A stretch of DNA of 48,417 nt from Fusobacterium perfoetens (GTDB lineage Bacteria; Fusobacteriota; Fusobacteriia; Fusobacteriales; Fusobacteriaceae). Where the stretch lies: NCBI RefSeq assembly GCF_021531475.1, contig NZ_JADYTX010000014.1, positions 1 to 48,417 on the forward strand, in the 5' to 3' direction. Below are positions 1 through 48,417 of this stretch, piece after piece. The notes under the pieces were generated by a model, which saw only the letters and a list, made by a program, of their open reading frames with translations, had not been told where the DNA came from and did not search any database. The stretch's first letter is position 1. Each line of letters opens with the position of its first letter. Both the position numbers and the translations under genes were made by a program.

Positions 1-92
1 TTTTTGTGATGCATTTTTTTAAATTAACAAATTTATTTAATTTTTTTATTTTTGACTTGACATTTAATAGTTAGTCTTATATATTTTGTTAA
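1..92. other. AT-rich flank downstream of the dehydrogenase gene
   Basis: No gene is visible. A plus-strand promoter-like pair lies here: TTGACA at 57-62, 17 bp spacer, TATATT at 80-85. It would drive transcription antisense to the UDP-glucose dehydrogenase gene. In sequence this AT-rich such matches arise by chance, so it is only a candidate. Confidence 0.3.
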
Positions 93-1337
93 TTAATCTC
101 TACCAAATAAATCCCTTGTATATACCTTTTCCCTTACATCATCTAATGTTTCATCATATCTATTAGCTATTATTGCATTTGACATTTTCTTAAATTTCTC
201 TAAATCATTTACAACTAAACTTCCAAAGAATGTTTCTCCATCATTTAATGTAGGTTCATATATTACAACCTTAACTCCTTTAGCTTTTATTCTCTTCATT
301 ACTCCTTGAATTGAACTTTGTCTAAAGTTATCTGAGTTTGATTTCATTGTTAAACGATATACTCCAACAACACCTTGATTTTCCTTTTCTTGATCCCATT
401 CACTATTTTCTTCATAACAACCAGCAAGAGTTAATACTCTATCAGCTATAAAGTCTTTTCTAGTTCTATTAGATTCTACAATTGCACCGATAATATTTTC
501 TGGCACATCTTTATAGTTTGCTAAAAGTTGTTTTGTATCTTTTGGAAGACAATATCCACCATAACCAAAAGATGGGTTGTTGTATTGATCTCCAATACGT
601 GGATCAAGACATACACCTTTTATTATTTGTTGAGTATTAAGACCTTTCATTTCTGCATAAGTATCAAGCTCATTAAAATATGAAACTCTTAGGGCAAGAT
701 AAGTATTAGCAAATAATTTAACAGCTTCAGCCTCAGTAAATCCCATAAATAGAGTGTCTATATTTTCTTTTATAGCTCCCTCTTGAAGAAGTCCAGCAAA
801 AGTATGAGCTGCTTCAACTAATTTTTCATCTTTCATATCAGTTCCAACTATGATACGTGATGGATAAAGATTGTCATACAAAGCTTTACTTTCTCTTAAA
901 AATTCTGGGCTGAATAATATATTTTTTGTATTATATTTTTCTTTTACTGATTCTGTGAAGCCCACAGGAATAGTAGATTTTATTATCATAATTGCGTTTG
1001 GATTATATTCCATTACAAGTTCTATTACTTTTTCAACAGCTGAAGTGTCGAAGAAATTTTTCTTACTATCATAGTTAGTAGGAGCAGCAATAACTACAAA
1101 ATCTGCATCGCAATATGCTTCTTTTGCATCAAGTGTTGCTACTAAATCTAAATCTTTTTCAGCTAAATATTTCTCAATATATTCATCTTGAATAGGAGAT
1201 TTTTTATTATTTATTAAATCTACTTTTTCAGGTACAATATCAACAGCTACAACTTTATGATGTTGTGCTAAAAGTGTTGCAATACTAAGACCTACATACC
1301 CTGTACCAGCCACTGCTATTTTTAATTTTTTGTCCAT
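93..1337 (-). CDS. ugd: UDP-glucose 6-dehydrogenase
   Basis: Oxidises UDP-glucose to UDP-glucuronate with NAD+ in the cytoplasm, supplying uronic acid for surface polysaccharide. The N-terminus carries a Rossmann motif ([11 protein letters not shown]), and the nucleophilic cysteine lies in [10 protein letters not shown] about two thirds of the way along, as in the family. The length of about 414 residues is normal. I place the start at the ATG at 1337 because homologues begin a few residues before the Rossmann strand. An in-frame ATG at 1349 sits directly against the purine-rich AAGGG and is less likely. It is the third gene of a minus-strand run with the acetyltransferase and the epimerase. 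Together they would convert UDP-glucose to UDP-glucuronate and on to a 4-epimer such as UDP-galacturonate. Function is secure; the exact start is not. Confidence 0.95.
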
Positions 1338-1358
1338 TTTTTTACACATCCCTTTTAT

Positions 1359-1907
1359 CTAAACTATATTATTAATATAATCTTTTGTTGCTTCTATATT
1401 CTCTATTATTTTACAAGGATTTCCTACAACTATTGAGTTATCAGGAATATCTCTATTTACATAGGTATTTGGTGCTATCAAAACATTATTTCCTATTTTT
1501 ATTCTACCTACTATCGTTGAGTTTACTCCAATCCATACTTTATTACTTATTATAGGAGTGCCTTTTCTTTCTCCCCTATTTTCCTGACCAATAGTAACTC
1601 CTTTATGAATATTTACATTCTCTCCTAGAATTACATTTGGATTTATAGTTATATCAAAGGGATGACCCACATAAAATCCCTTTCCTATTTTTGTATTTGG
1701 ACTTATCTCTATTCCATACTTAAGTCTTATTTGCCTTATAAAAATTTTATAAAATAATTTTAAAAATTTATTGTTTGAATTTTGATATTTTCTAAAAAAA
1801 TAATTAAATCTCAATTCGTGATTAAATATTACTTTTAAGATATCTTTATTCTTGCATTCTCTTCCAAAATATCTATAAAAATCTTGTGAAAATTTTAAAC
1901 TATTCAT
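1359..1907 (-). CDS. Serine O-acetyltransferase-like hexapeptide (left-handed beta-helix) acyltransferase
   Basis: A protein of 182 residues. The second half (about residues 70-172) is a run of hexapeptide repeats ending in VVGNPCKII, the usual close of the CysE/sugar O-acetyltransferase fold. A histidine-containing turn (NIHKGVTIG) corresponds to the catalytic region of CysE-like enzymes. The basic, aromatic N-terminus (residues 1-60) has no recognised domain. Clear Shine-Dalgarno AGAGGGG lies 7 nt before the ATG. It sits between epimerase and dehydrogenase genes, so I infer that it acetylates a surface sugar rather than serine. Such CysE-like proteins are common in capsule and O-antigen clusters. 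A true serine acetyltransferase would usually be longer and near cysteine genes. The substrate is unknown. Confidence 0.8.
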   Translation of the reverse strand: MNSLKFSQDFYRYFGRECKNKDILKVIFNHELRFNYFFRKYQNSNNKFLKLFYKIFIRQIRLKYGIEISPNTKIGKGFYVGHPFDITINPNVILGENVNIHKGVTIGQENRGERKGTPIISNKVWIGVNSTIVGRIKIGNNVLIAPNTYVNRDIPDNSIVVGNPCKIIENIEATKDYINNIV

Positions 1908-1932
1908 AAACTTACCCCTCTATTTGTATTTC

Positions 1933-2964
1933 TTATAAATAGAATTTTTTATACCATTCTGCAAATTTTCTTAATCCATCTCTTAAAGAAGTACTTGGTT
2001 TAAAATTAAAATCTCTTATTAAATCCTCTACATCTGCATAAGTCATTTCAACATCACCAGGTTGCATTGGTACTAGCTCTTTATGAGCTTCAAAGTCATA
2101 ATCTTTAGGTAAAACCTCTGCTCTTATTAACTCTTGTTGTAAAATATCTACAAAGTCTAATAAATTTTCTGGTTTATTATTTCCTATGTTATATACCTTA
2201 TATCTAACACCGTTTTCATTTCTGTCTGGAGTTTTTTCCATAACATTTACTACACCAGTAACAATATCATCTATATATGTAAAGTCACGTTTACAATTTC
2301 CATAGTTAAATATTTGGATTTTTTCACCTTTTATTAATTTATTAGTAAATCCGAAATATGCCATATCTGGTCTACCTGCTGGTCCATAAACTGTAAAGAA
2401 ACGTAACCCTGTTGATGGAATATCATAAAGTTTTGAATATGCGTGAGCCATCAATTCATTTGATTTCTTTGTTGCTGCATAAAGTGATACAGGATTATCA
2501 ACTTTATCTTCTGTTGAGTATGGTATTTTTTTATTCATTCCATATACGCTAGAACTAGATGCGTATACTAAGTGTTCTACTTTATTGTGACGACAAGCTT
2601 CTAAAATATTAAAAAATCCGATTAAGTTTGATTCTAAGTAGGCATCAGGGTTAGTAATTGAATATCTTACTCCAGCTTGAGCAGCTAAATTTACAACAAT
2701 TTCTGGTTTATATTCTTCAAAAACTTTTTCAACTAAAGGTTTATCAGCAATATTTCCTTTTATGAAAGTAAAGTTTTTGAAGTTTTTAAGTTCTATTAAT
2801 CTGTATTCTTTTAGATTAACATCATAATAGTCATTAACACTATCAAAACCAATAACTTTTATATCAGAAAATCTATTGTATAACTCTTTAACTAAGTTTG
2901 AACCGATAAATCCAGCAGCTCCTGTTACAAGGATAGTTTTTTGTGATAAATCAATTTTTTCCAT
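1933..2964 (-). CDS. NAD-dependent sugar epimerase, probably UDP-glucuronate 4-epimerase
   Basis: Extended short-chain dehydrogenase of 343 residues. It has the N-terminal Rossmann motif TGAAGFIGSN, the SSSSVYG strand and the catalytic YAATKKSNE (Y-x3-K). The segments LRFFTVYGPAGRPDMA and DFTYIDDIV are typical of the UDP-glucuronate 4-epimerase group (CapI-like). The C-terminal part ends with the usual substrate-binding helix and KFAEWYKKFY tail. The start is the ATG at 2964, preceded by TAGGAG; an upstream TTG at 2970 is in frame but less well placed. It is first in the minus-strand run and has a consensus promoter at 3002-3030. With the adjacent dehydrogenase it would give UDP-galacturonate. 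Exact substrate is inferred from similarity and context. Confidence 0.9.
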   Translation of the reverse strand: MEKIDLSQKTILVTGAAGFIGSNLVKELYNRFSDIKVIGFDSVNDYYDVNLKEYRLIELKNFKNFTFIKGNIADKPLVEKVFEEYKPEIVVNLAAQAGVRYSITNPDAYLESNLIGFFNILEACRHNKVEHLVYASSSSVYGMNKKIPYSTEDKVDNPVSLYAATKKSNELMAHAYSKLYDIPSTGLRFFTVYGPAGRPDMAYFGFTNKLIKGEKIQIFNYGNCKRDFTYIDDIVTGVVNVMEKTPDRNENGVRYKVYNIGNNKPENLLDFVDILQQELIRAEVLPKDYDFEAHKELVPMQPGDVEMTYADVEDLIRDFNFKPSTSLRDGLRKFAEWYKKFYL

Positions 2965-3001
2965 AACCAATCTCCTATATACTTTCTAATTTATGTAGAT
3001 A

Positions 3002-3030
3002 ATTGTATCTTTTTATTATAAAAATGTCAA
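3002..3030 (-). promoter_or_regulatory. Sigma-70 promoter for the epimerase operon
   Basis: On the minus strand TTGACA (3030-3025) and TACAAT (3007-3002) are separated by exactly 17 bp. Transcription would begin about 30 nt before the epimerase start codon at 2964. Confidence 0.7.
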
Positions 3031-3092
3031 TCTATATTTAACAATTTTAATAATAAAAATTACATTTTTTAATTAAGTTCAATGAAACAAAA

Positions 3093-3127
3093 AGACCCTC
3101 ATTAAATTTCAAATTAATTACAGGTCT
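3093..3127 (-). terminator. Rho-independent terminator between two minus-strand promoters
   Basis: The minus strand reads an AGACC/GGTCT stem with an inner AT-rich ATTAATTT/AAATTTAAT helix, followed by CTTTTTGTTT. It lies downstream of the promoter at 3214-3242 and upstream of the promoter at 3002-3030, so it would end a short RNA or attenuate read-through into the epimerase gene. Confidence 0.6.
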
Positions 3128-3148
3128 ACACTATTTTTATTTATACTA

Positions 3149-3160
3149 CCCCCCCCCCCC
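3149..3160. repeat. C12 homopolymer tract
   Basis: Twelve consecutive C (G on the minus strand) in DNA that is otherwise about three quarters A/T. It lies in the transcribed part of the putative short RNA that starts near 3207. Tracts of this kind can change length by slipped-strand replication. Here it would alter an untranslated RNA, not a reading frame. The assembled length may itself be uncertain. Confidence 0.85.
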
Positions 3161-3213
3161 GTTAAATTCGTACACTTATATTAAACTTTTTCATTTTCAA
3201 ATCAGGTTAATTA

Positions 3214-3242
3214 ATTATACCCCTCAATTTTTGATATGTCAA
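3214..3242 (-). promoter_or_regulatory. Consensus sigma-70 promoter for a short untranslated RNA or long leader
   Basis: The minus strand carries a perfect TTGACA (3242-3237), a 17-bp spacer and a perfect TATAAT (3219-3214). Transcription starting near 3207 would run through the G12 tract and reach the terminator at 3093-3127, giving an RNA of about 115 nt. I see no convincing reading frame in it; a 10-codon ATG frame lacks a ribosome binding site. Confidence 0.65.
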
Positions 3243-3418
3243 GGAAATATTTACTTTTTTACATCACTTTTACAATTTTATTTTTCTTACTAATCACTGA
3301 CATTTTCTGTCTTTTATCCAATCTGAAAATTATTAAGATGTTTTGATTTTTCTATTTTTTTATATTTTCTTAACAAAAATTACTATTTTTCTTATTTATT
3401 TTTTTCATTAACTATACT

Positions 3419-3455
3419 TATAAGAAAAATGAACTATAATTTCATTTTTCTTATA
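3419..3455. repeat. Perfect 15-bp inverted repeat
   Basis: TATAAGAAAAATGAA at 3419-3433 and its exact reverse complement at 3441-3455 are separated by the 7-nt loop CTATAAT. Neither strand has a T-run directly after the hairpin, so it is not a typical terminator. Role unknown; an operator or the relic of a mobile element is possible. Confidence 0.7.
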
Positions 3456-3575
3456 CAAATATGCAATAATATCAGATTGAATTTTAGATTTTTTATTACA
3501 TTTTTATAATAATTTTAATTTCTTTTTCATAATTTTATATGGAAAATGTTTAGTGTAATAAAACACTGTATACAT

Positions 3576-3609
3576 AAAAAATCCCATCTCTCAAAAGACA
3601 GGATTTTTT
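3576..3609. terminator. Bidirectional terminator-like hairpin
   Basis: AAAAAATCC at 3576-3584 pairs with GGATTTTTT at 3601-3609, giving T-runs on both strands. No intact gene on either side clearly feeds into it. Confidence 0.5.
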
Positions 3610-3751
3610 TCTTTAATTGAATTTTATTAAATTATATGATAAAATACATATACCAATATTGCTATTATGATGGATTTTTATCTTATTTTGCAGATGAAAT
3701 CATAACATATATTGATTTCAATCAAACTTTTGATATTTGTATTTGGTTTAA

Positions 3752-3964
3752 AAACTTAAAGCAAATATTTTTTTATTATTTAACTTTACTACAAAATTTA
3801 AAATTGGAGGAAATAAATATGAATCTTTGCAAAATAATAGGAGTTTTAATGAAACTGGTTCTTATAGAAGGTATTTCACTCTCAAAATAACAAAATCCAT
3901 TTTTATAGATAAGAATCAAATTCTAAACCAGAGGGGAGAACTCCCCTTACCTTCCACCAAATGA
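3752..3964 (+). pseudogene. Decayed coding fragment, family unknown
   Basis: An open frame without a start codon ends in TGA at 3962-3964. Its last 50 residues, including ETGSYRRYFTLKITKSIF, look like real protein sequence rather than random AT-rich translation. Stops lie just upstream in the same frame, so only the C-terminal part of a former gene would remain. A different frame from 3636 to 3890 is also open but has poor composition and no ribosome binding site. I do not recognise the family. The 2965-4039 stretch therefore looks like an eroded locus between the polysaccharide genes and the ATPase pair. Confidence 0.3.
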
Positions 3965-4039
3965 AAATATTTAAATATTTTAAAGATTATATTTATATGA
4001 AAAATTAGAACTCTACAAATCTTTTTTTACACTATTTCA

Positions 4040-4612
4040 TTAAATAAATAGCTTTTCTAACTCATAAATTTCATTTGCCTTTTTAATAAAAAATTCAACT
4101 TTACTTATACTATCTATATTATTCTCTTTGCTACTTTTTCTTTTTGAAGTAAGTTTTCTCTGGTCATTATAAAATATTCCTTCTTTTATAACATAATCTA
4201 TTTTCTCTATTTCGTTACTATCTTTATATATTTCAAATAAAAAATCTACAAAAGCTTTTCCTTTTCTCAGTTGAGACAAAGCTTTCTTTTTTGCATCATT
4301 ACTTAATGTTGATTTTATTTCTAAAAGAAATACACAAAGATGATTATCCTTTTTAAAAATAATTATTCTATCATTTTTTGAGTTAATACCTTCAATAGAT
4401 TTATTAAAAAAAGGATATACTCTAAACTCTCCATCTTCATTTTGATCCAAAGAAAAGGCAACAATCTTTCCTTTTGTCTTTATTTTAACAAACTTTCCAC
4501 TTGCATTGCTATTTTCTTCATAAAAAATTAAATGACCGTCTACATTTTTTCTAACTTTAAAATCTTCAAAAATAATATTATCTAAATCTACCAAAATTTG
4601 ATCTACATCCAT
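4040..4612 (-). CDS. Putative PD-(D/E)XK-like nuclease partner of the adjacent AAA ATPase
   Basis: A protein of 190 residues that I cannot assign to a named family. The central part has the order expected for a PD-(D/E)XK nuclease core: D81 opening the strand DRIIIF, then E98-x-K100 at the end of the next strand (VFLLEIKS), then Q114 and aromatic residues in a helix (SQLRKGKAFVDF), matching the Q-x3-Y/F type motif IV. The N-terminal 75 residues look like a small beta-rich domain, and the C-terminus is lysine-rich and helical. Its ATG overlaps the TAA of the ATPase gene by one base (TAATG), so translation is coupled and the two proteins probably work together. I infer an effector of a two-gene defence or restriction-like system. 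The nuclease call rests on motif spacing only. Confidence 0.5.
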   Translation of the reverse strand: MDVDQILVDLDNIIFEDFKVRKNVDGHLIFYEENSNASGKFVKIKTKGKIVAFSLDQNEDGEFRVYPFFNKSIEGINSKNDRIIIFKKDNHLCVFLLEIKSTLSNDAKKKALSQLRKGKAFVDFLFEIYKDSNEIEKIDYVIKEGIFYNDQRKLTSKRKSSKENNIDSISKVEFFIKKANEIYELEKLFI

Positions 4613-5964
4613 TATTCATCACCAGATTCTTTTATTGAATAATAAATATCATCATTTCTCTCGTTGATACTTTCAATTACTTCGTCAAAAGTTTTTGTAA
4701 TAATTCCCTCTTCTCCTATTTCCATTTCATCTAGAATTCCATCTTTAAATAAATAAGCTCCCACATTCTTTCTTTCTAAAACATCTTCTTTACTATAGTC
4801 ATATTTTTCCATAATTTTAGTTTTATTTTTAAAATCATTATCTAACATTAAAAGATTATTAAACTCTTTAGTAATATAATCACTGTGGGTAGAAATAATT
4901 ACTTTAATACCACTATTTACTAATCTTACAAGTAGTTTAGCAATTTTTACTTGATTTTCTGGATGTAAATTTAATTCTGGCTCATCAATTATTAGATAAT
5001 CTCTATTTTTTATTAGATGTCTTAAGTAAAATATTATTCCAAAAATTGTTTTTACAGTTGAAGAAGCTATATATAAGTCTAACTCTTTTTCATTTTCAGT
5101 TTGATAAAAAATTCTATTATTATCTATTTTATATTTTCCCCTAATTATCTCTTTTTCCATCTCTTTTGCTATGTTAACAAAAATTTCGTTTCCTTCGTTT
5201 TTATCATATATATCCAATTTAGTTAAAATTTTTAAATAATCTTTTACAGGTTTAGGATAATTATTGACATTTTCTATCTCTTCCTTACCTTCAACAGAAA
5301 AATCCATATTTTCTACAATATTAGCTCTTTTTCTTAAAAGTTCATTATAGAAAATATTAAGTCCATTTCTCTCAGTAGGTAACATATACTTTTGATTCTC
5401 TTCTTGAATTAAACAAATTTGAAGGAAATTTTCTATATATCTTCTCAAAGATTCTTCTAATATTTTTTTTTCTGTTTTTTCTTTAAAATAAATTAATGTT
5501 ATTTTATCACTACCTTCCACTTTATTAAGATTGCTTATTTTTACTTTATTTTCTCCAATGGTTACATTTCTGTCAAATTTTAGTTTAATTAGCTTTTCTC
5601 TTTTTTGCTCTTTATCTAATTCAATCTCTAATTCTAATTCTTCAAAAAAATCTTTCTTGCTATTAAAAACTTTATACAAATTTTCTTTAACTTCATTAGC
5701 TATTTCTTTAACTATTCTATCAAAATTATTATCAAATAAACTAACTACATCTATTTCTTGCACCCCTTCTTTAAACAATTGATCTATATTTAAATTAAGG
5801 TTTGTTCTATAATCTTTTAAGGTTTCTAAAATAGAATAAATTAAATAATTAACATAAGTTTTTCCTGTATTATTTTTTCCACAAAATATAGTCATATTTC
5901 TTATAGTAACTTCACCTTTTTTTAAAGGACCTAAATTTTTAAATTTTATTTTCAATCTGATCAC
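4612..5964 (-). CDS. AAA family (AAA_15/OLD-like, ABC-type) ATPase
   Basis: A protein of 450 residues with an SMC/ABC-like split ATPase. The Walker A motif GKNNTGKT lies at residues 29-36, long helical charged segments span about 85-290, and the ABC-type SSTVKTIFG segment follows at about 301. The Walker B is YLIIDEPE (D327, E328) with a D-loop-like LNLHPENQ, and the H-switch is STH at 358-360. This architecture is shared by OLD, RloC/RloA, AbiL and PARIS AriA ATPases, many of which sense phage infection. No TOPRIM domain is fused at the C-terminus; instead the overlapping next gene supplies a putative nuclease. The start is a GTG (5964) after AGGA, or a TTG at 5955 after AGGTGA. The upstream neighbour is IS-disturbed DNA, consistent with an accessory cassette. 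Confidence 0.85.
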   Translation of the reverse strand: MIRLKIKFKNLGPLKKGEVTIRNMTIFCGKNNTGKTYVNYLIYSILETLKDYRTNLNLNIDQLFKEGVQEIDVVSLFDNNFDRIVKEIANEVKENLYKVFNSKKDFFEELELEIELDKEQKREKLIKLKFDRNVTIGENKVKISNLNKVEGSDKITLIYFKEKTEKKILEESLRRYIENFLQICLIQEENQKYMLPTERNGLNIFYNELLRKRANIVENMDFSVEGKEEIENVNNYPKPVKDYLKILTKLDIYDKNEGNEIFVNIAKEMEKEIIRGKYKIDNNRIFYQTENEKELDLYIASSTVKTIFGIIFYLRHLIKNRDYLIIDEPELNLHPENQVKIAKLLVRLVNSGIKVIISTHSDYITKEFNNLLMLDNDFKNKTKIMEKYDYSKEDVLERKNVGAYLFKDGILDEMEIGEEGIITKTFDEVIESINERNDDIYYSIKESGDE

Positions 5965-6062
5965 CTGTTCCTATATCTATATTTTCCAATCAATTTTTTT
6001 ATTAATATTTTATATTATTCTCAAAATTTCTGTTATATATAAAAGATTCTACCATTTTTTAA

Positions 6063-6263
6063 TTAAAATATCAACGAGGACTTTTTTCTTTTCTGACCAT
6101 TGCTGATACAAAAGATTATACTAATACAAAACCTCATACTTCCAAAAGTCCAAAAGGGTATACTGACGGAATTACAGAAAGCTATACTGACACTAGTACA
6201 GAAGGCACATACTCTATTAATAATAACTATAGTGAACCTCTCCCACTTAAAATTACTTTGTAA
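6063..6263 (+). pseudogene. Orphan C-terminal coding fragment truncated at the IS boundary
   Basis: A start-less open frame translates to a Thr/Ser/Tyr-rich stretch (for example YTDGITESYTDTSTEGTYS). It runs into the right end of the IS200/IS605 element, where it stops at 6261-6263 inside the terminal hairpin. The composition suggests an extracellular or repeat-rich protein whose remainder has been lost; nothing on the other side of the element continues it. This may be a gene remnant disrupted by transposition. The family is not recognised. Confidence 0.3.
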
Positions 6264-6440
6264 TTTTTGAAGTGGGAGCTTCTTCTTGGGAAGTAGCTGC
6301 TTTTGTTAGCCAACTATATTTACCAAGCTATCCCCGTAGTTCCTACGGTTCTTTTTATTTTTTAGACTGCTTGTCTTATTCTTAGACCTTCAGCCAATAT
6401 ATTTTTACTTGCATTTATATCCCTGTCGTGGTGAGTATGA
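6232..6440 (-). ncRNA. Predicted TnpB omega RNA (reRNA) at the IS right end
   Basis: In IS605 elements the guide RNA for TnpB comes from the end of tnpB and the right end, with the guide taken from the flank. The tnpB stop is followed by two compact helices: CCGTAGGAACTACGG just after the stop, and the terminal CTCCCACTT/AAGTGGGAG stem. The guide would start at about 6232 and read outward on the minus strand (TATAGTTATTATTAATAG). The 5' boundary is unknown and is set here within the tnpB C-terminus. Confidence 0.6.
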
Positions 6441-7501
6441 CAAATTGGACAAGTCCACTCTCTTACATCAAGAGTTTTCTTGCCATCACGATTCCCACAT
6501 ACAGAGCATATCTGACTTGACGGATATAGTCTATCTATTTTTATTATTTCTTTACCATACCATTTCGCCTTATACTCAAGTTTATTTACAAAACTAGCCC
6601 AAGATACATCTCCAATAGATTTTGCTAATTTATGATTATGAAGTAATCCCTTTGTATTTAAGTCTTCAATACAAATAATATCGTGGTTTTTGATTATATC
6701 CATACTTAATTTATTTAAGAAATCAACTCTCATATTCATAATTTTTTCGTGTATCTTAGCTACTTTAATTTTTTGTTTTTGATAATTTTTAGCCTCGCTT
6801 AATTTTCTATTTTCTTTTTTTGCAATTAGAAGTCTTTTTGATAATTTTCTTTGTTCTCTTTTTAGTTTTTTCTCTAATTGTTTTCTAAATTTTAGATTTT
6901 CTATTTTTTCTCCAGTAGAAAGAATAGCCATATCTTTAATACCTAAATCAATTCCTACTGATAAATTAGTTTTTGGTAATTCTTGAATATCAGTTTCACA
7001 TAACAAAGAGATAAAATACTTGCCACTTCCATTACGCGAAATAGTAGCAGATTTTATTATACCCTCTATTTTTCTATGCACTTTAATTTTTACTAATTCT
7101 TTAAGTTTTGGAATTTTTAATCTGTTTTCAAAAATATTTATAGTACCATTTTGATTATTAGTTGTATAACTTTGTACAGGATTTTTCTTAGATTTGAATT
7201 TAGGAAAACCTATAGATTTATCTCTAAAAAAATTTTTATATGCTTTATCTAAATTCATTTGAGCGTTAGCAAGAGCAAGACTATCTACTTCTTTTAGAAA
7301 TTCATACTCTTTTTTATATTGAGCAGGAGTTGGATATTTTATCTTTTTATCAGTATTACCTTTACTTTCTTCATATGCTTTGATTCTATCATTTAGCATA
7401 AGATTATAGACAAGACGAACACAACCAAAAGTTTTACTAAAAAATATTTTTTGTTCATTGCTTGGATAAATTCTAAATTTATATGCTTTTAGCTGTTTCA
7501 T
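6362..7501 (-). CDS. tnpB: IS200/IS605 TnpB RNA-guided nuclease
   Basis: A full-length TnpB of 379 residues. The RuvC triad is intact: D185 in VGIDLG, E279 in IICIEDL and D361 in DRDINASKN. Between the second and third comes the zinc finger C332-x2-C335 ... C351-x2-C354. The N-terminal segment (KAYKFRIYP, then FGCVRLVYN) is the standard opening. Family knowledge says TnpB cuts DNA at target-motif-adjacent sites specified by omega RNA, which preserves the transposon at the donor site after TnpA excision. The start ATG at 7501 has a GGGAG upstream. Twenty bases separate it from tnpA, so both are probably on one transcript. Confidence 0.95.
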   Translation of the reverse strand: MKQLKAYKFRIYPSNEQKIFFSKTFGCVRLVYNLMLNDRIKAYEESKGNTDKKIKYPTPAQYKKEYEFLKEVDSLALANAQMNLDKAYKNFFRDKSIGFPKFKSKKNPVQSYTTNNQNGTINIFENRLKIPKLKELVKIKVHRKIEGIIKSATISRNGSGKYFISLLCETDIQELPKTNLSVGIDLGIKDMAILSTGEKIENLKFRKQLEKKLKREQRKLSKRLLIAKKENRKLSEAKNYQKQKIKVAKIHEKIMNMRVDFLNKLSMDIIKNHDIICIEDLNTKGLLHNHKLAKSIGDVSWASFVNKLEYKAKWYGKEIIKIDRLYPSSQICSVCGNRDGKKTLDVREWTCPICHTHHDRDINASKNILAEGLRIRQAV

Positions 7502-7520
7502 CAGTCCAACTCCCTCAAAA

Positions 7521-7925
7521 TTATTTACTCTTTTGTCCTTGTTCCTCTATATATTTTTTTATGATTTCAATAGGAGCTCCTCCAGTGGTCAACAAACAAA
7601 AACTTTTAGACCAAAACATTTCTTTCCAAAGATATTTTCTTATATGTGGAAATTCTTTTTTTATTATCCTAGAACTTGCTGATTTATACGCATTTATGAA
7701 TTTAGTCAATTCTGTTTTAGGATGAGCCTTGAACATTATATGTATGTGGTCTTTATCGTGATTCCATTGTACTAAAGTTATATGATACGGAACTCCAATT
7801 CTTACAAACATATCTTTAGCAAATTCAGAAATTGTGTCATCAAATACATTTTTTCTATATTTTACTACAAGAACTAAGTGATAATGCAATAAAAATACTG
7901 AATGACAATTACTATCTAATTCCAT
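7521..7925 (-). CDS. tnpA: IS200/IS605 Y1 transposase
   Basis: A protein of 134 residues, the usual size for the HUH single-tyrosine transposase. The metal-binding HUH motif is H60-I-H62 (KDHIHIMF) and the catalytic tyrosine is Y125 in IIKKYIEEQG. It cuts and rejoins single-stranded IS ends at subterminal hairpins. A TATAAT-like sequence lies about 40 bp upstream of its ATG on the minus strand, just inside the left-end hairpin. The gene appears intact. Confidence 0.95.
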   Translation of the reverse strand: MELDSNCHSVFLLHYHLVLVVKYRKNVFDDTISEFAKDMFVRIGVPYHITLVQWNHDKDHIHIMFKAHPKTELTKFINAYKSASSRIIKKEFPHIRKYLWKEMFWSKSFCLLTTGGAPIEIIKKYIEEQGQKSK

Positions 7926-7992
7926 TGTTTTTACTCCTATTTTTATATATTTACTGATTATATTATATCACTTTACCTTCTAAAAAACAATA

Positions 7993-8037
7993 GGGCAATT
8001 CATCGCACTACCTATAGAGGTGGGCGACTTCTTGCCC
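7993..8037 (-). repeat. IS left-end hairpin
   Basis: GGGCAA (7993-7998) pairs with TTGCCC (8032-8037). Inner complementarity comes from TCGC/GCGA and ACTACCTATAGAGGT. It is the subterminal hairpin expected to be recognised by TnpA. Confidence 0.7.
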
Positions 8038-8093
8038 ATTAGGTTAAAAAAATTTTTATTGCTATTTTTTTATTTTTATGATAAAATTTTTAT

Positions 8094-8204
8094 ACAAATG
8101 AAAGTTAATTTAAGCTAACTTGTGAAGGGTTTGAGCTGGGTTCTCGAATGAGAGTAGGTGCTTTGCACTTAGAATTCCTTTGCTCCTGGGGTTAGCTTTT
8201 TTTA
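8094..8204 (+). ncRNA. Unassigned structured small RNA with intrinsic terminator
   Basis: A candidate promoter (TTGCTA 8059-8064, 17 bp, TAAAAT 8082-8087) is followed by a region unusually rich in G/C for this genome. Its ends form a perfect 8-bp stem, AAGCTAAC (8112-8119) with GTTAGCTT (8191-8198), which runs into seven T. Inside are two clear hairpins, TCTCGAATGAGA and GGTGCTTTGCACT, plus GGGTTCT/AGAATTC pairing. This is a multibranched fold closed by a terminator. It does not match the conserved cores of riboswitches, T-boxes, 6S or SRP RNA that I know. It lies directly outside the IS left end and convergent with the DUF3644-like gene, whose stop codon overlaps the terminator. Confidence 0.6.
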
Positions 8205-8449
8205 TTGCCATCTTTTAACTTTTTCTTTAAATTTTGTATAATATTTTCTGGATCTTTGACGTATTCCCCAATAATAAAATCAATAGCTTGCTGAGAATAA
8301 TAATACCTAGGTTTTCCATCATTCATTAATGTATAGCAAAATCTTTCTTGATTTTTCAATTCATAATAATTAACAAATAATAAAAACTCATTCCTGTTAA
8401 ACTTTTTAGTAGTTAAAGAATTATTAATTCTTTCCAATGCTCTAGTCAT
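8192..8449 (-). CDS. C-terminal part of a split DUF3644-like (HEPN) protein, or a small coupled protein
   Basis: A frame of 85 residues whose ATG overlaps the stop of the upstream frame by four bases (ATGA). The segment NRNEFLLFVNYYELKN followed by GKPRYYYSQQAIDFII looks like the C-terminal tail of longer DUF3644 proteins, though I say this from memory of the family. There is no independent strong ribosome binding site, since the ATG lies inside the upstream coding end. It is therefore either the downstream half of a gene broken by an internal deletion or frameshift, or a genuine translationally coupled partner. Its stop codon lies inside the terminator of the convergent RNA at 8094-8204. Confidence 0.5.
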   Translation of the reverse strand: MTRALERINNSLTTKKFNRNEFLLFVNYYELKNQERFCYTLMNDGKPRYYYSQQAIDFIIGEYVKDPENIIQNLKKKLKDGNKKS

Positions 8450-8772
8450 TGTGTAAGGATGTGTTGTGTACTTGTATTTCTTAACTCTATTATTTTTTCT
8501 AAATTTTTTCTTAAAGGATCCTTATCATTTGTAAAAACTTTTTTTATACAATTTTCCAAAGTAATAGTTCTTTCAGGACTATCCTTATAGTATATTTCTT
8601 TATTACCAAATTTTTTAATAATATGAGCTTTTAGCATTAATTCCCAAGCATTGCATATAAAAAAACTAAATCCTTCAACTCTATATTTTATAGTTGGTTT
8701 ATTATATATTTCAATTCCCAATATAAAAGCTTCTATTGCTTTATTTAAAATATTTTTTTCTAACTCAATCAT
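8446..8772 (-). pseudogene. DUF3644 domain protein, truncated (HEPN-like)
   Basis: A frame of 108 residues matching the N-terminal part of DUF3644: IEAFILGIEIYNKPTIKYR, then FSFFICNAWELMLKAHII, then a catalytic-type RNTSTQH that fits the R-x4-6-H motif of HEPN RNases. Full-length relatives continue well beyond this motif, but here the frame stops six residues after the histidine. A second frame starts in an ATGA overlap (8192-8449). The initiating ATG has an excellent GGAGG 7 nt upstream. It follows the alanine dehydrogenase gene by 47 bp on the same strand, so it may be co-transcribed. I read it as a decayed abortive-infection type gene, but a two-protein arrangement cannot be excluded. Confidence 0.55.
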
Positions 8773-8819
8773 AATTTTCCTCCATTATAAAAGCTAGTCT
8801 TTTATCACAACTTCTTTTA

Positions 8820-9926
8820 TTAGAATCCAACACCTACATAGTCTAGTCCCAAGCTATCGGCAACTTTTCTGCAAGTAACTCTCTCATTCATAATATTTAT
8901 TCCACCTAAAAGTTCTGGATAAACAGTACAAGCTCTCTTTAGACCTTTACTTGCGATCTCTCTTGCATATTTAAGGATTGAGTTTTCAACAGAGACAGTG
9001 GCAGTTATAGGATAAGCTCCCGCCATATTACCAACACAGTAATGGACAACACCATCTACCACATATGTTGGATTTTCCAAAGTTGTTATCTTAGAAGTTT
9101 CAAAGCAACCACCTTGGTCAATAGCCACGTCAACTATTACACTACCTTTTTGCATTGTATTTATATATTTTTTAGTAACAAGACAAGGAGTTTTTCCACC
9201 TGGGATAAGTACAGTACCTATTAAAAGATCTGCCTCAGAAACAGCTTTTTCAATATTTCTTGGTGTAGAATAAAGAGTTGTTATTTGACTTTTATAATTA
9301 TCGTCAAGATATCTTAATTTATTCATATCTATATCAATAGCAGTTACCTCTGCTCCCATTCCAAAAGCTGTCTTTATAGCACTTTGTCCAGCAACTCCAG
9401 CTCCAAGTACAACAACTTTTCCTCTCTCAACTCCGGGAACTCCACCTAAAAGTTTTCCCATTCCGCCGTTATTTTTTTGAAGATAAAAACTTCCCACTTG
9501 AACAGCCATTCTACCAGCTACTTCAGACATTGGAGAAAGTATTGGTTTTACTCCGTCCTCTTGAATGATAGTTTCAAAGGCTATACAAGTAGCCCCTGTT
9601 TTTAAAAGCTCAAGAGTAGTTTTTTTATGTGCTGCAAGGTGAAGATAAGCATATAATATATGGTGAGGTTTTAAAAGTTTTATCTCACACTCTAAAGGTT
9701 TTTCTACTTTTATTATTAAGGTAGCTTTTTCATAAATCTCTTCAAAAGTATCCACCATTATAGCTCCACTAGAGATATATTCTTCATCAGTTATTCCAGT
9801 AGCAAGTCCAGCTCCCTTTTGGACATATACTTCGTTACCATCTAGTACTAGTTGCCCAACACCAGCCGGAGTCAGCCCTACCCTACTTTCATCGTTGTTT
9901 TTTTCTTTAGGTATTCCAATCTTCAT
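8820..9926 (-). CDS. ald: Alanine dehydrogenase
   Basis: NAD-dependent interconversion of L-alanine and pyruvate plus ammonia, in the cytoplasm. At 368 residues the length is standard. It opens with MKIGIPKE and has the conserved E-SRVGLTP substrate loop, the catalytic-region YLHLAAH, SEVAGRMA and the Rossmann VVLGAGVAGQSA followed by an aspartate-ended strand (VTAIDID). The end shows the usual GGINIMNERVTCRKVADSLGL. GGAGG lies 7 nt before the ATG. It is divergent from the NhaC gene. It is typical of amino-acid fermenting anaerobes, where alanine serves nitrogen and redox balance. Confidence 0.97.
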   Translation of the reverse strand: MKIGIPKEKNNDESRVGLTPAGVGQLVLDGNEVYVQKGAGLATGITDEEYISSGAIMVDTFEEIYEKATLIIKVEKPLECEIKLLKPHHILYAYLHLAAHKKTTLELLKTGATCIAFETIIQEDGVKPILSPMSEVAGRMAVQVGSFYLQKNNGGMGKLLGGVPGVERGKVVVLGAGVAGQSAIKTAFGMGAEVTAIDIDMNKLRYLDDNYKSQITTLYSTPRNIEKAVSEADLLIGTVLIPGGKTPCLVTKKYINTMQKGSVIVDVAIDQGGCFETSKITTLENPTYVVDGVVHYCVGNMAGAYPITATVSVENSILKYAREIASKGLKRACTVYPELLGGINIMNERVTCRKVADSLGLDYVGVGF

Positions 9927-10108
9927 ATATATCCTCCAAAATTCCCTATTATTTTTTTATACTTTATATTATATATTATTTTTAAGAAAATAACAAATAG
10001 AATATATATATTATAAATCATTTTTTTACAAAAAATATTATAACTTTATTTTATTTTTTGTGAAATATATACTATAATGTATATATAACGATTATATGGG
10101 GTGAATTT

Positions 10109-11437
10109 ATGAAAAAAGTTCTATTTTTTATAAGTGTTTTATTGCTTATCTCCTTTGTTATTTTTACAAAATTTACCATTGGAGGAATTATTCTGGCAAT
10201 CTATGTTATTCTTTCTATGGTGGCAACTAGAAGAAATTTAACATTAGATGAGATCATTGATATCTCTATTTTGTATGGGAAAAAATCAAGTCTGGTTATT
10301 ATCCTTTTTATTTTTATAGGTAGCCTCTCTGCCACTTGGATGGCTTGTGGTACAATACCGGGACTTGTTTATTATGGATTAAAATTTATTAATCCGAATA
10401 TATTTTTATTCTTTGTTTTTGTAATCTGTTGTATCGTTTCATCAATCTTAGGTAGTGCCTTTGCCTCTACTGGTATAATCGGTGTGGCTTTAATGGCTAT
10501 TGCAAAAACTAGTGATATTAACTTAAATCTTGTTGGAGCAGCAATAATTTCTGGAGTTTATTTTGGAGATAGATGGTCGCCAATCTCTGTAAGTGCCAAC
10601 CTTGTATCATCTCTTACTGGGGTTAGTATCTTTACAAACTTAAGAAATATGGTAAAATCAACAATTGTGCCATTTATCTTGACATCAATTCTTTACCTTG
10701 GGCTTTCAAGAGTATTTACTCTTGATATTACAGAAAATCTTCTACCTAATATGATAATGGTAAATTATAATCTTGATATTAGATTTATTTTCTTGCCACT
10801 TGTTGCTATTATAGTTTTATCAATCCTTAAGGTAAATGTTAAAATTTCAATGGGAATAAGTATAGTTATGGCAACTTTAATCTCTGTATTTTTACAGAAT
10901 GAAAAGTTTTTTGATGTACTTAATTATGCTTTCAACGGATTTTATAAATTTAACGGTGGAGAACTTGAAAAAATCATAAAAGGTGGAGGGGTTGTATCTA
11001 TGGCAAATGCTACAATCGTTATTGTTATCTCTTGCCTTTTAGTTGGAATTTTGGAAAAAATGGAAATTTTATCATTCCTTAAATCAAAAATCAGAAATAT
11101 AGATTCAAGAGCTAATCTTTTTGCAAATATGTTTGGTATCGGAGTTATATCAAGTATGATAGGTTGTAACCAAACTGTATCAATAATTATGACTGAACAG
11201 GTTATGGAAGAAGTTTATGATTCAAGAGGTCTTAGCCGTGAAGATTTAACTGTAGATTTGGAAAACTCAGCTGTTATACTTAATGGATTTATTCCTTGGA
11301 ACAGTTCTTGTTTTGTTCCTTGTGCTATTCTTGAAGTGGCATTTTATATAGCTATACCACTAGCTTTCTTCTTGTCACTTATCCCAATCTGTACCTTTAT
11401 TCAGTACAAGATTTCTGACAGAAAAGCTTTAAAATAA
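10109..11437 (+). CDS. NhaC-family Na+/H+ antiporter
   Basis: Integral membrane protein of 442 residues with about eleven or twelve hydrophobic segments. Features of the NhaC/ArsB-like antiporter superfamily are present: GTIPGLVYYG, SSILGSAFASTGIIGVA, the charged intramembrane GVYFGDRWSPIS, and MIGCNQTVSIIMTEQ followed by LENSAVILNGFIPWNSSC. It probably exchanges Na+ (or malate/lactate, as in some paralogues) for protons at the inner membrane. Start ATG has GGGGTG upstream, and TATAAT at 10073-10078 is a likely -10 box. It lies divergent from alanine dehydrogenase. The ion specificity is inferred from the family only. Confidence 0.9.
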   Translation: MKKVLFFISVLLLISFVIFTKFTIGGIILAIYVILSMVATRRNLTLDEIIDISILYGKKSSLVIILFIFIGSLSATWMACGTIPGLVYYGLKFINPNIFLFFVFVICCIVSSILGSAFASTGIIGVALMAIAKTSDINLNLVGAAIISGVYFGDRWSPISVSANLVSSLTGVSIFTNLRNMVKSTIVPFILTSILYLGLSRVFTLDITENLLPNMIMVNYNLDIRFIFLPLVAIIVLSILKVNVKISMGISIVMATLISVFLQNEKFFDVLNYAFNGFYKFNGGELEKIIKGGGVVSMANATIVIVISCLLVGILEKMEILSFLKSKIRNIDSRANLFANMFGIGVISSMIGCNQTVSIIMTEQVMEEVYDSRGLSREDLTVDLENSAVILNGFIPWNSSCFVPCAILEVAFYIAIPLAFFLSLIPICTFIQYKISDRKALK

Positions 11438-11509
11438 AATTTTCTTTATTGTTCTAATAATTAAAAAAATATGGTATACTATAAAGAGTAATTTTGATAG
11501 GAGATATAT

Positions 11510-12430
11510 ATGGAATTTAAAAAGATTAACTATATAGATAGAAAAACTGGAAACGTTCTAGTTGAAAATGTTCCCGGTGAAAAGTTTTTAAAATTTTTAT
11601 ACTATAATCCCTTTGGAAAACTACCACTAGAGCTTTTAGTAAAGAGAAAATTTTTATCTGCTCTTTATGGTAAAAAGATGGACTCTCCTAGTTCTTGCAA
11701 ACTTATTCCAGACTTTGTAAAAGAACATAATATAAATATGGAAGAAAGTGTAAAATCAATTGATGAGTTTCAGTCTTTCAATGATTTTTTCACTAGAAAA
11801 TTAAAGCCTAACTCAAGAGCTATCCAAAGAGAAAAGGGAGTTTTGGCAAGTCCTGCTGACGGGAAAGTATTTGTTCTTGAAAATATCAACAAAGATACTC
11901 AGTTCTTCGTCAAAGGTGAGAAGTTTACATTAGAAGAGTTTTTTAGAAACAAAAGTTTTGCTAAAAAATACGATAATGGGATTATGTTTATTATAAGACT
12001 TGCACCAGTGGATTATCATAGATTTCACTTCCCAGCCTCTGGTTTAATCTCAAAAAGTAAAGTGATAGATGGAGCTTACTACTCTGTATCTACCCACGCA
12101 ATACGTACTAATTTTAGAATTTTCTGTGAAAATAAAAGAAGTTTTTCAACTCTTTTCACTGACCAATTTAAAGATATATGTATAGCTGAGATTGGAGCCA
12201 CTATGGTAGGTGGAATAAAACAAACTTATATCCCTTATACATATGTAGAAAAGGGAGATGAAAAAGGTTATTTCTTCTTCGGTGGATCTACTGTAATCCT
12301 ACTCCTTGAGAAACAATCTTTCAAAATTGATAAAGATTTATTAGAAAATAGTAAAAAAGGTATTGAAACAAAGGTTTATATGGGAGAAAGACTTGGAATT
12401 TCCCAAATAGCTAGAGGTGACGACTTTTGA
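11510..12430 (+). CDS. psd: Phosphatidylserine decarboxylase proenzyme
   Basis: A protein of 306 residues that forms phosphatidylethanolamine at the membrane. It has the family segments FNDFFTRKLKP, SPADGKV and the histidine-rich PVDYHRFHFPASG. The self-cleavage site is GGST at about residues 258-261, where the serine becomes the pyruvoyl group of the small alpha subunit; many relatives have LGST. Length and layout match the Psd type found in clostridia and fusobacteria. A -10-like TATACT lies 30 bp upstream. The stop overlaps the next start by four bases. Confidence 0.95.
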   Translation: MEFKKINYIDRKTGNVLVENVPGEKFLKFLYYNPFGKLPLELLVKRKFLSALYGKKMDSPSSCKLIPDFVKEHNINMEESVKSIDEFQSFNDFFTRKLKPNSRAIQREKGVLASPADGKVFVLENINKDTQFFVKGEKFTLEEFFRNKSFAKKYDNGIMFIIRLAPVDYHRFHFPASGLISKSKVIDGAYYSVSTHAIRTNFRIFCENKRSFSTLFTDQFKDICIAEIGATMVGGIKQTYIPYTYVEKGDEKGYFFFGGSTVILLLEKQSFKIDKDLLENSKKGIETKVYMGERLGISQIARGDDF

Positions 12431-12819
12431 GAAGAAAGCCCTGTTACTTTAAGAAATGGGATCTAGTTATATACTTTTTTATATTTTCAATACTTTTTTC
12501 TTTGTTTTGTTATGCCCAAAATCTTAACAACACAAAGGGAAATAAAGCTGAAGTATATGTAGATAACAAACTTCGTTATGTGTTTGATCTAGAAGAAAAT
12601 AAAAAAGAATATTTTGTAGATACTAATCTTGGGGGGGTTAATATCGAGATAAATAAAATGAAAATAAGAGTTACAACTTCTAACTCTCCTCTAAAAATCT
12701 GTGTAAAACAAGGTTGGATTTCAAATTCTGGAGATACTATCGTAGGGATACCTGATAGATTACTTATAAAAGTAGTTGGAGATACTGATGACTCTGAAGT
12801 GGATACTATTATTAAGTAA
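12427..12819 (+). CDS. NusG domain II (DUF1312-type) protein
   Basis: A protein of 130 residues. A short basic N-terminus is followed by one membrane anchor (about residues 12-30), then a small beta-barrel of the NusG_II type: AEVYVDNKLRYVFDL, GVNIEINKMKIRVTTSNSP, ICVKQGWISNSGDTIVGIPDRLLIKV. It begins with TTG at 12427, overlapping the psd stop, with GAGGTGA six bases upstream; no ATG is available. The function of these surface-exposed proteins is unknown. In other genomes they often sit near ApbE or Rnf genes, but neither is present here. Confidence 0.85.
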   Translation: MRRKPCYFKKWDLVIYFFIFSILFSLFCYAQNLNNTKGNKAEVYVDNKLRYVFDLEENKKEYFVDTNLGGVNIEINKMKIRVTTSNSPLKICVKQGWISNSGDTIVGIPDRLLIKVVGDTDDSEVDTIIK

Positions 12820-12830
12820 GGAGTGAGCGT

Positions 12831-13979
12831 ATGAATAAGCTATCTGAAAGAAAACTTTTCTTTAAAATTTTTATCTTAGGTATGATCCTAATCTTTATAC
12901 AGACTATGTTTCAAAATAATTCTGAGTTTTTAAATATCTTAAGGACACTAAAATATTATGGAAAACCTTTTATCTATGGAATTTTTATAGCAATTCTTTT
13001 TGACCCTTTAGTTGAGTTTATTGAAACAAAATTAAAATTTTCAAGAATTGTATCTTTATGGCTTGGATTTTTAATATTTATCTGTGTTTTCACAGGACTT
13101 ATGTTTTGGTTTATTCCAAACCTTATCAATAGTTTTGAAGATATTATAAAGATGTTCCCATCACTTCAAGATAAATTTGTCTACTATCTTAGAAAACTTT
13201 TTGATTTCCTAAGAGAAAAAGATCTTTTGATGATGAATGGAGATGAAGTTCAAAAGGCTATTGAAGATTTTATTGTTTCAAACATTGAGCATATAAAAAA
13301 TATCCTACTTTCTATAAGTCTTAATGTGGTTTATTGGATTGCTGAGGTTTTTGTATTTTTCTTAGGTTTATTTTTAGCTATTTATTTTATATTATATAAG
13401 AGATATTTTATGGGATTTTTTAAAAATTTAGTATTTTTATTTTATGATGATGAAAAGTCTAAAAAAGCTTTAGACTTTCTTATTGAGTGCAAAAATATTT
13501 TCCTTAACTATATGTCTGGTAGAATTTTAATCTCCATTGTAGTTGGGATTGTTGCATATATTGTTATGTGGTTTGGAAAAGTGCCTTACGCTCTTATCAT
13601 CTCAGTTATGATAGGTGTAGGTAATATGATTCCATATTTTGGGTCAATCGTTGCAGGTGTAATTGCATTTATTCTTGTGGTTTTGGTTGAGCCAGTGAAA
13701 GTTTGGTATATATTCCTTGCTATGGGAATTGCCCAAGCAGTTGACGGATATGTTGTTGGACCTTTAATTTTGAGCAAAAGTGTGGGACTTAGTTCTTTCT
13801 GGATAATCGCCTCAGTTATTATTATGGGGAACATTATGGGAACTACTGGAATGTTTTTGGGAGTACCAATATTTGCAATCTTAAAACTAATCTATACAAA
13901 GCTAATAAAAAATAAAAGAGAAAATTTACGTATCAAATATGAAGAAGAGAAAGAAAATAACGAGTTTAAGGAGTTTTAA
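12831..13979 (+). CDS. AI-2E family transporter (YtvI/PerM-like)
   Basis: Integral membrane protein of 382 residues with about eight hydrophobic segments and a soluble region (about residues 100-160) between the second and third parts. The conserved C-terminal half includes VPYALIISVMIGVGNMIPYFGS and VVGPLILSKSVGLSSFW followed by GMFLGVPIFAI, which identify the AI-2E/PerM family. Members export small molecules or act as ion-driven exporters; the substrate cannot be told. AAGGAG precedes the ATG, and the stop overlaps the next start by one base (TAATG). Confidence 0.93.
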   Translation: MNKLSERKLFFKIFILGMILIFIQTMFQNNSEFLNILRTLKYYGKPFIYGIFIAILFDPLVEFIETKLKFSRIVSLWLGFLIFICVFTGLMFWFIPNLINSFEDIIKMFPSLQDKFVYYLRKLFDFLREKDLLMMNGDEVQKAIEDFIVSNIEHIKNILLSISLNVVYWIAEVFVFFLGLFLAIYFILYKRYFMGFFKNLVFLFYDDEKSKKALDFLIECKNIFLNYMSGRILISIVVGIVAYIVMWFGKVPYALIISVMIGVGNMIPYFGSIVAGVIAFILVVLVEPVKVWYIFLAMGIAQAVDGYVVGPLILSKSVGLSSFWIIASVIIMGNIMGTTGMFLGVPIFAILKLIYTKLIKNKRENLRIKYEEEKENNEFKEF

Positions 13980-15118
13980 TGGAAGATAAAAAATATACAA
14001 TAGTTGCCTCTACTACAATGGGGCTAGAAAGTATTGTAAGAGATGAGTGTAAAGATTTAGGATTTAGTGACGTTCAAGCTTTTAATGGTAAAGTTGAATT
14101 TACAGGAACTTTAAGAGATATAGCTGTTGCTAATATACATCTTAGATGTGCTGACAGAGTATATATAAAAATGGGAGAGTTTAAAGCATTTTCTTTTGAG
14201 GAACTATTCCAAAATGTTAAGAAAATCAATTGGAGTGAGTTTATTGAAAAGGACGGAAACTTTATAATAAGTTGGGTAAGTGCTGTTAAATGTAAACTTT
14301 TCTCAAAATCTGATATTCAAAGTATCACAGAAAAAGCTATTGTTGAAAACTTAAGAAAAATTTATAAAGTTGATAGATTTTCTAAAAAAGGTGCAAAATT
14401 CGCTGTTAAAATCCAAGGGAATAAAGATGTTTTTTCTATAATGATAGATACAAGTGGAGTTGGACTTCATAAACGTGGTTATAGAAACTTAATAAATGAG
14501 GCTCCTTTAAAAGAAACTTTAGCTGCTGCTCTTGTTATGCTTACAAGATGGAAAGGTGGAGAAAGACCTTTTATAGACCCAATGTGTGGTACAGGGACTT
14601 TACCTATTGAGGCTGCTATGATTGCTAGAAATATCGCTCCTGGAGTAAACAGAAACTTTGCTGCTGAAGAATGGAAAATCTTCCCTAGAAATATGTGGAT
14701 TGATGTTAGAGACGAGGCTTTCTCAAAAGAGGATTACGACAAAGAAGTTAGAATTTATGGTTCTGATATAGATGGCGAGGCTATAAAAGTAGCTATTGAA
14801 AATGCTGAAAAAGCTGGTGTTGAAGATGATATCTTATTTGAAAATAAAAACTTTTTAGAGCTTGAATCAATGGCTGACAAAGGTTGTATTGTATCAAACC
14901 CACCATATGGAGAAAGACTCCTTGATGATGAAAAAGTTGAAAGATTATATAGACTTTTAGGAGATGTTTTAATGACAAGATTCCCTAAATGGTCATACTA
15001 CATAATCACATCATATAAGGATTTTGAAAAAGCTTTTGATAAAAAATCTACTAAAAATAGAAAATTATTTAATGGTGGTATAGAGTGTCATTACTACCAA
15101 TATTATGGAGAGAGATAG
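13979..15118 (+). CDS. THUMP-domain rRNA (guanine-N2) methyltransferase, RlmL/YpsC type
   Basis: A protein of 379 residues. The N-terminal ferredoxin-like plus THUMP region (1 to about 155) binds RNA. The C-terminal Rossmann methyltransferase has the SAM-binding IDPMCGTGTLPIEAA at about 200 and the catalytic NPPYGERL near 305. The family modifies 23S rRNA guanosines; here the protein is the single-domain form found in Firmicutes, not the fused RlmKL of proteobacteria. It is translationally coupled to the transporter upstream and overlaps the reading region of the next gene. Confidence 0.93.
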   Translation: MEDKKYTIVASTTMGLESIVRDECKDLGFSDVQAFNGKVEFTGTLRDIAVANIHLRCADRVYIKMGEFKAFSFEELFQNVKKINWSEFIEKDGNFIISWVSAVKCKLFSKSDIQSITEKAIVENLRKIYKVDRFSKKGAKFAVKIQGNKDVFSIMIDTSGVGLHKRGYRNLINEAPLKETLAAALVMLTRWKGGERPFIDPMCGTGTLPIEAAMIARNIAPGVNRNFAAEEWKIFPRNMWIDVRDEAFSKEDYDKEVRIYGSDIDGEAIKVAIENAEKAGVEDDILFENKNFLELESMADKGCIVSNPPYGERLLDDEKVERLYRLLGDVLMTRFPKWSYYIITSYKDFEKAFDKKSTKNRKLFNGGIECHYYQYYGER

Positions 15119-15119
15119 A

Positions 15120-15761
15120 ATGGATATAAAAATATTTATAGACTATGCTACTGAAATTGTGTTGCAAGTCCTAAGAAAAAATTCTCAAGAACTTCAAAAG
15201 GCTTATCAAGAAAATGATAACAAGAAAATAGAAGTTTTAGAAACTGAGATTATCCCAAAATATGAAAAACTTTATCTTGGGCTTACCAGTGATGAGATGA
15301 AGAAAAAAACTCCTGAGGAGATTGAAAATATTTTAAAAGTTTTAGAAGATATTTTAGAAAAAAATAACTTTACTAAAGAGTTTATTGAAGAGTGTCAAAA
15401 AAAGAGAGAAGAATATAAAGAGAGTTCTGGAGCTTTAGTTGTAAAAAGACTTTTTGAATACTCTATAAAAAATCTTAAAAAGAATAAGTCCAAAGTTTAT
15501 GACAAGCTTAACCCCTTATTAAAAAGAGAAGAAAAGCTTGAGGCAGATTTAAAAGAGGCTATCCAATATGAAGATGAGATGAAAATATCTGCTGATATTG
15601 TTGATGTAAGAGAGGAAAAAAGAGAGCTTAATGATAAAATTGCTCTTTTAGATTTAAAAATAGCATCTATTGAGAGAGATATCCAAAATAGATGGAAATA
15701 TGAAATCTATGGTACTGTTACACAAAAAGAACTTGAAAAATATATGAACTACAAGGATTAA
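15120..15761 (+). CDS. Uncharacterised coiled-coil protein
   Basis: About 213 residues, highly charged (Lys/Glu) and largely predicted coiled coil from about 20 to 195, with no recognised domain, signal peptide or membrane segment. I choose the ATG at 15120 because GGAG at 15107-15110 is well spaced for it. An in-frame ATG at 15105 lies inside the end of the methyltransferase gene. It sits between the rRNA methyltransferase and cyclophilin genes on the same strand, 16 bp before the latter. A structural or chaperone-associated role is conceivable but unsupported. Confidence 0.8.
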   Translation: MDIKIFIDYATEIVLQVLRKNSQELQKAYQENDNKKIEVLETEIIPKYEKLYLGLTSDEMKKKTPEEIENILKVLEDILEKNNFTKEFIEECQKKREEYKESSGALVVKRLFEYSIKNLKKNKSKVYDKLNPLLKREEKLEADLKEAIQYEDEMKISADIVDVREEKRELNDKIALLDLKIASIERDIQNRWKYEIYGTVTQKELEKYMNYKD

Positions 15762-15777
15762 TCAAAGGGGGATTATT

Positions 15778-16452
15778 ATGCTAAACAAACTATTTATACT
15801 ACTAGGAGTTTTAACACTAGCTATGCTTGCTACAAGGTTGACTGCTAATTTAAAAATGAAGAAGTTAAAAAAATTGGAGGTTAAATTAATGGAAGTAAAA
15901 AAACTAAACGCAAAAATTATAACTAACAAAGGGTCTATCAATATTAAATTATTCCCAGAAGTAGCACCTTTTACAGTTCTTAACTTTGCACATCTATCAA
16001 TGATAGGATACTATGATAACTTAACATTCCACAGAGTTATCGACGAATTTATGATTCAAGGAGGAGACCCAGAAGGAAATGGAACTGGTGGACCAGGATA
16101 CCAATTCCACGATGAGTTCAAAAAAGAAGTTGTGTTCGATAGACCAGGACTTTTAGCAATGGCTAATGCTGGACCTAGCACAAATGGTTCTCAATTCTTT
16201 ATCACTCACGTTGAAACACCTTGGTTAAACTACAAACATACTATTTTTGGAGAAGTTGTATCACCTGCTGACCAAGATATAGTTAATAGAATCTGCCAAG
16301 AAGATGTTATCAAATCTATCCAAATTACAGGAGATATAAAAGAACTTTATTCTTCTGATGAGGCTAAAGAAACAGTTGCTCAAATCAATGAAATCCTTAT
16401 GTCTCAAAATAAATTCAAAAACTTAAGATATGAATCTATAAATAATTTATAA
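15778..16452 (+). CDS. Cyclophilin-type peptidyl-prolyl cis-trans isomerase with two possible starts
   Basis: The cyclophilin core includes FHRVIDEFMIQGGDPEGNG, NGSQFFITHVETPWL and HTIFGEVV, with the catalytic arginine in FHR. From the ATG at 15778 (GGGGGATT upstream) the protein has 224 residues and an N-terminal hydrophobic anchor (about residues 4-22) with a basic stem. An internal in-frame ATG at 15889 has a better ribosome binding site (GGAGG at 15876-15880, 8 nt spacing) and would give a 187-residue cytosolic enzyme starting MEVKKLNAKI. Both signals look genuine, so one gene may make membrane-bound and soluble forms. The last gene of the plus-strand run that begins at psd. Confidence 0.92.
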   Translation: MLNKLFILLGVLTLAMLATRLTANLKMKKLKKLEVKLMEVKKLNAKIITNKGSINIKLFPEVAPFTVLNFAHLSMIGYYDNLTFHRVIDEFMIQGGDPEGNGTGGPGYQFHDEFKKEVVFDRPGLLAMANAGPSTNGSQFFITHVETPWLNYKHTIFGEVVSPADQDIVNRICQEDVIKSIQITGDIKELYSSDEAKETVAQINEILMSQNKFKNLRYESINNL

Positions 16453-16460
16453 TATAAAAA

Positions 16461-16489
16461 TTGACTTTTATAAAAAAATATCTTATAAT
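16461..16489 (+). promoter_or_regulatory. Sigma-70 promoter of the small toxin-like locus
   Basis: TTGACT (16461-16466), 17-bp spacer, TATAAT (16484-16489). It lies just after the cyclophilin stop codon and serves the hairpin leader and 33-residue peptide that follow. Confidence 0.8.
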
Positions 16490-16514
16490 GTATGTGTAAA
16501 TGCCCGTTGGGTAC

Positions 16515-16607
16515 TTGTGAATTGGATTTAAAGGTCAGATAGAAGCTCTCAATTTTTGGGAGCTTTTATTCTGCTCTTTGACCGAGAGTAGAAATCCAAT
16601 TTCACAA
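16515..16607 (+). promoter_or_regulatory. Long hairpin in the 5' untranslated region of the small peptide gene
   Basis: TTGTGAATTGGATTT at 16515-16529 pairs with AAATCCAATTTCACAA at 16592-16607 with a single bulge. The helix continues through AAAGGTCAGA/TCTTTGACC to an inner AAGCTCTC/GGGAGCTT hairpin followed by TTATT. The ribosome binding site GGAGG (16608-16612) begins at the very base of the stem. The arrangement suggests structural control of translation or antisense binding. Confidence 0.7.
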
Positions 16608-16619
16608 GGAGGTACAGAT

Positions 16620-16721
16620 ATGACAGTTAACTATATCGAATCCTTAAGTATTAACATTGACGGACTTTTAATTTTAATCGTTCTTATGATTTTAGTATTT
16701 AAGTTCATTCACAAAAATTGA
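16620..16721 (+). CDS. 33-residue single-span membrane peptide, TxpA/BsrG-like type I toxin candidate
   Basis: The peptide starts MTVNYIESLSINIDGLL, continues as one hydrophobic helix (about residues 15-29) and ends in a basic FKFIHKN tail. The opening resembles Bacillus BsrG/TxpA and the putative holin-like toxins, which start M-[ST]-x-YESL and have a central I-N-x-G segment before the membrane helix. GGAGG lies 7 nt upstream of the ATG. The gene has its own promoter and a long 5' hairpin and stands alone between a plus-strand operon and a converging minus-strand operon. An antitoxin RNA from the minus strand would be expected; I see only a weak candidate promoter, so the antitoxin is not established. 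Alternative: a small regulatory membrane protein. Confidence 0.65.
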   Translation: MTVNYIESLSINIDGLLILIVLMILVFKFIHKN

Positions 16722-16747
16722 TCTACTTACAAAATATCTGTAACCTC

Positions 16748-16760
16748 AACCCTTCGGGGT
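16748..16760 (+). terminator. UUCG-capped hairpin after the small peptide gene
   Basis: An ACCC/GGGT stem closed by the stable TTCG loop, 27 bp after the peptide stop. It is followed by A, not T, so it may protect the 3' end rather than terminate by itself. Confidence 0.4.
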
Positions 16761-16762
16761 AG

Positions 16763-16793
16763 AAAAAAAGCTACTGTATTTCTACAATAGCTT
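16763..16793 (-). terminator. Rho-independent terminator of the minus-strand ABC transporter operon
   Basis: On the minus strand AAGCTATTGTA pairs with TACAGTAGCTT (one mismatch), then seven T. It lies 6 bp after the ATPase gene ending at 16800. Confidence 0.8.
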
Positions 16794-16799
16794 CTCATA

Positions 16800-17453
16800 T
16801 TATTTATTTCTATTAGAAGAGTTATCTATAATCTCTTTTACTTTTCCCTTTTCAAATACAAATATTCTATCTGATACCTTATTTACAAAATCCATCTCGT
16901 GACTTACTATTACCATTGTGATATTTTTATTTTCTTCTCTAAGGCTTTCAATAACATTTAATACCTCTTTTACCATTTCAGGATCAAGAGCTGAAGTAGG
17001 CTCATCAAACAGTAAAACCTCTGGATTTTTAGCTAAAGCTCTTGCAATAGCCACCCTTTGTTTTTGTCCCCCTGATAGAGTTTTGGGATAAACATCAGCT
17101 TTTTCCTTAAGTCCTACCTTATCTAAAAGATTAAGTGCAATCTCCCTAGCCTCTTTTTTATCCATTTTATCCACAACTATAAGAGATTCCATTATATTTT
17201 GTGCTGCTGTTTTATGTGGGAAAAGATTAAATGATTGGAAAACCATTCCCATTTTATTTTTCTCAGGAACTTTTATCTCTCCAGAATCAATTTGTTCAAG
17301 ATCTATAAGACATCTTAAGAAAGTTGATTTCCCTCCACCAGATGCACCAATTATAGAAACTACCTCTCCACGATTAATATCAAGGTCTATCCCTTTTAAT
17401 ATCTCATCTTTTCCAAAACTTTTATGTAAATCTCTCACTGAAATAAATTCCAT
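16800..17453 (-). CDS. Amino-acid ABC transporter ATP-binding protein
   Basis: A protein of 217 residues of the GlnQ/HisP class. Walker A is GASGGGKST (usual form GxSGSGKST), the Q-loop is [13 protein letters not shown], the signature is [15 protein letters not shown], Walker B is [14 protein letters not shown], and the H-loop is VSHEMDF. It powers uptake through the adjoining permease. It is slightly shorter than the usual 240 residues because the C-terminus ends soon after the [11 protein letters not shown] strand. The start overlaps the permease stop region. Last gene of a three-gene minus-strand operon (binding protein, permease, ATPase). Confidence 0.95.
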
Positions 17454-18079
17454 TATATCATCACCTTTTGTTCCAATTTTTTAAATAACATTATTATCAC
17501 AACTGACATTAAAAAGTATAAAGCTCCACATATTGCAAAAGGAACTATTGAGAAATCTCTTGTAACTAACTCTTTTGAATTTCTTAAAATCTCTGCCATT
17601 CCTATTGCTGATACAAGTGATGTATCTTTTACAAGAGCTATTGCTTCATTTGATAGTGGTGGTAAAGCTGTTATAAGTGATTGAGGAATAATTATTCTTA
17701 TCATTGTTTGCCAATAAGTAAGCCCTAAAACCTTAGATGCCTCATATTGCCCTTTATCTATTCCTAAGATACTTCCTCTAAAAATTTCACAAAAGTAAGC
17801 TGCATAGTTTACAACAAATGTTATCACTGCTGCTGAGAATGCTGTTAATGTTATCCCAACTATTGGAAGACCATAATATACAAAGAATAGTTGTAAAAGA
17901 AGTGGTGTCCCTCTAAATATTGAAGTATAAACTACTATTATATTATTTACAAGTCCTTTATTTTTTAATCTCCCTAGAGATAGAATTATACCCAAAGGTA
18001 ATGAAAATACCAATGTTAGTACATATAAATTTACTGTAAGTCCCATACCTTTTAGTATGAATAAGATATCATTTTGCAT
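17453..18079 (-). CDS. Amino-acid ABC transporter permease
   Basis: Inner-membrane protein of 208 residues of the His/Glu/Gln/Arg/opine permease family, with about five hydrophobic segments. The EAA-type ATPase contact loop is [26 protein letters not shown], preceded by [17 protein letters not shown]. It pairs with the ATPase encoded directly downstream and the binding protein upstream (27 bp gap). Confidence 0.95.
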
Positions 18080-18106
18080 TTTTCTCTCCCATTTTCCTAT
18101 TTATTT

Positions 18107-18868
18107 TTATTTACCAAACCATTTTGCTACTATTTGGTCATATGTTCCATCTTTTTTCATTTCATCTATATTTTTTTGAACTTCATCTCTTAATGCTTTG
18201 TCGCCTTTTCTAAATGCAACTCCATAATATTCAGTAGTTAAAGATTCTTCAGAATAAGCTAGTGCATTTTTCTTAGAGTTATAATATTTTCCATTTACTG
18301 CGTCAACTACAACTGCATCTAATCTTCCAGCTTCTAAGTCCATTAAAGCTTCAACATTTGTTCCATATTTTTTAACCTCTTTGATTTTTCCAAAGATTTC
18401 ATTCTTTTGAACAGCTATATCTGCTGAACTTCCAAGTTGAAGTCCTACTATTTTACCTTCTAGTTCGCTAACTTTATTTATCTTATTTTCTTTTTTAGAG
18501 AATATCATTTGTCCATCTTCAAAGTATGGTTCTGAGAATAATGCTTGTTTTTTTCTAGCATCAGTCATTGTCATTCCATTCCAAACCATATCTATTTTTT
18601 TACCTTTAAGGTCAAATAAGATTCCGTCCCATTCACAAGGTTTAAATTCAACTTGAACTCCCATTCTTTTAGCAACTTCTTTTGCTAAATCTATATCAAA
18701 TCCAACAATCTCATCATTTTCATCTCTAAATCCCATAGGTGCGAAAGTGGCATCTAAACCGACTATCATTTTACCATTTTTTTGAACATTTTTCAATGAA
18801 TTATCTGCTCCAAACCCTAAACAACTTATTCCAAATAACATAACAACCAACAATAATAATTTTTTCAT
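18107..18868 (-). CDS. Amino-acid ABC transporter substrate-binding protein
   Basis: Type II periplasmic binding protein of about 253 residues (SBP_bac_3). The signal sequence MKKLLLLVVMLFGISC offers a possible lipobox, although a signal peptidase I site at GFGA-D is also possible. The mature part starts with GLDATFAPMGFRDE, and has GFDIDLAKEVAKRMG and WNGMTMTDARKKQALFSEPYF, all typical of polar amino-acid binding. The ATG at 18868 is chosen because AGGAGGG lies just before it; an ATG at 18883 is the ribosome binding region itself. Its mRNA has a long leader with an attenuator-like hairpin. Confidence 0.94.
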   Translation of the reverse strand: MKKLLLLVVMLFGISCLGFGADNSLKNVQKNGKMIVGLDATFAPMGFRDENDEIVGFDIDLAKEVAKRMGVQVEFKPCEWDGILFDLKGKKIDMVWNGMTMTDARKKQALFSEPYFEDGQMIFSKKENKINKVSELEGKIVGLQLGSSADIAVQKNEIFGKIKEVKKYGTNVEALMDLEAGRLDAVVVDAVNGKYYNSKKNALAYSEESLTTEYYGVAFRKGDKALRDEVQKNIDEMKKDGTYDQIVAKWFGK

Positions 18869-18944
18869 AAAATCCCTCCTCATTAAATATATATATTTTT
18901 TACTTTATTACTCCATTTTACTAAAGTGACTTTTTTTAAAAATA

Positions 18945-18970
18945 AACCATTTAGTAAAAACTAAATGGTT
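18945..18970 (-). promoter_or_regulatory. Attenuator-like hairpin in the leader of the first ABC operon
   Basis: AACCATTTAG (18945-18954) and CTAAATGGTT (18961-18970) form a 10-bp stem followed on the minus strand by TTTATTTTT, as in a terminator. TTTAGTAAAA (18950-18959), in this hairpin, is exactly complementary to TTTTACTAAA (18916-18925), further downstream on the minus strand. The two pairings are mutually exclusive. The leader also contains a near-identical direct repeat of TTTTACTTTRTTACT (about 18898 and 18969). It could also simply be the terminator for a transcript from cutC. Confidence 0.5.
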
Positions 18971-19011
18971 TTACTTTGTTACTTTAGCCTGCTAAATTTT
19001 TCTATGCAGTA

Positions 19012-19040
19012 ATAATATCACTTTATTAATAGTTTGTCAA
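19012..19040 (-). promoter_or_regulatory. Promoter of the first ABC transporter operon
   Basis: Minus strand TTGACA (19040-19035), 17-bp spacer, TATTAT (19017-19012). Transcription would start near 19005, giving a leader of about 137 nt before the ATG at 18868. Confidence 0.7.
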
Positions 19041-19047
19041 GGATTTT

Positions 19048-19656
19048 TTAAACAATTTTTTTCCCATGATACTCAGTGCTTACAATCTCTTTTGAAACCT
19101 TGTCAAAATTGTCTGTAGTAACTCCTCCTGCCACTATTACTGTTATATCATCATTAGCCTCAGCTATCATCTTATTAAGAATATCTTTTCCATCTAAAGC
19201 TTTGGCTTTTGTACCAGAAGATAAAATTCTCTTAACTCCTATCTCTGCCAATTTTTTTATCTCTAAAACTGGATTTTCCAAATCATCTATAGCTTTATGG
19301 AAAGTAACTTCCATTGGAGCCGCCAAGTCTATTAACTCTTTTAATAATGGATAATCTATTTCATCATTTTTAGTTAAAACCCCTAAAACTATCCCTTTAA
19401 CTCCTAGAGCTTTGCAAAGCTCTATATCTTTTTTCATTATTTCTATCTCATTTTTATTGTAACAAAAATTCCCACCCCTAGGTCTTATCATTACAAATAC
19501 TGGTATTTTTAGTTTTTCTACTGTAGTTTTTATTGTGCCATAAGATGGAGTCGTACCCCCTACATCTAAATTATCACAAAGCTCTACTCTATCGGCTCCC
19601 CTTTTCTCTGCTGATACTGCTTCTGAATAAGAACCTACACAAGCTTCTTTAACCAT
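19048..19656 (-). CDS. cutC: CutC family protein
   Basis: TIM-barrel protein of 202 residues. The opening KEACVGSYSEAVSAEKRGADRVELCDNL, then VFVMIRPRGGNFCY, VTFHKAIDDL, RILSSGTKAKA and VIVAGGVTTDNF mark CutC. The family was named for copper homeostasis, but that role is disputed and the reaction is unknown. The C-terminus is a little shorter than in E. coli. GGGAGG precedes the ATG. It lies 19 bp downstream of the chloride channel gene on the same strand. Confidence 0.93.
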   Translation of the reverse strand: MVKEACVGSYSEAVSAEKRGADRVELCDNLDVGGTTPSYGTIKTTVEKLKIPVFVMIRPRGGNFCYNKNEIEIMKKDIELCKALGVKGIVLGVLTKNDEIDYPLLKELIDLAAPMEVTFHKAIDDLENPVLEIKKLAEIGVKRILSSGTKAKALDGKDILNKMIAEANDDITVIVAGGVTTDNFDKVSKEIVSTEYHGKKIV

Positions 19657-19675
19657 AATATACCTCCCTAATTTT

Positions 19676-21238
19676 TTAAGCTCCCTCTCCCATTTCTATA
19701 AGAGTAGGAGTTACCTTATTAGCTGTTTCCTCATTCATAAGGATAACCAATAAGTCGCCACTTTGAATTAATGTGTCCCTTGTAGGAGTTAGATATTTAT
19801 CTCCTCTTTCAATATCTACTACTATACATCTTCCAGGCCACTTGATATCTTTTATATATACATTATCAAATTTTGAATCTGGTCCAACTGGAACTTTAAC
19901 CAATACTTTATTTTGGTCATTTCCACCGATTTCATCTTTTTTAGGTAACATATTCTCAAGCAACAAGTCATATATAGGTTTTATTCCAATAAGTTCTGAC
20001 GCTAAAAATGTAACCATACAAGCTGTCACAACTGGGAAGAAACAATAGAATGAACCTGTCATTTCAAGAATTAAAACTGTTCCTGTAAGTGGAGATTTTA
20101 CAACTGTTGTAAGAAGTGTAGCCATTCCTAAAATTACAAAATATGTTTCGTAGTTAGGTGGTAGTTCAAAAAAGTTTCCTACAACCATTCCATAAATTTT
20201 ACCAACTATTGCTCCTATAACAAGCATTGGTAAAAATATTCCTCCGGGAATCCCTGTTGCATAACAAATCAAAGTAAATACAAATTTTAAAACTAAAAGT
20301 GTTATCAATACTTTATAAGAAAAACTTTCGTGCATTATTCTCTCTGCAAGTCCGTGTCCTCCACCTGTTACATCAAAGAAAAATATTCCCATAACTATTG
20401 TGATTGCCACTACAATAACAGGTTTTATTATAGGATTAATCATTATATTTTTATAAAGTTTTTGAAAATATAATATACCATCACTAAATAACTTCCCTAT
20501 AAAAGTTATAATTATAGCAAGACCCGCTATAAGTAGATAATATTTTAGTTGATAAAATCCTTCAACCTGCACATTAAAACTAGGTGCAAACCCAAAGAAA
20601 TTCTTTGAAACAAACTCTGCTGATACTGATGCAATCAAAACGCAAGTCACTAGAAGTGGTGACATAAATTTATGTAACTCTTCTATGGCAAAAACTGTTC
20701 CTGCTATTGGTGCACCAAAAGCTGCTGAAAGTCCAGCACTAGCTCCACAAGTTATAAGATATTTTTTATCATACTCTTTTCTTTTAAATAATTTAAAAAT
20801 TCCACTTCCAACCTCTGCTCCAAGTTGAACAGATGGTCCCTCTCTACCAAGTGACATACCTGCTACAATAGCAAGGACACCACCAAAAAATTTAGCTCCA
20901 AGCTCTCTAGCCCAATTGAAATTCATCTGTCTAGCAATTATCCCTTTTACTTGAGGGATTCCACTTCCCTTAACCATTGGAATTTTTACAACTATCCAAC
21001 CTAAAATAAGTGAAATTACAAGCCCTCCAGCACATAATCCTAGAAAAACTCCGATTCCAAAATTTTCTCTTGCATAAGTGTATACCCCTCTTCTAAAGAT
21101 CTCTGCATAAGCAAGAGAAACTCTATAAGCAACAGCTATAACTCCAGAGAAAATTCCAACTATGAAAGCTAGAAAATAAAGATCCATATGGGATTTTATA
21201 TGACTTTGTAAGGCATTAGCCCCTGTCTCTTTTTTCAT
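19676..21238 (-). CDS. ClC-type chloride channel or H+/Cl- antiporter with TrkA-C domain
   Basis: About 520 residues. The membrane part contains the selectivity motifs GSGIPQVKG, GREGPSVQLG (with the gating glutamate) and GIPGGIFLPMLVIG. The last 75 residues form a TrkA_C/RCK_C ligand-binding domain (VPVGPDSKFDNVYIKDI ... GDLLVILM), which is common in bacterial ClC fusions of this type. The start is the ATG at 21238 preceded by AAGGAGAGGG; an in-frame GTG further upstream (21262) lacks a binding site. Confidence 0.94.
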   Translation of the reverse strand: MKKETGANALQSHIKSHMDLYFLAFIVGIFSGVIAVAYRVSLAYAEIFRRGVYTYARENFGIGVFLGLCAGGLVISLILGWIVVKIPMVKGSGIPQVKGIIARQMNFNWARELGAKFFGGVLAIVAGMSLGREGPSVQLGAEVGSGIFKLFKRKEYDKKYLITCGASAGLSAAFGAPIAGTVFAIEELHKFMSPLLVTCVLIASVSAEFVSKNFFGFAPSFNVQVEGFYQLKYYLLIAGLAIIITFIGKLFSDGILYFQKLYKNIMINPIIKPVIVVAITIVMGIFFFDVTGGGHGLAERIMHESFSYKVLITLLVLKFVFTLICYATGIPGGIFLPMLVIGAIVGKIYGMVVGNFFELPPNYETYFVILGMATLLTTVVKSPLTGTVLILEMTGSFYCFFPVVTACMVTFLASELIGIKPIYDLLLENMLPKKDEIGGNDQNKVLVKVPVGPDSKFDNVYIKDIKWPGRCIVVDIERGDKYLTPTRDTLIQSGDLLVILMNEETANKVTPTLIEMGEGA

Positions 21239-21352
21239 AACCCTCTCCTTAAAAAAATTCACTAAAAAACTATCTAATTATACTCTATTTGCCAAAAAAA
21301 ATCAAGTTCATTCATTGCTCACTGTATTCCTAATATCTTTTTTTAATTATAT

Positions 21353-23935
21353 CTATAGTATTTCTAATATATCTTTTGTAGCAAAAATTATTCCCTTTTC
21401 TTTAAGATTATTTTTTAGATATTCCCTTTTGGCAATACTTATTTTTCTTGACCAGAAGTTTTTAAAATCCTCTACCTCTTCTAAGCTTTCTATTATTTTT
21501 ATATTTTTAGGGATTTCAAAAGTATCTATTATAGTTTTTTCAACTTTTATATTGTCTATTTTTTTATCTTCATCAATAAAAATCAAATAATTTTTAGGTA
21601 AATTTTTATCTACTCTATCTAAATAAATATAAAAATCATATCCAGATTTATATTCTTTTGAAACCTCAATAAATTTTTCTATATAATCTTTAGCTAATTT
21701 TTTATCAGTGATTAAAAGGGCTTTTTTACCTATAGTTTTATAATAAAGTCCAATAGTTTTTATTATAGTTCCAACTCCTCTATTTTCTTTATAAAGAGTT
21801 AATACATTTTTTTTCTCTCTAAAAATTGATGCAAGAATTTTCTTTTGATAATTATTATACTCAAAATTTCCAATTAGATTTTCTTTTATCTCTTTAAATA
21901 TCTCTCCTTCTCTAATTTTAAAACTTTCAAAAGAGTAATCACGGAAAATATCTATATAGATATTAAAATTCTCATCTGTTTCCTCTATCTCAGTTACCTC
22001 ACATAGAAATTTATAACCAAATCTATCTTTTAGATTAGATAAAAGATAAGAGGTTGTGCTATCTAATTCTCCAATAATTTGTTTACTCTCTTTTACATAG
22101 ATTTTATCCTCATAATATGCAAAAGATAATTTTTCTTTTATTCTCTTTCTAGTATAAAAAACTGTTTTTATTGGGTAAACTGTATCATACATATCCATAT
22201 CTTCTAAGACTTGATTTTTTATTTTATCATCATAAGTTTCAGAAAACTTTATATCCTCTATAAATATTTTATATTGATACTTATCTCTAAAAATTTCCAT
22301 CTTAAGTTTAAAAGCAATATCAACTACACTTGCCCCATTTATCTCATTAAAAAGATCAGCACTATTCCACCAAACACAATTTTTTATCTCCACACCATTT
22401 TTTATAATATTCATCATAAGATGAGTTTGATCTTTTCCAATTTTTCTAAGATTTGTAAATGTACAATTTCTTAATGAGAAAACTGGAGTTGAGTTCCCAA
22501 AACCAAAAGGCTCTATTTTTGATATTTCATCTAAAAATCCATAAGATATTTTTTCAACTCTTAAGTCCTTATCAATCTTTATAGGTTTTAAAAAGTTATC
22601 TTCATCTAATCTTTCATTTACATATTTTTCTAATCTTTCTTTAAGCTCAGATATTTTATCTATCTCTATTGTAAAACCTGCAGCTCCCGAATGTCCCCCA
22701 TATTTTACAAATACATCTCTTACAGAGTTAAGAGCCTCGATTATATTAAACCCTTCAATACTTCTACAAGATGCAACTCCCACTCCCTCGTCTTCTTTTA
22801 TATCTATTACGATTGTTGGCTTATAATATTTATCCACAATTTTTGAGGCAACTATCCCTATTACACCACTATGAAGTTTTTCACGAGCCACTATTATTAT
22901 CCCTTTTCTATCAAGATGATTATCTTCAATCTCCTCTACAGCAAAATCTAAAATTTTAGATTGAATATCTTTTCTCTCATCATTTTGTTTTATAAGCTCA
23001 TAAGAGATAATATCACAAGCTTTGTTATCTTCACTGATCAAAAGTTCCACACTTTTTTTGGCATCTTCCAATCTTCCAGCAGCATTAAAAATAGGAGCGA
23101 TTATAAATCCTATATCATAGGTATCATATTTTTTCTCCCTATAATTTTCATATAGTTTTCTAAGCAAGATACTCAAGCCATTCCATCTAGTTTTTCTCAA
23201 TTGCTCAAGACCTTTTTTTACTATTATTCTATTATCTTCAACAAGAGGAACTAAATCTGCCACAGTTCCTATTGCCACAATATCAAGATATTTATATGCT
23301 TTTTCTTCAATTCCAAGCTTTCTATAAATTGCAAGAACTAGCATAAAAGCTGTTCCAACTCCAGAAATTCCCTTAAAGTCATAAATATTGTCATCTCTTT
23401 TTACATTTATAACAGCACTGGCTTTTGGAAGATCACTGTTTATTTCATGATGGTCAGTTATTATCATCTCTACACCAATTGAATTAGCAAAATCTACCTC
23501 ATCAATAGATGAAATTCCACAGTCAACAGTCAGTATTAGCTCTCCACCTAACTCTTTTATCTTTTCAATTGCATCTTTGTTAAGACCATATCCTTCATCT
23601 CTTAGAGGAATATAATATTCACAGTCTATCCCTATTTCGTGAAAAGCTCTGTATAATAAAGATGTCGAAGTAATTCCATCAACGTCATAATCTCCATATA
23701 TCCAAATTTTTTTATTTTGTTTTTTATATGAAAAGATTATATCAATAGCTTTTTCCATATCAGTCAGATCAAAAGGGTTTCTTAAATCTTCTATATCTCC
23801 GTCTAAAAATTTTTCAATCCCATTTTCAGTTTTTATTCCCCTATTTTCCAAGATTGTTAATAAGTCCTTACTATAAAATCTATTTTTCTCAAAATTTTTA
23901 CTACTTTCTTTGTATATCCATTTTGTATTTCTCAA
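21353..23935 (-). CDS. recJ: Single-stranded-DNA-specific exonuclease RecJ with long C-terminal extension
   Basis: A 5'-3' ssDNA exonuclease for recombination and mismatch repair. The DHH domain has WIYGDYDVDGITST, the LTVDCGISS aspartate and MIITDHHEIN. The DHHA1 domain ends in KYGGHSGAAGFTIE, and an OB-like domain follows. About 300 residues follow beyond the typical RecJ core (860 in all against about 570 in E. coli), ending in a region that resembles a degraded helicase-like fold (RGVGTIIKTIGLYYK, LIFIDEDKKI). The start is probably TTG at 23935 after GGGAGGTGGGAG; a GTG at 23950 overlaps that site. Confidence 0.95.
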   Translation of the reverse strand: MRNTKWIYKESSKNFEKNRFYSKDLLTILENRGIKTENGIEKFLDGDIEDLRNPFDLTDMEKAIDIIFSYKKQNKKIWIYGDYDVDGITSTSLLYRAFHEIGIDCEYYIPLRDEGYGLNKDAIEKIKELGGELILTVDCGISSIDEVDFANSIGVEMIITDHHEINSDLPKASAVINVKRDDNIYDFKGISGVGTAFMLVLAIYRKLGIEEKAYKYLDIVAIGTVADLVPLVEDNRIIVKKGLEQLRKTRWNGLSILLRKLYENYREKKYDTYDIGFIIAPIFNAAGRLEDAKKSVELLISEDNKACDIISYELIKQNDERKDIQSKILDFAVEEIEDNHLDRKGIIIVAREKLHSGVIGIVASKIVDKYYKPTIVIDIKEDEGVGVASCRSIEGFNIIEALNSVRDVFVKYGGHSGAAGFTIEIDKISELKERLEKYVNERLDEDNFLKPIKIDKDLRVEKISYGFLDEISKIEPFGFGNSTPVFSLRNCTFTNLRKIGKDQTHLMMNIIKNGVEIKNCVWWNSADLFNEINGASVVDIAFKLKMEIFRDKYQYKIFIEDIKFSETYDDKIKNQVLEDMDMYDTVYPIKTVFYTRKRIKEKLSFAYYEDKIYVKESKQIIGELDSTTSYLLSNLKDRFGYKFLCEVTEIEETDENFNIYIDIFRDYSFESFKIREGEIFKEIKENLIGNFEYNNYQKKILASIFREKKNVLTLYKENRGVGTIIKTIGLYYKTIGKKALLITDKKLAKDYIEKFIEVSKEYKSGYDFYIYLDRVDKNLPKNYLIFIDEDKKIDNIKVEKTIIDTFEIPKNIKIIESLEEVEDFKNFWSRKISIAKREYLKNNLKEKGIIFATKDILEIL

Positions 23936-23997
23936 ACTCCCACCTCCCACTTAAGTTTTTTTAATAAAATCAATATTTTTTATTTTTAAATATAAAA

Positions 23998-24017
23998 GGA
24001 GATAAAATTTTATCTCC
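23998..24017 (-). terminator. Terminator after the TOPRIM-like gene
   Basis: The palindrome GGAGATAAAATTTTATCTCC is followed on the minus strand by TTTTATATTT. It separates the ATPase/TOPRIM cassette from recJ. Confidence 0.7.
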
Positions 24018-24050
24018 CCATATGTCAATAAAATATTTCTTTACTTAAAA

Positions 24051-24719
24051 TTACATTTTTTTAACTAATTGATTCATAAATTTTTTAAAATTTTCCATTT
24101 TCTCCGAATCAAAATCCAATTTTTCTATTGTATCATCTTCTGTTAAAAAAAGATAAGCAACACCATTCATTGGATTTTGAGTAGCTCCATATATCATAAA
24201 TTTTGCTTTTGTAGGATTTTTTATTTTTTCACCTTGTTCTTCTACTTTATATGATAATTCTGGAAATGACTTTTCCTCTATAAAAGATAACAAGTCTTTA
24301 TCTTTAGATATTCCCATAATTAAATTTTCTAACATTCCATCGCATTTATTGTTATATGGAGAAATATATAAATAAACTTCTACTCCTAATTGTCCTTTTA
24401 TATCTTCTGATACTTTTTTAGCTCTATTATATGTTTCTGAAAAATCCTTTTCTGCATCAATAAATATTCCTACTTTTTCTATTAATTCTCTCTCTTCTAA
24501 TGGACTTTTTAAAATTTTCTTGACTATTTTTTCTAAGTTTCCATTTCCTTCAATATCCAATAAAAATAGATTATCAACGATTTCATTTTCCATATATTTT
24601 TTATTTCTTGAAAGTTTATACAGTTCTGATTTCTTAAATTTTATATTATATCCTTTTGTTTTTAAATATGAATATATAAAAGCTATTTCTCCTGAACCTT
24701 CACACAATATTAAATTCAT
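24051..24719 (-). CDS. TOPRIM-like (DUF3226/DUF4435-type) putative nuclease partner of an AAA ATPase
   Basis: A protein of 222 residues. The N-terminal strand and loop ILCEGSGE place acidic residues at E7 and E11, as in TOPRIM motif I. A second acidic cluster, FIDAEKDF (D88, E90, D92), matches the DxD-type motif, and NNKCDGMLENLI (about 123-134) is the usual C-terminal acidic motif of the DUF3226/OLD-partner families. The ATG overlaps the TGA of the ATPase gene (ATGA), so the two are translated together. By analogy to PARIS (AriA/AriB), AbiL and RloA/RloB, I infer an effector released or activated by the ATPase. The fold call is by eye; a domain search would settle the subfamily. Confidence 0.65.
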   Translation of the reverse strand: MNLILCEGSGEIAFIYSYLKTKGYNIKFKKSELYKLSRNKKYMENEIVDNLFLLDIEGNGNLEKIVKKILKSPLEERELIEKVGIFIDAEKDFSETYNRAKKVSEDIKGQLGVEVYLYISPYNNKCDGMLENLIMGISKDKDLLSFIEEKSFPELSYKVEEQGEKIKNPTKAKFMIYGATQNPMNGVAYLFLTEDDTIEKLDFDSEKMENFKKFMNQLVKKM

Positions 24720-25729
24720 CTTATCTCCCACCCTTCAGCTAAAAGCTCTTTTGCTTCTTCTTCTGAATAGTATATAGCTTTTATATTACTTTTTTCATTT
24801 TCCATTCTATATAAACTTACTGTATTATCTAATTTTAATTTATATAATTCTTTTAAAAACTCTTCCGAATGAGTTGTTATAAATAATTGAATATTATATT
24901 CTTTTATTAATTTTAATATTGTTCTAATCAACTTCTTTAAAGCAGTTCTATAAAGTCCATTTTCTACTTCATCTATTAATATTGTTATTTCTCTATCGTT
25001 TCCACCTGCAACCAAAAGATTACTTATAATTATCAAACTAGAAATAAATCCCTCTCCCATAGTTCCAATACTTAAACTTTTATCAACATTATTCAAATCT
25101 ACATAAATATTATATCCATCAACATAAATTTTTTGTAAATTTTTGTCATAACATTTTAATATTTCTGTAAGTTCATCTATTTTCTTATAATTTTGTAATT
25201 TTCTAATATTATCCGCTAATTTAGAAATTTCTCTATTTGTTGGAACATAAACTATGTTTGATTCTTTCAAATTAGCAAAAGACGAAAAACCTATTGAATT
25301 ATTTTCTACTTTAATCTCTATATTAGGTTTATTATTTAATAAAAATTTATAAATTATTTTTTGATTTTCGCTACTATTTGCTTTATTAAATATTTCCTTT
25401 TCTGAAAAAGAAATCTCTGTAACTTTTTTTTCACAAAATATTTCTAATTTTTCTTCAGATTCTTTTTTAGATAACTTTATAACTGGATTTTCTGACACAT
25501 CTAAATTATAGAAAAATGAGTTTAGAACTTCTTCATATCCAATATATTTTCTTCCTGAAAGTATTCTTCTTAAATTTTCAACATCACTTATATTAAATAG
25601 AGAAATAGCTTCTAAAATAGTTGTCTTTTTTGAATTATTAGCACCTACAAAAATATTAATTTTGCCTAAATTATCTATTTTTACATTTTTTATTCCTTTA
25701 AATCTTTCTATCTCTATTCTCTCTATCAT
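24716..25729 (-). CDS. AAA family (AAA_15/21, OLD-like) ATPase with altered Walker A
   Basis: A protein of 337 residues: the opening MIERIEIERFKGIKNVKI is typical of ABC-type ATPases of OLD/RecF style. The P-loop reads GANNSKKTT (29-37), so the near-invariant glycine before the catalytic lysine is a lysine. Walker B is ILIDEVENG (D253, E254), preceded by SIGTMGEGF, the signature-like loop, and followed by the switch TTHSEEF (285-291). The start is the ATG at 25729 after GGGAG; an upstream GTG/ATG at 25750 is less likely. The cassette is bounded by hairpins on both sides and inserted between the lysS operon and recJ, which suggests acquisition as a unit. Confidence 0.85.
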   Translation of the reverse strand: MIERIEIERFKGIKNVKIDNLGKINIFVGANNSKKTTILEAISLFNISDVENLRRILSGRKYIGYEEVLNSFFYNLDVSENPVIKLSKKESEEKLEIFCEKKVTEISFSEKEIFNKANSSENQKIIYKFLLNNKPNIEIKVENNSIGFSSFANLKESNIVYVPTNREISKLADNIRKLQNYKKIDELTEILKCYDKNLQKIYVDGYNIYVDLNNVDKSLSIGTMGEGFISSLIIISNLLVAGGNDREITILIDEVENGLYRTALKKLIRTILKLIKEYNIQLFITTHSEEFLKELYKLKLDNTVSLYRMENEKSNIKAIYYSEEEAKELLAEGWEIR

Positions 25730-25816
25730 TATTTTCTCCCATTCTTCCATTTATTTCTTCTAATTCTATTTTCTCTAATAAATTAATATATCAGAATACA
25801 ACATTTTCATATAAAG

Positions 25817-25845
25817 AAAGGTTCTTATTTCTAAGAACCTTTTTA
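25817..25845. terminator. Terminator-like hairpin upstream of the ATPase cassette
   Basis: AGGTTCTTA (25819-25827) pairs with TAAGAACCT (25832-25840) around a TTTC loop, with five T on the plus side and TTTCTTTAT on the minus side. It probably insulates the cassette from lysS. Confidence 0.6.
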
Positions 25846-26153
25846 TTTATCTTCTTATTACTAGATCATTTATTAAAAATTAATTCAAAGAGATCCTTAT
25901 AATATTTTTACTTCTGTAATACTAACAATTTCAAATATTAATTTTCCAAAGAAACACCATTGTAATCTTTCTATATATATTATCATTATAGTATATTTTT
26001 TCTAAAAACTCAATCTAAATTTAATAAAAGTCATTATCATAAACTTTACTTTTTAGTGAGTGATTCAGTGATACAATTTCTGCTCACTATACGTTCACTA
26101 AGATATTTATTAATTTTAAATAAACATATAAAAAGAATCCTCTATTATAAGTT

Positions 26154-26181
26154 AAGGCTGCCATATCATCATAGCAGCCTT
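26154..26181. terminator. Hairpin after lysS
   Basis: AAGGCTGC and GCAGCCTT form an 8-bp stem 10 bp after the lysS stop. The T-rich side (ATTTATT) is on the plus strand, so it is an imperfect minus-strand terminator. Confidence 0.5.
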
Positions 26182-26191
26182 ATTTATTATA

Positions 26192-27691
<1,500 letters not shown>

Positions 27692-27708
27692 CTATCTCCT
27701 TTTATCTT

Positions 27709-29151
27709 TTATTTTAATCTTCTTAAATATATTATACTTCTTCTTCCCCAAACTGTTTGAGGATAATTTTCACTAACTTCTCCAAAAATTCTCTCTGCCT
27801 TAGATTTATTTCCATTTTTAAATTGGATATCTCCTAATTTATATAAAACTTCTGGATATTTTGCATTATCTTTAGAAATTTTCTCAAAGTTTCCTTGAGC
27901 TTTTTCTAAGCTATTTGTCAAATAGTATGAATTTCCAAGTAAGTAGTACACATCTTGAGCCTCTTTAGAATCTCCAGTTATTTGAGCCTTAGCTTTTTCT
28001 AGTACTAAGATTGCCTCTGCATAACTTTCTGTTCCATAATATTCAAGTCCGTTTCTTAAAAGATTTTCAAAATCACTACCAACTACTAAACTTTCTTCTG
28101 ATTCTTCAGTAGAAGTTTCTTTTTGTTCCTCATATCTTTGGTTAAAACTACCTGTCATCTTTTCTTTTAAAGCTTTTGGTAGTATTCCAAATTTATTTTC
28201 TGAATAGTGAGTTCCTTTAGAAATATTTCCACTTCTAAAGTAGAAAGCTCCCAGTGTATCAGCTAACTCTCTTGTAGGAACATTAGCGTAACACTCCTCC
28301 ATAAAGTCTAACTCTTCAAGAGTTGGTCTTCCTCTTTTTATTATATCATTTTTTATAACTTCGTTAAGTTCTGGTGAGTTTGTTTTAAAGCTTAAATATT
28401 TTTTAGGTAGAGCATAATCATTTTGTAAAGTTTCCTCTTTACCTAATATCACTCTTATTTTTTCCTCAGAAGTAAGATCAAAGTTTTCATCTAAGAAATT
28501 TGACTCATTAATTACAAGTTGTTTATCATTATTTATAACAGCTTGGTTAAAAAGAGCCATTGATACATCTTTTAACTTTGGATTTTCAGGGAAAAGTATT
28601 TTAAATGCTTGAACACTGTTTTGTAATTTTCCTAAATCTTTTTCTTCTGCATTAGCCATAACTAAATTATTTAGGTCAAAAGCAGATATTTGGTAACGAG
28701 ATTTATTATTGATCACGATAGTTTCAGCTGGTTCTCCATATTTTTCCAAAGAGAATCCATATTTTCCTTGATATAAACTTCTAAAGTAAAAAACTCCACC
28801 TCTTATAAATGCCTCATAAGATTTTGATTTTGGTGAGGCTATTACAGAAACATTATAAGCAGTTGTTGGAAGAGCTATATATTCTCCTAGATAAAGGTCA
28901 AAAGCATTTCCTTCCATATGAGTTCTTGTTACATTATTTTTTATATTTCCAGATACCATATCTAAGAAATATGCAATTCCAGAATCACTTAAGTAAAAAC
29001 TTTCTTGAGGAAGTTCTTTTTCTTTCTCAACTTGCATATTAAGTGCTGTTTCATAACCTTGTGGCATTGTGTTGTTATTCACAAGTGTATTTAAGTTTTG
29101 ACAACTATAGAAAAGATTTGCCAAAATAGCGATAAATATAAATTTTTTCAT
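27709..29151 (-). CDS. TPR-containing lipoprotein
   Basis: A protein of 480 residues. The signal peptide ends in a lipobox-like LFYSC at about residue 17, so it is probably anchored to the inner or outer membrane. The middle has no recognised domain. The C-terminal 110 residues contain at least two tetratricopeptide repeats (YYGTESYAEAILVLEKA and YYLLGNSYYLTNSLEKA) and finish like YbgF/BamD-type repeats (GNKSKAERIFGEVSENYP). I infer a periplasmic scaffold, possibly in envelope assembly. It lies between a DUF1934-like gene and lysS in one operon. Confidence 0.85.
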   Translation of the reverse strand: MKKFIFIAILANLFYSCQNLNTLVNNNTMPQGYETALNMQVEKEKELPQESFYLSDSGIAYFLDMVSGNIKNNVTRTHMEGNAFDLYLGEYIALPTTAYNVSVIASPKSKSYEAFIRGGVFYFRSLYQGKYGFSLEKYGEPAETIVINNKSRYQISAFDLNNLVMANAEEKDLGKLQNSVQAFKILFPENPKLKDVSMALFNQAVINNDKQLVINESNFLDENFDLTSEEKIRVILGKEETLQNDYALPKKYLSFKTNSPELNEVIKNDIIKRGRPTLEELDFMEECYANVPTRELADTLGAFYFRSGNISKGTHYSENKFGILPKALKEKMTGSFNQRYEEQKETSTEESEESLVVGSDFENLLRNGLEYYGTESYAEAILVLEKAKAQITGDSKEAQDVYYLLGNSYYLTNSLEKAQGNFEKISKDNAKYPEVLYKLGDIQFKNGNKSKAERIFGEVSENYPQTVWGRRSIIYLRRLK

Positions 29152-29168
29152 AAACTCCTCCTACTTTT

Positions 29169-29540
29169 TTACAAAAGCTCCTCTATAGAGATAAAGATTT
29201 TATTTATGATTTCTCTCTCTTGATAAAGAACGTATTCGCTCTCAAATCCCTCATCTCTAATATTTAATTTTTTTGTGAATAATATAAGATTCATATTTAG
29301 ATACTCACTTATATATTGTAGTTCAGTTTGACAGTCTTTTTTTAAAACCAAAGAACTCTCAACCTTCCCTCTTCTCTCTATTATAACAGAATCTTTAAAA
29401 ATTTTTACAATATTTTTTCCAAATTCATCTACATAAGTATAAGATATATAGTTTCCCTCTTGTCTTTTTAAAGCTTTTACAACTTTTTCCAAAAGTTCAT
29501 TACTCTCTTCAAAAGTTTTAATTTTTAAAGAAACTTTCAT
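29169..29540 (-). CDS. DUF1934-like small beta-barrel protein
   Basis: A protein of 123 residues. The pattern MKVSLKIKT, NYISYTYVDEFGKNIVKI, DSVIIERRG and LQYISEYLNMNLILFTKKLNI fits DUF1934 (YwiB-like, lipocalin/calycin-like barrel). No signal peptide is seen. Function unknown. Its ATG abuts the stop of the upstream acidic protein gene (shared base). Confidence 0.6.
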   Translation of the reverse strand: MKVSLKIKTFEESNELLEKVVKALKRQEGNYISYTYVDEFGKNIVKIFKDSVIIERRGKVESSLVLKKDCQTELQYISEYLNMNLILFTKKLNIRDEGFESEYVLYQEREIINKIFISIEELL

Positions 29541-29875
29541 TAATAATCCTCTTCATCATGATAATCTTCATTATCATATCTTTCTCTTGAGCTACGAGAA
29601 TCTTCTCTGTCGTAATATTCGTCGTCTTCCCAGTCCCCTATATCTTCTCTATCGTCATACTCATTTTCCCAGTATTCAATGATTTCTTCTACTTGGTCCT
29701 CATCATCAATGTACTCTAAATCCTCTTCGTCGTTGGCTAAGAATACATATCTTTCACCATCTCCGCTTTCAGCTATTACATAGTCGTCATTGTCATATGT
29801 TATCATAGCTAATATTTCAAATTCTACTTCTTCTCCTAAAACCCTTTGTCTAAAATAGTCCCCAGGTAAATACAT
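29540..29875 (-). CDS. Acidic DUF1292-like protein
   Basis: A protein of 111 residues. The first 70 residues (EVEFEILAMITYDNDDYVIAES, then YVFLANDEEDLEYIDDEDQVEEII) fit the DUF1292 pattern. The last 40 residues are an extremely acidic Asp/Glu/Tyr/Arg tail without clear structure. GGAGG precedes the start. Relatives are often encoded next to alaS, ruvX or mutL-type housekeeping genes; the function is unknown. Confidence 0.65.
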   Translation of the reverse strand: MYLPGDYFRQRVLGEEVEFEILAMITYDNDDYVIAESGDGERYVFLANDEEDLEYIDDEDQVEEIIEYWENEYDDREDIGDWEDDEYYDREDSRSSRERYDNEDYHDEEDY

Positions 29876-29900
29876 AAAAAATCCCTCCTATTTCCTTTTA

Positions 29901-30368
29901 CTATTTATGATATTTAATATTATTTATTATACTAAACCATCTATAAATTTGTTCTGACAATATAAGTCTCATCAACTGATGAGGAAATGTCATTTTTGAA
30001 AAACTTAAAGATAGGTTTGATACCCTTCTTATGTCATCAGAAACTCCATAAGAGCCACCGATAATAAAATTTATTGTGCTATAACCTTTTACACAGATAT
30101 TTTCTATCTCACGAGCCATCTCTTCAGAAGAAAAATTTTTTCCTCCAATATCCAAAAGTATATTAAAACCTTTATTTTTTTCTAAAGCCTCTTGAATACT
30201 TTTTGCCTCACGAGAGATAGATGATTCTCTATCAGAGTCATTTCCAAACTCTTTTAACTCGATTATTTTAAATTTTCCGAAAGCCTGCATTCTTTTACTG
30301 AATTCAGCTATTCCATCTACAATATATTTTTCTTTTATCTTACCCACACAAACAATATTTATATTCAA
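29901..30368 (-). CDS. rlmH: 23S rRNA pseudouridine-1915 N3-methyltransferase RlmH
   Basis: SPOUT-class methyltransferase of 155 residues. Recognised by the opening NINIVCVGKIKEKY, the knotted SAM site FIIGGSYGVSDDIR and the C-terminal SKMTFPHQLMRLILSEQIYR ending in YHK. It methylates helix 69 of 23S rRNA after subunit joining. It lies 9 bp downstream of mutL. Confidence 0.97.
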   Translation of the reverse strand: MNINIVCVGKIKEKYIVDGIAEFSKRMQAFGKFKIIELKEFGNDSDRESSISREAKSIQEALEKNKGFNILLDIGGKNFSSEEMAREIENICVKGYSTINFIIGGSYGVSDDIRRVSNLSLSFSKMTFPHQLMRLILSEQIYRWFSIINNIKYHK

Positions 30369-30377
30369 AGTAACTCC

Positions 30378-32357
30378 TTATTTGCTCCCAAGTCTTCCAA
30401 AATGCCTTTCAATATCAGTAAGTGACATCTTAAGAAGTATAGGTCTACCGTGAGGACAAGTATATTCCTCTATCTCAAATAATTTTTTTAGCAAAATCTC
30501 CATCTCATCAAATGTAAGTTTTTGATTTGCTTTTATAGCTCCCTTACAAGAAGACATTATAATACTCTCTTCCAAAAGAGTATTTTTTATCTTAGAGTTT
30601 TTCAAATCCTCTATTATATTTTTCATCAAATCTTCTATACTACAAGAGATTTTAAAATTTGGTATCCCTCTTATAAGGATATCATTTTTATCAAAAAAAT
30701 CAACCTCAAATCCAAATTTTTTTAAAATATCTATATTTTCCTCTATTAATTCTCTCTCTTTATTGGAAATTTTAAACTTTATAGGCACTAGCAACTGTTG
30801 AGTAGATATCTCTTTATTATCATACATCTTTTTATATTTTTCATATAAAATTCTTTCATGGATTATATGTTGGTCATAAATCTCTAGATTTTCATCTCTT
30901 TCCACCAAAATATATGTATTAGCCAGTTGTCCTATTATCTTGTAATTTTCTCTTTTTGGATTTTTTTCTTTTGGTTTATCCTTAGAAAAATCCTCATATT
31001 TTTTTAACTTCTCATCACTACTCTCTAGTTTATCAGTTTTTTCGTTATTTGCAAAGGATTTTTTTATATTTTTTTCTTTTTCCTTAAAAAAACTATTAAT
31101 TTTCAAAAGTTCACTATCTTTTGAAAAATTTTTCTCCTCTTCTTTTTTAATCTCTTTTATTTCTTCTATTTTTTTATCTTCTTTTTTCTCGTCTTCCAAG
31201 ATTTCAAAAGTTTTCTGAGGCTCTCTCACTTGAAAATCTAAATCTTCAAATCTATTTTTTTCCTTTTTATTATCCAAAATTTCTTCATTTTCTGGTATAT
31301 CAAAAGAAATTTTCTCTGTTTTTAAAGTATCTTTTTCAAAACTTTTGACCTCTAATCTTTTTTCCTCTTTTGGTTTTATAACTGGAGCGATAAAATCCTC
31401 ATCTCCAAAAAGTTTTTTATTAACCTCATCATACACAAGATTATAGATATATGACTCGTCTGAAAATTTAACTATTTTTTTAGTTGGATGAACATTTACA
31501 TCTACATCTTTTGGGTCAATCTCCAGAAAAATCACTGCAAAAGGGTATCTCCCTTTCATAAGTTTTGTATAATATCCATCTATAAGTGCATTTTCTATAA
31601 TTTGAGATTTTACAGGTCTACCATTTATAAAAATAAATATAAAATCTTTATTTGAACGATTAAGAGAGATATTTCCCAGATACCCAAGTGGAAAAGATAC
31701 GATATTTTCTAGGGTATTTTTTCCAAAAATCTCAAGGATAGTATTTTTTATCCCATTCCCACTAGTTTTTAAAATCTCTTTATCATCATTTAAAAGAGTT
31801 ATTGAAATATTAGGGTTTGCCAAAGCCTCCACAAGAACTGTATCTTTTATAGCTCTAAACTCTGTTGTTTCTTTTCTTAAAAATTTTAATCTTGCAGGAG
31901 TGTTAAAAAATAGATCCTTAACCTCTATCTCTGTTCCAATCCCCTTAGCAATCTCTTGAATATTTGTTATTTTTCCACCAGATACTGAAAGAGTAGTCCC
32001 TATCTCACTTTCTTTATCTTTTGAACTTATTTTTAATTTTGAAACAGCTCCTATTGATGAAAGTGCCTCTCCTCTAAATCCATAGGTCATAATGTTAAAA
32101 AGGTCTTCTTTTGTAGAAATTTTACTTGTGGCGTGACGTTCTACACACATCAAAAGATCTTCCTTTGACATTCCTATTCCGTTATCTGTAATTTTTACAT
32201 ATCTATTATTTTGTTTAACATTTATTATAATCTTTGTACTTTTTGCATCTATTGAGTTTTCCAAAAGCTCTTTTATCATATTGGCTGGTTTTTCTACAAC
32301 CTCTCCAGCAGCTATCATATTGGAAACTTTTTCGTCTAAAATATTTATAGTTTTTAT
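30378..32357 (-). CDS. mutL: DNA mismatch repair protein MutL, apparent AUA start
   Basis: GHKL ATPase of the mismatch repair system. From 32357 the frame reads IKTINILDEKVSNMIAAGEVVEKP, which matches the invariant MutL N-terminus. DNGIGM, RHATSK and YGFRGEAL follow, and the C-terminal dimerisation domain ends with CPHGRPILLKMS. The first standard start codon is the ATG at 32318, but that would delete about 13 conserved residues and has no ribosome binding site. A perfect AGGAGG (about 32365-32370) lies 7 nt before an in-frame ATA at 32357 (an ATT at 32360 is 4 nt away). No ATG, GTG or TTG occurs between it and the upstream stop. I therefore annotate the ATA start. The linker (about residues 320-480) is Lys/Glu-rich. 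The C-terminal endonuclease motif DQHxxxERxxYE is only partial (DQHIIHERILYE is present). Confidence 0.93.
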   Translation of the reverse strand: MKTINILDEKVSNMIAAGEVVEKPANMIKELLENSIDAKSTKIIINVKQNNRYVKITDNGIGMSKEDLLMCVERHATSKISTKEDLFNIMTYGFRGEALSSIGAVSKLKISSKDKESEIGTTLSVSGGKITNIQEIAKGIGTEIEVKDLFFNTPARLKFLRKETTEFRAIKDTVLVEALANPNISITLLNDDKEILKTSGNGIKNTILEIFGKNTLENIVSFPLGYLGNISLNRSNKDFIFIFINGRPVKSQIIENALIDGYYTKLMKGRYPFAVIFLEIDPKDVDVNVHPTKKIVKFSDESYIYNLVYDEVNKKLFGDEDFIAPVIKPKEEKRLEVKSFEKDTLKTEKISFDIPENEEILDNKKEKNRFEDLDFQVREPQKTFEILEDEKKEDKKIEEIKEIKKEEEKNFSKDSELLKINSFFKEKEKNIKKSFANNEKTDKLESSDEKLKKYEDFSKDKPKEKNPKRENYKIIGQLANTYILVERDENLEIYDQHIIHERILYEKYKKMYDNKEISTQQLLVPIKFKISNKERELIEENIDILKKFGFEVDFFDKNDILIRGIPNFKISCSIEDLMKNIIEDLKNSKIKNTLLEESIIMSSCKGAIKANQKLTFDEMEILLKKLFEIEEYTCPHGRPILLKMSLTDIERHFGRLGSK

Positions 32358-32370
32358 AATTATACCTCCT
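32355..32370 (-). promoter_or_regulatory. Ribosome binding site that decides the mutL start
   Basis: Minus strand AGGAGGT followed by ATAATT and then ATA (32357-32355) with a 7-nt gap from GGAGG. The nearest in-frame alternatives (ATA 32363, ATT 32360) are closer to the site. There is no usual start codon in this part of the frame. Confidence 0.75.
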
Positions 32371-32494
32371 ATAAAAATTATAGTGATAACAAATTATACT
32401 TCATATTAGAAAATTTTTCTATATTATTTTTTAAATTTTCTGAAAAGTATGTTATAATATTTAAAAATTAAAAAATTATTTGGGAGAAAAATTT

Positions 32495-33148
32495 ATGAAA
32501 AAATTTCTTGTTTTAATAACAACAGCCTTGCTTATTTGTAGCTGTACATCAGTTGAAAAAAAACAACCTATTCTTCAATCTACTGAGATTGTAATGCAAT
32601 CAGAAAGAGAGCTTAATAAATCACTTCGTGAAGTCCCTTTAAAAGATAAAGTATATAAAAATAAGCTAGCCTATGTAAATGGAGAAGAAATTCCATTCAC
32701 TGGAGTTTTTACAAATAGATATATTGGTCATCTTCTTTATTTTGAAGAATATAGAAATGGACTTTTACATGGTTCAAGAGCTTGGTTTGGAGATGATGGT
32801 TCAATCGGACTTAGAAAAAGTTACATAGATGGAATAGAAAATGGTGAGCAAACTACCTATTATCCAAATGGAAATATCCGTTCTATCTTCCCATATATCA
32901 ATGGAAAAATCGAAGGAATAATTGAATGGTACAAAGAAGATGGAACAATGTTTGATTCTAGCGAAATATTAAACGGTACTGGTAGATATATTGTTTACTG
33001 GAATAATGGAGAGATTCATACAGAGGGATATTTTACAAACAATAGAAAAACTGGCATCTGGAAAGAGTTTAATCAAAAGGGAGAACTTGAAAAAGAGATC
33101 ACTTATTCAAAAAGAGGAACTATCTTAAAAGAAAAATGGTATAAATAG
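32495..33148 (+). CDS. YwqK/MORN-repeat lipoprotein
   Basis: About 217 residues. The signal peptide MKKFLVLITTALLICSC has a clear lipobox. The remainder is a series of MORN-like beta hairpins (NGLLHGSRAWFGDDG, DGIENGEQTTYYPNGN, NGKIEGIIEWYKEDG, NNRKTGIWKEFNQKGE), the pattern of the YwqK-antitoxin-like family. In Gram-negative bacteria these are surface or periplasmic lipoproteins; the antitoxin name comes from a distant Bacillus member. The start is the ATG at 32495 (GGGAG upstream), not a TTG 15 bp earlier. Extended -10 box TGTTATAAT ends at 32458. The family is abundant in fusobacteria. Confidence 0.85.
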   Translation: MKKFLVLITTALLICSCTSVEKKQPILQSTEIVMQSERELNKSLREVPLKDKVYKNKLAYVNGEEIPFTGVFTNRYIGHLLYFEEYRNGLLHGSRAWFGDDGSIGLRKSYIDGIENGEQTTYYPNGNIRSIFPYINGKIEGIIEWYKEDGTMFDSSEILNGTGRYIVYWNNGEIHTEGYFTNNRKTGIWKEFNQKGELEKEITYSKRGTILKEKWYK

Positions 33149-33149
33149 G

Positions 33150-33178
33150 TTGAGTCAAAACATATATTATGATATAAT
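33150..33178 (+). promoter_or_regulatory. Promoter for the TruA-like/KH gene and downstream genes
   Basis: TTGAGT (33150-33155), 17-bp spacer, TATAAT (33173-33178). Transcription would start near 33185, after a possible ATG at 33181, which supports the start codon at 33217. Confidence 0.75.
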
Positions 33179-33216
33179 TAATGGTACGCAAAAATTTCAT
33201 TTTTAGAAGAGGGAAT

Positions 33217-34080
33217 ATGGATATAAGAGCTTTAGAAAAAACTAACAAAATAGGTTATATCTTTGATATTTTTTATAATGGAAAATATTTTGATTCCTTT
33301 GATGAAATCAAAAACAAAGAAACTGTAAAAGGTTGTTTTAAAAATATTATGAACTCTTTGGGCTTTACTTGGGCCAAGGGTATTCAACAAGGAGGAAGAA
33401 CAGATGCTAAAGTTTCCGGAAGTAATTGTCTTTATGTTAGTAGTACTTTCAACAGAAATATTCAGAAAATAATTGAGGAATTTAACTTACTAGCTGGTGG
33501 CAAGATGAAAATAACTAGATGTAGAAAAACTTTTCCAAATCTTGCATTTCCAGAATATGTGGAGAAAAGAAGATATATTTATAAATATCCTCAAAAACTA
33601 ATAACTAATGATACGGATACTATTCAAAAACTTTGTAAGGAATTAAGTGGTACTTATGATGTGAGTGTTTTCTCTGACTCTAAAGGGGAAAAACTAAAAG
33701 AACATATAAGAACTGTTGAGATTTCTTTTGAGAATAACACCCTTACTTTTTTAGGAGATTCTTTTATGCCAAAACAAGTAAGAATTACAAGTGGATATAT
33801 TTTAACAGGGGAGAAAATCCCATTACCTGGAAAATATCTTACTCTTGATAAGGTGGTATTAAAAAAAGAGATTCTTGATAATATCTTTGTGGAAGAAACA
33901 TCTTTTACCATTGATAACGTAAAAAAAATAGAAAAAAATACAGCAAATGATATACATATTCTCTACGTTGAGCCATCAAAACGTGGAGAGGTCATTGGAA
34001 AAAATGGTAGCAATATCAAAAAATTAAGAAAATCTCTTGGAACTATCATTGTGAGGGACTATGATAATTGCGAGAATTAA
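33217..34080 (+). CDS. TruA-like pseudouridine synthase with C-terminal KH domain
   Basis: About 287 residues. The TruA-type catalytic motif is GGRTDAKVSG with D63 as the nucleophile, and the second half has RRYIYKY and VSVFSDSKGEKL, roughly where TruA has its tRNA-binding strands. The last 40 residues form a KH motif: VEPSKRGEVIGKNGSNIKKL with the GxxG loop GKNG, then IIVRDYD. Normal TruA (about 245 residues) has no KH domain. This is therefore either a diverged TruA with an added RNA-binding domain or a separate tRNA/rRNA modifying enzyme. The ATG at 33217 has AGAGGG upstream. It overlaps the HD-domain gene by 20 bp. Confidence 0.8.
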   Translation: MDIRALEKTNKIGYIFDIFYNGKYFDSFDEIKNKETVKGCFKNIMNSLGFTWAKGIQQGGRTDAKVSGSNCLYVSSTFNRNIQKIIEEFNLLAGGKMKITRCRKTFPNLAFPEYVEKRRYIYKYPQKLITNDTDTIQKLCKELSGTYDVSVFSDSKGEKLKEHIRTVEISFENNTLTFLGDSFMPKQVRITSGYILTGEKIPLPGKYLTLDKVVLKKEILDNIFVEETSFTIDNVKKIEKNTANDIHILYVEPSKRGEVIGKNGSNIKKLRKSLGTIIVRDYDNCEN

Positions 34081-34483
34081 ACAGGGACTTACATATATTT
34101 TTATAAGATACAATCAAAAAAATGATTTAATAGTTCGTGAGATTTTAACTGATGAAGAATTTAAAATTTTTAATGAGATGAGTGAGTATGATAAAATTCA
34201 CTCATTTAATTTATTCAAATTAGTAAAAGAAAACGCTACCTTAAGAGATAATAAAAATTATCTAAAACTTGCTCTTTTACACGACTGTGGAAAAGAAAAT
34301 CTTTCTCTTTTTGTGAGAGTAAAAAAAGTTTTGATAGGAGATAAAAAAGTGGAAAATCACCCAAAGATGTCCTATGAAAAACTTAAAAATATAAATAATA
34401 CTGTTGGAGAGTTAGCACTTTCTCATCACTTGGCACCTATCAGTGAGGAGATGAAAATTTTCCAAGAGTTAGATGATAAATAA
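34061..34483 (+). CDS. Small HD-domain phosphohydrolase
   Basis: A protein of 140 residues. H47 (KIHSFN), H74-D75 (LLHDCGK) and later histidines (NHP near 103, LSHHLAP) give the metal-binding layout of the HD superfamily. It lacks the extra GYP element of cyclic-di-GMP phosphodiesterases. Similar short HD proteins act on nucleotides or phosphorylated small molecules. The ATG overlaps the end of the preceding gene and has GAGGG just upstream. Confidence 0.85.
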   Translation: MIIARIKQGLTYIFIRYNQKNDLIVREILTDEEFKIFNEMSEYDKIHSFNLFKLVKENATLRDNKNYLKLALLHDCGKENLSLFVRVKKVLIGDKKVENHPKMSYEKLKNINNTVGELALSHHLAPISEEMKIFQELDDK

Positions 34484-34501
34484 ATATAAACGAGGTAATT
34501 A

Positions 34502-36283
34502 ATGAAAGTAAATATAAACGAATATCTTTTATCTGTTGAAAAACCAGCTCAATACTTAGGTAACGAGATAAATAGTTGCCATAAAAAAGAATGGACAAGT
34601 AATATGTGTCTTGTTTTTCCAGATATTTACGAAGTTGGAATGTCAAATCTAGGGATAAAAATCCTTTATACACTTATGAACAAAGTTCCAGGATTTTATC
34701 TTGAAAGAGCTTTTATGCCAATGGACGATATGGAAGAGATAATGAGAAAAGAAAATATTCCAATGTTCTCTCTTGAAACTAAAAGCGAACTTAAAGATTT
34801 TGATGTAGTTGGATTTTCTCTTTCTTATGAGATGTGTTATCCAAATATGTTAAATGCTCTATCTCTTGCAGGGATTCCTATAAGAAGAGAGGATAGAGGA
34901 GAAGATGACCCTCTTGTAATGGCTGGTGGTACTTGTGTTATGAATCCAGCTCCCCTAAAAAAATTCGTAGACTTTTTAATGGTTGGAGACGGAGAAAATA
35001 ATATGCCTGAGCTTGCGAGAATTTTAGTTGAAACTAAAGGAAAATCAAAAATGGAAAAACTAAAAGCTCTTTCAAATATTGAGGGAATATATATTCCAGC
35101 TCTTCACGATGAAAATAAAAAAGTACAAAGAGCAATAGTTAAAGATTTAAATGATTGTCCTCTATATGACGAGCAACTTATACCTTATATGGCAATAGTT
35201 CACGACAGAGCCACAGCGGAAATCCAAAGAGGTTGTACAAGAGGTTGTAGATTCTGTCAAGCAGGGATTGTTTATAGACCTGTAAGAGAAAGAAGTCTTG
35301 AAAAAAATATTGAGCTTGTATCAAAACTTATAGAAAATACAGGTCACTCAGAAATATCTCTTTCATCTCTAAGTAGTAGTGACTATACAAATATCGACTC
35401 ACTTATTGAGGCTATAAAATCAAAATATTCTTGTGACAGTGTTGGAGTTTCTCTTCCATCTCTTAGAATGAACACTCACTCTGTTGAGGTTGCTGAGATT
35501 ATAAGTGGTGGTAAAAGAACTGGATTTACTTTTGCTCCAGAGGCTGGAAGTCAAAGAATGAGAGATATAATTAATAAAGGTGTTACAGAACAAGAAATAA
35601 TGGACACAGCTGAGGCTGCTGTAAAAGCTGGTTGGATGTCTTTAAAATTCTATTTTATGATAGGTTTACCATTTGAAACAATGGAAGATGTTCAAGGAAT
35701 TTATGAGCTTGTAAAAAAAGTTTCTCAAATGTGTAGAAAAATAGATAAGAGAATAAATATTACAGCTAGTGTTTCAAACTTTGTTCCAAAACCTCATACA
35801 CCATTTGAATGGTGCAAACAAATGAATATGGAAGAAATGCTTGAAAAACATACTTTCCTTAAAGATCTATTTGCTGGTCTAAAAGGTGTGGCATTAAAAA
35901 TTCACCCACCTAAAAAATCTCTACTTGAAGGTTTAATCTCAAGAGGAGACGAAAGAACAGGAGATTTAATAGAACTTGCATTTAAAAAAGGTGTAAAATT
36001 AGATGACTATCGTGATAACTATAATCTTTGGATCTCTGCTTTAGAAGAACTTGGAATGAAAGTTGAAGATTACCTTGGAACAAGAGATTTTGATGAAAAA
36101 CTTCCTTGGGATATTATAGATATAGGAGTTTCAAAAGAATTCCTAAAGAGAGAATATGACAAAGCGGAAATGGCATCTCTTTCTCACGATTGTAGACTTG
36201 GTTGTCTAGGTTGTGGAATGAAAAGAATTATACCTCAATGTGGAAACATTGTAGATTCTAAAAAAGATTTTTGTACTAAATAG
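34502..36283 (+). CDS. B12-binding radical SAM protein (TIGR03960-type)
   Basis: A protein of 593 residues. The N-terminal B12-binding-like region includes VFPDIYEVGMSNLG and VVGFSLSYEMCYPN. The radical SAM cluster motif is CTRGCRFC (C-x3-C-x2-C) at about 240-250. Later segments include FAPEAGSQRMRDIINKG and a C-terminal cysteine-rich CRLGCLGCGMK. The reaction of this family is unknown; it is commonly found next to a TIGR03936 protein and RNase G genes, which are not present here. GAGGTAATTA precedes the ATG. Downstream, ung follows at 14 bp. Confidence 0.92.
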   Translation: MKVNINEYLLSVEKPAQYLGNEINSCHKKEWTSNMCLVFPDIYEVGMSNLGIKILYTLMNKVPGFYLERAFMPMDDMEEIMRKENIPMFSLETKSELKDFDVVGFSLSYEMCYPNMLNALSLAGIPIRREDRGEDDPLVMAGGTCVMNPAPLKKFVDFLMVGDGENNMPELARILVETKGKSKMEKLKALSNIEGIYIPALHDENKKVQRAIVKDLNDCPLYDEQLIPYMAIVHDRATAEIQRGCTRGCRFCQAGIVYRPVRERSLEKNIELVSKLIENTGHSEISLSSLSSSDYTNIDSLIEAIKSKYSCDSVGVSLPSLRMNTHSVEVAEIISGGKRTGFTFAPEAGSQRMRDIINKGVTEQEIMDTAEAAVKAGWMSLKFYFMIGLPFETMEDVQGIYELVKKVSQMCRKIDKRINITASVSNFVPKPHTPFEWCKQMNMEEMLEKHTFLKDLFAGLKGVALKIHPPKKSLLEGLISRGDERTGDLIELAFKKGVKLDDYRDNYNLWISALEELGMKVEDYLGTRDFDEKLPWDIIDIGVSKEFLKREYDKAEMASLSHDCRLGCLGCGMKRIIPQCGNIVDSKKDFCTK

Positions 36284-36297
36284 TGAGGTGAAATAAA

Positions 36298-36972
36298 ATG
36301 ATAAATATTGGAAATGATTGGGACGAACTTTTAAGACCTGAAACTGAAAAAGAATATTATAAAAATTTAAGAAAGTTTTTGGTAAATGAATATAAAACTC
36401 ATAAAATTCACCCAGATATGAATGATATTTTTTCAGCTCTAAAACTTTCTAGATACAAAGATACAAAGATTTTATTACTTGGACAAGACCCATATCACGG
36501 AGAAGGACAAGCTCACGGACTTGCTTTTTCAGTAAAACCCGGGATAACTCCTCCGCCATCTCTTAAAAATATGTATAAAGAGATTCAAGCGGAACTTGGT
36601 ATCGCCCCACCAAATAATGGTTATTTAGTTTCTTGGGCAAGTCAAGGAATACTTATGATAAATACAGTTTTAACTGTGCGTGATGGTTTAGCAAACTCTC
36701 ACAAAGGACAAGGTTGGGAGATTTTTACAGATAGAATAATAGAACTTCTAAATGAAAAAGATGAGCCTGTTATCTTTATTCTTTGGGGAAATAATGCAAA
36801 ATCTAAAAAAAGACTTATAACTAATAAAAAACATTTTATAATCGAGGGAGTTCACCCAAGCCCACTTTCTGCAAGTCGTGGTTTCTTTGGTTGTGGACAT
36901 TTCAAAAAAGTAAATGAGATTTTAAAATCTTTAGGTAAAAAAGAGATTGATTGGAGCATTCCAAATCTTTAA
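36298..36972 (+). CDS. ung: Uracil-DNA glycosylase, family 1
   Basis: Removes uracil from DNA in base excision repair. The water-activating motif is [20 protein letters not shown] and the DNA-intercalating [17 protein letters not shown] lies near the end; 224 residues is the normal size. GAGGTGA precedes the ATG. It closes the plus-strand run that begins at 33217. Confidence 0.98.
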
Positions 36973-36991
36973 TAAAATATAATAATTTAAT

Positions 36992-37197
36992 GGCTGTTGC
37001 ATACTAAATATAAGATTAAAAATTACTACAGATTCCAAAAAATTGATTTATTTAAAGCTCATCTCATTAAAATCACAAAACTCGCTACGCTCAAACAGTT
37101 GTGATTTTTAGCATTCGATGTCGCTTTATAAATCTAATTTTTCTCCATAATTTCCGTAATTTTTAATCTATATTCTTTTTAATAAAATGTAGCAGTC
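36992..37197. repeat. Fold-back repeat element, copy A (MITE-like)
   Basis: About 206 bp with terminal inverted repeats GGCTGTTGCAT (36992-37002) and ATGTAGCAGTC (37187-37197). Near the ends AGATTAAAAATTACT and CCGTAATTTTTAATCT are complementary. The centre has a hairpin, AAAATCACAA (37069-37078) with TTGTGATTTT (37099-37108), around a CGCTACGCTCAAACAG loop. No reading frame is present. A second copy lies at 41807-42038. Confidence 0.7.
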
Positions 37198-37246
37198 TTT
37201 TTATTTTCTAATAGATATTAAATTGTTAAAAATTGGTAAATTGCTC

Positions 37247-37275
37247 TTGTATTTTAACTAAGATTTTGTTATCAT
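37247..37275 (+). promoter_or_regulatory. Promoter of the 5'-nucleotidase gene
   Basis: TTGTAT (37247-37252), 17-bp spacer, TATCAT (37270-37275), 40 bp before the ATG at 37316. Confidence 0.6.
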
Positions 37276-37315
37276 ATTAAATATTTAAAATCATTTATAA
37301 AAAGAGGTAGAAAAA

Positions 37316-39025
37316 ATGGCAAAAAATAAAAGACTTTCTTTACTGTCATTAATAAGTATCGGTATTATATTTTTATTTATCAGTTTAAATAAAAATACAA
37401 CTATTAGTGCACCTGAAAAAATTATAATTTTACACACTAATGATGTTCACTGTCAGATCGATCAAAAGAAAAATAAAGACGGAATTGTTACTAATATTGG
37501 CTATGCTGGTGTCTTGGCATATAAAAAAGAGATGGAAAATCTTCACGGAATCAACAATGTTACTTTGGTAGATGCTGGAGATGCTATCCAAGGAGGACCA
37601 ATTGGTACTCTTTCTAAGGGAGAATATATCGTTGATATTATGAACTATGTTGGATATGATATAGCTTGTCCTGGAAATCACGAGTTTGATTATGGAATGG
37701 AAAACTTTTTAAAGCTTTCAACCGAAACTTCTAAAGCAAATTATATCTGTTGCAACTTTAGAGATTTAGAGGGAAATCCAATACTTTCTCCTTATACTTT
37801 AATAAAATACGGAGATTTAATTATTGCATATTTAGGAATTAATACTCCTGAATCTTTTACAAAATCTTCTCCTATATATTTCCAAGATGAAAATGGAAAT
37901 TATATCTATGATTTCGCTCAAGGAGAAAAAGGACAAACTCTTTATAAAACTGTTCAAAAATATGTTGATGAGGCTATAAAAGAGGGAGCTAATTATGTTG
38001 TGGCAATTGGACATTTAGGAGATGAGGGAGCTAGTGAATATTGGTCTTCTAAATCTTTAATAAAAAATACTTATGGAATTGATATATTTATCGACGGACA
38101 TTCTCACGAAGTTTATTCTGAAATCTTAAAAAATAAAAAAGGTAAAAATGTTTTACTTGCTCAAACTGGTACAAAACTTCAAAATCTTGGTAAGATTACA
38201 ATCAATACTAAAAATAAAAAAATAACTTCTGAATTTATATCTAACTATAAAGCACAAGATGAAGATGCTGTCAATTACATCGAGGGAATAAAAAATAAAT
38301 TTTCCGATGTTTTACAAGAAGTTATAGCAAAATCTAGTGTAACTCTTACAACTTTAGATCCTACTACTCACAAAAGAGCTATAAGAAATAGTGAAACAAA
38401 TCTTGGAGATTTCTGTGCTGATGCTTATCGTACAATGGTTGGAGCTAATATTGCCTTTATTAATGGTGGAGGGATTCGTGCTGATATTGAAGAGGGAGAT
38501 ATAACTTATGAAGAAATCATAAATGTTCACCCATTTGGAAATGAAATCTGTATGATTGAAACTACTGGACAAGATATTTTAGATGCTTTAGAAGTTGGAG
38601 CTTGTGAATATCCTATAGAAAATGGTGGATTTTTACAAGTATCTGGTCTTTCTTATACTATCGACCCATCTATTCCATCTAGTGTGGTTTTTAATGAAAG
38701 AGGACAATTTGTAAAAGTTGATGGAAAATATCGTGTAACTGAAGTTATAGTTGGAAATGAACCTTTAGTTCTTAACAAAACTTATACTTTAGCATCTCAC
38801 AACTATATGATAAAAAATGGTGGAGATGGTTATACAATGTTTATGGACGACAAGATGATAAAAGATTCTGTTGTTATTGATAATGGAGCTTTAATCAATT
38901 ATATCACTGAAAATCTAAATGGTGTTATTGGTGATGAATATAAAAATCCAAAAGGTAGTGGACGTATTATAATAAAAGAAAATATCTCTTCAAACTCTCA
39001 AGAAGAGATAAAAAATGTTGCTTAA
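37316..39025 (+). CDS. 5'-nucleotidase / UDP-sugar hydrolase (UshA-like)
   Basis: A protein of 569 residues. An uncleaved or long N-terminal signal (about residues 10-28) leads to the extracytoplasmic metallophosphatase domain: ILHTNDVHCQID, DAGDAIQGGPIG, CPGNHEFDYG, DIFIDGHSHEVY. The C-terminal nucleotide-binding domain has NLGDFCADAYR, FINGGGIRADIEEGDIT and ASHNYMIKNGGDGYTMF. It removes phosphate from nucleotides outside the cytoplasm for nucleoside salvage. No sortase or lipoprotein signal is seen. A strong terminator follows. Confidence 0.95.
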   Translation: MAKNKRLSLLSLISIGIIFLFISLNKNTTISAPEKIIILHTNDVHCQIDQKKNKDGIVTNIGYAGVLAYKKEMENLHGINNVTLVDAGDAIQGGPIGTLSKGEYIVDIMNYVGYDIACPGNHEFDYGMENFLKLSTETSKANYICCNFRDLEGNPILSPYTLIKYGDLIIAYLGINTPESFTKSSPIYFQDENGNYIYDFAQGEKGQTLYKTVQKYVDEAIKEGANYVVAIGHLGDEGASEYWSSKSLIKNTYGIDIFIDGHSHEVYSEILKNKKGKNVLLAQTGTKLQNLGKITINTKNKKITSEFISNYKAQDEDAVNYIEGIKNKFSDVLQEVIAKSSVTLTTLDPTTHKRAIRNSETNLGDFCADAYRTMVGANIAFINGGGIRADIEEGDITYEEIINVHPFGNEICMIETTGQDILDALEVGACEYPIENGGFLQVSGLSYTIDPSIPSSVVFNERGQFVKVDGKYRVTEVIVGNEPLVLNKTYTLASHNYMIKNGGDGYTMFMDDKMIKDSVVIDNGALINYITENLNGVIGDEYKNPKGSGRIIIKENISSNSQEEIKNVA

Positions 39026-39041
39026 AAATACAAATAATTTT

Positions 39042-39094
39042 AAGAGCTATGTAAGTTAATGATTTTTTATTATTAACTTCTTAGCTCTTTTTTT
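39042..39094 (+). terminator. Terminator of the 5'-nucleotidase gene
   Basis: Long stem AAGAGCT...AAGTTAAT with ATTAACTT...AGCTCTT followed by seven T. Confidence 0.85.
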
Positions 39095-39155
39095 ATAAAT
39101 ATTTATTTTTACCTAAAAATTTTTCTAATGTAAACTTAAAAATCTTCTTCAAAAG

Positions 39156-39179
39156 AAAAAAGCAACCTTTCGGTTGCTC
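39156..39179 (-). terminator. Terminator of the rpsP operon
   Basis: On the minus strand GCAACC-GAAA-GGTTGC is followed by six T, 26 bp after the rpsP stop. Confidence 0.9.
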
Positions 39180-39204
39180 TCTCGTTATTCTTCTTAATTA
39201 AAAA

Positions 39205-39465
39205 CTATTTTTTTAATTCTTCGAATTTTGCCCAAACTCCAGCTTTAACTAATAAAGATTTTACAGTTCTTGTAGGTTGAGCTCCATTTTTTAAGAATCC
39301 TAAGATTTCTTCTTCTTTTAATTCTACTCTAGAATCTTCTAATGGATAGTAGTTTCCTAAGTAAGCTACTGCTTTACCATCTCTTTTAGATAAGTTTTCC
39401 ATTACAGCTAATCTGTAAACTGGGTTTTTTTTGCTTCCTAATCTAGTTAATCTTAATTTTAACAT
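39205..39465 (-). CDS. rpsP: 30S ribosomal protein S16
   Basis: A protein of 86 residues, with MLKLRLTRLGSKKNPVYRLAV, LGNYYPLE and GAQPTRTVKSLL typical of S16. It follows ffh by 59 bp. The terminator right after it shows that rimM and trmD, usual neighbours in other bacteria, are not in this operon. Confidence 0.98.
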   Translation of the reverse strand: MLKLRLTRLGSKKNPVYRLAVMENLSKRDGKAVAYLGNYYPLEDSRVELKEEEILGFLKNGAQPTRTVKSLLVKAGVWAKFEELKK

Positions 39466-39524
39466 TTAATCACTTCTCCTTATAATTTCTATTTATTTTA
39501 TTTTTTTATTTACTTGATCATTTT

Positions 39525-40877
39525 TTAGAAGAATTTCCTTCCATTTCTTCCCATTGGCATTTTTGGAAGTCCAGCTCCAAAGTTTGGTAATTTACCAGAG
39601 CTTAACATCTTCATCATACCTTTCATTTGTTCAAATTGTTTTAAAAGTTTATTTACATCAGAAACCTCTGTTCCACTTCCCTTAGCAATTCTTTGTTTTC
39701 TCTCTGCCTTAAGAATTTCTGGTTTCTTTCTTTCTTGTTTTGTCATTGATTGGATAATCGCTTCTACTTTTTTCATCTCTTTTTCAGCAGGAGCTAAATC
39801 TCCGATATCTCCCATTCCTGGAATCATTTTTAATATACTTCCAAGAGGTCCCATCTTCTTGATTGTTTGAAGTTGTTTTAAGAAATCTTCTAAATCAAAT
39901 TTTTGAGTTTTAATTTTTTCTTCAAGAGATTTTACATCATCAGCACTTATATTTTCCTGTGCTTTTTCAACTAGTGATACAACGTCTCCCATTCCTAAAA
40001 TTCTTGATGCAAGTCTTTCTGGGTGGAATAGTTCTAAATCTCCTATTTTTTCTCCAACTCCCACAAATTTAATTGGTTTTCCAACTACTGCTTTTATTGA
40101 AAGAGCAGCTCCACCTCTTGTATCTCCGTCAAATTTTGTAAGAACAACACCGTCAATACTAATTTTATCGTTAAAGTTTTTAGCTAAGTTTACTGCATCT
40201 TGCCCAATCATAGCATCAACTACTAAAAGTATCTCTTGTGGTCTAACTATTTTTTTAATCTCAGCAAGTTCATTCATTAGATCTTCATCAACGTGTAATC
40301 TACCTGCTGTATCTATTATCATATAAGTATAGTCTTGTGCTTTTGCATTTGCCCAAGCTCTTCTACAAATATCAACTGCGTCTTTGTTTGATTCATCTAT
40401 ATAAGCTGGAACTTGGATTTGATTTGCTAAAACTTCTAATTGTTTCATAGCTGCTGGTCTGTAAACGTCAGCTGCTACTAAATATGGTCTTTCTCCATCT
40501 TTTTTTAATTTATTAGCAAGTTTTGCTGCAAAAGTTGTTTTCCCTGCCCCTTGAAGACCTGCAAGCATAATCACTGTAGGATTTTTAACTCCTTTAGTAA
40601 GTCTTGAATTTGTTCCTCCAAGAAGTTCTACAAGCTCATCATTAACAATTTTTATAAATTGTTGTCCAGGATTAACTCCGATTAAAGTTTCTGTTCCGAT
40701 AGCTTTTTCTTGAATTTTAGCTATGAAATCTTTTACAACTTTGTAGTTAACGTCAGCTTCTAGTAAAGACATTTTAACTTCTCTTAAAGCATCTTTGATG
40801 TTACTTTCTGTTAACTTTCCTTGTCCTCTTACTTTTTTGAATATACTTTGAAATCTATTTCCTAAATTTTCTAACAT
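39525..40877 (-). CDS. ffh: Signal recognition particle GTPase Ffh
   Basis: A protein of 450 residues. The N domain is followed by the GTPase G domain (GLQGAGKTTFAAKLA, DTAGRLHVDEDLM, TKFDGDTRGGAALS) and the methionine-rich M domain, which ends in a run of Met/Gly residues and binds SRP RNA and signal peptides. The end GRNGRKFF is fusobacterial in style. It is translationally close to ylxM upstream (8 bp). Confidence 0.98.
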   Translation of the reverse strand: MLENLGNRFQSIFKKVRGQGKLTESNIKDALREVKMSLLEADVNYKVVKDFIAKIQEKAIGTETLIGVNPGQQFIKIVNDELVELLGGTNSRLTKGVKNPTVIMLAGLQGAGKTTFAAKLANKLKKDGERPYLVAADVYRPAAMKQLEVLANQIQVPAYIDESNKDAVDICRRAWANAKAQDYTYMIIDTAGRLHVDEDLMNELAEIKKIVRPQEILLVVDAMIGQDAVNLAKNFNDKISIDGVVLTKFDGDTRGGAALSIKAVVGKPIKFVGVGEKIGDLELFHPERLASRILGMGDVVSLVEKAQENISADDVKSLEEKIKTQKFDLEDFLKQLQTIKKMGPLGSILKMIPGMGDIGDLAPAEKEMKKVEAIIQSMTKQERKKPEILKAERKQRIAKGSGTEVSDVNKLLKQFEQMKGMMKMLSSGKLPNFGAGLPKMPMGRNGRKFF

Positions 40878-40885
40878 ATTCTCTC

Positions 40886-41197
40886 CTAACTTAATTTTTC
40901 TATTATCTCATCAAGTTTTTCCATTTTGAAGTCTTTTTTAAGTTCTAATAATTTTTCACGAAGTTCTTTATCTCTTTGATAAAACTTTAATTTTTCTTCG
41001 TAATTTCTTAGAATTTTTATTCCTCTTTTAACATTATCATATACAGCCTGTCTACTGATTCCATAATTCTCAGCTATCTCTGTAAGTGATAGATCCTCTT
41101 CAAAATATTCAATCAAATATTTGCTTTGTTTTTCTGTTAAAAGAACTTTATAATAATCCAATAGAATTCCTATTTCTATCATCTCTTTTAATTCCAT
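40886..41197 (-). CDS. ylxM: YlxM/p13-like helix-turn-helix protein (UPF0122)
   Basis: About 103 residues. The helix-turn-helix DLSLTEIAENYGISRQAVYDNVKR with the preceding LLTEKQSKYLIEYFEEDLSL is the family hallmark. YlxM in streptococci binds SRP components and modulates Ffh/FtsY GTPase activity. The ATG at 41197 is chosen (GGTGAT upstream); a TTG at 41209 is also in frame. Gene order ylxM-ffh-rpsP is conserved with Firmicutes. Confidence 0.92.
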   Translation of the reverse strand: MELKEMIEIGILLDYYKVLLTEKQSKYLIEYFEEDLSLTEIAENYGISRQAVYDNVKRGIKILRNYEEKLKFYQRDKELREKLLELKKDFKMEKLDEIIEKLS

Positions 41198-41337
41198 TAA
41201 TATCACCAAGATATTATATTAGATTTTCAAAAGTTTGTCAAGTATTTTTTCTTTACTTTAATAATTTTTTTATTATTTTTAGATTTTTTTTATTTTTCTT
41301 CGTCTAAATGAAAAATTAATATTTTGGAGGTTATAAA

Positions 41338-41796
41338 ATGAGAAAAATTTTAAAATTATTATCTATTGGAATACTTTCGCTTTTTATTTTCTCAGTTAGT
41401 TTTTCAGCGGATGATTATCAAAAAGATATGTTGTCTCTTGTGAATATTGAAAGAGAAAAGGAAAATCTTTCTCCTCTTACTCTTGATGAAAAACTTAATG
41501 AAATTGCAAAAGATAAAGTAAATCTTTTAATAAAAGAGGAAAAACTTAATCATCTAGCTGGAGGTTATAAATCTTTAGGGGAATTTTTGAGAACTTATGA
41601 TGTAGAATTTCTTATGGCTGGAGAAAATATAGCTAGAAAAACAAGAACAAATGAGGAAACTATGAATCTTTGGTTAAACTCAAAAGGTCATAGAGCCAAT
41701 ATTTTAAATAAAAGTTTTACAAATATAGGTATTGCTAAGGATAGTGATGAAAATGGAGATATCTATTGGGTACAAATTTTTATAAAAAATAAATAA
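41338..41796 (+). CDS. Secreted CAP/SCP-domain protein
   Basis: A protein of 152 residues with a signal peptide (MRKILKLLSIGILSLF ... SFSA-DD). The CAP domain begins MLSLVNIEREKENLSPL and has the conserved AGENIAR and WLNSKGHRANILNKSFTNIGI. A histidine (NHLA) and glutamate are in the positions of the CAP tetrad. Extracellular function unknown. TGGAGG precedes the ATG. Confidence 0.92.
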   Translation: MRKILKLLSIGILSLFIFSVSFSADDYQKDMLSLVNIEREKENLSPLTLDEKLNEIAKDKVNLLIKEEKLNHLAGGYKSLGEFLRTYDVEFLMAGENIARKTRTNEETMNLWLNSKGHRANILNKSFTNIGIAKDSDENGDIYWVQIFIKNK

Positions 41797-41806
41797 AATA
41801 AAAAAA

Positions 41807-42038
41807 CTATTGTAAATTTAAAAAATAGATTAAATTTTAGAGAAGAAAACTTTAAGAATTACGGAAATTACGAAGAGAAGTTAGATTAACAAGGACTTAT
41901 TGAACGCTAAAAATCTCAACTGTTTGAGCCTTGGCGAGTTTTGAGATTTTAGTGAGATAAACCGTAGTTAATCAACTTATCGTAGTCTGGAGTAATTCAA
42001 AGTTTTCTTTTCTTTATCTATTTATAAAGATACAATAG
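41807..42038. repeat. Fold-back repeat element, copy B (MITE-like)
   Basis: About 232 bp bounded by CTATTGTA (41807-41814) and TACAATAG (42031-42038). The interior matches the reverse complement of copy A (36992-37197), including AATTACGGAAATTA and CTGTTTGAGC...GCGAGTTTT. The central hairpin is AAAATCTCAA (41910-41919) with TTGAGATTTT (41941-41950). It differs from copy A by compensating changes on both arms. It lies between the convergent CAP and DUF3798 genes. Confidence 0.7.
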
Positions 42039-42051
42039 CTCTATTTATTTT

Positions 42052-43230
42052 TTATTCAATTACTTTATATTTTTCTGGAACTTCCAAATCAGTCATTCCT
42101 AAATATCCTTTACCAAATACATAAGTATCTTGGTAAGTAAATACATAGTTTTCTCTTTCTACTTCATTACTATCAACAAAGTAGCTTCCGTTCCAACCAG
42201 CTCCTGGAGTATTATCTTCTAAACTTTTCATAATAGCATCAAAGTCAAGAAGTTCTTCTTTCTCCTCTATAACATTTACTGCGTGATCAGCTAATGCTTG
42301 AGCTCCTGCAAAGTTATAAGAATATGCCCAAGTTCCCATTCTTCCACTAGCACCTTTATTAACTACTGTTTTTTCAACTTTAGCTAATATTTTTGGCCAG
42401 TTTCCTTTTTCGTCATCACTAAATTTAATTCCTAAAGCTCCTGGATATCCCATTGTTGGAGATGGTAATTCAGCTTCTACAAAATATCCTCCCTCTTCAG
42501 CAACTCTTTTTAATAAAGGTTCTGTATGAGCATCGTTTGTACAGAAGAATGCAGTATCTTTTCCATATTGTTTTAACCAGTTAGGTACTTGCTCTAATAT
42601 ATATTGTTGAGCTCCTGCTACCCCAACATCACTTACTGGATCTGGAGCAGAAATGTCATAGAATCCCATTCCTAGATCTTCAGCAGTTTTTTTCATAATA
42701 TTTCTTCTTCTTGAAATTAATTCATAGCTTAAATGTCTTGGGAAAGATATATGAATAAAGTTTTTAGCTCCCATATCTTTTGCTGCTTTTACTATTAAAT
42801 ATCCTCTGCTTATTGCATCTTGATCCATTACTAAGTCTGCTGCGTCAGCTATCATTTCTGGATCTTCGTGAGGCACATTTGCAAGTAGTAAAATATCAGG
42901 TCTTTTTTCTCTAACTCTTCTAAAAGCTTCAACTGTTCCAGGTATAGCTTCTGTCATAATTATAGCTTTCATTTTTGGATCATCTGCAAGAGAAGCGATT
43001 TGAGTTATAGTAGTTTCCATCTCCTGCATAAAGTTATATGGATAAGTTAAGTGAATAACTTTTCCTCCATCACTTGCTTTTCCATATTTTTTTAGTATTG
43101 CTTCTGCTCCTCTTAATGAGTCTTCAGATTGAGGTACTGTTCCACTCAAAACTCCAATATGATAGTCTGATTCTGCAAAAGAAACGGCTATCATTCCCAT
43201 TAAAAGGCAACTAAATAACATTTTTTTCAT
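42052..43230 (-). CDS. DUF3798 periplasmic-binding-like protein
   Basis: A protein of 392 residues with a signal peptide (MKKMLFSCLLMGMIAVSFA-ES). It opens YHIGVLSGTVPQSEDSLRGA and continues with paired Rossmann-like segments (AIIMTEAIPGTVEAFRRVR, FFCTNDAHTEPLLKR), which resemble type I periplasmic binding proteins and match DUF3798. It is encoded 32 bp after an amino-acid binding protein in a transporter operon, so I infer a second extracytoplasmic ligand-binding component. No function is established for the family. Confidence 0.88.
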   Translation of the reverse strand: MKKMLFSCLLMGMIAVSFAESDYHIGVLSGTVPQSEDSLRGAEAILKKYGKASDGGKVIHLTYPYNFMQEMETTITQIASLADDPKMKAIIMTEAIPGTVEAFRRVREKRPDILLLANVPHEDPEMIADAADLVMDQDAISRGYLIVKAAKDMGAKNFIHISFPRHLSYELISRRRNIMKKTAEDLGMGFYDISAPDPVSDVGVAGAQQYILEQVPNWLKQYGKDTAFFCTNDAHTEPLLKRVAEEGGYFVEAELPSPTMGYPGALGIKFSDDEKGNWPKILAKVEKTVVNKGASGRMGTWAYSYNFAGAQALADHAVNVIEEKEELLDFDAIMKSLEDNTPGAGWNGSYFVDSNEVERENYVFTYQDTYVFGKGYLGMTDLEVPEKYKVIE

Positions 43231-43262
43231 TTGCTTTTCCCCCTAGTTTTTATTTTTATATT

Positions 43263-43988
43263 TTAGTTAAAATATTTTTTTAAGATTTTTTCAAATTCTC
43301 CATTTGATTTTAAAGTAGCTATAGCTTTATTTACATCATCTAATAATTGTTTATCATCTTTTCTAACAGCTATTGCATAATCTTCAGCTTCCCCTTCAGT
43401 TTCAGCTAATTTTAAACCTTTATTATTTTTTACATAATTTTTAGCAGTTTCAGAGTCAAGTACAACTGCATCTAATTTTCCATTTTGTAATGCCATAATT
43501 CCAGCATAAGCAGCACTAAATTTTTCAGATGGAAGACCCATTTCAGTTATAACTAAATCTCCAGTAAATCCTAACATAACTCCGATTTTTTTACCTTTTA
43601 AATCATCAAAAGTTTTTATATCATTATTTGTATCTTGTAAAACTATAACTTGATTTGCTGAATAATATGGTTCAGAGAAGTTAACAGCTTTTTTTCTTTC
43701 TTCACTAGCAGTCATTCCAGCTATAACTAAATCTACTTTTTTAGATTGAAGAGCTGGTAAAAGTCCGTCAAAACTCATATCTTTCATAACTACTTCTTTT
43801 CCCATTTCTTTTCCAATAGCATTGATAAAGTCAACGTCAAATCCAACCATTTGGTCTTTTTCTAAATATTCAAAAGGAGGAAACTCAGCATTTGTTCCTA
43901 CATAGATTGTTTTCTTTTCCTCTTTTCCACAAGCTAAAAACATAAACATTGTAAGTAATACACCACATACTTTAAAAACTTTTTTCAT
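43263..43988 (-). CDS. Amino-acid ABC transporter substrate-binding lipoprotein
   Basis: About 241 residues. Signal peptide with lipobox MFLAC, then a type II binding protein (SBP_bac_3): YVGTNAEFPPFEYL, GFDVDFINAIGKEMG, SFDGLLPALQSKKVDLVIAGMTAS. The sequence fits polar or basic amino-acid binding (Arg/Gln type). The ATG at 43988 is set by GGAGG with a 7-nt gap; an ATG at 43994 touches the site. Encoded between ATPase and DUF3798. Confidence 0.94.
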   Translation of the reverse strand: MKKVFKVCGVLLTMFMFLACGKEEKKTIYVGTNAEFPPFEYLEKDQMVGFDVDFINAIGKEMGKEVVMKDMSFDGLLPALQSKKVDLVIAGMTASEERKKAVNFSEPYYSANQVIVLQDTNNDIKTFDDLKGKKIGVMLGFTGDLVITEMGLPSEKFSAAYAGIMALQNGKLDAVVLDSETAKNYVKNNKGLKLAETEGEAEDYAIAVRKDDKQLLDDVNKAIATLKSNGEFEKILKKYFN

Positions 43989-44018
43989 AATCATACCTCC
44001 ATAATTTTTATTTATTAA

Positions 44019-44747
44019 TTAACGATTTAAAACTTTATTTAAGAACTCTTTTGTTCTTTCGTGTTTAGGATTTCCAAATATTACTTCTGGAGAATCGTCT
44101 TCTAAAATTGTTCCTCTATCCATAAAGAATACTCTGTCTGCAACATTTTTAGCAAATCCCATTTCGTGAGTAACGATTATCATTGTCATTCCCTCATCAG
44201 CTAGCTCTCTCATAACATCAAGAACTTCTTTTATCATTTCTGGGTCAAGAGCTGAAGTTGGCTCATCAAATAGAATTATTTCTGGATCCATTGCAAGAGT
44301 TCTAGCAATAGCTATTCTTTGTTTTTGTCCTCCAGAAAGTTGATCTGGATAAGCATTAGCTTTATCTGCTAATCCTACTTTTTTTAAAAGTCCCATAGCT
44401 TTTTCGTTTATCTCATCTAATTTAGCATTTTTTATTTTTAAAGGAGATAAAGTAAGATTTTCTAAAACTGTTTTATGTGGGAAAAGATTAAAATGTTGGA
44501 ACACCATTCCCACTTTTTCTCTTATTTTATTTATATTTGTTTCGTCGTCCATAAGATTTTCATCATTTATATAGATAGCTCCTGCTGTTGGTTCTTCAAG
44601 TTTATTTAGACATCTTAAGAATGTTGATTTTCCACTTCCTGAAGGACCGATTATTGCAATAACCTCCCCATCTTGTATATCTACTGATATATCTTTTAAT
44701 ACTTCTAATTTTCCAAAACTTTTATATAGATGTTCTACCTTAATCAT
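44019..44747 (-). CDS. Amino-acid ABC transporter ATP-binding protein
   Basis: A protein of 242 residues of the GlnQ class. Walker A is GPSGSGKST, the Q-loop [12 protein letters not shown], the signature [14 protein letters not shown], Walker [15 protein letters not shown], and the H-loop VTHEMGF. Its start overlaps the permease end by eight bases. Confidence 0.97.
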
Positions 44748-45453
44748 TTGTTTTCAACCCCTTTTCAACATTTCTCATTACTTTAGTAAATATTCCTGTC
44801 ATTATTAAATAGATAAATCCAACTGCTAGTAATGGTTCTACTCCTCTATAAGTTTGGCTTGTAATGATGTTAGCTGAACGAAGAAGGTCAACTCCACCGA
44901 TAAATCCAACAATTGAAGTTTCTTTTAAAAGTGTTATAAACTCACTTACAAGAGCTGGTAAAATTTTTCTTACAGCTTGAGGAATTATAACTTCTTTCAT
45001 TGCTAATGAATAAGGCATTCCTAAAGCTCTTGCTGCCTCCATTTGTCCTTTGTCAAGTCCCTCAATACCTGCTCTTATTATTTCGCAAACATAAGCTCCT
45101 GAGTTAATTCCGAAAGCTATTCCAGCCGTTAAAAATACTGGCATATCTCTAAATCCTGCAAAAATTATATTTGATAAAATCATAAGTTGCACAACTGCTG
45201 GTGTTCCTCTGATTAGATCAGTATAAAGAATTGCTAAACTCGCTAATGGATTGTAATCTCTCCATTTTTTATTTTTGCTGTGTTTAAATGGACGGAAGTT
45301 ACAAATTCTCATAATAGCAACTAAAACTCCCAAAATTATTCCAAGTACTGCTGAAAATAGTGTTACTCCAACTGAGAAAGAAAGACCTTGTAAAATATAT
45401 TTATATCTCTCCCCTCCTATAAATATTTCTTGTAGTGTGTTTAAATATTCCAA
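44740..45453 (-). CDS. Amino-acid ABC transporter permease
   Basis: A protein of 237 residues with about five membrane segments. The contact loop is [26 protein letters not shown], preceded by [15 protein letters not shown]. It is the first gene of a four-gene operon (permease, ATPase, binding protein, DUF3798). The mRNA leader contains a peptide frame and a terminator hairpin. Confidence 0.95.
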
Positions 45454-45507
45454 TATAATCCCTCCTAAAAACTTCTATAAATCAATTTTTTAATAAACTT
45501 AGGTAAT

Positions 45508-45538
45508 AAAAAAAGCTTAATTTCTCTTGAAACTAAGC
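45508..45538 (-). terminator. Attenuator-like terminator in the leader of the second ABC operon
   Basis: The minus strand reads GCTTAGTTTC-AAGA-GAAATTAAGC followed by seven T. It lies 55 bp before the permease start and about 195 nt after the predicted promoter, so it should stop most transcripts unless an alternative fold forms. Confidence 0.8.
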
Positions 45539-45659
45539 CTCAACATCTTAAAACATTAAAAATGTCATAAATCTATGCTCATAGGAAAAATCTTCCTAAT
45601 CTTTACAAAGAAAAAACAGATATTTTTGGACAAGCTCAAAGAAACGATATTAAATTCGT

Positions 45660-45701
45660 TTAATAATTTCTATTCCTTTCTTGCCTGAATATAAATACCA
45701 T
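45660..45701 (-). CDS. 13-residue leader peptide candidate of the second ABC operon
   Basis: A short frame MVFIFRQERNRNY with TAGGAG eight bases upstream of its ATG, 30 nt after the predicted transcription start. Three of thirteen codons are arginine (AGG, AGG, AGA) and two are asparagine. Downstream come several small hairpins and the terminator at 45508-45538. The arrangement resembles transcription attenuation by a leader peptide. Which amino acid would be sensed, and whether it is translated at all, is inference. Confidence 0.45.
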   Translation of the reverse strand: MVFIFRQERNRNY

Positions 45702-45737
45702 AATTTTATCTCCTACTTTTATTTTTTGATTTAACAA

Positions 45738-45766
45738 ATGATAGCAAATTATTTTGCTTTTGTCAA
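45738..45766 (-). promoter_or_regulatory. Promoter of the second ABC transporter operon
   Basis: Minus strand TTGACA (45766-45761), 17-bp spacer, TATCAT (45743-45738). Start near 45731, giving a leader of about 275 nt before the permease. Confidence 0.75.
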
Positions 45767-45785
45767 GTTTAATTTAATTTATTTT

Positions 45786-46475
45786 TTAAACTATTTTGAT
45801 AAAAAAAGCAACGATTATAGGTAAAAACATAGCTGGTAAAATATTTGTTATCTTTAGCTTTTCTTCAGATAGTAAAAGATTTACACCAAGCCCTGCAAGA
45901 ATAACCCCACCTATTGCTGTTATATCGCCCATTACACTTGGCTCTGTTATAAGTTTTAGCCAACTTCCCATAAAAAACATTAACCCTTGATAAACTACCA
46001 CAACAACAGCAGAAAAAATAACTCCTATTCCATAAGTTGATGCAAGCATTAAAGACATTACTCCATCTAAAATAGATTTTATATAGATAAGACTTCCATC
46101 TCCATTCAAAGATATTTTTATTGGACCAAGAATCGCCATTGAGCCTACACAAAATATTAAAACTGCTGTAACAAATCCTTGAACTGTATTTGCTCCAGAA
46201 TTTACTTTTAATTTTTTCTGTAAAAGTTCTCCAAGGTTTTTTAGTTTACCATCTAAATCTAATCTCTCTCCTATAATAGTTCCCACAACTAAATAGCAAG
46301 CTATATACATTCCATTTTTATAAGTCAGAGCATCTTTTAATCCCATTATAAAAACAAAAATTCCCAAAACTTTGATTATGGATTCTGTAATATTTTTAGA
46401 TAAACTTTTTCCAAAAAATAATCCGATCAAACTTCCTACAACTATAAAAATTCCATTTAAAATTATTATTGACAT
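45786..46475 (-). CDS. DUF554 membrane protein
   Basis: A protein of 229 residues with about seven hydrophobic segments. The segments LNGIFIVVGSLIGLFFGK, YLVVGTIIGERLDLD, FCVGSMAILGPI and GGVILAGLGVNLL are the DUF554 (YdfK/YqgA-like) pattern. It is a putative transporter of unknown substrate. It is upstream of the ABC operon promoter on the same strand; the two are separately controlled. Confidence 0.92.
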   Translation of the reverse strand: MSIIILNGIFIVVGSLIGLFFGKSLSKNITESIIKVLGIFVFIMGLKDALTYKNGMYIACYLVVGTIIGERLDLDGKLKNLGELLQKKLKVNSGANTVQGFVTAVLIFCVGSMAILGPIKISLNGDGSLIYIKSILDGVMSLMLASTYGIGVIFSAVVVVVYQGLMFFMGSWLKLITEPSVMGDITAIGGVILAGLGVNLLLSEEKLKITNILPAMFLPIIVAFFIKIV

Positions 46476-46619
46476 CTTATCCCCCCTTTGTTCAATAATT
46501 TTTCTTTATTATAGCAAAATATTATATGAAATTACAGTAATTTTTATATTTTTTTCTTTTAAATCCAACTAAATAATGATATAATTTTTCTATCACTTAG
46601 AAAAAGGGGGACTAAAAAT

Positions 46620-47657
46620 ATGATAAGTTTTAGCAATGATTACAGTGAGGGAGCTCACATTAATATTATAAAAGCTTTAACAGAAACAAACTTAGAACAA
46701 ACAGTTGGTTATGGTGAAGATATTTATACTTTAGAGGCTTATGATAGAATTAAAAAATCTTTAGATTGTGAAAATTGCCATATAAGATTTTTAGTTGGGG
46801 GAACTCAAACTAACTTAGTTGTTATTTCTCATCTTTTAAGACCACATCAAGCTGTAATATCTTCTGACCTTGGACATATAAATGTACATGAGACAGGAGC
46901 TATTGAGGGAACAGGACATAAAGTTTTAACAAATAAAGGAGTTGACGGAAAATTAACTCCAGAACTTATAAAAGAAGTTTTAGATATTCACACTGACGCT
47001 CATATGGTACAACCAAAAATGGTTTACATCTCTAACCCAAATGAGATTGGAGCTATCTATTCTAAAAAAGAGTTAGAAGATATCTATTCTTTCTGTAAAG
47101 AACACAATCTTTATTTCTATATTGATGGTGCTAGACTTTCTTCAGCTATCGCCTCAACAAAAAATGATATAAAATTATCTGATTATAAAAATCTATGTGA
47201 CGTATTATATATCGGTGGTACAAAATCTGGAGCTTTATTTGGAGAGGCTGTTGTTTTCTTCAATACTTCTTTAGTTGGAGATTTTCAATATACAATAAAA
47301 TTAAGAGGAGCTTTACTTGCAAAAGGTAGACTTTTAGGAATCCAATTCAATGAACTTTTCAAAGATAATCTTTATGAAAAAATTGGAAGACATGCCAATG
47401 AAATGGCTCTAAGACTTAAAAATCTTTTCACAGAAAATGGAATAGAATTTTTAAATGATTCTTATTCAAATCAACTTTTTGTAATTTTGCCTAATAATAT
47501 GGTAAAAGAGATAGAAAAAAAATATATAATAACTTATATAGGAAAACATGATGAAAACAGATCTGTTATTAGATTTGTTACTTCTTGGGCTACAACTGAT
47601 GAAAACATTGATTCTTTTGTAAAAGATTTCAATGAAAATTATAAATTTATAAAATAG
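46620..47657 (+). CDS. Low-specificity L-threonine aldolase
   Basis: Pyridoxal-phosphate enzyme of 345 residues that cleaves threonine/allo-threonine to glycine and acetaldehyde. Recognised by SFSNDYSEGAHINIIKAL, VGYGEDIYTLEA, YIDGARLSSAI and the lysine site YIGGTKSGALFGEA. The N-terminal EGA in place of the usual EMR/HP motif is a common variant. GGGGG lies upstream of the ATG, and TATAAT at 46580-46585 is a likely -10 box. The NUDIX gene follows at once. Confidence 0.93.
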   Translation: MISFSNDYSEGAHINIIKALTETNLEQTVGYGEDIYTLEAYDRIKKSLDCENCHIRFLVGGTQTNLVVISHLLRPHQAVISSDLGHINVHETGAIEGTGHKVLTNKGVDGKLTPELIKEVLDIHTDAHMVQPKMVYISNPNEIGAIYSKKELEDIYSFCKEHNLYFYIDGARLSSAIASTKNDIKLSDYKNLCDVLYIGGTKSGALFGEAVVFFNTSLVGDFQYTIKLRGALLAKGRLLGIQFNELFKDNLYEKIGRHANEMALRLKNLFTENGIEFLNDSYSNQLFVILPNNMVKEIEKKYIITYIGKHDENRSVIRFVTSWATTDENIDSFVKDFNENYKFIK

Positions 47658-47666
47658 GTGAAAAAT

Positions 47667-48308
47667 ATGGAAGAGAAAAAATTATCAGAACTACTTAACT
47701 TAGTAAAAAGAAATATTAATCTTAGTGATTTAGGAATACTTTATGCACACAATGGATATGATGATGAAAGATACAGAGAGTTAAAAGAAATAAATCTTAG
47801 AATTTTAGATATTCTAACTAATGAGGGTGTATCTTTAGAAAAGTTAAAGGATTTTTATCTTCCGATTAAAGAATATCCTACACCAAAAGTTGAAGTGAGA
47901 GGTCTACTTCTTAATGAAAATAATGAAATTCTTATGGTTGAAGAAAAACTAGATCCTCAGAAATGGTCAATCCCCGGTGGTTGGTGTGATATAGGTTTTT
48001 CTCCAAAAGAGGTTGTTATAAAAGAGATGAAAGAGGAAACAGGACTTGATGTGGAGGTTTTAAAAGTTCTTGCTATCTATGATAAGAAATTTCATAACCA
48101 CCCAGCAGAACCATTTTATACTTACAAGATAGTTTTCCTTTGTAAAAAATTAGAGGGGTCTTTAAAAACAACTTTTGATATTACAAATGTAAAATATTTT
48201 AGTCTTGATAATCTTCCTCCACTTTCTACTCCTAGAATATTGGAAGAACAAATCAGACATCTTTTTAATCTAGCTACAAATAACATAAAAGAAACATACT
48301 TTGAATAA
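47667..48308 (+). CDS. NUDIX hydrolase with N-terminal helical domain
   Basis: About 213 residues. The NUDIX box runs GGWCDIGFSPKEVVIKEMKEETGL and is complete. The first 60 residues are a helical domain found in the ADP-ribose pyrophosphatase-like NUDIX hydrolases with an extra N-terminal domain (Nudix_N2). Substrate unknown. The start is the ATG at 47667 after TAGGTGA; a GTG at 47658 directly follows the aldolase stop. Confidence 0.9.
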   Translation: MEEKKLSELLNLVKRNINLSDLGILYAHNGYDDERYRELKEINLRILDILTNEGVSLEKLKDFYLPIKEYPTPKVEVRGLLLNENNEILMVEEKLDPQKWSIPGGWCDIGFSPKEVVIKEMKEETGLDVEVLKVLAIYDKKFHNHPAEPFYTYKIVFLCKKLEGSLKTTFDITNVKYFSLDNLPPLSTPRILEEQIRHLFNLATNNIKETYFE

Positions 48309-48338
48309 GAAAAAAGGGATTGCTATAAATTTATATAA

Positions 48339-48417
48339 TGTACTGCACCCAAAATCTTAGACAACTAAGATGGAGGGTGCAGTTTTTTTATGGCTAAACT
48401 AACAAAAGAACAAAAAA
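48339..48417 (+). mobile_element. Left end of an IS3/IS150-type insertion sequence (cut by window edge)
   Basis: The terminal repeat begins TGTACTGCACCCAAAATCTT, as in IS150-group elements. Then comes a stable hairpin, CTGCACCC (48343-48350) with GGGTGCAG (48375-48382) and an inner ATCTTAG/CTAAGAT, followed by seven T. The hairpin acts as a terminator shielding the transposase from outside transcription. Only the first 79 bp are in the window. Confidence 0.8.
48390..48417 (+). CDS. Transposase OrfA, N-terminal fragment
   Basis: The frame starts at ATG 48390 and gives MAKLTKEQK before the window ends, typical of the first transposase frame of IS150-group elements. Only nine codons are present. 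Confidence 0.65.

Follow-up and report, generated by a model that had tools for sequence, protein, structure and literature searches.

A probable AUA/AUU start codon for mutL in Fusobacterium perfoetens and three sister species

AUA and AUU initiate translation through the initiator tRNA at lowered efficiency, and initiation factor 3 (IF3) discriminates against both. To our knowledge, only a few bacterial genes are documented to start naturally at AUA or AUU. Among those of Staphylococcus aureus, ccpN (AUA), cvfC1 (AUU), and citZ (AUA) give approximately 10-30% of the output of an AUG reporter; AUA is also the start codon of infC there (PMC13009471). The sigR gene of Streptomyces begins at GTC and is repressed by IF3 (PMC5472188). 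Near-cognate starts are thus already known; what is new here is mutL as the gene, and no AUU or AUA start for mutL was found in the literature that we searched.

The mutL locus of Fusobacterium perfoetens shares with infC of E. coli and S. aureus an AUH start that stands behind a strong Shine-Dalgarno (SD) sequence and is conserved across species. However, infC encodes the discriminating factor itself and its loop is autoregulatory, whereas mutL would be a target only, and the odd start of infC is widespread while that of mutL is limited to four species of the family. Staphylococcal ccpN and cvfC1 likewise combine a conserved AUH start, a strong SD, a chromosomal gene, and expected attenuation (PMC13009471), but their starts were mapped by ribosome profiling and tested with reporters. 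They also differ in having an extended SD, compared with AGGAGGU at mutL, and ccpN encodes a repressor where MutL is a repair enzyme. The E. coli pcnB gene (AUU) is, as summarized in a later paper, an enzyme gene kept at low expression by that start, although it is another gene in another lineage and was experimentally tested (Binns and Masters 2002, cited in PMC13009471). Streptomyces sigR resembles mutL in its near-cognate, conserved, and clade-restricted start, and differs in the codon (GTC), in encoding a sigma factor, and in that repression by IF3 was demonstrated there (PMC5472188).

The mutL start region

The window is the whole stretch of F. perfoetens DNA that was analysed (48,417 nucleotides), and positions are counted from its first letter. 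The gene and the elements around its start are as follows.

30378..32357, minus strand: mutL coding sequence, 659 residues counted from the ATA, with its stop at 30378
32355..32357, minus strand: most likely mutL start codon, ATA, homologous to ATG or TTG in 55 family genomes and to ATA, ATT, and ATT in three sister species
32365..32370, minus strand: Shine-Dalgarno AGGAGG, 7 nt before the ATA; AGGAGGT pairs with the anti-SD over 7 nt
32358..32360, minus strand: in-frame ATT, an alternative and less likely start, 4 nt after AGGAGG
32316..32318, minus strand: first in-frame ATG, a conserved internal Met (codon 14) and not the start; ATG in all seven congeners, whichever start codon they have

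The product scored 504 bits against the MutL family profile TIGR00585 (cut-off 180) and matched the Pfam domains MutL_C (PF08676), DNA_mis_repair (PF01119), and HATPase_c_3 (PF13589), so that the ATPase and C-terminal dimerisation domains accompany the family match. A by-eye reading found a putative endonuclease motif DQHA(X)2E(X)4E in the form DQHIIHERILYE, with I in place of A. The alignment to TIGR00585 begins at profile position 1 for the long protein, compared with position 12 for the version that starts at ATG 32318.

ATG 32318 is the first start codon of the frame under translation table 11. The frame is open 5' of it as far as a TAA near 32395, encodes the MutL N-terminal INILDEKVSN there, and contains ATA, ATT, and ATC as its only start-like codons. 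In minus-strand order, AGGAGG (32370-32365) is followed by 7 nt, the ATA (32357-32355), and then AAA ACT ATA AAT ATT TTA GAC GAA AAA GTT TCC AAT before the ATG at 32318. From 30 nt upstream of the ATA through codon 13 of mutL, ATG, GTG, and TTG are absent in every frame. The start of the conserved frame therefore lacks AUG, GUG, and UUG. The SD is strong and, at 7 nt, lies inside the 5-9 nt range, and the AUH identity is kept between species. The initiator tRNA of this genome has a CAU anticodon and the usual GGG/CCC anticodon stem.

These readings bear out what the initial annotation had claimed of the site, namely that the conserved MutL N-terminus is encoded in frame 5' of the first ATG, that AGGAGG sits exactly 7 nt before an ATA, and that no usual start is available. 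It had allowed AUU as well as AUA; the AUA stands by virtue of the family register described below, whereas the AUU at 32360-32358 is the less likely start, being closely spaced to the SD, replaced by AAA in sister species, and out of register with the start codon of the family.

Two further elements were predicted upstream of the start.

32393..32421, minus strand: predicted mutL promoter, TAGAAA (32421-32416), 17 nt, TATAAT (32398-32393), 10/12 in a consensus scan
32358..32387, minus strand: predicted mutL 5' leader of approximately 30 nt, with transcription presumed to start 6-7 nt past the -10 box

The number of promoter-like sites in the consensus scan was not clearly above that in shuffled sequences. 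The upstream alignment contains a block at the predicted promoter, ATGAAGTATAATTT, that is identical in F. perfoetens, G004, G003, G001, and G006, and a leader of about 30 nt is suggested because TATAAT and TAGAAA fall in this block conserved across five species. An upstream ORF from the ATG in the block was discarded; that ATG lies inside the promoter as predicted, immediately 5' of the -10 box, and is thus unlikely to be transcribed. A structured leader was also rejected: a hairpin with the SD in its loop was predicted in three of the four AUH species and was absent in G004, fold energies in the four were not better than those of shuffled leaders (z -0.65, +0.49, -1.02, -1.36), and no Rfam match to the leader was found. 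The leader (32358-32387) and mutL codons 3-8 are nearly invariant in the four AUH species. Short complementary motifs (CTATAA, TTATAG, CTATAAA) occur in the leader and first codons, with predicted folds that are not significant.

Distribution and history of the start codon

All seven genomes of the genus sample have mutL, as do 59 of the 61 in the family sample, and the start codon could be read in all 59. Within the genus, the homologous codon is ATA in F. perfoetens and G004, ATT in G003 and G001, and ATG in G006, G005, and G002. Across the family, a gap-free common position holds 33 ATG, 22 TTG, and 4 ATA/ATT codons, with ATG or TTG at exactly this position in 55 of the 55 other readable genes. 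The register is unambiguous because in every case the start is the sixth codon ahead of the N-terminal Leu-Asp/Glu-Glu, and this fixed register is why ATA 32357 was chosen over the in-frame ATT at 32360. AGGAGG lies 7-8 nt upstream in all four AUH-start species. As judged from these alignments, initiation at AUA is supported as the only reading that fits the conserved N-terminus, the distance to the SD, and the register that 58 relatives share exactly. The comparison with sister species that the initial annotation had proposed thus returned ATA, ATT, and ATT in the sisters versus ATG in all three congeneric outgroups, and by this sequence comparison the AUH start is a clade-restricted property common to four species.

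More widely in the family, TTG and ATG starts cluster by clade (loci L014-L038, L076-L102), and start identity has changed several times. Two mutL frames carry internal stops, several in one and one TAA in the other (G033:C1:2128522-2130431 and G021:C1:191876-193827); these may be broken genes, natural mutators, or sequence errors.

In a maximum-likelihood tree built from 32 MutL proteins, the four AUH-start species formed a monophyletic group (support 100/100), within which the ATA pair had support of 96/94 and the ATT pair 100/98. On this tree the AUH start counts as a single evolutionary event and not as several independent ones, and the simplest history would be that AUG was lost once and that ATA and ATT were later interchanged. 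Pairwise dS of mutL within the clade is 0.31-1.08 and dN/dS is 0.09-0.16, which indicates purifying selection and therefore a gene that is not decaying. Relaxed selection on mutL was rejected, as dN/dS in the clade is as low as outside it (0.11-0.20 among ATG-start congeners).

The rarity of such starts was evaluated in 708 kb of the F. perfoetens genome (approximately 35%), covering 665 ORFs of at least 90 codons, and in 400 kb of G001. The former yielded about four ORFs with ATA or ATT behind a strong SD and without a better canonical start (mutL, infC, and two Mu-like prophage portal genes), while in G001 mutL was the sole convincing AUH case flagged. Because an in-frame GTG lies inside its SD, infC was picked up in the initial form of the scan only. 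It starts with ATT behind a strong SD in all seven congeners, in line with the known rule for this gene, and serves as an internal positive control; the analogy to infC drawn in the initial annotation thus holds within these same genomes. An odd start was also looked for in mutS, which starts with ATG. The two portal genes (PF06074 + PF04233; genome G000, L107:17804 on the minus strand and L134:11066 on the plus strand) are divergent from one another, and in both an ATA follows AGGAGG at 8-9 nt; three codons upstream of this ATA, an in-frame GTG overlaps the SD. AUA starts in these phage genes are possible from the sequence, if ambiguous.

Alternative readings

A sequencing or assembly error at a true ATG is a general possibility for which a single substitution would be enough. 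It can practically be dismissed because the four AUH species form one fully supported clade: three other species' assemblies in that clade have ATA, ATT, and ATT at the same codon, which is as far as sequence can go in answering the initial annotation's concern that the codon is really ATG, and the surrounding ORF is intact. We consider it very unlikely that translation starts at ATG 32318, to give MutL without its first 13 residues, even though this is the first canonical codon and the one that table-11 gene finders call. No SD lies within range of it, the matches being of 4-5 nt only (GAAA/AAAGG) and the best of them, GAAA, at 11 nt, whereas the strong AGGAGG is correctly placed for the upstream start; the same codon is also present, as an internal Met, in species whose mutL begins at an ATG farther upstream. 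Codons 4-15 encode the same amino acids in the four AUH species while the Asp, Ser, and Lys codons differ synonymously, and because of this pattern across the 13 upstream codons we argue that the stretch 5' of ATG 32318 is translated. Initiation there, the other outcome that the initial annotation had set against its own reading, would thus drop the conserved N-terminus and proceed without a ribosome-binding site. Gene finders restricted to ATG, GTG, and TTG would shorten MutL in these four species.

Two other readings accept the AUH start and differ in what lies behind it. If start selection were relaxed throughout the clade by an altered IF3 or initiator tRNA, mutL would be one of many AUH genes, and infC with its ATT and the two portal genes that may start with ATA could be counted among them. 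We regard this as highly improbable, given that the ATT of infC is common to congeners with an ATG mutL, that only about four candidates emerged from 665 ORFs, and that IF3 shows no striking change specific to the clade, while the initiator tRNA keeps its CAU anticodon. An AUA/AUU start that is used but tolerated as nearly neutral, without a regulatory role, contests only the regulatory half of our interpretation and is a serious possibility, if not the one we favor. There was one origin only, few copies of MutL may suffice, and several lineages of the family use the weaker TTG. G is also rare at third positions (6-9% at four-fold sites of these mutL genes), so the lack of reversion to ATG is by itself weak evidence for selection of a poor start. 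Against neutrality, AUH has been kept through dS of about 1, with ATA and ATT exchanged and never ATG, GTG, or TTG, the leader and SD are well conserved, and ATG, TTG, or GTG is retained at nearly every other gene of these genomes.

Proposed mechanism and its consequences

The best explanation, to which we give a probability of roughly three in four, is that mutL is translated from AUA or AUU with fMet in the four species, at reduced output and subject to discrimination by IF3. The AGGAGGU SD, about 6-7 nt upstream, would position the 30S subunit at the AUA or AUU, where the ordinary CAU initiator tRNA would pair with two of the three bases, so that MutL presumably begins with fMet. IF3 would discriminate against this codon and hold MutL output to a fraction of the AUG level, and output would rise at low IF3 or under relaxed initiation fidelity, in parallel to infC. 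The codon, its SD, the lack of other starts, the single-clade origin, the conservation as non-AUG, the integrity of the gene, and the AUU of infC are all read from the DNA itself. From our analysis, the start probably keeps MutL scarce and sensitive to IF3; an effect on mutation rate is something we infer at one further remove.

It has been reported that the mutation rate of E. coli falls at higher mutL dosage and that MutL is limiting in stationary phase, as these studies are summarized elsewhere (Galan 2007, Harris 1997, cited in PMC10973407). E. coli studies differ on which mismatch-repair protein is limiting (PMC10973407). The dosage of MutL is thus plausibly consequential. Whether mutation rate is tied to initiation fidelity in these species is a more doubtful matter: MutL synthesis would have to track free IF3, so that the capacity for mismatch repair varies with growth state or with the level of IF3, and we hold this to be conceivable but rather unlikely. 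If true, it would amount to a translational mutability switch that arose once through the loss of AUG and has been kept since. With the level of a mismatch-repair gene set by a near-cognate start, a single codon would suffice to test cleanly whether the supply of mutations can be tuned via initiation fidelity.
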